This document shows, piece by piece, positions 1 through 32,786 of a stretch of 32,786 nt of DNA. Made by a program: the position numbers and the translations under genes. The stretch is taken from assembly GCA_023150915.1 (NCBI GenBank), contig JAKLKA010000078.1, positions 1-32,786 of the forward strand. Direction: 5' to 3'. Position 1 is the first letter of the stretch. Each line of letters opens with the position of its first letter. This DNA is from Polyangiaceae bacterium (GTDB taxonomy: Bacteria; Myxococcota_A; Polyangia; Polyangiales; Polyangiaceae). Under the pieces are notes generated by a model. It did no database searches. It was not told the DNA's origin and saw nothing but the letters and a program-made list of their open reading frames with translations.

Positions 1-98
1 TTCGACTCTCGGCAGATTCGAACCACCTCTGCCTTGTACTCCGCCTTGAATTGGCGACGCTTCTTCGTCGGGTCTTTGGACATTCTCGGTCGGGCCAT
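1..98 (-). CDS. IS3-type transposase OrfA, N-terminal fragment (runs off the window)
   Basis: Only the first 32 codons are in the window. The product begins MARPRMSKDPTKKRRQF and continues KAEYKAEVVRICRES. That is the typical start of an IS3-family OrfA: a short basic N-terminus followed by the F-x-x-E-x-K-x-E-V-V-x-x-C opening of the HTH that binds the IS ends. A purine-rich GGATGAGG lies about 5 bases before the ATG. In intact elements OrfA is fused to the DDE integrase OrfB by a programmed frameshift; OrfB would lie beyond the left edge. The gene points away from the jet operon, so it does not obviously drive it. Confidence 0.72.
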   Translation of the reverse strand, partial: MARPRMSKDPTKKRRQFKAEYKAEVVRICRES

Positions 99-139
99 TT
101 TGCCTCATCCTTCCTGTCCAAGAAATCGGGGGAGGGTCA
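1..139 (-). mobile_element. terminal part of an IS3-like insertion sequence
   Basis: The minus strand here opens an IS3-type OrfA reading frame (codons from 98 downwards). Upstream of that start codon, between about 113 and 139, lies a stretch that reads on the minus strand TGACCCTCCCCCGATTTC then TTGGACAGG. It begins with TGA, as ends of several IS3-family groups do. Homology to the Wadjet protein JetA starts immediately after position 139, so I place the element boundary there. The rest of the element, its other inverted repeat and any target-site duplication lie outside the window. The family assignment rests on the OrfA start and the look of the end, not on a database match. Confidence 0.7.
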
Positions 140-594
140 TCCGCGGCATCGAGCAGCGGGCGCTCGGCCTGAGGGGGCGCGTTCCCGAAGGTCTTGTGAC
201 CGAGATCGATGCGCCGAGTCCGGAGCTCGGCCTTCCGCTCGAACGACCGCTCTTCACGCCACTTCGGGAGGTGTGCCTATCGAGCGACGGACTGATCGCA
301 GGAGAGCAGGATTTCACTTCAGATGCCCTGTTCGAGCAGATCTACGTGGACAAGGCGCTGCTTCGCTCCCACATCAATCGCGCGCTGCAGACGCGGAGCC
401 AGGTGTCACTGGCGGAGCTGGTTCAGGCGACCCCGCTCGAGCATGGCCTGGCCGAGCTGGTCGCGTACATGAGCCTCGCTGTCGATGATCGGCGCGCGAT
501 GATCGATGAGAATCGCTCGGAGGCGGTGGCGTGGACCGATTCCGAGCAGACGCTGCGCCGCGCGACCATGCCCCTAGTGATCTTCACACGATGA
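140..594 (+). pseudogene. jetA: jetA C-terminal fragment (Wadjet, DUF3375), truncated by an IS
   Basis: About 150 codons survive of a family whose members are normally near 480-500 residues. The fragment opens with IRGIEQRALGLRG and contains two conserved blocks of the JetA tail: LFEQIYVDKALLRSHI, and VSLAELVQATPLEHGLAELV. It ends at a VIFTR terminus. In known type I Wadjet systems JetA is the kleisin-like subunit that bridges the JetC SMC-type ATPase and binds JetB. The missing N-terminal two thirds should lie on the far side of the IS or be deleted. The open frame runs back into IS sequence to position 34, but that extension reads as transposon, not as JetA. The TGA stop overlaps the ATG of jetB by four bases (ATGA). 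Confidence 0.85.
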
Positions 595-1193
595 CGGTAC
601 CCATGAATGAGGAACGCTCGACTCCGGAACTCTCACGGCCGCTCGTGGCACTGATGAAGGGCGTCACCCATCGCGACGCGGACGAGGCGCTGTGGCAAGC
701 GCTGCTCCAGGTCCAGTCTCAGGTGCGCGACTACGTCGCCGTGCTCGGCCTCGAGCTCGTGCTCGACGAGGCGGAGGGCTACGCCTACCTGCACCAGCGT
801 CCCCAGGCCCCTGGGGACCCCGAGCTTCCACGTCTCGTACCGCGCCGTCCGCTGGGCTATCACGTGAGCCTGCTCTTGGTCGCGCTGCGCAAGCGCCTGG
901 CCGAATTCGACGCCAAGAGCGGCGACACGCGCTTGGTGCTCGGGCGCGCCGAGTTGGTGGAGTTGGTGCGTGTGCTCCTGCCCGAGTCGGTGAACGATGC
1001 GAAGTTCCTCGACCGCATGGACACCCACGTGAACAAGGTCGTGGAGCTCGGTTTCCTGCGGCGCTTGCGCGGGCAAGACGATCGCTTCGAGGTCCAGCGG
1101 ATCTTGAAGGCGTTCGTCGACGCGGAGTGGCTGAGCGACTTCGACCAGCGGCTGGCCGCGTACCTCGATCACGCTACGGAGGTGGGGCGGTGA
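591..1193 (+). CDS. jetB: Wadjet subunit JetB (DUF4194, KITE/MukE-like)
   Basis: This is a 200-residue protein. The order after a JetA tail and before a JetC-type ATPase, and the size, match the DUF4194 subunit of type I Wadjet. That subunit is a winged-helix KITE protein, comparable to MukE, which loads onto the kleisin. Visible segments include the YHVSLLLVALRKRLAEFD helix, an LVLGRAELVELVRVLLPE segment, and a C-terminal FLRRLRGQDDRFEVQRILK stretch typical of the second winged helix. I chose ATG 591 because it overlaps the jetA stop as ATGA; ATG 603 is a possible alternative. The gene ends in a GTGA overlap with jetC, so translation of the whole operon is probably coupled. Loss of most of jetA may reduce both its translation and its function. 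Confidence 0.88.
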   Translation: MTVPMNEERSTPELSRPLVALMKGVTHRDADEALWQALLQVQSQVRDYVAVLGLELVLDEAEGYAYLHQRPQAPGDPELPRLVPRRPLGYHVSLLLVALRKRLAEFDAKSGDTRLVLGRAELVELVRVLLPESVNDAKFLDRMDTHVNKVVELGFLRRLRGQDDRFEVQRILKAFVDAEWLSDFDQRLAAYLDHATEVGR

Positions 1194-4100
1194 AAGGGCG
1201 CACCGGCTTTCGCCTCGAGCGCCTCGAAGTGCTCAACTGGGGCACTTTCGACAAGCGCGTCTGGTCGTTGGACGCGCGCGGGGAAAACACGCTGCTCACC
1301 GGGGACATCGGCTCGGGCAAATCCACGCTCGTCGATGCCCTCACGACGCTTCTCGTCCCGCCCGGCCGGCTGGCGTACAACAAGGCCGCGGGGGCCGAGG
1401 CGAGGGAGCGCACGCTCCGCTCGTACGTGCTCGGCTATTACAAGTCGGCCCGCGACGACGCCGGTGGGGGCGCGCGCGCCGTGCCGCTGCGCGGCCGCGA
1501 CGACTACTCCGTGGTGCTCGCGCGCTTCGGCAACGCGACCCTCGACGAGACCGTCACCCTGGCTCAGGTCTTCTGGTCGAAGGACGCCGAAGGGCAGCCC
1601 TCACGCCTGTTCGTGCTCGCCGGCCAAGCGCTGAGCATCGCCGAGCACTTCTCCAATTTCGGCACTACCGTGGGCGAGCTCCGGCGGCGCCTGCGCCGCG
1701 ACGGGTTCGAGCTCTACGACAGCTTTTCGCAATATGCCGCCTCGTTCCGGCGGCGCATGGGCATCGAGAACGAGCAAGCGCTCGAGCTCTTTCACCAGAC
1801 GGTTTCAATGAAGTCGGTCGGGAACCTGACCGACTTCGTGCGCCAGCACATGCTCGAGCCCGCGCCGATGGCCACGCGCGTGGTGGCACTCATCGGCCAC
1901 TTCGACGACCTGAACCGCGCCCACGAGGCCGTCGTCAAGGCGCGCTCGCAGATCGAGCGCCTCGAGCCGCTCGTCTCGGACTGCGGGCGGCACGCAGAGC
2001 TGACCGGCGAGGTCGAGCGCCTGCGCGCCTGCCGCGAGGCGCTGCGCCCCTGGTTCGCGCGCCAGAAGTCGGCGTTGCTCGAGCGCCGTCTGCAGAAGCT
2101 CTCGACCGAGGCCGCGCGGGTGGAGGAACGCCTCGCGAGCGCGGAGGCGTCGCGCGAGGCGCTTGGGCGCGATCGCGACGCGCTGCTCGCCGCCATCTCG
2201 GACAACGGCGGAGACCGCATCCAGCGCTTGAAGGACGACGCGGCGCGAGCCGGAACGGAGCTCCGCGAACGCCAGGAGCGCGCTCGGAAGTACGACGACT
2301 TGGCGAGAGGAGCTGGCCTCTTGCCTGCTTCGAATCCGGACGTGTTCCGCGAGAACCAGTCCGCCGTGGTCCGCGCGCTCCCCGAAGCGGAGGAGACCCG
2401 CGCACGCGTCCAGAACGAGCGGACTGAAGCAGAGGTCGGCTTCCGCGATCTGCGCGCGCGCCATGAGGAGGTGGCGCGCGAGCTTTCGTCGCTGCGCGGC
2501 CGAGCCTCGAACATTCCGGCGCGCATGCTGGAGCTGCGCGCTGATCTGTGCGAGGCCCTCGGCGTCGAGGAGAAGAGCCTGCCCTTCGCGGGCGAGCTCC
2601 TGCAAGTGCGCGAGGACGAGCGCGCGTGGGAAGGCGCCATCGAGCGGCTGCTCCACAGCTTCGGGCTTTCCCTGCTGGTCGCCGACTCCGCCTACGCGAA
2701 CGTCGCGGAGTGGGTCGATCGCACCCACCTGGGCGGGCGTCTGGTCTACTTCCGGGTGCGCCCGCAGCGGGCGGGGGAGAGCGTAACGAGCCCGGCGTCG
2801 CTGGTGCGAAAGCTCGCTATCAAGCCGGACTCCGACTTCTACGCCTGGCTCGAGGCAGAGGTAGCGCGCCGCTTCGACTATGTCTGCTGCGACAGCCTGG
2901 ATGCGTTCCGGCGGGAGCAACGCGCCATCACACGCGCAGGACAGATCAAGGACCGCGGCGAGCGGCACGAAAAGGACGACCGGAACCGTCTCGAAGATCG
3001 CTCGCGCTACGTGCTCGGCTGGTCGAACCAGGCGAAGATCGACGCGTTCGAGCGACAGCGGCGAGAGCTCGAGACCCGGATACAGGCGCTCGCGGGCAGC
3101 ATCACACGCCTGGACTCCGAGCTGACCGCCAACGCCAAGCGCCGAGATCAGCTGAGCGCCCTGGCCTTCTTCGAGAGCTTCCGCGACCTCGACTGGAGGC
3201 CCATCGCGGCGCAGATCCAGGCCATCGAGGACGAGCGCCGCCAGCTCGAGTCGGAGTCCGACGTGCTCCGCACGCTCCAGGCTCAGCTGTCCGGGGTCGA
3301 CGAAGCGCTGGCGCGCACGCGCGAAGAGCTGATGTCGGCAAAACAGGAGCTTGGCTCGCTCGAGACCAAGAGGGGGGACGCGACGAGGCAACGCGACGAG
3401 TGCAGCGCTTTGCTCCAGGCGACGGCACCGGCGTTGCTCGCGGCGCTCGACTCGCTGGGCGCGTTGGTGGAGGAGGCGCTGAACGACCGCGTGCTCACCA
3501 TCGAGTCAAGTGACAACCGCGAGTACGATGTGCGCGCCTGGCTGCAAGCGAAGATCGACGCGGAAGAGAAGAAGCTCGCCCGCCTGGTGGAGAAGATCGT
3601 CCAGGCGATGCAGGACTATCGGGCGCGGTACCCTGCCGAGACGCGGGAGGCGGACGCGAGCGTCGCGGCGGCCGGCGAGTACCGCGGGATGCTAGAGCGG
3701 CTGCGGGGCGACGACCTACCGCGCTTCGAGCGCCGCTTCAAGGAGCTGCTCAACGAGAACACGATCCGCGAGGTCGCGAACTTCCAGTCGCAGCTCCTGA
3801 AGGAGAGGCAGACCATCCACGAGCGCATCGAGACCATCAACCGCTCGCTCCACGAGATCGACTACAACCCGGGCCGCTACATGGTGCTCGAGCCGGAGGG
3901 AACCACCGACGTGGAGATCCGCGATTTTCAGCGCGACTTGCGCGCATGCACCGAAGGGGCGCTCACCGGCTCCGACGACGACGCCTACTCGGAGGCCAAG
4001 TTCCTGCAGGTCAAGCACATCATCGAGCGCTTTCGCGGCCGTGATGGCATGACCGAGCTCGACAAGCGCTGGACCGCAAAGGTCACCGACGTCCGGGCGT

Positions 4101-4519
4101 GGTTCACCTTCTCGGCGTCCGAGCGCTGGCGGGAGGACGGGCGCGAGCACGAGCACTACACGGACTCCGGAGGCAAGTCCGGCGGGCAGAAGGAGAAGCT
4201 CGCATACACCGTGCTGGCAGCGAGCCTCGCCTACCAGTTCGGGCTCGAATGGGGCGCGCCGCGCCCGCGATCGTTCCGCTTCGTGGTCATCGACGAGGCG
4301 TTCGGCCGCGGCTCAGACGAGTCCACTCGCTACGGGCTCGAGCTCTTCGACCGCCTCCAGCTCCAGCTCTTGATCGTGACGCCGCTTCAGAAGATCCACG
4401 TCATCGAGCCGCACGTGTCCGCGGTCGGCTTCGTCCACAACGAAGAGGGCCGGCGCTCGATGCTGCGCAACCTGACTATCGAGCAGTACCGCGCGGAGCA
4501 GGCGGCGCGCAGCGCGTGA
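1190..4519 (+). CDS. jetC: Wadjet SMC/MukB-like ATPase JetC
   Basis: This is a 1109-residue SMC-type ATPase. The P-loop is GDIGSGKST at residues 38-46, close to the N-terminus. A long Glu/Arg/Leu-rich coiled-coil region fills the middle, with a hinge-like globular segment near residues 460-620. The C-terminal head carries the ABC signature SGGKSGGQKEK at about 993-1003 and the Walker B stretch FVVIDEAFGRG with D1035-E1036. In type I Wadjet, JetC dimers extrude DNA loops and detect small circular plasmids. GTG 1190 is chosen because it overlaps the jetB stop as GTGA. The longer open frame starting at 692 is the out-of-frame shadow of jetB. All ATPase motifs are intact, so this gene itself shows no sign of decay. 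Confidence 0.93.
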   Translation: MKGRTGFRLERLEVLNWGTFDKRVWSLDARGENTLLTGDIGSGKSTLVDALTTLLVPPGRLAYNKAAGAEARERTLRSYVLGYYKSARDDAGGGARAVPLRGRDDYSVVLARFGNATLDETVTLAQVFWSKDAEGQPSRLFVLAGQALSIAEHFSNFGTTVGELRRRLRRDGFELYDSFSQYAASFRRRMGIENEQALELFHQTVSMKSVGNLTDFVRQHMLEPAPMATRVVALIGHFDDLNRAHEAVVKARSQIERLEPLVSDCGRHAELTGEVERLRACREALRPWFARQKSALLERRLQKLSTEAARVEERLASAEASREALGRDRDALLAAISDNGGDRIQRLKDDAARAGTELRERQERARKYDDLARGAGLLPASNPDVFRENQSAVVRALPEAEETRARVQNERTEAEVGFRDLRARHEEVARELSSLRGRASNIPARMLELRADLCEALGVEEKSLPFAGELLQVREDERAWEGAIERLLHSFGLSLLVADSAYANVAEWVDRTHLGGRLVYFRVRPQRAGESVTSPASLVRKLAIKPDSDFYAWLEAEVARRFDYVCCDSLDAFRREQRAITRAGQIKDRGERHEKDDRNRLEDRSRYVLGWSNQAKIDAFERQRRELETRIQALAGSITRLDSELTANAKRRDQLSALAFFESFRDLDWRPIAAQIQAIEDERRQLESESDVLRTLQAQLSGVDEALARTREELMSAKQELGSLETKRGDATRQRDECSALLQATAPALLAALDSLGALVEEALNDRVLTIESSDNREYDVRAWLQAKIDAEEKKLARLVEKIVQAMQDYRARYPAETREADASVAAAGEYRGMLERLRGDDLPRFERRFKELLNENTIREVANFQSQLLKERQTIHERIETINRSLHEIDYNPGRYMVLEPEGTTDVEIRDFQRDLRACTEGALTGSDDDAYSEAKFLQVKHIIERFRGRDGMTELDKRWTAKVTDVRAWFTFSASERWREDGREHEHYTDSGGKSGGQKEKLAYTVLAASLAYQFGLEWGAPRPRSFRFVVIDEAFGRGSDESTRYGLELFDRLQLQLLIVTPLQKIHVIEPHVSAVGFVHNEEGRRSMLRNLTIEQYRAEQAARSA

Positions 4520-5712
4520 AGACCGAGTCGGACTGGACTACGCCGGCCGACGCGAAGGCCGAGGTGCAGCGGCTCTGGGATCGCGGGCGCCTGCTGGCGC
4601 CGGACTCCGCCGGCCTGCCCCCGTTCCCGCTGAAGCTCACGCTGCGCCGGCCCGGCAGCCGCACCTTGCTCAACGAGTTTGACCGGGTGCGCGACTGGAT
4701 CAAGGCGCTAGAGGCCGGCGCGCGCAGCGCCACCGGGTCGGGGTACGACATCGTCTGGGCCGACGTCGACCACCGCCAGCTTGGCAAGAACCGCGTTCCG
4801 GACGGCCTGGTCGTACCGACGCACGAGGACGCGCTGCGGTCCATCGGCAAGCTGCGCCAAGCGGAGCGCTTCTCGGCCCTCGCGAACGCCACGTTGGCGC
4901 GCTTCCCGTCGCTTCGCGACTGGCTCGGCAAGAAGCCGCTGCTCGCGCTCGACCACGCGCAGGACTGGGAGCGCGTGCTCGCCGTGCTCGGCTGGTTCTC
5001 CGACCACCCGCGGGCCGGCGTGTACCTTCGCCAGATCGATGTCGCCGGCGTGGACACCAAGTTCATCGAATCGCACAAGGGACTGCTCGTCGAGCTACTC
5101 GACCGCGTGCTGCCGTTCGAGAGCGTCGACCGCACCGCAGGGCGGCGCTTCGAGGCCCGCTACGGCCTGCTGTCGAAGCCGCCACTCGTTCGCCTGCGCA
5201 TGCTCGACACTGATCGGCGCATCGGGGGTCTCTCGGACATCTCCACGCCGGTCTGCGAACTCGCCGGAGTCGAGCCGCCGGTCGAGCGCATCTTCATCAC
5301 CGAGAACGAGGTCAACGGTCTTGCCTTCCCGCCGATGCCGGCTAGCGCGGTGATCTTCGGTCTGGGCTACGCCCTCGAGCCGCTCTCGGAGCTCCCCTGG
5401 CTCGGTCGAAAAGAGCTCCACTACTGGGGCGACATCGACACCCACGGTTTTGCGATCCTGGACCGCTTGCGTGCTTCTTTTCCCGGCGCGCGCTCGCTGC
5501 TGATGGACCGCGGGACCCTGCTCCGCCACCGTAGCCTCTGGGTTGAAGAGTCGGCGCGCCACCTCGGTCCCCTGGCGCGCCTCTCGCCCGCCGAAGCGGA
5601 CCTCTATGCCGACCTCGCCGCGGACCGCATCGGGCCGAGCGTGCGACTCGAGCAGGAGCGGATCGGGTTCGCGTGGGTCGAAGCAGCGTTGGCCGGTCTG
5701 CTCAGCGGGTGA
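4516..5712 (+). CDS. jetD: Wadjet nuclease JetD (DUF3322-DUF2220, Toprim)
   Basis: This is a 398-residue protein. JetD is the nuclease of type I Wadjet. Its C-terminal Toprim domain, related to topoisomerase VI/Spo11, cleaves plasmid DNA once the JetABC motor has extruded it. The metal-binding residues are visible: the glutamate block ITENEVN (E263, E265) and the DxD block GDIDTHG (D306, D308, followed by H310). The N-terminal ~190 residues form the DUF3322 arm. GTG 4516 overlaps the jetC stop as GTGA, a third coupled junction in this operon. The gene appears complete and catalytically intact. Without full JetA it would be expected to lack its recruiting complex. A free JetD could be harmless or slightly toxic; the sequence does not say. 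Confidence 0.92.
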   Translation: MKTESDWTTPADAKAEVQRLWDRGRLLAPDSAGLPPFPLKLTLRRPGSRTLLNEFDRVRDWIKALEAGARSATGSGYDIVWADVDHRQLGKNRVPDGLVVPTHEDALRSIGKLRQAERFSALANATLARFPSLRDWLGKKPLLALDHAQDWERVLAVLGWFSDHPRAGVYLRQIDVAGVDTKFIESHKGLLVELLDRVLPFESVDRTAGRRFEARYGLLSKPPLVRLRMLDTDRRIGGLSDISTPVCELAGVEPPVERIFITENEVNGLAFPPMPASAVIFGLGYALEPLSELPWLGRKELHYWGDIDTHGFAILDRLRASFPGARSLLMDRGTLLRHRSLWVEESARHLGPLARLSPAEADLYADLAADRIGPSVRLEQERIGFAWVEAALAGLLSG

Positions 5713-6016
5713 CGATGCTGCCGACCCGCGACGCCGGAGCTCGACGCGTCGAGCACTGCCGTTACGCCGAGGTGGGTACTTCTCGGGGGGACTCACGAAA
5801 TTGAGTACCCCCGTGACGTGGTGACCGTCAGCAGCGAGAAGCGCCCGCGCTTCGTGTCGGGCGCGGAGGCGGTGGGCGTCCACGAGTTCACGCACTGCAC
5901 TGAATGCGGCGGGGATTCGCCCGCGTTCGTGCCTCCGAGACAGAGGTCGATGACGTGAGCTCGACGGTATCGACTCTGCGGGGACGCGGAGGAGACGACG
6001 CGCTATACTCTGCTCC
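5713..6016. other. 304-bp intergenic region between Wadjet and the MntA/HepT pair
   Basis: I see no convincing gene here. It holds a 7-bp inverted repeat GGGTACT/AGTACCC at 5774-5780 and 5804-5810, with a 23-base loop. A small GC hairpin lies at 5838-5853 (GAAGCG, loop CCCG, CGCTTC) without a T tract. The putative -10 box of the antitoxin gene is at 6004-6009. Read on the minus strand, the 5774-5812 segment (GGGGGTACTCAATTTCGTGA and onwards) faintly resembles ends of IS21-family elements, so it may be a transposon scar; this is a weak impression. A frame at 5821-5958 is open for 45 codons but resembles nothing I recognise. Confidence 0.5.
6004..6009 (+). promoter_or_regulatory. putative -10 box of mntA, implying a leaderless mRNA
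   Basis: TATACT is a near-perfect -10 hexamer ending 7 bases before GTG 6017, so transcription would begin at or next to the first codon. No Shine-Dalgarno sequence fits between them. The -35 region at the usual distance is not recognisable (GC-rich), so the promoter call rests on the -10 and its position. Confidence 0.45.
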
Positions 6017-6310
6017 GTGGACCGCGAAGTGGCATTCCAGCGACTTTCCGAACTGCTGCCGACAGCACGCGCACGTTTCGGCGTGCGCGACCTCGCGGTG
6101 TTCGGCTCGGTGGCCCGCGGCGAGGCTCGGCACACGAGCGACGTGGATGTGCTGGTCGACTTCGTGGGTCCCGCTAATTTCGACGGATTCATGGGTCTCA
6201 AGATCTTCCTCGAGGAGAATCTTGGTGTCCGGATTGACTTGGTGACCCGGGCTGCGCTCAAGCCTCGGTTGCGCGAGCGGATTGAGGCCGAGGCTCGACG
6301 TGTCGCGTGA
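6017..6310 (+). CDS. mntA: MntA-type minimal nucleotidyltransferase antitoxin
   Basis: This 97-residue protein has the nucleotidyltransferase signature GS-x10-DxD, seen as GSVARG followed by SDVDVLVDF. A third acidic residue lies in GVRIDLVT, completing the catalytic triad of the polymerase-beta fold. MntA antitoxins inactivate their HEPN partner by adding AMP groups to a tyrosine in the toxin's Rx4HxY motif. The next gene encodes exactly such a partner and overlaps this one by 11 bases. Start: GTG 6017 is the only plausible start upstream of the conserved core, and it is preceded at 7 bases by TATACT, suggesting leaderless translation. The position between a Wadjet operon and a tRNA fits a defence island. 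Confidence 0.9.
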   Translation: MDREVAFQRLSELLPTARARFGVRDLAVFGSVARGEARHTSDVDVLVDFVGPANFDGFMGLKIFLEENLGVRIDLVTRAALKPRLRERIEAEARRVA

Positions 6311-6662
6311 CGAGGGCGCGTGCGTCGCCGACATGGTCGAGGCTTGCGCCCGCATCAGGGAGTACACATCAGGGATCGACGCAGTTGCACTCCGCGCTGA
6401 CCGCAAGACCCTCGACGCCGTGCTTCGGAACCTGGCGGTGCTCGGCGAGGCGGCGAAGCGCGCGTCAGGGTCGGTTCGCGCGCGAGCGCTGGACGTTCCG
6501 TGGCGAGAGATCGCCGGAATGCGCGACGTGGTGATCCACGACTACTTCGGCGTGGATCTCGACATCGTCTGCGATGTCGCGCTGGTCAAGATCCCGTCCT
6601 TGCAAGGCTCACTCGAAAGGCTTCTTCTCGAGCTCGGCAGCGACCGCTCGGATGGCGGCTGA
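6300..6662 (+). CDS. hepT: HepT-type HEPN toxin (DUF86)
   Basis: This is a 120-residue all-helical HEPN protein. The RNase/active-site motif Rx4HxY is present as RDVVIHDYFGVD, with the tyrosine that MntA is known to modify two residues after the histidine. An upstream LRNLAVLGEAAKRAS segment is typical of DUF86 proteins. GTG 6300 is taken as the start; it overlaps mntA by 11 bases. A TTG at 6282 is an in-frame alternative that would lengthen the overlap. In characterised pairs the toxin acts as an RNase on tRNA or mRNA. As the motif is intact, I expect an active toxin held in check by mntA. The gene is followed by 91 bases before the tRNA terminator. Confidence 0.9.
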   Translation: MSRDEGACVADMVEACARIREYTSGIDAVALRADRKTLDAVLRNLAVLGEAAKRASGSVRARALDVPWREIAGMRDVVIHDYFGVDLDIVCDVALVKIPSLQGSLERLLLELGSDRSDGG

Positions 6663-6753
6663 GCCGCCGCGTTCCGGTGCGGACTCCACGCCAGTGGGCA
6701 TCGACGTGGGTAACGCACCACATCCTCGACGAGCTCCCCCGTATGCCGGGTGC

Positions 6754-6789
6754 AAAAAAAGCAACCGCGCCACGATCTCTCGTGACGCG
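6754..6789 (-). terminator. intrinsic terminator downstream of tRNA-Gly
   Basis: On the minus strand there is a 10-bp stem, CGCGTCACGA with TCGTGGCGCG (one G-U pair), and a GAGA loop. GTTGC and seven T residues follow. It lies about 15 bases past the 3' end of the tRNA and is a textbook Rho-independent terminator. Confidence 0.88.
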
Positions 6790-6802
6790 CTTTGCCGTGT
6801 AG

Positions 6803-6874
6803 AGCGGGAGAAGGGATTTGAACCCTCGACGTCCACCTTGGCAAGGTGGCACTCTACCGCTGAGTTACTCCCGC
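6803..6874 (-). tRNA. tRNA-Gly (anticodon GCC)
   Basis: The minus strand folds into a complete cloverleaf. The acceptor stem is GCGGGAG/CTCCCGC and the D arm contains CTCA-GCGGTA-GAG. The anticodon stem is CCACC/GGTGG around the loop TTGCCAA (anticodon GCC). The T arm contains GAGGG-TTCAAAT-CCCTT. The discriminator base is T at 6803 and CCA is not encoded. The gene reads away from the core genes and its 3' end faces the Wadjet/MntA-HepT island, the side on which elements that target tRNA genes integrate. An intrinsic terminator follows it. I saw no second copy of the tRNA 3' end within 1-6800. Confidence 0.95.
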
Positions 6875-6972
6875 GGAGGGGGGTGTAACTACCGCCCGGG
6901 GCGGGGCCTGTCAAGCTCTCGAAGCGCCCGGCCTTTCGGCGTGATTTCCGGGCCAGGGCGGGGGCGCCCGCG

Positions 6973-7266
6973 TCACACGAACCAGCGCAGGCCCGGCGGG
7001 CGAAGCCCCAGCGTGCGGGCCTTGTTCATGACCGTGAGCTTCGCGCTGACGAACGCGGTCTCGCCGAGCACCTTGGCCACGGCCGAGAGGTACCGTGCGA
7101 CGTCGTCGTACGACGCCGCGGTGTTGCGGCCGCCTTCACCCACGGTCAGCCCGGACTCCCGCGAGACCCGGGCGAGCTCTTCCGGCGAGTAGATCCGCGA
7201 CGCGAAGGCGAGGTGCGCACTCACCAGCTCGTCCCACGCCTCGGATCCGCGCGCCGGTTCGCTCAT
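6973..7266 (-). CDS. small hypothetical protein coupled to an ODP-like gene
   Basis: This is a 97-residue protein I do not recognise. It begins MSEPARGSEAWDELVSAH, is mostly helical in appearance, has no signal peptide, membrane segment or cysteine pair, and ends in the hydrophobic RPPGLRWFV. Its ATG overlaps the stop of the upstream metallo-beta-lactamase-fold gene by four bases (ATGA). It is therefore almost certainly co-translated with that protein and may be a partner or regulator. The longer open frame that extends upstream of 7266 is a shadow of the neighbouring gene. Confidence 0.72.
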   Translation of the reverse strand: MSEPARGSEAWDELVSAHLAFASRIYSPEELARVSRESGLTVGEGGRNTAASYDDVARYLSAVAKVLGETAFVSAKLTVMNKARTLGLRPPGLRWFV

Positions 7267-8021
7267 GGATCCCCCCACGACCGATAGTCGAAGCCGACCT
7301 CGAGCGTGCCCAGCCAGTCGAAGAAGCGTTTCACGTCGTCGCCACGGAAGATCGAGCCGTGCTGGGGGCAGACGTAGTCGATGGGCAGGCCTTCGACGCG
7401 CTTCAAGAGCGCACGCAGCGCCTTGGTCGACGCCAGGAAGCGCCGGTGAAAGCCGTCCATGTAAGGCACGTGCTTGTCGAAGTCGGCGACGAACAGGGAC
7501 CACTCGCCCGGCGGCACCAGCGCCGCGCCCAGATCGCCGGAGAACAGCACGCGAGCGCGCTCGTCGTAGACCTGGAAGCTTCCCGGCGAATGGAGCCCGT
7601 GCGCCGGCAGCATGCGCAGCCGGGCTCCCGTTGGCAACGCAACGGTCGCGCCCTCGTCCGGCAACGCCACCAGATCGGGCACCACCGGCAGCGCGAAGTG
7701 CGGCAAGAAGCGCTCCCACAGCGCCGAGAGGTAGACCTTCATGTTCGGCTGAACCTCGAGCCACGAGACGATGCTGGCCACCACGTCGGGATCTTGATGG
7801 GACAAGAACGCGCCGCGGATCTGCTTCGGCTCGACCAATTGCGTGGTGTTGGCAAAGACGCGCTCGAACGAGTGGTAGCCGCCGGGATCGAGCAACAACG
7901 CCTCGCCGCCGTCGATGATGGCGTACTGATTCGAGGGCACGCCCTTCTCGGCTTCCAGGTCACCACTGCCGAGCCAGACGAACTCGTGCCCGCCCTCGCT
8001 GAAGATCTTCACGCTTTCCAT
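7263..8021 (-). CDS. flavodiiron/ODP-like metallo-beta-lactamase-fold protein
   Basis: This 252-residue protein has the metallo-beta-lactamase fold of the flavodiiron family but no flavodoxin domain. The di-metal ligands are visible in order: SHQDPD (the H-x-D-x-D block that replaces HxHxDH in hydrolases), the histidine in PAHGLHSPG, the aspartate in FSGDLGA, and the histidine in CPQHGSIF. The HxDPD form is what I know from ODP-type oxygen-binding di-iron proteins, so sensing or reducing O2 or NO is the likely role rather than hydrolysis. ATG 8021 (MESVKIFSEGG) matches the usual family start; the open frame continues upstream to 8123 without conserved features. A 97-residue gene follows with a 4-bp overlap. 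The 142 bases between this gene and rel hold no visible gene or terminator. Confidence 0.83.
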   Translation of the reverse strand: MESVKIFSEGGHEFVWLGSGDLEAEKGVPSNQYAIIDGGEALLLDPGGYHSFERVFANTTQLVEPKQIRGAFLSHQDPDVVASIVSWLEVQPNMKVYLSALWERFLPHFALPVVPDLVALPDEGATVALPTGARLRMLPAHGLHSPGSFQVYDERARVLFSGDLGAALVPPGEWSLFVADFDKHVPYMDGFHRRFLASTKALRALLKRVEGLPIDYVCPQHGSIFRGDDVKRFFDWLGTLEVGFDYRSWGDP

Positions 8022-8163
8022 GTGTCGATCGCGGATCCTAGGCGCAGGCTGCCGGCCGTGTCCCCTGCTGAGTGGCGCGCGCAACGGGCCGCGGAATGCT
8101 GTACGCGATCCGCACAGTGCCACGCTTGGATCCGGAGCGCAGCGTGCCGGCTACGCGCAGCTC

Positions 8164-10326
<2,163 letters not shown>

Positions 10327-10330
10327 GGCG

Positions 10331-10358
10331 AAAAAAAAGCCCGAACGAAAGCTCGGGC
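10331..10358 (-). terminator. intrinsic terminator pointing into rel (attenuator or insulator)
   Basis: On the minus strand there is an 8-bp stem, GCCCGAGC with GTTCGGGC (one G-U pair), and a TTTC loop. It is followed directly by CTTTTTTTT-type sequence (eight T residues, 10338-10331), four bases before the rel GTG. There is no T tract on the plus side, so it acts only on transcription towards rel. Confidence 0.8.
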
Positions 10359-10380
10359 GCATGGAAAGTAACACTACGGC

Positions 10381-11613
10381 ATGTCTGTCGCAAACCCCGG
10401 AGCCGGCCCAGCGCGCGGACGCGCGAGCACAGAAGAACGGCTCACGCCCCTCGGGGTGTACGTGCACTTCCCGTGGTGCCTGAAGAAATGTCCGTACTGT
10501 GATTTCTGGAGCATCCCCAGCGATCGGCAAGGCCTACCCCACGACGCCTATGCCGCCGCGCTGATCGCCGAGCTCGAACGGCGCGCGGGGCAGCTCGAGG
10601 GCCGACGGCTGGCGAGCGTGTTCTTCGGCGGGGGCACGCCCAGCTTGTGGCAACCAGAAGCGCTGGGGCGGGTCCTCTCGCACATCATGAAGCACTTCGC
10701 GACGGAGGCTGCTCTCGAGGTCACCGTCGAGTGCAACCCGTCGAGCTTCGACCGGGACCGCGGGCGGGCGCTGGTGGACGTCGGGGTCGACCGCGTGAGC
10801 ATCGGCGTCCAGAGCCTGGATGCCGAACGCCTGGCCTTCCTCGGACGGTTGCACGACGCCGACGGCGGGCTCTGCGCGGTGTCGGACGCGATCGCGGCCG
10901 GTGTGCCGCGCGTGTCGGCGGACCTGATCTTCGGGGTGCACGGCCAGAGCCCGTCCGATGCGGCTGCCGAGGTCCGCCGGATCGCCGAGCTGGGGCCCGA
11001 GCACGTGTCGGCCTATGCGTTGACGGTCGAGCCGGGAACGGAGTTCGGCCGCCGAGCGCGCCAGCGTTCGCTGCCGCTCTGCCCCGACGATGCCGTGGCC
11101 GAGTCGTTCATCGCGGTGGACGAGACCTTGGTCGCGCTCGGTTACGAGCACTACGAGATCAGCAACTTCGCGCGGCCGGGTGGACGCTCGCGCCACAACG
11201 TCGGCTACTGGCTGGGCCGAGAGTACCTGGGCCTGGGCGTGGCGGCGTGGGGCACGGTGCGCGTCGACGACGAGCGTGTTCGGTATCGCAACACCCTGTC
11301 GGTGGAGCGCTACTTGGGAGCGGACTGGCAGAGCGTGGATCTGACGCGGCCCGGGGGCGTGGTTCTCGAGCGCGAGCCAATCGACGCCGAGACCGCGCTG
11401 CGTGAGCGCCTCTTGCTGGGGCTGCGCCTGGCCGAAGGGCTGGACCTCGGCGCGGCCGCGCAAGAGCTGGGCGTCGAGCCGTGGCCCGACGAGCGGCGCC
11501 GAGCCACGGCTCGTCTGGTGGCACGAGGGCGCCTCGAGCAGGTGGGCAACGTGCTGCGCATCCCGAAGAACGCGTGGCTCTTCGCGGACGGCACGATTTC
11601 CGAGCTGATGTGA
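10381..11613 (+). CDS. hemW: HemW, radical SAM haem chaperone
   Basis: This 410-residue protein belongs to the HemW branch of the HemN-like radical SAM family, thought to insert haem into membrane proteins rather than oxidise coproporphyrinogen. The cluster motif CxxxCxxC is C33-C37-C40 in HFPWCLKKCPYCDF. It is followed by FFGGGTPSLW (SAM-binding GGE-like block), VECNPSSFD, RVSIGVQSLD and ISNFARPGGRSRHNVGYW, the last with the HNxxYW element characteristic of HemW. The start is ATG 10381, with GGAAAG at 10363-10368 as a loosely spaced ribosome site. The first ~22 residues are a low-complexity extension. The gene is divergent from rel and runs tail to tail with trmFO, only 10 bases apart and with no visible terminator between them. 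Confidence 0.93.
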   Translation: MSVANPGAGPARGRASTEERLTPLGVYVHFPWCLKKCPYCDFWSIPSDRQGLPHDAYAAALIAELERRAGQLEGRRLASVFFGGGTPSLWQPEALGRVLSHIMKHFATEAALEVTVECNPSSFDRDRGRALVDVGVDRVSIGVQSLDAERLAFLGRLHDADGGLCAVSDAIAAGVPRVSADLIFGVHGQSPSDAAAEVRRIAELGPEHVSAYALTVEPGTEFGRRARQRSLPLCPDDAVAESFIAVDETLVALGYEHYEISNFARPGGRSRHNVGYWLGREYLGLGVAAWGTVRVDDERVRYRNTLSVERYLGADWQSVDLTRPGGVVLEREPIDAETALRERLLLGLRLAEGLDLGAAAQELGVEPWPDERRRATARLVARGRLEQVGNVLRIPKNAWLFADGTISELM

Positions 11614-11623
11614 GACCCCAACC

Positions 11624-12988
11624 TCAATCCCCTTCCCCGTGGCCCCGTGGCCCCGTGGCGCCGTGGCGTTCTCTGCCTGCCCACCAGGCATCCAGATCGG
11701 TCAAGGCACGCAGGGCGAGCGCCTCGTAGCGCGCGCGCTTCTTCAAGCGGGTGCCTTCGAGCGGTGGCAGATGCGCGAAGGTGATGTTCGACGGTTGAAA
11801 ATCCGGGCCCGGGCGCGACAGGTGCGTGAGCAGCCCGCCGTGGGCGGTGGTCGGCGGCGGCGGCACAGCCACCCTCCCCTCGAGCCGGGCGGCGACGAAG
11901 TACGCCGCGAGCCAGCCGCCGGCCGCGCTCTCGACGTAGCCCTCGGTCCCGGTGATCTGTCCGGCCAGGAACACGCCGGGGTCGGCGAGCAGCGCGAGGG
12001 TGGGGCCCAGGCACCGGGGCGCGCACACGAAGGTGTTCCGATGCACCGAACCCATGCGCAAGAACTCTGCGTGCTCGAGGCCCGGGATCATGCGCAGCAC
12101 CCGCTGCTGCTCGGGCCAGGTCATTCGGGTCTGGAAACCGACCATGTTGTATGCCGTGCCGGCTTCGTCTTCCTTGCGCAGTTGCACCACCGCAAAGGGC
12201 CAGCGGCCGGTGCGCGGGTCGTCGAGGCCCACGGACTTCATCGGGCCGAAGCGCAGGGTCAGCTCACCCCGAGCGGCCATCACCTCGATGGGCAGGCAGC
12301 CCTCGAAATAGCGCACTTCTTCGAAGCTCTTCGGCTCGACCTTCTGCGCCGCGCGCACGGCATGCACGAATGCCAGATACTGCTCCCGGTCGAGCGGGCA
12401 GTTCACGTAGGCGTTCTGCTCGTCGGCGGTCGCGCCCTTGCCGTAGCGTGACGCCACGAAGACCTTGTCCCAATCGATGCTGTCAGCGTCGATGATGGGC
12501 GCGATGGCGTCGTAGTAGGCCAGGTGGTCGCTGCCCACCCGCGCGGCCAGATCGGCAGCGAGCCCGGGGCCGGTGAGCGGCCCGGTGGCCAGGATGGTCG
12601 GGCGGTGATCCGGGATGCGGTCGACGACGCCGGGGACAATCTCGATCAGCGGGTGCTCGCGCAGGCGACGGGTCATCTCGGCCGCGAAGCGTTCGCGGTC
12701 CACCGCCAGCGCCCCGCCTGCTGGAACGCGAGTGAGGTCCGCCACCTGGATCACGAACGAGCCCAGCCGGCGCATCTCTTCCTTGAGCAAGCCCACGGCG
12801 TTGCTGAGCGCGGCACCGCGCAGCGAGTTGCTGCACACCAGCTCCGAGAACGCATCGCTGGATTGCGCCTCGGTCTTGTGCGCGGGCTTCTGCTCGAGCA
12901 GGCGCACGGGGATGCCGCGCGCCGCGAGCTGCAGCGCCGCCTCGGAGCCGGCCAGCCCCGCCCCGACGACCCAGACCCCCGGGCTCAC
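11624..12988 (-). CDS. trmFO: TrmFO, folate-dependent tRNA U54 methyltransferase
   Basis: This 454-residue flavoprotein makes 5-methyluridine at position 54 of tRNA using methylene-tetrahydrofolate. Evidence: an N-terminal FAD-binding [12 protein letters not shown], the conserved VCSNSLRG block with its cysteine, [12 protein letters not shown] with the second catalytic cysteine, GPMKSVGL, the [13 protein letters not shown] segment and a C-terminal [17 protein letters not shown]-contact block. The GTG at 12988 overlaps the topA stop as GTGA, so the two are co-translated. The last ~13 residues are encoded by an octanucleotide tandem repeat (CCCCGTGG on the plus strand) and look like a dispensable tail. 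TrmFO instead of TrmA fits the Myxococcota/Gram-positive distribution. Confidence 0.95.
11635..11666. repeat. CCCCGTGG octamer tandem repeat
   Basis: There are three perfect head-to-tail copies of CCCCGTGG at 11635-11658, then one variant copy CGCCGTGG at 11659-11666. They lie inside the last codons of trmFO. The unit is not a multiple of three, so gain or loss of one copy would shift the reading frame of the C-terminal tail only. Confidence 0.85.
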
Positions 12989-15450
12989 GGCACGGCGGAC
13001 TCGGCAGCCGGGTGCGCGGCCCGCGCGGTCAGCGTGGTTCCGGACTCGGGCGCGCCGTCGGCCCCGGGGAGCGCCGCCCCCTCTTCGGGAACCTCGACCT
13101 CACGCGAGTAGCCGCACTCTTTGCCCCGCGGGCAGATGATCTTCTTCTTCTTGCCGCCGGTCTCGGTCAAGAACGGGTGCTTGCACAGCGGGCAAGGCTC
13201 GTTGATGGGCCGCTGCCAGAGCTTGAAATCGCACTCGGGGTACTTGGTGCAACCGTAGAAGGTCTTGCCGCCGCGCTTCTTGGAGCGCACCTCGACGATG
13301 TCGCCCCCGCACTTCGGGCAGGGCACACCCAGCGGGACGGGCTTGGCGTTCTTGCACGCGGGATAGCCACTGCACGACAGGAACTCGCCGAACCGGCCGG
13401 TCTTGATCACCATCGGCTTGCCGCACTTGTCGCAGGCAATGTCGGTGACCTTCGGCTCGGCCGCCGGCGCGCCATCTTTTCCCAGGTCGCGGGTGAACTT
13501 GCACTTCGGATAGGACTCGCAGCCCATGAACCAACCGTTCTTGCTCCAGCGCTTGAGCAAGAACGAGCCGCACTCGGGACACTTCTCTTCGGTGCGCTCG
13601 GGCTCGGGCGTCCAGCGCTTCTGCTTCTTGGCCACGTCGAGCACTTCGCGGAAGCGCTTGTAGAAGCGACCGAGCAACTTCACGCGCTCGAGCCGGCCCG
13701 CCTCGACCTCGTCCAGCTCTTCTTCCAGCTTGGCGGTGAAGTCGGGGTCCATGAAGTCGAGCTGGGTGCCGAGCAGCCCCGACACCACGATCTTGCCGAG
13801 CTCGGTCGGTTTCATCTGCCCGCCGGGCAGCTTCTCGACGTAGTCGCGAGCCTGCACCTTGCTGATGATCTCGGCATAGGTGCTGGGGCGGCCGATGCCG
13901 CGCTTCTCGAGCTCGCGCACCAGCGAGCCTTCGTTGAAGCGCGGGGGCGGCTGGGTGAACTTCTGCTCGGTGAGCACGCCGGGCGGCGTGACCAGGGACA
14001 GCACTTCGCCGTCGGCGAGCTCGGGCAACGTGCCGTCGTCCGAGTCGAAGCCCAGCGCCTTGACGGTCTCGCCGGAGGGCGGCGGCGGCACGCTGTCGCG
14101 CGCGTCGCCTTCGTTCGCTTCTTCTTCGCCCGCCAGCTTCTCGCCTTCGCCGAAGGTGCCCTTGCCGTACTCGGCGAGCCAGCCCGAGAACTTGAGCACC
14201 TTGCCGTTGGCGCGCAGGGTGAGGGTGCGGTGCGCCGCGCCGCTGCGGGTGGGCGTGGCTTCGATGTCGACCGCGGTCTGATCGTAGACGGCCGGCGCCA
14301 TCTGCGAGGCGACGAAGCGGTCCCAGATCAGCTTGTAGAGCTTGAGCTCTTCCGGCGTGAGGTGCTTCTGCACCACCTCGGGGCTGAACTCGAGCGAGGT
14401 GGGGCGAATGGCCTCGTGGGCCTCTTGCGCGTTCTTCTTGGCGCGGAAGGTGTTGGGCTTCTGCGGCAGGAACTCGGGGCCATATTTCTGGCCAATGTGC
14501 TCGCGCACGGCGTCGATCGCGTCCTGACTCACGCGCATGCTGTCGGTACGCATGTAGGTGATGAGACCGACCGGACCGCCGTCCTTCTTGAGGTCGACGC
14601 CTTCGTACAGCTTCTGCGCCACGCTCATGGTGCGCTTCGCGGTGAAGCGGAGATAGCCCGTGGCGTCTTGCTGCAGCTTGCTGGTGGTGTAGGGAGCCGG
14701 CGCGTTGCGCTTCTGCTCTTTCTTGGTGATGGTGGCGATGCGGAACTTGGCCGTCTCGAGGTCGGCGCGCACGGCCGCTGCCAGCTCACCGTTGGTCACT
14801 TCGATCTTTTCGCCGTTGGCCCGCGTGAGGCGGGCGAGCAGCGGGGGCGACGTCTTGCTGCGGAGGGCGGCGCCGATGTTCCAGTACTCTTCGGGGACGA
14901 AGGCCTCGATCTCGCGCTCACGCTCTTCGATCAGCCGCAGCGCCACGGACTGGACGCGCCCCGCCGATAGGCCGAAGGCCAGCTTGTTCCAGACCAGGGC
15001 CGAGACGTCGTAGCCCACGATTCGGTCGAGCACGCGGCGGCAGCGCTGGGCGTCGTACAGGTGCTCGTCGAGGGCGCGGGGCGCCGAAAGCCCCTTCTCA
15101 ACACCCTTCTTCGTGATTTCGTGGAACTCGACCCGCTCGACGTGCAGCTCGGGCCGCTTCAGCTCTTCGAAGATGTGCCAGGCGATGGCTTCGCCCTCGC
15201 GATCGGGGTCGGTGGCAAGCAAGAGGCGCTCGGCCTTCTTGCAGTGCGTCTTGAGCTCGGTCAGCACCTTGGCCTTGGCCTCGATGACCTCGTAGGTCTC
15301 GCGGAAGCCGTTCTCGACGTCGATGCCCATGCGCTTGGGCAGGTCCTTCACGTGGCCCTTGCTGGCCAAGACCTCGTACCCGGGGCCCAGGTACTTCTTG
15401 ATGGTCTTGGCCTTGGCCGGTGACTCGACGACGACGAGGGTCTTCTCCAT
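12985..15450 (-). CDS. topA: DNA topoisomerase I
   Basis: This is an 821-residue type IA topoisomerase that relaxes negative supercoils. The N-terminal Toprim domain begins [19 protein letters not shown], with the acidic triad region DPDREGEA at 81-88. The active-site tyrosine is Y299 in [16 protein letters not shown]. Four C-terminal four-cysteine zinc modules are visible, beginning [21 protein letters not shown] and CPLCKHP; the last ends CPRGKEC. ATG 15450 gives the canonical N-terminus (MEKTLVVVE); the open frame upstream to 15531 is not conserved. The gene sits 77 bases downstream of dprA, a very common dprA-topA order, and overlaps trmFO by four bases. Confidence 0.96.
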
Positions 15451-15527
15451 TTTCGCTGCCCGAACCCCCAGATGCGATCCCGACGCCCGGCATGCAAGCC
15501 CGGCACCCGGCGAGACCGCATCAATAA

Positions 15528-16478
15528 TCAATGCTTTCGACGGGTTACGTTCGAACCCCGGGTCTGGGGGGCCGGTACTAACACCCCTTCTAGCGTCAGA
15601 GTCAAGAGCGCGTATTGGATGCGCGCCACGCTCAGCCCGGTTCGGTGAGCGATTTCGTCCACATGCGTCGCGCCGGCGTGCCGCGCCTCGAGCACGGCCC
15701 GAAGCTCGGGATCGGCGTGGAAGGGGGCCGGCCGCGGCAGCTCGGGCGGCGGGCAGGGCTCGCTCTCCTCACGCGCGGGCGCGGCCGCGGGCACGGGCGC
15801 AGCCGCCGGCGCGCCCACGCGCGCGAGGGGGTGGAGCCGCGCCTGGCGCAGCAGGTCGAGCACGTGCTCGGGGCCCAGGCAGAGCCGCGCCCCACGCTGC
15901 TGCTCGACGGACCACGAGGCGCCGCGCCAGTTCCAGGGCGCATGCGGCACCACCATCAGCGGTCGGCTCAGCTCGCGGGCGCACTTGGCCGCGTTGCCGG
16001 CGCCGCTGCGATACGGCGCCTCGACCACGACCACCAGATGAGAGAGTGCGACCAAGAGCGCGTTGCGAGGGAAGAACGCGGTGAGGCTCGCCGCCACCTC
16101 GGGCGGGTGCTCGCTCAGGTGTCCGCCGCCGCGCTCGGCGATTTCGGCGAACAGCTCGCTGTTCTTTTCTGGGAAGGGCCGGAGGAACCCCGAAGGCGCC
16201 ACCACCACCGTCGCGCCCCCGACGTCCAGCGCGCCGCGGTGCGCGGCCGTGTCGATCCCCTCGGCTCCCCCCGAGAGCACGACCACGCCGGCCCGCGCCA
16301 GGGCGCCCGCCAAGTGCCGCGCATAGGCCTCACCTTCTTTGCTGGGGTGACGCGTGCCCACCAGGGCCACGGCGGGGCCGCCCGGATGCTGGCCGTGCAA
16401 GAAGAGGCGCTGGGGCGGGTTCGGCAGGTCGCGGGTTCGGGCGGGCAGGTCCGCGCCGGTCAGGATTTTCGTTTCCAC
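15528..16478 (-). CDS. dprA: DprA/Smf DNA-processing protein
   Basis: This 316-residue DprA loads RecA on incoming single-stranded DNA in natural transformation and related recombination. The Rossmann/LOG core shows ALVGTRHPSKEGEAYA, then VVVLSGGAEGIDTAAHRGAL, SEHPPEVAA, FFPRNALLVALS and YRSGAGNAA. An Ala/Pro-rich linker (about residues 215-245) leads to a C-terminal winged helix (about 255-305) of the kind seen in long DprA proteins. The usual N-terminal SAM-like part is short. The start is GTG 16478; GGAGGG lies unusually close upstream, so the start could be slightly different. It is 37 bases downstream of a lipoprotein gene and upstream of topA, on the same strand. Confidence 0.92.
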   Translation of the reverse strand: METKILTGADLPARTRDLPNPPQRLFLHGQHPGGPAVALVGTRHPSKEGEAYARHLAGALARAGVVVLSGGAEGIDTAAHRGALDVGGATVVVAPSGFLRPFPEKNSELFAEIAERGGGHLSEHPPEVAASLTAFFPRNALLVALSHLVVVVEAPYRSGAGNAAKCARELSRPLMVVPHAPWNWRGASWSVEQQRGARLCLGPEHVLDLLRQARLHPLARVGAPAAAPVPAAAPAREESEPCPPPELPRPAPFHADPELRAVLEARHAGATHVDEIAHRTGLSVARIQYALLTLTLEGVLVPAPQTRGSNVTRRKH

Positions 16479-16515
16479 GCCCTCCGAATCGGCTCGGCGC
16501 GGAAAGAGTTGCCAA

Positions 16516-17241
16516 TTACTTTTTGTACGCTTGTGCGCCCACCAGGCCCTGGCCCTTGAGCACGTGCATGTCGATCTTCACCGCCATGGGCGTCGGGTAG
16601 GGGTTCCGCACGCACTGCTCGTTGGGGCCCACGGTCGGATCGACGCTGTCGGCGTCGCTCTGCGCCAGCACCTGCGGGGGCATGGGCGGCGCGGTCAGGA
16701 TGTTGATCTGGTAGTTGAAAACACCCGGATTCCCGAAGCCGATGAAGGTGTAGCAGCTGCTGGGTTGGAGCGTGAAGTCTGCCTGGGCGTGCCCGCCCTG
16801 CGCCAGCTTGGCGCTCATCAGCGGGCCGTCGGCCTTTCGGCCCTTGGCCTCGGTCTGCGCCTTCATCTTGATGCCCTGCTCGAGCTGCGCGGTCTCGCCG
16901 CCGGTCAAGAGCCCCAGCGTGGCCGCACCACCCGAGAGCGCGCCGGCGATGATCGCCTGAAGCGCGTTGGGATCGCTGCCCACGGTGCCCAGCGCCGGCA
17001 CTTGGCCGGGCTGCGGCTGGCACGGCTGACCCGGCGGACAGGTGGACGGCGCGCCGCCGTCGGGCCCCGCCGCCGCGGGCCCGGGGCCTGGTCCAGGACC
17101 CGGACCGTACGGGCCGCCGCTCTGGCCCTGTTGAAAGCCCGACTGAGCCCCCTGGGCCTGATCCTTCTTCTTGCAGTGCGTGAGCGCCAGTGCGCCCAAC
17201 AGAGCCAGGCCCATCGCCACTCGCGTCGTCATCAGGCGCAT
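16516..17241 (-). CDS. putative lipoprotein, Gly/Pro-rich, function unknown
   Basis: This is a 241-residue secreted protein. It has a short basic start, a hydrophobic stretch (VAMGLALLGALAL) and a cysteine at about residue 23 in LTHCKKK. The lipobox has His at -1, which is atypical but tolerable. A low-complexity linker rich in Gln, Gly and Pro (including PGPGPGPGP) and a CPPGQPCQPQPGQ stretch follow. The rest is a compact domain with SSCYTFIGFGNPGV and a later NEQCVRNPYPTP. I do not recognise the domain. A GGGAG ribosome site precedes the ATG by about nine bases, and TATAGA about 40 bases upstream may be its -10. An ATG three codons downstream is an alternative start. Confidence 0.75.
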   Translation of the reverse strand: MRLMTTRVAMGLALLGALALTHCKKKDQAQGAQSGFQQGQSGGPYGPGPGPGPGPAAAGPDGGAPSTCPPGQPCQPQPGQVPALGTVGSDPNALQAIIAGALSGGAATLGLLTGGETAQLEQGIKMKAQTEAKGRKADGPLMSAKLAQGGHAQADFTLQPSSCYTFIGFGNPGVFNYQINILTAPPMPPQVLAQSDADSVDPTVGPNEQCVRNPYPTPMAVKIDMHVLKGQGLVGAQAYKK

Positions 17242-17313
17242 GCTCGATCGCTCCCTCGGCTGAAAAAGTCTGAGGTTCGCAGTCTATACCCACATCGCCC
17301 CACAGGACCAGGA

Positions 17314-17327
17314 CCTGTGCTAACAGG
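17314..17327. promoter_or_regulatory. short perfect palindrome upstream of the DHH gene
   Basis: CCTGT-GCTA-ACAGG is a 5-bp perfect inverted repeat with a 4-base loop. It includes a GCTAAC that may serve as a -10 box 9 bases before GTG 17334. It could be a small operator or simply chance in a 92-base divergent region. Confidence 0.3.
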
Positions 17328-17333
17328 CCTTGG

Positions 17334-18290
17334 GTGAAGGTCGTCGTCGCCACTCACGGTCACTGCTTCGACGGGCTCGCGAGCGCGGTGATGTTCACCC
17401 GCCTCTTGGGCGCGCTCGACGGCCGGAAGCGCAAGTGCGTGTACCGCGCCTGCGGCTACGGCAACGGGCAGACCCGCGCCGACGGCGAGCTCTTGACCGG
17501 CGACGAGAACGCCATCCTCGACTACCGCTTTTCGGCGACCGGTAAGGTGACCTGGTTCTTCGATCACCATCGCACCGCATTTCAGACGAGCGACGAGCTA
17601 GCGGTATTCGAAGCCAACCGCGACGGCGGCCGCTACTTCTACGACCCGGACTACAGCTCGTGCACCAAGCTGATCGCCGACGTGGCCTGGCGCCATTTCG
17701 CCGTGAATGACCCGACCTTGGCCGACCTGGTCCACTGGGCCGACATCGTGGACTCTGCTCGGTTCGAGTCCCCCGAGCAGGCCATCAGCCGGGCCGAACC
17801 CATCATGCGCATGGTGAGCGTGGTCGAGCACTATGGCGACGATGGCTTCATCGAGCGCATGGTGCCCGAGCTGTCCAAGAAGCCGCTGGCCGAGGTCGCG
17901 CGGTCGGCCTTCATCGAGGACCGCTACAAGCCCCTGGGCGACAAGCAGGCGCGCTTCATCGAGCGCGTGCGGCAGGCGGGGCAGCGCATGGGCCGCGTGG
18001 TGTTCGTGGATCTGACCGGCTCGGTGCTGGACAGCGTCGGCAAGTTCGTCACCTATGCGCTCTATCCCGACTCGGTCTACTCGGTGGTGGTCGGCGTGCT
18101 GAAGAGCGGGGCCAAGGTGAGCGTCGGCTACAACCCCTGGAGCGGCAAGCCTCTGGATACCGACATCAGCGCGATCTGTGCGCGGCACGGCGGCGGCGGG
18201 CACCCGGTGGTCGGTGCCATCTCGTTCCGCGTCAGCGAGGTCGACCGCGCGCGCGAGGTCGCCCGGGCCATTGCCGAAGAGCTGGCTTGA
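17334..18290 (+). CDS. DHH-family phosphoesterase
   Basis: This 318-residue protein is a DHH-DHHA1 phosphoesterase. The metal ligands are present: the HGHCFDG block with D13, D63 in AILDYRFS, and D77-H78-H79 in FFDHHRTAF. A DHHA1 C-terminal substrate-binding block RHGGGGHPVVG is centred near H285. Members act on nanoRNA, cyclic dinucleotides, polyphosphate or single-stranded DNA ends; the sequence alone does not say which. The distinct first motif (HGHCFDGLASA) resembles stand-alone NrnA-like proteins more than RecJ, since the length is far too short for RecJ. The start is GTG 17334. It overlaps the next gene by four bases (TTGA), so the two are probably co-translated. Confidence 0.87.
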   Translation: MKVVVATHGHCFDGLASAVMFTRLLGALDGRKRKCVYRACGYGNGQTRADGELLTGDENAILDYRFSATGKVTWFFDHHRTAFQTSDELAVFEANRDGGRYFYDPDYSSCTKLIADVAWRHFAVNDPTLADLVHWADIVDSARFESPEQAISRAEPIMRMVSVVEHYGDDGFIERMVPELSKKPLAEVARSAFIEDRYKPLGDKQARFIERVRQAGQRMGRVVFVDLTGSVLDSVGKFVTYALYPDSVYSVVVGVLKSGAKVSVGYNPWSGKPLDTDISAICARHGGGGHPVVGAISFRVSEVDRAREVARAIAEELA

Positions 18291-19042
18291 GCGTCGCGTC
18301 GTTCCTCCGCTCACCGGGCTGCCCACCGCTGGTGCTGGGCCACCGCGGCGCGCGGCGCGAGGCGCCCGAGAACACGCTGCCGGCGTTCGAGCTGGCCATG
18401 GCCCAAGGCGCCGCGGGTGTGGAGCTCGACGTGCGCCTCGACGGCAGCGGCCGGGTGATCGTGCTGCACGATCGCACCCTTTTGCGCGTGACCGCTGGCC
18501 GCGACGACCGCAACGTCGAGGCCTTGAGCGCCGACCAGCTCGACCAAGTGACCCTCGACGGGGGCGCGCGGGTTCCGACGCTTCAGCAGGTGCTCGGATG
18601 GGCCGCCCAGGGCAATCACCTGCTGAACGTGGAGCTGAAGCGCGACGTGGCCGAGCGCCGCGCCCTGGTTTGGCGCGTCGCGAAGCTGCTGCGCGCTCAC
18701 CCCGCCGCGCGCGAACGCGTGCTGCTCTCGTCGTTCGACCCGCTGTTCGTGCGGGCGCTGGCTTGGCTTCTGCCCGAGGTTCCGGTCTCTTGGCTGGTGC
18801 ACGAAAAGCAGCGTGTGCTGGGCGCCGCGCCGGGGTTTCGCCGGCTGGGTGCGGCCGGCGTGAACCCCGAGCTGGCCCTGGCCAGCGACGCCCGGCTGCG
18901 CCGCTGGCGGGCCCGCGGCGCGTTGATCGCCGTGTGGACCGTGAACCAACCGGACGACGCGCTGCGCCTGGCGCGCGCCGGCGTGGACGCCGTCATCAGC
19001 GACGTCCCGGGCACCGTCGTGGCCGCGCTGGCCTCACGCTGA
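18287..19042 (+). CDS. glycerophosphodiester phosphodiesterase
   Basis: This 251-residue cytoplasmic GDPD hydrolyses glycerophosphodiesters to glycerol-3-phosphate and an alcohol. The family motifs are clear: LGHRGARREAPENTLPAF (catalytic His and Arg, then the ENT block), GVELDVRLDGSG (acidic metal ligands), VLHDRTLLRVT (second His), VELKRD, and a C-terminal IAVWTVNQPDDA. No signal peptide is visible, so it is UgpQ-like rather than periplasmic GlpQ. The start is TTG 18287, overlapping the DHH gene's stop. The 3' end overlaps the opposing agmatinase-like gene by nine bases. Confidence 0.92.
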   Translation: MSVASFLRSPGCPPLVLGHRGARREAPENTLPAFELAMAQGAAGVELDVRLDGSGRVIVLHDRTLLRVTAGRDDRNVEALSADQLDQVTLDGGARVPTLQQVLGWAAQGNHLLNVELKRDVAERRALVWRVAKLLRAHPAARERVLLSSFDPLFVRALAWLLPEVPVSWLVHEKQRVLGAAPGFRRLGAAGVNPELALASDARLRRWRARGALIAVWTVNQPDDALRLARAGVDAVISDVPGTVVAALASR

Positions 19043-20200
19043 GATGCGGCCGCCGCGCGCGTCGCGGGTGCTGGGCGCCGGGCGAGCGCTGCGCCGGGTG
19101 TCGGCGATGGCCGCCAGGATCTCTTGCAGCACCATCACGCCCGCATGCGCAGTGATGTCGGACAGATCGAAGGGCGGACAGATCTCGACCACGTCGAAAC
19201 CCACGATCTCGCTGCCGACCAGAGCCCGCAACATCTGCTGCAGCTCCCAGGAAGTCATGCCGCCGGGCCACGGGATGCCCACGCCGGGCGCCTGCGCCGG
19301 GTCGAGCGCGGCAATGTCGACGCTGACATAGACCGGGCCCTGCCGCACCACCTTGCGCAGCGTGCTGACCGCCGAGTGAAGGTCCCACTTCACCTCGTCG
19401 ACGTTGACGATCTCGAAGCCGTGGCTGAGCGCGAAGGACAGATCGCCGGCGTTCGAGTACGGGCCGCGGAGCCCGATCTGGATGGTCCAGTCGGGACGGA
19501 TGAGCCCCTCGGTGACCGCGTGCCGCACCACACTGCCGTGGTGGATCTCGCGGCCCCAGGCGGGCCCGGCGGTGTTGCTGTGGGCGTCGATGTGGACGAG
19601 GCCAAAAGCCTTGAGCTTGGCGCGGTGAATGCCCCGCAGCGCGCCCAACGTGACGGTCTGATCGCCGCCGATGAACCCGCCCACCACGCCCGAGCGCGCG
19701 ATGGCTTCGGCGCGGTGCGTGACCGCGGCGATGGCCGCGTCGATGTCGTGCGGCGACGCCGCCACGTCGCCGCCGTCGGCGACTCGCAGCTCTTCGAAGA
19801 CGTCGATGCCGAGCGCGGCCGAGAAGCCCCGCGCCAGGGCCGATGCGTCACGCACCGCCCGAGGCGCCAGGCGCGCACCCGGCCGATAGCTGGAGCCGGC
19901 GTCGAACGGCACGCCGCAGAGCAGCACGTCGACGTCGGGCACCTGCCCCGGGTCTTGGACCATGGGCAAGCGCAAGAAGGTGGGCACGCCGGCGAAGCGC
20001 GGCATGCGCTCGGAAGCCACCGGCAAGAGCTCGCCGCGACGGTCCGCTGCGTCGGGCGCGCTGGACCGCGCGCGCTTGGCGCTGGCCGCTTTGCTCTTCT
20101 GGACACGACCGCGCACCTCGGCGCGCTCTTTGGCAGCCGCCAAACGCTGGGCCCTGGCCGCGTCGACCTGTGCCGCCCGAGCTTTGCGCTTCTTGGCCAT
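19034..20200 (-). CDS. arginase/agmatinase-family protein with a degenerate metal site
   Basis: This 388-residue ureohydrolase-fold protein is recognised by VLLCGVPFDAGSSYRPGARLAP, FIGGDQTVTLG, VHIDAHSNT, IHHGSVVRH and YVSVDIAALDPAQAPGVG. The binuclear Mn site of the family is built from GGDH, DAHxD and DxD. Here these read GGDQ (Q181), DAHSN (D205, H207, N209) and DIA (D295, A297), so three of six metal ligands are gone. It also has an extra basic N-terminus of about 55 residues (MAKKRKARAAQ and onwards, Lys/Arg/Ala-rich). It is probably not a normal agmatinase. It may be a pseudoenzyme or bind one metal for a different reaction. It is last in a minus-strand cluster, 41 bases after a lipoprotein gene. 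Confidence 0.85.
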   Translation of the reverse strand: MAKKRKARAAQVDAARAQRLAAAKERAEVRGRVQKSKAASAKRARSSAPDAADRRGELLPVASERMPRFAGVPTFLRLPMVQDPGQVPDVDVLLCGVPFDAGSSYRPGARLAPRAVRDASALARGFSAALGIDVFEELRVADGGDVAASPHDIDAAIAAVTHRAEAIARSGVVGGFIGGDQTVTLGALRGIHRAKLKAFGLVHIDAHSNTAGPAWGREIHHGSVVRHAVTEGLIRPDWTIQIGLRGPYSNAGDLSFALSHGFEIVNVDEVKWDLHSAVSTLRKVVRQGPVYVSVDIAALDPAQAPGVGIPWPGGMTSWELQQMLRALVGSEIVGFDVVEICPPFDLSDITAHAGVMVLQEILAAIADTRRSARPAPSTRDARGGRISA

Positions 20201-20241
20201 CGCGAAGCGGAACTATAGAGAAAAAAACCGTGCCCGGCTCG

Positions 20242-21135
20242 TCAATCGGCGCACGCGGCGTGGCGCACACTGACCCCACGGGGCGGCATTTGGCGAAACA
20301 CCCCTTCGGGAAGTGGCGGGTTGTGCACGACTTCTTTGTTCCGGAGCACGAGCTCTTGATCCGTGTCGGGGGTCACCAGGCGGACGCGCTGAGGCACCTC
20401 GGCGCTGCACGCGGGCCCGCTGGGCAAGAGGGTGGGCTCGAGCCCTTCCGGATCCTTGCGGGGCGGCGCGGTCTTCACCGTCTCGTGGTCGGCAAGGTAC
20501 GCGCGATACAGGTCCATGCCGTGCTGGGCCACCTGGACCTCGAGCACACGGACGCGTTGCTTCTGCCAGGGCTCGGCCCAGTCGCCGGGGTGCGGCTCGA
20601 GGTGGATCTCTTGCGTGGCCGAGTGCTTGCTGGTCACCCTGAGCACGTATTCGCCGCCCTCCCAGGCCAGGGTGGCTTGCCCGGGCTCGTGCACCAGGAC
20701 CGGCGCCTCGCCCCGCAACAGCTGAGAGAGCGCGAACGGGGGCACCGGCACCTGGGTGAAACGCGCCACGTTGCAGGTGTTGGCGGGCCCCCGCAAGAAC
20801 GTCTTCTCTTTCAGGTCGTAGAGCGCGAAGTCACGACCGTCGGAGGTCAAGGTCGAGAGCGTCACGCCGAACGGGCTGAACACATCGAAGCGCAGCGCGT
20901 CGGGCAACATGCTCATGTAGAGCACGTTGCCGCGCACCCGACCGCGCTCGCCGAAGTAGTCGAGCTTGGCCTCGCCCTGAACGCCGCGACTGCAGGCGTA
21001 GGTGGCGTGCATGCGCTCGAGCGCGTCGTGGGCACTGGGAAATCGAGATGGCGGCGGTGAGCGCGAGCAGCCGGCGAGCGCAGCGGAGAGCCCACCGAGC
21101 CAGACCAGCCGCCGCGCGTTCACCGGGCGCTTCAT
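20242..21135 (-). CDS. outer-membrane-type lipoprotein, LolB/DUF4292-like
   Basis: This is a 297-residue protein with a clear lipoprotein signal: basic start, hydrophobic segment and the lipobox SAALAGC, cleaved before the cysteine. The mature part reads like the half-barrel fold that binds lipids in LolB, LolA and related DUF4292 proteins: ALERMHATYA, GEAKLDYFGERGRVRGNVLYM, ALRFDVFSPFGVTLSTLTSDG and FALYDLKEKTFLRG. This family link is my reading of the pattern, not a search. It starts at ATG 21135, overlapping the HARE-HTH gene's stop by four bases (ATGA), so it is expressed with that gene. A short GC stem plus seven T residues after its stop may be a weak terminator before the arginase-like gene. 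Confidence 0.78.
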   Translation of the reverse strand: MKRPVNARRLVWLGGLSAALAGCSRSPPPSRFPSAHDALERMHATYACSRGVQGEAKLDYFGERGRVRGNVLYMSMLPDALRFDVFSPFGVTLSTLTSDGRDFALYDLKEKTFLRGPANTCNVARFTQVPVPPFALSQLLRGEAPVLVHEPGQATLAWEGGEYVLRVTSKHSATQEIHLEPHPGDWAEPWQKQRVRVLEVQVAQHGMDLYRAYLADHETVKTAPPRKDPEGLEPTLLPSGPACSAEVPQRVRLVTPDTDQELVLRNKEVVHNPPLPEGVFRQMPPRGVSVRHAACAD

Positions 21136-22832
21136 GAGCCTCGGAGCGCCTCGAGCAAGTCCAGATCGGGCACTGGAAGGCTGACGCGCGTCTCGATCAC
21201 CGCGACGCCGTGCTCTTCGCACAGCCGCGCCAGACCCACGCCGTCGACCAAGGCCACCGGCGCCGCGCCGGGGGCCGAGGCCTCTTCGCGGGCGCCGGAC
21301 AGGACCTGACCGGTGGTCAAGAGCCAGCCCGCGGCGGCCGGCCCATAATGGTGGAGCGCGCCCCGCAGCTCGGTGACGCGTTCGCGCCCGATCTCGCGGC
21401 CGTCGCGCCGCACCACGATGGCGGTGGGCACGCTGCCGCTGGGGCCCCGCGCCACGGCCGAGAGGTGAAGCTCGGAGCCCGGTGAGCCGGGACGACGCAC
21501 CGCCTGGATGTCGGTCATTCCGATGCGCTCGAGCAGCAGGCAGATGAGCTCGCCCAGAGCGCGGTGTGGCAGGTCTTGGAACCGCCGCACCAGAGAACGG
21601 CGCACCGCCTCGCGGTAGCGGTCGGCTTGCGCCGCGATCTCGCGCTCGAGACGCGCGGCCTCTGGATCCAGAGACCAATCGGTCAGCGCCAGGCGCCCAC
21701 CGCTGATCCGGAAGCGGACACGCTGACCGGACGCGCTGCGGCGCAGGTTGTCTGCCCGGGCCGCAGCCAAGATCTGGCCTTGGGCCTGTTGGAAGTCGCC
21801 GCTGAGCCGCCCGCGCCGCTGCGCGAGATCGGCCAGCTTCTGCGCGCCGACCGGCCCGCCCCCGCGATCGAAGGTGGCCAAGAGCGACGCCACGGCGTCA
21901 GCCAGCGGCCGCCCCGCGAGCTCGTCGAGCGGCGCCCCGCCGTCGTCCCGGCGGTCGCGATCCCGGTCGCGATCCCGATCACGCTCACCCCGGTCGCGAT
22001 CGCGATCCCGGTCGCGATCTCGCCCGCGCTCACGGTCGCGACCGCGATCGGCGCCGCGATCGGCGCCGCGATCGGCGCCGCGATCGGCGCCGCGATCGGC
22101 GCCGCGATCGGCGCCGCGATCGCGCTCTTCCGGCTCACCTTCGCGCTCGATGTCGATCGGGACGTCGGCCGGTGCGTCGGACACGGTGTACCCGGGCAGA
22201 TCGTCGCCGCCGTTGCGCGTCTCTTCACGCTCGCTGCCGCGACCGCGGCGGCGGCGGCGACGACGGCGACGGTTCGCGTCACCCTCGACCCCTTCTTCTT
22301 CACCCTCGGCCTCTGCCTCGGGGCGTCCGAAGATGGGCAGGTCGTCGTCTTCTTCGGCTTCGAACAGGTCGCTGGCTGCGGCAGCGCGCTGCCTTCGCGC
22401 CAGCTCTTCTTGGTCGGCGTTCGCCGCCGGAGCCTCTTCGCTCTCTTCCTCGTCCGGGCTCTGGCCGGGCGCTGAGCGCAGCAGCTCTTCTTCTTCGTCT
22501 TCGTCGCCCTTGCTCGAGCTGGGCAGCTGCGACAGGTCGATGGTCGCGTGCTTGGCGATCTCGAGCGCGGGGGTGCGGTCGGCCAAGCCCTTGTCGATCG
22601 TGGCCTGATCCCAGTCCCTGAGCGCGAAGACCCCAGGCTTGATCCGGACGAGGGGATTGTCTTTTTCCCCCTTCTTCACCAGCGCTGCGAGCCGTGCCCC
22701 CATGGTCACCTCGGGGCTCTTGCCCACGTGGCTCAGCAGGTTCTTCTCGATGGCGACGTCCGTGATCTCCTTATAATGAAGGGGCTTGCCCACGAGGCGC
22801 AGGACCTGCGCCGCAGCTTCCGTAAAAGTCAT
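21132..22832 (-). CDS. HARE-HTH protein with repeat linker and degenerate Mrr-like nuclease domain
   Basis: This is a 566-residue, three-part protein. Residues 1-75 (MTFTEAAAQVLRLVGKPLHY, then KEITDVAIEKNLL) are a HARE-HTH winged helix, as in RpoE delta and ASXL proteins. Residues about 90-300 are disordered: acidic Glu/Asp runs, a nine-arginine cluster (NRRRRRRRRRG), then GADR and RD repeats. Residues 424-566 look like an Mrr-type restriction-endonuclease fold: LICLLLERIGMTD, then ELRGALHHYG, LLTTGQVLS and VALVDGVGLARL. The usual catalytic QxK is VVRR and the acidic strand reads SELHLS, so nuclease activity is doubtful and DNA binding more likely. ATG 22832 matches the family start. The frame is open upstream to 23486 but that is a shadow of the macrodomain gene. 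Confidence 0.82.
   Translation of the reverse strand: MTFTEAAAQVLRLVGKPLHYKEITDVAIEKNLLSHVGKSPEVTMGARLAALVKKGEKDNPLVRIKPGVFALRDWDQATIDKGLADRTPALEIAKHATIDLSQLPSSSKGDEDEEEELLRSAPGQSPDEEESEEAPAANADQEELARRQRAAAASDLFEAEEDDDLPIFGRPEAEAEGEEEGVEGDANRRRRRRRRRGRGSEREETRNGGDDLPGYTVSDAPADVPIDIEREGEPEERDRGADRGADRGADRGADRGADRGADRGRDRERGRDRDRDRDRDRGERDRDRDRDRDRRDDGGAPLDELAGRPLADAVASLLATFDRGGGPVGAQKLADLAQRRGRLSGDFQQAQGQILAAARADNLRRSASGQRVRFRISGGRLALTDWSLDPEAARLEREIAAQADRYREAVRRSLVRRFQDLPHRALGELICLLLERIGMTDIQAVRRPGSPGSELHLSAVARGPSGSVPTAIVVRRDGREIGRERVTELRGALHHYGPAAAGWLLTTGQVLSGAREEASAPGAAPVALVDGVGLARLCEEHGVAVIETRVSLPVPDLDLLEALRGS
21952..22114. repeat. coding tandem repeats (12-bp GADR units and Arg-Asp units)
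   Basis: There are six head-to-tail copies of CGCGATCGGCGC at 22043-22114, encoding GADR repeats on the minus strand. A less regular run of 6-bp CGATC(C/G)-type units lies at about 21952-22040 and encodes alternating Arg-Asp. Both unit lengths keep the frame, so copy number can change without breaking the protein. Confidence 0.85.
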
Positions 22833-22845
22833 TCTGAGTCTCTTG

Positions 22846-22867
22846 GTTCTTGGAGAACATCGGGTTC
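22846..22867. promoter_or_regulatory. three alternating GTTC/GAAC half-sites (putative operator)
   Basis: GTTC at 22846-22849, GAAC at 22855-22858 and GTTC at 22864-22867 are each separated by exactly five bases, giving a 9-bp period. The last two lie within a perfect 6-bp inverted repeat GAGAAC-N5-GTTCTC (22853-22869). The array begins 14 bases upstream of the HARE-HTH ATG, a position suited to repression. Confidence 0.45.
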
Positions 22868-22942
22868 TCTCGGGTGGCACGCCTGGGAAGCGCTCATCGC
22901 TCCCGCCTCCGGCAATGCACACACGCGGCCCCGGGCATAGCA

Positions 22943-22958
22943 CGGCCCCAGAGGGCCG
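22943..22958 (-). other. GC hairpin after the macrodomain gene, no T tract
   Basis: CGGCCC and GGGCCG form a 6-bp stem with a 4-base loop, 12 bases past the macrodomain gene's stop on the minus strand. It lacks a T run, so it may be an mRNA-stabilising or Rho-associated hairpin rather than an intrinsic terminator. Confidence 0.35.
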
Positions 22959-22969
22959 GGGAACCGGAA

Positions 22970-23524
22970 TCACCGGAACAGGCCATCGGCGGCGGTTCGG
23001 TAAGCGGCGAGCGTCGCGTCGTCGAACAGCACGAAGCGGATCTGGCGGGGGAACGGACCCTCGCCGATCCCGCGCCGAACCGCCTCGAGCGCCACCGGCG
23101 CCGCGAGGGCCACGGGGTAACCGTAGACTCCGGTGCTGATCGAAGGGAACGCGATCGACTCGAGCTCGCGCCGGCGGCACAGCTCGAGCGCCTTGGCGTA
23201 GCAGCGCGCGAGCAGCTTCGGCGCGCTGTCGCCCTCGCGGTCGTAGATGGGGCCCACGCAGTGGATCACCCACTTCGCTGCGAGATCGAAGCCGGGCGTG
23301 ATCACCGCGCCGCCGGTCTCGAGCACGCCGCCGGGCAGGTCGCGCTTGAGCTCGATCAGCGCCTGCGCAAGGCCGGGACCTGCCGCGCGGTGGATCGCGC
23401 CGTCGACGCCGCCGCCGCCCATCAGCATGGCGTTGGCCGCGTTGGCGATGGCGACGGTATCGCTCGAAACGATGTCTCCGCAGCAAAGCTCGAGGCTCGC
23501 CTCCCCCAGCGCGTAGCGGTGCAT
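22970..23524 (-). CDS. macrodomain protein (MacroD-type ADP-ribose hydrolase)
   Basis: This 184-residue single-domain macro protein binds ADP-ribose; relatives remove ADP-ribose from proteins or deacetylate O-acetyl-ADP-ribose. The signature blocks are intact: IANAANAMLMGGGGVDGAIH (the NAAN and GGGGVDxAIH elements of the MacroD class), WVIHCVGPIYD, and FPSISTGVYGYP in the diphosphate-binding loop. ATG 23524 gives the standard length. It is transcribed ahead of the HARE-HTH, lipoprotein and arginase-like genes with a 137-base gap, so it may or may not share their transcript. It is divergent from the small gene at 23604. Confidence 0.92.
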   Translation of the reverse strand: MHRYALGEASLELCCGDIVSSDTVAIANAANAMLMGGGGVDGAIHRAAGPGLAQALIELKRDLPGGVLETGGAVITPGFDLAAKWVIHCVGPIYDREGDSAPKLLARCYAKALELCRRRELESIAFPSISTGVYGYPVALAAPVALEAVRRGIGEGPFPRQIRFVLFDDATLAAYRTAADGLFR

Positions 23525-23603
23525 GACCGAAACTAAAGAGGATTTCGGGCCGGGCACAAGCCCTGCTCGGCGCCGGCGCGATTTCTGCCGTAAGCTCTGG
23601 GGC

Positions 23604-23972
23604 GTGGACCCCGAGCGCCTGTTGAGGGAGCTCGTCGAGGTGGCCCGCGAGGTCGGGGTCACCGTTCGCATCGAGCCGCTACGCCTGGCAATGCACCACG
23701 CCTCGGGGGGCATGATCCGCCTGAACGGCAAGACCTTGGTCTTGCTGGACGCGAAGAGCCCGCTGTTCGACCGCGTGCTCACCCTGGCCGACGCCATCGC
23801 ATCGCTCACCAGCGGCGAGCTGCCCTCGGCCGCCAGTGCCGAGGTCCGCGAGCTGATCGAGGCAGCGCGCGCGAAGCGTGAAGGCAGAGCGGCGGTGGGT
23901 GAGAGCCGGGCCCGAGCCGTACGGGTGCTCGCGCGACCGAAGCCGGGCTTGCGCCGCGCGCGCGCGCGGTGA
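23604..23972 (+). CDS. small hypothetical protein upstream of murB
   Basis: This is a 122-residue protein I do not recognise. GTG 23604 (MDPERLLRELVEVAREVGV) is preferred to the ATG at 23523, which lies inside the opposing macrodomain start and would add a poorly structured tail. The core alternates helix and strand (VTVRIEP, then GGMIRLNGKTLVLLDAKSPLF, then RVLTLADAIASL), suggesting a compact cytoplasmic domain. The C-terminus is a basic Arg/Ala-rich tail. TAAGCT lies seven bases before the GTG and may be a -10 box of a leaderless mRNA. murB follows after 18 bases, so the two are likely co-transcribed. Confidence 0.7.
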   Translation: MDPERLLRELVEVAREVGVTVRIEPLRLAMHHASGGMIRLNGKTLVLLDAKSPLFDRVLTLADAIASLTSGELPSAASAEVRELIEAARAKREGRAAVGESRARAVRVLARPKPGLRRARAR

Positions 23973-23990
23973 GCGTGATAAGACGCGCCC

Positions 23991-25034
23991 GTGGAGCTCG
24001 AGCGCGACGTTTCGCTGGCGCAGAAGACGACCCTGGGAGTGGGGGGCAATGCCGAGTGTTTCGCCCGAGCGGCCAGCGAGGCCGCGGTCGGGCGTGCTCT
24101 TGCCTGGGCCCGCGAGCAGGGTCGCCGGGTGTACGTGCTGGGCGGTGGCAGCAACATCGTGGTCAGCGACGCCGGCGTGGCAGGCCTGGTGCTCGCGGTC
24201 CGGCTCCGAGGCATCGACTGGCACGACGACGGGAGCGTGACGGTCGCGGCGGGTGAACCCTGGGACGGCTTCGTTCGGGGCGCGGTGGAGCGCGGGCTCG
24301 CCGGCGTCGAGTGCCTGAGCGGCGTGCCGGGGCTTTCCGGCGCGACCCCGATCCAGAACGTGGGCGCCTACGGCCAAGAGGTGAGCGAGACCATCGAGCG
24401 GGTGGTCGCCGTCGATCGGGCGACGGGCGAGCGGGTGGAGCTCACCCGCAGCGATTGCGACTTCGCCTATCGGGACAGCTTTTTCAAGCGCGACGCGCCC
24501 GACCGCTTCGTGGTGCTCGCGGTGGTCTTTCGACTGCGCCCCGGCGGCGCCCCCAAGCTCGCCTACCCCGAGCTCGAGCGGGCCGTGCCCGCGGCCCCCA
24601 GCCTGGCAGAGGTGCGAACCACGGTGCTCGCGCTTCGCGCCAAGAAATCGATGCTCTTCGATCCGGCGGACGAGAACGGCCGAAGCTGTGGCTCGTTTTT
24701 CGTCAACCCGATCGTGAGCGCCGAGCAGGCCGCACGCATCGCGGCCGACGACATGCCGCGCTACCCCCAGGCCGACGGGCGCGTGAAGCTCTCGGCGGCA
24801 TGGCTGATCGAGCGCTCGGGCTTGGCCAAAGGCACCCGCGACGGCAACGTGGGCCTCTCTACCAAGCACACGCTGTGCATCGTCGCCCACGCCGGCGCTC
24901 GCTCGGACGAGGTGCTGGCCTTCGCGAGTCGCGTGCAGCGCACGGTGCACGCCCGCTTCGGGGTCCCGCTCGAGCCCGAGCCGGTGCTCTGGGGCTTCGG
25001 TTCCGGGCTGCCCGAGCTCGGCCCGGGCGAATGA
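23991..25034 (+). CDS. murB: UDP-N-acetylenolpyruvoylglucosamine reductase MurB
   Basis: This is a 347-residue FAD enzyme that reduces UDP-GlcNAc-enolpyruvate to UDP-MurNAc in peptidoglycan synthesis. The FAD-binding region shows TTLGVGGNAECF and VLGGGSNIVVSD. A GVPGLSGATPIQNVGAYGQE block, the SDCDFAYRDSFFK segment and the catalytic serine in GRSCGSFFVNP follow, with the C-terminal glutamate in LEPEPVLWG. The length and the SDCDFAYRDSFFK insertion fit the type I (E. coli-like) class. The start is GTG 23991. It is tail to tail with alaS, ten bases apart. Standing alone outside a mur cluster is not unusual for this class. Confidence 0.95.
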   Translation: MELERDVSLAQKTTLGVGGNAECFARAASEAAVGRALAWAREQGRRVYVLGGGSNIVVSDAGVAGLVLAVRLRGIDWHDDGSVTVAAGEPWDGFVRGAVERGLAGVECLSGVPGLSGATPIQNVGAYGQEVSETIERVVAVDRATGERVELTRSDCDFAYRDSFFKRDAPDRFVVLAVVFRLRPGGAPKLAYPELERAVPAAPSLAEVRTTVLALRAKKSMLFDPADENGRSCGSFFVNPIVSAEQAARIAADDMPRYPQADGRVKLSAAWLIERSGLAKGTRDGNVGLSTKHTLCIVAHAGARSDEVLAFASRVQRTVHARFGVPLEPEPVLWGFGSGLPELGPGE

Positions 25035-25044
25035 CCGCCGCCGC

Positions 25045-27717
25045 TCAGCCCGTGCCGACCCCGGCGTAGAGTGCTTCGATGGCCTGCTCGAGCTTCGAGA
25101 CGTCGGTGCCGCCAGCCTGAGCCATGTCGGGGCGGCCGCCGCCCGAGCCACCGACGATGGCGGCGATGGGGCGGATCAGATCACCGGCTTTGAAGCGGCT
25201 GGTCAGCGGCTTGGCCACGGTCAGCACCAGCTGCGCCTTGCCCTCGGCCTCGGCGCCCACCAGCACGATGCTGTCGCCCAGCCGATCTCGCAGCTGCTCG
25301 GCCAGCTCGCGCAGCGCGCCGCGATCGGCCACCTCGGTCTTGACCCCCAGCACCTTCACCCCGCCCACCTCGCGCGCGCGGCCCAAGAGCGCTTCCATGC
25401 CTCCGCTGCCGCCGCCGGTCATCAGCTTCTTGGTCAGCTCGTCGACCTTCTTCTCGAGCGCACGGCCCTCGGCCACCAGCTTCTCGATCTTCTCGACCAG
25501 CTGCCCGGGCGAGGCCTTGGCCGCGGTGGCGGCGCGCTCGATCTCGCGCTCGATCGCCCGCACGTGACCGAGCGAGCCCTCGCCGGTGGTGGCCACGATC
25601 CGCCGCACGCCGGCGGCGATGCCCTGCTCCACCTGGATCTTGAACAAGCCAATGTCGCCCGTGGCGCGCGCGTGCGTCCCCCCGCAGAGCTCCACGCTCT
25701 CGAGCATGCTGAGCATGCGCACGCTGTCACCGTACTTCTCTTCGAAGATCATCATCGCGCCGCGCTGCTTCGCCTGGTCCATGCTCAGCACCTCGGTGCG
25801 GATCGGAGCGTTGGCCAGCGTGCGTTGGTTCACCAGATCTTCGATCTCGGCGATCTGCTCGGGGGTCAGGGCCTTGCCGTGAGTGAAGTCGAAGCGCAGC
25901 CGCTCGGGACCCACCAGCGAGCCCTTCTGTTGCGCGTGCGCGCCGACCACCCGGCGCAGCGCCCAGTGCAAGAGGTGCGTGGCCGAGTGGTTGCGCCGAA
26001 TCGCGTCGCGCCGGGCAACGTCGACGCGAAGCTCGACCTCGTCCCCGACCCGCACCGTTCCCGAGACCACCGTGCAGCGGTGCACGACCAGGCCCGCGAC
26101 CGGCCGCTGGGTGTCGGTGACCCGCAGCACCGCACCTTCGAGCGCGATTTCGCCCTGGTCACCGATCTGACCGCCCGACTCCCCGTAGAACGGCGTCCGC
26201 TCCGTGATCAGCTCGACTTCGGCGCCGGCGCTCGCGCTTTCGGCAAATGCGCCGACCTGGATCAGCGCCGCGACCCGGCCACGCCCGAGCTCTTGCTCGT
26301 AGCCGGTGAAGACCACGACGCCGCCGGGCACCTTCGCCAGCGCGTCGCGGTAGGCCGACTCGACGGCCTGCTCCATGCCGCGGAACTCGCTCCGCTTGCG
26401 CGCCTCTTCCAGCGCCGAGTCATAGCCCGCGACGTCCACGGCGTAGCCGCGTTCGGCGCAGATCACCTGGGTCAGATCCAGCGGGAAGCCGAAGGTATCG
26501 TAGAGCTGGAACGCGTCGGCGCCCGCCAGCTCTTTCTGCCCGGCCTGATCGAGCGCGACGAAGGCCTGGTCGAGCAGCGTGAGCCCGCGCTCGATGGTCT
26601 GGCGGAAGCGCACTTCTTCGGCCTCGGCCACCGACGCGATCATGTCGCGCCGCTCGCGGAGCTCGGGGTATTGCTCGCCCATGTGGGTGACGACCAGGTC
26701 GGCCACTTCGTGCAAGAACGGCTTCTGGATGCCGAGGCGATGGCCGTGACGAATCGCGCGGCGCATCACGCGCCGCAGCACGTACTCGCGACCGGTGCGA
26801 TCGGGGAGGATGCCCTCGCCCACCAGGAACGCGGTGAGGCGGGCGTGGTCCGCGATCACGCGCATCGACACCTCGTCCGGCGACATGCCGCCCGCATAGG
26901 GCTTACCCGAGAGCTCGGCGGCCCGGTCGACCAGCGCGCGCAGTAGGTCCGAGTCGTAGTTGCTGGTCTTGCCCTGCACGATGCCGGCCAGCCGCTCGAG
27001 GCCCATGCCAGTGTCGATGGAGGGCGCCGGCAGCGGCTCGAGGGGTGCGTCCTTCCGGCTGCGATCGAACTGCATGAAGACCAGGTTCCAGATCTCCATC
27101 CAGCCGTGCCCTTGGGCGGTCTGCTCTTCGCCGAAGCGCGCCAGGTTCACCTCGGGCCCCACCCAATAGTGCAGCTCGCTGCACGGACCGCAGGGCCCGG
27201 TGTCGCCCATGGACCAGAAGTTGTCGGCCATGCCCAACCCGAGGATGCGCTCGTCACCCATGCCGGTGACCTTCTTCCAAAGCGTCTGCGCTTCGGCGTC
27301 GGCAGGCACGCCCTCTTCGCCCTTGAAGTAGGTGAAGACGAAGCGCTGAGGGTCGAGCCCCACTTCCTTGATCAGGAAGTCCCAGGCGTGGACGATGGCC
27401 GCTTCTTTGAAGTAGTCGCCGAAGCTGAAGTTGCCCAGCATCTCGAAGAAGGTGTGATGGCGCGGGCTCGGCCCGACGTTCTCGAGGTCGTTGTGCTTGC
27501 CGCTGATGCGGATGCACTTCTGGCTGCTGGCGGCCCGGGTGTAGCCTCGCTTCTCGCGCCCGGTGAAGCAGTCCTTGAACTGCACCATCCCGGCGTTGGC
27601 GAACATCAGGGTCGGATCATTGGGGGGAACCAGAGAACCGCTTTGCACGACTTCGTGCCCGCGGCTCCGGAAGAACTCGAGGAACGCTCGGCGCAGCTCC
27701 TGGGACGTCTTCGGCAT
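25045..27717 (-). CDS. alaS: alanyl-tRNA synthetase
   Basis: This is an 890-residue class II synthetase of full length. The start MPKTSQELRRAFLEFF and the following GHEVVQSGSLVPPNDPTLMF and NAGMVQFKD are canonical. The aminoacylation core has RHHTFFEMLGNFSFGDYFK. The editing domain has HSATHLLHWALR (HxxxH) and VELCGGTHARATGDIG (CxxxH), all zinc ligands intact. The C-Ala part ends with the glycine-rich GGSGGGRPDMAQAGG characteristic of DHHA1. ATG 27717 is the conserved start; the open frame runs on to 27786 without conservation. It is divergent from the 802-residue gene, with 71 bases between the starts. Confidence 0.97.
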   Translation of the reverse strand: MPKTSQELRRAFLEFFRSRGHEVVQSGSLVPPNDPTLMFANAGMVQFKDCFTGREKRGYTRAASSQKCIRISGKHNDLENVGPSPRHHTFFEMLGNFSFGDYFKEAAIVHAWDFLIKEVGLDPQRFVFTYFKGEEGVPADAEAQTLWKKVTGMGDERILGLGMADNFWSMGDTGPCGPCSELHYWVGPEVNLARFGEEQTAQGHGWMEIWNLVFMQFDRSRKDAPLEPLPAPSIDTGMGLERLAGIVQGKTSNYDSDLLRALVDRAAELSGKPYAGGMSPDEVSMRVIADHARLTAFLVGEGILPDRTGREYVLRRVMRRAIRHGHRLGIQKPFLHEVADLVVTHMGEQYPELRERRDMIASVAEAEEVRFRQTIERGLTLLDQAFVALDQAGQKELAGADAFQLYDTFGFPLDLTQVICAERGYAVDVAGYDSALEEARKRSEFRGMEQAVESAYRDALAKVPGGVVVFTGYEQELGRGRVAALIQVGAFAESASAGAEVELITERTPFYGESGGQIGDQGEIALEGAVLRVTDTQRPVAGLVVHRCTVVSGTVRVGDEVELRVDVARRDAIRRNHSATHLLHWALRRVVGAHAQQKGSLVGPERLRFDFTHGKALTPEQIAEIEDLVNQRTLANAPIRTEVLSMDQAKQRGAMMIFEEKYGDSVRMLSMLESVELCGGTHARATGDIGLFKIQVEQGIAAGVRRIVATTGEGSLGHVRAIEREIERAATAAKASPGQLVEKIEKLVAEGRALEKKVDELTKKLMTGGGSGGMEALLGRAREVGGVKVLGVKTEVADRGALRELAEQLRDRLGDSIVLVGAEAEGKAQLVLTVAKPLTSRFKAGDLIRPIAAIVGGSGGGRPDMAQAGGTDVSKLEQAIEALYAGVGTG

Positions 27718-27788
27718 GGCAGGACCCGGGGGTCTAGCACAAGCCCCCGCGCGACGCGCGACGTAGTAGCATCGCCACCCGACCACGA

Positions 27789-30197
27789 ATGGCCGACGCC
27801 GCCCTCGCCCTGATTGCCGCCCGTGATCTCGGGCGGGTCGAAGAGCGGGTGGCGGTGCGTGGCAAGCTCGAGATCGGCAGCGGCGCGCGGCAGCCCGCGA
27901 GCCTGGTGCGGACCACCCGCAGCCTGTTTCTGGTGGCGGCGCGGAGCGCTGCCGAAGGGGTCGCCATCGATCTGATGCAGCGACCGGACTTCCGCTATGA
28001 CATGGGAGCCCTGGGCGACCGCATCGGCGTGGGCGACGTCAGCGTGGTGGTGCCCGCCACGTCGCGCCGAGAGGCGCGGCAGTGCGTCGCCCTTGGCCGA
28101 TTGGGGGGCGGCACCCCACGGCTCCGCGAGGTGGGCCGGCACGTCTGCCCCCTGGGTCCGGTGACGCGCGCCTTTCTGCAGGCCTTTCTCGAGCCCGACG
28201 AGCTCTTGCTGGCCTTCCGCGAGACCGACACCGACGCCCCCCTCGAGTCGACCATCGCCCCGGGCTCGAGCGGCACCGGCTACTTGCTGGTCAGCGACCG
28301 TCGCGTCGCCCGCGTGGTGCTCTCGGTGCTCGGCGACCAGCGCGTCGAGCCACTCGAAGGCGTGTCACTCGCCATGGACGAGGCCTTGGGCAAGGCCGAC
28401 GTGCTGGCGGGGCGATTCCGCTGGCGCGTGGCCCGGGCCGAAGTGGACGTGTGGCGCGAGATCTTGTCCGCGCTCGAGCGCCCCGCCGACGGACGCCTGC
28501 GCGCCTTTGCCTGCGCCAACTGGCAGGGCCGCGCAGATCCGGCAGCGCTGACGTTCTCGCGCACGCTGCTCGCGCGGGGGGTTCGCGACGGTGACCCGCT
28601 GGCGACGGTGGCGGCGTTCATGATCGCGGTGGACTCGGAGGAGCCCAGCACGCTGCATGCCGAGCTCGACGCGGCCATTCCGAGCCTTGCCGCCCGCCGC
28701 TTGCCACCCGACGCGCTGGCCGCGACCTGGCGAGACTTCCGCCTGTCGCCCGAGGCCGCGGTGGTGCTGCTGGACCGCTTGACCCCCCACGGGGACGCCG
28801 CCGAGCCCTGGGCCCTGGCGCTGCACGAGCGGCTGCACGCGCGACTCGTGGATCTGCGGCGCGACCCCAAGCGTTTGGCGCGCGCCGACGTGGAGCTTGC
28901 CGAGCACCTGATCCGCTCGGGCCAGCGAGAGCGAGCGCGTCTCTTGCTCGAGGCCCGGCTCGACGCGCTGCCCAGCGAAGACCTGCTCGATCTGCTGCCC
29001 AGCGAGGACACCGACCTGACCGCGGGGGCCGGCGGTCAGGTGCTGCGCATCCGCATCCACGAGCTCTTGGGCGAGGCGCGGCGCACGGCCGCGGGCCCGT
29101 GCCTCAGGGCCCTGACCGAGCTGGCGCGCCTGCAGCCGCTGGTCGAGGCCCGCGTGCGCGCGCTGCACGGCGCCGCCGAAGGCGAGCTGCGGCTCCGCGC
29201 CGGCGCGCTGCTCGGCGTGCTGGGGCCGGGCGGCCTGGCGCGGCGCGACCTCGGGGCCGATCTGCCCGAAGCGCCAGCGCTGCCCGCGGCGCTGCTCGAG
29301 AGCGTGCTTCCCCACCCGGCAGCGCGCACCGGCAGCGCGGTGCTGGGCCGGGTGCAGAGCCTGCTCGCTGCGGTGCCCGAGCCCGATCACGGCACGCTGC
29401 TCGAATACGTCGAGCCGATCAGCGCCGCACGCCAGCCCGAGGCCACGCGCGCGTTGATGCGGGCCGCACACCTCTTGGGCGTCGAGCGCGTGCAGGGCTT
29501 CGTCTCGCGCGGCAAGAAGGGCATCGGCACCCGCGCCTACGAAGGGCCCCCGGCGTTCGTGCTGGTGGGCGTGCGCCACCTGGACGACGATCCGGAATAC
29601 GGCATGACCGAGGCCGAGCTGGGGTTCGCCATCGGCACCGAGGTGGCGCACGTTGCCTACGGCCACGCGCGGGTCACTTCGAGCGAGATCTGGCGCGGGC
29701 TGTTCGAGCGCAGCCGCGAAGGGTTCGACCTCTTGCTCGGGGTGTTGCCGCTGTTCAAGAGCTACCGGGTGGCCGAGCGGGCCTACCAGCTCTTGCAGAA
29801 GATCCCGACCAGCGCCCTGAGGCGCGTGGTGGGCGGCGCCAGCGCGGTGCGCAAGAAGCTGGCGAGCCGCCCCGATCTGGGCGACGCGCACGAGAGCGAC
29901 GACGTGCTCTCGGCCATGCACGAAGATCTGGTGGCGACCGCCCGCGTGATGCAGCTGACCGCGGATCGCGCCGGCCTGGTCGCGTGCCGCGACCTGGGCG
30001 CGGCCCTGCGGGCCATGCTGCTGGTGCGGCCCGACCACCGGAAAGAGCTGGCCTTGGCCGAGCGCGACGGCGTGCTCACGCTGCTGCGCGAGCGCCGCGC
30101 CGACGGCCACTTTGCCCATCAGGATCTGGCGGTGCGCATCGCCGCCTTGGGCTCGTTCTACCTGTCGGACGACTACGCACGGCTGACGGCGCCGTGA
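27789..30197 (+). CDS. large hypothetical protein with degenerate M48-like peptidase region
   Basis: This 802-residue protein has no signal peptide or membrane segment. Most of it is helical and Ala/Arg/Leu-rich, with repeat-like segments (residues about 250-500) that could be a TPR- or HEAT-type solenoid; I do not recognise it. Near the C-terminus, LGFAIGTEVAHVAYGH and QLTADRAGLVACRD resemble the HExxH zinc motif and the ExxxADRxGL third-ligand motif of M48 peptidases. The first zinc histidine is replaced by T617 (T617-E618, H621) and the third-ligand glutamate is not evident before A725-D726. A dead peptidase fold used for binding is my inference. The start is ATG 27789. It runs tail to tail with the MerR gene, 15 bases apart. 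Confidence 0.78.
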   Translation: MADAALALIAARDLGRVEERVAVRGKLEIGSGARQPASLVRTTRSLFLVAARSAAEGVAIDLMQRPDFRYDMGALGDRIGVGDVSVVVPATSRREARQCVALGRLGGGTPRLREVGRHVCPLGPVTRAFLQAFLEPDELLLAFRETDTDAPLESTIAPGSSGTGYLLVSDRRVARVVLSVLGDQRVEPLEGVSLAMDEALGKADVLAGRFRWRVARAEVDVWREILSALERPADGRLRAFACANWQGRADPAALTFSRTLLARGVRDGDPLATVAAFMIAVDSEEPSTLHAELDAAIPSLAARRLPPDALAATWRDFRLSPEAAVVLLDRLTPHGDAAEPWALALHERLHARLVDLRRDPKRLARADVELAEHLIRSGQRERARLLLEARLDALPSEDLLDLLPSEDTDLTAGAGGQVLRIRIHELLGEARRTAAGPCLRALTELARLQPLVEARVRALHGAAEGELRLRAGALLGVLGPGGLARRDLGADLPEAPALPAALLESVLPHPAARTGSAVLGRVQSLLAAVPEPDHGTLLEYVEPISAARQPEATRALMRAAHLLGVERVQGFVSRGKKGIGTRAYEGPPAFVLVGVRHLDDDPEYGMTEAELGFAIGTEVAHVAYGHARVTSSEIWRGLFERSREGFDLLLGVLPLFKSYRVAERAYQLLQKIPTSALRRVVGGASAVRKKLASRPDLGDAHESDDVLSAMHEDLVATARVMQLTADRAGLVACRDLGAALRAMLLVRPDHRKELALAERDGVLTLLRERRADGHFAHQDLAVRIAALGSFYLSDDYARLTAP

Positions 30198-30212
30198 AAT
30201 CTGGACCCCAGC

Positions 30213-30956
30213 CTAGCCCTTCTTGCGGGCACGGGTCCGCGCCCTCTTGCCGTCGCTGCGCAGACCCGCCAAGAGGTCGGCGATCAACTTCTGCCGAAGC
30301 TGCACGATGATCTCGCCAAGGGTCACGATGGCGCCCTCGAGCCCGGGCCCGAAACCGAGCTTCGCGCCCCGCATCCGCCGGGCGAAGAGTCGGGTCTCTT
30401 CCCCCACCAGCGCGCTGATGGCCCGCTGGTAGAGCGCGAGGTCGCTGGCCGGAAACGCTTCACGGCCCAGGCCCAGCGAGCGCACTCGCGCCACCGCGGC
30501 GACCACCGCCTGGTCCTGTGCACAATACCGCGCCCGCTTGCCGGCGCCCCGGGGCGTGACCACCGCGACTTGCTCCAGATCGTCGAGGTCGGCCGGATCG
30601 ACGCCGCTGCGCTCGATCAGCGAGGCGCGATCGACCTCGGCGCCGGGCTCGACGCCGGCGAACATCGGCATCAACCGCGCCTGCGCCTGAACCAGATCGA
30701 GCACGCCCTGGTCGCCGGCCTCGAGCTCGGACAGCATCGAGCGGATCACGCGTAGTGGCAGCCGGCGCTCGTCTTGCAGCCGACGGATCAGCTGAATGCG
30801 CGTGACGTACGACGGGTCGTAGTACGCCATGTTCCGCGAGGTCTTGCGGGGCGCGGGCGGCAACAGCCCCTCGCGCAGGTAGAAGTGGATGGTGGGCACC
30901 GAGACCCCGGTGAGCCGAGCCAGATCTCCGATCTTCAGGGTCGCATCCGCGGTCAC
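30213..30956 (-). CDS. MerR-family transcriptional regulator
   Basis: This 247-residue protein has an N-terminal MerR winged helix: LKIGDLARLTGVSVPTIHFY is the HTH, followed by REGLLPP and the wing with NMAYYDPSYVTRIQLI. The C-terminal part is longer than in metal-sensing MerR proteins and has no Cys cluster. A second helical domain contains DDLEQVAVVTPRGAGKRARYC, and the protein ends in a basic tail (KRARTRARKKG). GTG 30956 is chosen because AGAGG lies six bases upstream. TTG 30992 is an alternative that would overlap the kinase stop by four bases, as elsewhere in this genome, but has no ribosome site. It is last in a three-gene operon whose promoter carries a 23-bp palindrome, so autoregulation is likely. 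Confidence 0.88.
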   Translation of the reverse strand: MTADATLKIGDLARLTGVSVPTIHFYLREGLLPPAPRKTSRNMAYYDPSYVTRIQLIRRLQDERRLPLRVIRSMLSELEAGDQGVLDLVQAQARLMPMFAGVEPGAEVDRASLIERSGVDPADLDDLEQVAVVTPRGAGKRARYCAQDQAVVAAVARVRSLGLGREAFPASDLALYQRAISALVGEETRLFARRMRGAKLGFGPGLEGAIVTLGEIIVQLRQKLIADLLAGLRSDGKRARTRARKKG

Positions 30957-30988
30957 CCCACGCCTCTTGGCAAAAGCGGAGGCTTGGG

Positions 30989-32506
30989 TCAACCACCGGG
31001 CGAGAGCGGGTCGACGACCAGGCGCATCCGGCCGGTGGCCAGCTTCTCGAGAATGGTCGCCAGCTGGAACGGCGTTCGCTGGGCGCCGATGCTCGTGTCG
31101 AGCGCGACCTTGGCCGCCCGCTCGGGCGAAGCCAACCGCCGGGCATGGGACTCGAGCAGTCGCGGGATGAAGGTCCGGAAGGTCTCGAGCACGTCGATCT
31201 CGGGGTCGATGCGCCGCACCGTGCCGTCCATGTTCGCCAGGCTCTTGCAGATCAGCCCAATCACGGGGGGCGCCTGGATCCCCGAACGGGCCGCGCTCTT
31301 GAGCAGGTCGACCAAGAGCGCGCCCAGGTTCAGCCGCTCGAGCCGCACGCCGTGATAGCGCGGCACGAGCCGGCGCACTTCCATGATCCAGCCGAGCTCG
31401 TCGGCGGCGCGGGTGGGCTTGCCGATGTCGAGAAAGGCGTGGGCCACGCCGTGGCTGTCGCGCAGCACGAAATTGAGCAAGATGCGCACCAGGTTGTCGG
31501 CCACCTGCCGCTCGATGCGGCCGACCATGCCGAAATCCAAGATGGCGATCCCGTCGCCGGTGACCAGCAGATTGCCGGGGTGCGGGTCGGCGTGGAACAC
31601 GCCGTCGACGAAGAACATCTGGAAGTAAGCGTGCGCCAGCGCGGTGGCCACGGCGCGGCGGTGCGGCCGGGGAACCGCCGCCGTCGGGTCCGAGAGCGGC
31701 GTGCCGCGAATCAGCTCGGTCACCAGCACGCGCTCGGTGCAGAGCCCGAACAGCACCTCGGGCACGCTCACCCGCGGGCGAAAGGGCGCGAGGTTTTCCC
31801 GAAACATCGCCAGCGCGTCAGCCTCGCTGCGGAAGCTGAGCTCGTCGCGAAACGTGAGCTCGAGCTCTTCGACCAGGCCCGGCAAGTCGTACACCTCGCC
31901 CACCCGGCGCGACAGGGCCCGGGCGCCGATCTGCAACAGCCGCAGGTCGTGCCGGACGACCTCGCCGACGCCGCGCCGCTGGATCTTCACGGCGACCTCC
32001 CGCCCGTCGAAGAGCACCGCGCGGTGGACTTGCGCCAGGGACGCCGCGGCGAGCGGGACCGAGTCGAAGTCGCGAAACGGGATGCCGTCGCGGAGCTCTG
32101 CGGCGTACTCGGCCAGGCAAGCGGTGACCTCGGCTTCGGTCATGGGTGCGACGCTGGACTGGAGGCCGGCGAGCGCGTCGAGATACTTCCGGGGCAGGAG
32201 ATCGGGTCGCGTCGACAACAGCTGACCGGCCTTGATGAACACCGGCCCGAGCTGCTCGAGGCCGGCGCGCAGCTGCTCGGCGCTCTCGAGGCTCGGGTCC
32301 GAGCGGGCGAAGCCGAGCCAGAGGTCGACCCAGGTCTCGGGGCTGTGGGCGATGCCGCTGGCCCAAGGGCGCAGCGCCCGGGCGATCTGCACCGCACGCC
32401 CCACGGTGCGGCGAGGTGCAGGGCGGGAGGCGACGGAGCTCGGAGCGGCGGCGGCTGGCAACTGCCCGCCGCTCGCTTCCATCTGCCTCCCGCCGGGCAG
32501 GCTCAC
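30989..32506 (-). CDS. ABC1/UbiB-type atypical kinase
   Basis: This is a 505-residue member of the ABC1/AarF/UbiB family. The hallmark blocks are FIKAGQLLSTRPDLLPR (KxGQ motif), VPLAAASLAQVHRA (Ala-rich loop replacing the Gly-rich loop), VAVKIQRRG (nucleotide-binding lysine), FHADPHPGNLLV (catalytic loop) and AILDFGMVG (DFG). Family members are ATPases supporting quinone synthesis or lipid handling. The C-terminal membrane helices of UbiB are not obvious here. GTG 32506 overlaps the upstream small gene's stop as GTGA with GAGG seven bases before it; ATG 32482 is an alternative. The pairing with a small charged protein and a MerR regulator suggests a role other than ubiquinone synthesis. Confidence 0.9.
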   Translation of the reverse strand: MSLPGGRQMEASGGQLPAAAAPSSVASRPAPRRTVGRAVQIARALRPWASGIAHSPETWVDLWLGFARSDPSLESAEQLRAGLEQLGPVFIKAGQLLSTRPDLLPRKYLDALAGLQSSVAPMTEAEVTACLAEYAAELRDGIPFRDFDSVPLAAASLAQVHRAVLFDGREVAVKIQRRGVGEVVRHDLRLLQIGARALSRRVGEVYDLPGLVEELELTFRDELSFRSEADALAMFRENLAPFRPRVSVPEVLFGLCTERVLVTELIRGTPLSDPTAAVPRPHRRAVATALAHAYFQMFFVDGVFHADPHPGNLLVTGDGIAILDFGMVGRIERQVADNLVRILLNFVLRDSHGVAHAFLDIGKPTRAADELGWIMEVRRLVPRYHGVRLERLNLGALLVDLLKSAARSGIQAPPVIGLICKSLANMDGTVRRIDPEIDVLETFRTFIPRLLESHARRLASPERAAKVALDTSIGAQRTPFQLATILEKLATGRMRLVVDPLSPGG

Positions 32507-32712
32507 TCGTGGGCCTCGCCGCGAGCGTGAGCCTTCTTCTTCTCTTCTTCTTTCTCGCGGAAGAGGTTGTCGGCCAGCCGGCGCACGTCGCGCTCGGCGC
32601 CGGCGCCGCGGTCCACCACGTCGTCGACCACGTCTTCGACGGCGTCGACCACCTTGCGGAATGCCTTGAAAATCGGGGTTCGGTACTGCTTTTCGCTGTG
32701 GGTTTCGCTCAT
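32503..32712 (-). CDS. small highly charged helical protein, first gene of the kinase operon
   Basis: This is a 69-residue protein starting MSETHSEKQYRTPIFKAF. The middle (VVDAVEDVVDDVVDRGAGAE) is an amphipathic helix with valines spaced for one hydrophobic face, and the C-terminus is a Glu/Lys run. It has no cysteine, signal peptide or membrane segment. I do not recognise it. An amphipathic surface-binding role, for example on a membrane or storage granule, is possible. An excellent AAGGAGG ribosome site (32721-32727) lies eight bases before the ATG, so it is probably highly translated. It overlaps the kinase gene by four bases. Confidence 0.85.
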   Translation of the reverse strand: MSETHSEKQYRTPIFKAFRKVVDAVEDVVDDVVDRGAGAERDVRRLADNLFREKEEEKKKAHARGEAHE

Positions 32713-32720
32713 GGCAAATC

Positions 32721-32727
32721 CCTCCTT
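32721..32727 (-). promoter_or_regulatory. consensus ribosome binding site of the 69-residue gene
   Basis: AAGGAGG on the minus strand, eight bases before the ATG at 32712. It is the strongest Shine-Dalgarno sequence I noticed in the window and fixes the start. Confidence 0.85.
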
Positions 32728-32733
32728 GCGCTA

Positions 32734-32764
32734 AGTACATAGTACCACTTTATACTTTGCGCAA
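32734..32764 (-). promoter_or_regulatory. promoter overlapped by a 23-bp palindrome (putative MerR operator)
   Basis: On the minus strand TTGCGC (32764-32759) and TATGTA (32741-32736) form a -35/-10 pair 17 bases apart. An imperfect palindrome at 32734-32756 fills the spacer and -10, with arms of the form AGTAxAxAGT and ACTxTxTACT (8 of 10 arm positions paired). It is conspicuously AT-rich for this genome. Inverted repeats between -35 and -10 are the hallmark of MerR-family operators, although those promoters usually have a 19-20-bp spacer. A MerR gene ends the operon that this promoter would drive. Confidence 0.6.
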
Positions 32765-32786
32765 GAGCCCGGGAGCCCGCCCGGGG

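Follow-up and report, generated by a model that had tools for sequence, protein, structure and literature searches.

In a 32,786-nucleotide stretch of DNA from a Polyangiaceae bacterium (the window), one gene encodes a 566-residue protein that begins with a HARE-HTH domain, continues with a long charged linker and a second, divergent HARE-HTH recognised through its family, and ends in a domain of the Mrr nuclease type whose catalytic site is gone. Catalysis was lost once, the gene has since been retained throughout the order and kept under selection, and its genomic context is mostly one of housekeeping genes. The explanation that we favour, and hold to be reasonably probable, is that a restriction-type nuclease was disarmed once and then domesticated, becoming a core DNA-binding protein of Myxococcota without catalytic activity; the DNA binding we infer from membership of the HARE and Mrr families, and the protein may further bridge DNA and play a role in transcription or nucleoid organisation. 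The protein probably acts on the DNA of the cell itself and does not serve to destroy foreign DNA, since the cutting site is lost, the domains are of DNA-binding type, and the gene is an ordinary chromosomal one inherited through a large myxobacterial group.

The founding work on the HARE module, by Aravind and Iyer in 2012, reportedly covers HARE-HTH/REase fusion nucleases. Such fusions are described beside Dnd systems in PMC10853773, where the HARE-HTH is proposed to act as a modification-discriminating module. Like these fusions, the 566-residue protein has an N-terminal HARE-HTH and a C-terminal Mrr-type domain; it differs from them in that the catalytic site is gone in a whole group of proteins, that the linker is long and charged, and that none of the order genomes in the class sample lacks the gene. 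Our literature search, in part by title and opening of the abstract, found no published account of the dead HARE-Mrr protein; the founding 2012 paper may mention it.

Gene structure and domain architecture

The features of the gene are collected in Table 1. The original prediction of a HARE-HTH joined to a degenerate Mrr-type domain had the coordinates right, the gene lying on the minus strand; coding on the plus strand in the interval's frame was ruled out by the stops present there, and a decayed pseudogene by the intact frame together with low dN/dS. The HARE-HTH match (PF05066), which passed the curated cut-off, is the only one to this family in the host genome, and the match to Mrr_cat (PF04471), which extends over 118 aligned residues, passed its cut-off as well. 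The same layout is encoded in all four relatives (L002-L005) recovered from genome contigs, so the HARE-linker-Mrr arrangement is not a product of chance. The N-terminal HARE is the best-conserved part of the protein, with a mean pairwise identity of 0.74 among 24 order members.

Table 1. Features of the HARE-Mrr gene and its leader in the window
Feature	Position	Strand	Basis or remark
Gene for HARE-linker-HARE-dead Mrr protein, 566 aa	21132..22832	minus	ATG at 22832, stop at 21132; start and frame shared by L002-L005
N-terminal HARE-HTH, residues 1-74	22611..22832	minus	Pfam, 65.7 bits (cut-off 25.9)
Charged low-complexity linker, residues ~75-309	21906..22610	minus	acidic, then Arg run, then GADR/RD repeats
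Conserved acidic short motif FEAEEDDDLPIF in linker, residues 157-168	22329..22364	minus	
Run of nine Arg, residues 188-196	22245..22271	minus	
12-bp tandem repeat coding GADR	22042..22122	minus	6.8 copies, 100% match
Second, divergent HARE-HTH (putative), residues ~310-383	21684..21905	minus	family-level profile comparison; missed by Pfam in the 566-aa protein
Mrr_cat-related domain without catalytic site, residues 421-538	21219..21572	minus	Pfam, 60.5 bits (cut-off 21)
H456, column of the catalytic Asp	21465..21467	minus	alignment with intact relatives
V473-V474-R475, columns of QxK	21408..21416	minus	alignment with intact relatives
5' leader with two inverted repeats	22833..22952	minus	in near relatives, conserved better than most flanking coding DNA

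A search of NCBIfam with the 566-residue protein gave nothing above the cut-off, and searches of PDB sequences with the protein and with two profiles returned linker-type or chance matches only. The best PDB match, MspJI, was not significant (E 0.057). AlphaFold models had a pLDDT of 50 (full length, five sequences) and 40 (single-sequence input), both poor. Because neither the models nor the MspJI match could be relied upon, we base the assignment of the putative nuclease fold, PD-(D/E)xK, on the Pfam profile and on the alignment to intact relatives.

The second HARE-HTH and the linker

The second HARE-HTH of the protein is discerned through its family rather than from its own sequence. Profile-profile comparison gave a probability of 96.3 (E 2e-9), a HARE profile built from N-terminal copies only recovered, at E<0.01, 20 of the 65 middle segments and 0 of 1300 shuffled ones, and Pfam itself reports two HARE stretches in the relatives L053, L100, L115 and L116. 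Taken alone, the second copy of the 566-residue protein reaches only E 7.7; Pfam sees a single HARE stretch there, copy two falling below the cut-off, and finds no HARE in 21483-21944. With residues ~310-383 read as a second HARE-HTH, the repetitive linker would join two HARE modules and not a HARE directly to the nuclease domain. It had been described as a 200-residue acidic, Arg-rich stretch with GADR/RD repeats leading to the nuclease fold; its charged and repetitive nature was borne out, but what it joins had to be revised, the second HARE having been missed.

Measured by domain borders the linker has 238 residues, 31% of them D/E and 20% K/R. A K/R run of at least 7 residues occurs in 40 of the 62 dead class members. 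The strict pattern of the acidic motif is present in 20/24 order members and in 0/4800 shuffled linkers; a relaxed pattern finds it in 23/24, the shuffle control applying to the strict pattern only. In 23 of 24 order members the linker carries a net negative charge over its first third; outside the order this third is at +27 in L072 and +13 in L073 but at -16 in L064. The order of charges varies over the class and is not conserved, which, together with the poor structure models, counts against the explanation that we favour. The acidic motif (EEDDDLPIF here) also resembles GGGDDDIPF, with which the SSB protein of the host ends; we take this as a weak lead, since the linker motif does not stand at a protein end and in the other members is mostly DDDQPIL or DDDEPIL.

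Loss of the catalytic site

The catalytic columns were compared over 65 class rows, namely the window, L002-L005 and 60 hand-picked loci, near-copies included, the 60 being drawn from matches in 89 and 97 of 144 genomes. Plasmid rows L006-L008 are not counted among the 65, and L100-L117 were hand-picked from profile matches in the larger sample. L098, whose frame is split over two ORFs, was omitted from the linker, motif, conservation, neighbour and ddl counts and kept in the alignment and both trees. Alignment A2 holds 29 of 33 C-terminal stretches (L088 and L090-L092, which have C-terminal extensions, were omitted), and alignment A4 holds 25 N-terminal copies.

The usual QxK is missing, as originally predicted, and so is the Asp: compared with Mrr_cat (PF04471) and its D..QxK (or ExK) signature, the protein has H456 in place of D, V473 in place of Q, and an Arg, R475, in place of K. 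Neither D nor Q occurs in 63 of the 65 class rows, the D column being H or Y in 57 and the K column R in 54. Outside the class the non-catalytic groups vary, and several of them have F, L, A, V, T or I in the D column and V, T, L, Q or A in the K column. The alignment showed no alternative active site conserved throughout the non-catalytic group, although within the class the old site often has H/Y and R.

In an 88-row tree built without the catalytic columns, a single branch (SH-aLRT 96) splits 76 non-catalytic rows from 12 intact ones, and in an 85-row tree, likewise built without these columns and omitting the long branches L114, L072 and L007 of the larger tree, the non-catalytic group has a bootstrap of 99 and an SH-aLRT of 96. 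Repeated independent loss of catalysis is ruled out by this one group on both trees. The group extends beyond the class as a unit, adjoins intact HARE-Mrr nucleases, and is divided in the 88-row tree along host families. Intact catalytic residues are kept by the plasmid-borne relatives L006-L008, by two Mrr-type proteins (L118 and L119, with D..QxK) elsewhere in the same genome, and by the same-phylum relatives L112, L115, L116 and L117, which have one or two HAREs and D..QxK (Pfam on the first three).

Distribution and selection

Each of the 25 order genomes in the class sample, which represent five families, has both the N-terminal HARE and the C-terminal part, with one strong match per genome. 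The C-terminal profile further matched 53 of 55 order genomes in the larger sample and 114 of 144 class genomes. Values of dN/dS are low in every domain; for the dead domain they are 0.03 against L002, 0.11 against L079 and 0.17 against L005, dS in the last comparison being near saturation. A pattern scan of viral contigs, sensitive to close relatives only, found no relative of the C-terminal part, and plasmid records held four, all distant; a recent mobile gene was rejected on these grounds. What was found is not the patchy, mobile distribution in defence neighbourhoods of restriction or defence genes. There is thus good support for the original view that this is not a restriction enzyme: a single phylogenetic group has lost the catalytic residues, each of the 25 order genomes has one strong match, and two intact Mrr-type proteins are encoded elsewhere in the same genome.

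The neighbours are mostly housekeeping genes that vary between lineages. At least two of the window neighbours (alaS, murB, a lipoprotein gene, arginase and others) lie beside the gene in 10 of 15 other host-family loci, and the remaining 5 share none of the neighbours tested. A D-Ala-D-Ala ligase gene that lies divergently upstream in 32 of 64 loci belongs to this context as well. Because the neighbours differ between lineages, and these five loci share none, the context points to housekeeping but not to a particular process.

Discussion

In the history that we favour, the ancestor would have been an Mrr-type HARE nuclease that lost its catalytic Asp once and early, with Gln and Lys also going in nearly all members; the disarmed domain would then have been kept by purifying selection while the linker between the two HAREs grew long and charged. 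The highly conserved N-terminal HARE may dock on one site, most likely DNA, and the second HARE and the dead nuclease domain may hold DNA without cutting it. The Arg-rich charged tether would allow each end to work at a site of its own, either by bridging or by using the acidic motif to recruit a partner. A more specific version, which we put forward tentatively and hold to be less likely than not, is that the early-disarmed nuclease is a chromosome organiser of Myxococcota, its two HAREs on the Arg-rich tether bridging the cell's own DNA, its acidic motif recruiting a replication or transcription partner, and its conserved, structured leader controlling its own synthesis.

It is rather unlikely that the protein still serves in defence as a reader of modified or foreign DNA, with the HARE as the sensing module and the dead nuclease domain as a sensor or as a decoy for phage inhibitors. 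Both roles have been proposed for inactive REases of BREX-related systems in PMC12839542, and the modification discrimination ascribed to HARE-HTH in REase fusions (PMC10853773) would suit such a reader. Residues 383-560 match model positions 205-379 of 390 of the PADLOC candidate defence protein PDC-S02 (64.4 bits, a model with no curated cut-off), leaving out the N-terminal HARE and the linker, and a Wadjet-like defence system lies ~15 kb from the gene in the window; both also weigh against the explanation that we favour. A decoy could, moreover, protect the two intact Mrr-type proteins of the same genome. On the other hand, defence genes usually come and go, whereas this gene is in every sampled order genome, its groups track host families, its neighbours are mostly housekeeping genes, and no defence-type NTPase was found directly adjoining it in the window. 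Pfam found no NACHT or other NTPase domain in the protein, and NA-iREase1 (PF22722), an inactive REase found beside NACHT, scored 23.3 bits, below the cut-off of 27, the likeness being by name an inactive restriction-endonuclease domain.

A transcription accessory factor resembling RNA polymerase delta, whose N-terminal HARE would bind the polymerase and whose charged linker would compete with nucleic acid, is improbable. The N-terminal domain of delta is one that we take to be a HARE, consistent with the PF05066 match in Bacillus subtilis, which together with Lactococcus lactis and Thermus composti makes up the three of 14 control genomes with such a match. Delta starts with a folded domain of 90 residues, which attaches it to the polymerase, and continues with a disordered acidic region (PMC7749165); HARE-type domains hence need not bind DNA, which speaks against our preferred explanation. 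The protein studied here also leads with a HARE, conserved far better than the rest as would be expected of a domain on a conserved partner, and follows it with a charged region that starts net negative in nearly all order members. However, this acidic stretch is inconsistent outside the order, and it gives way to an Arg run, a putative second HARE and an Mrr domain where delta would end. The N-HARE profile retrieved no delta chain from the PDB at E<=1, in a run without a positive control.

A local regulator of peptidoglycan-precursor genes, acting on ddl in many families and on murB in the host family, seems to us distinctly unlikely. A divergent D-Ala-D-Ala ligase (ddl-like) gene lies upstream in 32 of 64 loci from 9 families (Pfam on 3 representatives), with an ORF edge within 500 bp in 28 of the 32, distances being measured to stop-to-stop ORF edges; in the window it is murB that lies upstream in divergent orientation, separated from the gene by two ORFs, and the conserved leader with its inverted repeats, for which Rfam gave one chance-level match only, could be an operator. 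Within the available stretches, however, 16 host-family loci have no ddl beside the gene (L096 has one weak match, 5.9 kb off), nor do 3 loci of family f4, and none lies upstream in 5 loci of family f7; a regulator would, besides, hardly need a 240-residue tether. That the protein is still an enzyme, with H/Y for Asp and R for Lys in a different active site, is very improbable, since this pattern, prevalent as it is in the class, breaks outside it and fits retained DNA contact better than catalysis.

We return to the disarmed and domesticated nuclease as the preferred explanation. It offers a clear case of a restriction-type nuclease that lost catalysis once and was then kept in every sampled genome of five order families (25 genomes), and it replaces the loose label 'degenerate nuclease' with a question that experiments can address, namely what use these large-genome bacteria make of a dead HARE-Mrr protein. 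The intact same-phylum cousins L112 and L115-L117 can serve directly as controls for catalysis, and the N-terminal HARE, with its high conservation, is a handle on what bacterial HARE domains read. The ASXL/HB1 proteins are eukaryotic HARE proteins with chromatin-type roles; by their family description they too have a HARE module in a chromatin-type protein, a similar use here would be by analogy only, and we know of no further domain common to them and the 566-residue protein. If the protein does prove to be a chromosome organiser, bacteria would have a parallel to the way in which eukaryotic chromatin proteins employ HARE modules.

Domain architecture of the protein

The interval that the original prediction had read as one gene indeed encodes a single protein, on the minus strand, and it has the HARE-HTH and the Mrr-type domain that had been proposed: HARE-HTH at residues 1-74 and Mrr_cat at residues 421-538 both match Pfam well above the curated cut-offs; the Pfam score of NA-iREase1 in this protein lies below its cut-off. 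The GADR part of the linker, also pointed out earlier as repetitive, is a perfect 12-bp repeat in the DNA. Furthermore, iterated profiles gave a second HARE match at residues ~310-383, here and in most relatives. Because these profiles had mixed both HARE copies, the search was redone with a profile of the N-terminal copies only, which matched 20 of 65 middle segments at E<0.01 and 29 at E<1, the corresponding numbers for 1300 shuffled segments being 0 and 3. The middle segment of the window's own protein alone had no match to this profile (E 7.7). Comparison of the N-terminal and middle copies, profile against profile, gave a probability of 96.3 (E 2e-9), and Pfam finds two HARE stretches in the relatives L053, L100, L115 and L116. 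Residues 301-380 lie in blocks of the AlphaFold model with pLDDT 68-81, which show three helices followed by two short strands, a predicted fold compatible with a winged helix; outside these blocks the model is poor (mean pLDDT 50).

Coordinates and properties of the features discussed (window unless another locus is named)
Feature	Locus	Position	Remarks
Studied gene	window	21132-22832	minus strand; runs from ATG at 22832 to the stop codon at 21132; encodes 566 residues
Linker	window		238 residues as delimited by the domain borders; 31% D/E, 20% K/R, nine consecutive Arg
N-terminal HARE codons	window	22608-22832	pS to L002 0.15
5' leader	window	22833-22952	minus strand
Conserved blocks	window	22920-22681	four 60-base blocks; 97-100% to L002, 92-95% to L079
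Macro-domain gene	window	22970-23551	same strand, directly upstream; relatives upstream in L002, L079, L080
Wadjet-like defence system and HepT/nucleotidyltransferase pair	window	1-6662	~15 kb from the studied gene
Nucleotidyltransferase and HepT-like pair	window	5954-6662	toxin-antitoxin type; adjoins the Wadjet-like system
Intact double-HARE Mrr-type protein	L115	869-1954	same phylum
Intact double-HARE Mrr-type protein	L116	3283-4785	same phylum; also with Mrr_N domain
Intact double-HARE Mrr-type protein	L117	4019-5557	same phylum

The three intact double-HARE proteins listed are candidate modification-dependent restriction enzymes.

Loss of the catalytic site

Alignment with intact relatives bears out the absence of QxK claimed originally: the catalytic D, Q and K are replaced by H456, V473 and R475, respectively. 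Among the 65 rows from the class Polyangia, D is kept in two (H in 33, Y in 24, K in four, S and R in one each) and Q in two, and the K column holds R in 54 and K in five. The two intact class rows, L057 and L063, are separate proteins, and one genome (G116) encodes both kinds, the intact L063 and the dead L064. With 20 added loci (18 elsewhere in the phylum, two from the host genome) the set comprised 88 rows, 12 intact and 76 non-intact. None of the 76 keeps the catalytic D; four have Q (L101, L102, L103 and L109) and L100 has E in the Q column, all five without K. In a tree built without the catalytic columns, a single branch (SH-aLRT 96) separates all 76 non-intact rows from the 12 intact ones, and most host families form groups, with f2, f3 and f5 mixed. 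In a second tree of 85 rows, from which three long rows (L114, L072 and L007) were taken out, the 74 non-intact rows again lie on one side (bootstrap 99, SH-aLRT 96; 98% of 200 bootstrap trees). Placing the root on the intact side is an assumption, and the chosen outgroup does not form one side of any branch in the 88-row tree; the placement is reasonable because some intact rows are proteins encoded on plasmids of distant hosts.

Retention across genomes

Of 144 class genomes, 89 have a match to the C-terminal 270 residues, 97 to the N-terminal HARE and 114 to the family profile (E<=1e-20), the last including 79 of the 91 of good quality and leaving 30 without a strong match; these class counts include some intact or unclassified matches. 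All 25 genomes of the host's order, Polyangiales, are matched by each of the three, with one family-profile match apiece. In a larger sample of the phylum (E<=0.001), 119 of 237 genomes were matched, a number of these hits being short ones that align the C-terminal part with other Mrr-type proteins. Within the order, 53 of 55 genomes were matched; the exceptions are G326 (90% complete) and G325 (92% complete). The host genome has three matches in this sample; the other two, L118 and L119, have an intact D..QxK and score as Mrr_cat.

Selection and conservation by domain

For the N-terminal HARE, linker, second HARE and dead domain in turn, dN/dS was 0.07, 0.13, 0.07 and 0.03 against L002, 0.06, 0.14, 0.07 and 0.11 against L079, and 0.02, 0.22, 0.15 and 0.17 against L005, where dS is near-saturated. 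Mean pairwise identities among 24 order members were 0.74, 0.20, 0.43 and 0.46. The N-terminal HARE is the most tightly held domain.

In the linker of dead class members the letters drift while features persist. Of the 62 dead class members, 40 have a run of at least seven K/R, and so do 21 of the 24 from the order. An acidic motif around F157-F168 occurs under a strict pattern in 20/24 order members, 0/38 dead class members outside the order and 0/4800 shuffled linkers, and under a relaxed pattern in 23/24 order members. Of 24 order members, 23 carry a net negative charge in the first third of the linker; outside the order this charge is inconsistent, which counts against a fixed acidic tail like that of RNA polymerase delta. 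Low-complexity C-terminal extensions past the dead domain were seen in L088 and L090-L093 (families f2, f3 and f5), with long Asp/Ser repeats in L088.

The 5' leader

Within the surrounding 5 kb, conservation is highest over the leader and the first ~150 coding bases. The codons of the N-terminal HARE, which continue the conserved leader, show few synonymous differences to L002 (other parts, pS 0.42-0.49). The window, L002 and L079 share the inverted repeats GGGAGCG/CGCTTCCC and GAGAAC/GTTCTC. Hairpins that resemble these but differ in sequence are predicted for L080, L005 and L086, and no clear ones for L085 and L081. For seven sequences, the folding z-scores range from 0.26 to -2.54, and the leader has no Rfam match. 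It is possibly an RNA leader or an operator.

Gene neighbourhood

Downstream in the window lie a lipoprotein-like ORF that matches nothing in Pfam and an arginase-family gene; upstream are the Macro-domain gene, a small ORF, murB and alaS, and further out DprA, topoisomerase, GidA-family and RelA/SpoT genes. The Wadjet-like system comprises DUF3375, DUF4194/MksE, an SbcC-like ATPase and JetD_C. At least two of twelve tested neighbours recur at 10 of 15 other host-family loci, and none at L082-L084, L096 and L097, the last two being short stretches. In other families, a D-Ala-D-Ala ligase gene (identified by Pfam on L062, L041 and L073) lies upstream on the opposite strand at 32 of 64 loci in nine families, 28 with an ORF edge within 500 bp, and a LipB-like gene lies downstream at 10 of 13 loci looked at, in eight families (identified by mutual similarity, and by Pfam for L059 only). 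The studied gene thus belongs to ordinary chromosomal gene order, and its neighbours have been exchanged between lineages. At L049, L050, L053, L059, L060, L066 and others, from several families, the HARE gene is followed by a same-strand LipB-like gene and then a Ddl-related ATP-grasp gene; at some such loci a same-strand GNAT acetyltransferase gene comes after it as well.

Known relatives and proposed function

HARE-REase fusions have already been described (PMC10853773), and HARE is discussed as a possible modification reader (PMC11037411, PMC8885841); dead REase domains are proposed as sensors or decoys in other systems (PMC12839542). 'HARE' is absent from the text of PMC7159879, and a literature search over titles and abstract beginnings found no published account of a catalytically dead form with two HAREs that is retained throughout an order.

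The HARE and Mrr families suggest that the protein binds DNA, and its layout that it may bridge DNA. The ancestor would have been a nuclease that bound DNA via HARE and cut it via Mrr_cat, and that was disarmed yet retained. What is left is a pair of HARE modules plus a domain of nuclease type, its Lys mostly changed to Arg, joined by a flexible charged tether. The simplest role of such a protein would be in holding or bridging DNA of the cell itself, or in bringing a partner to it.
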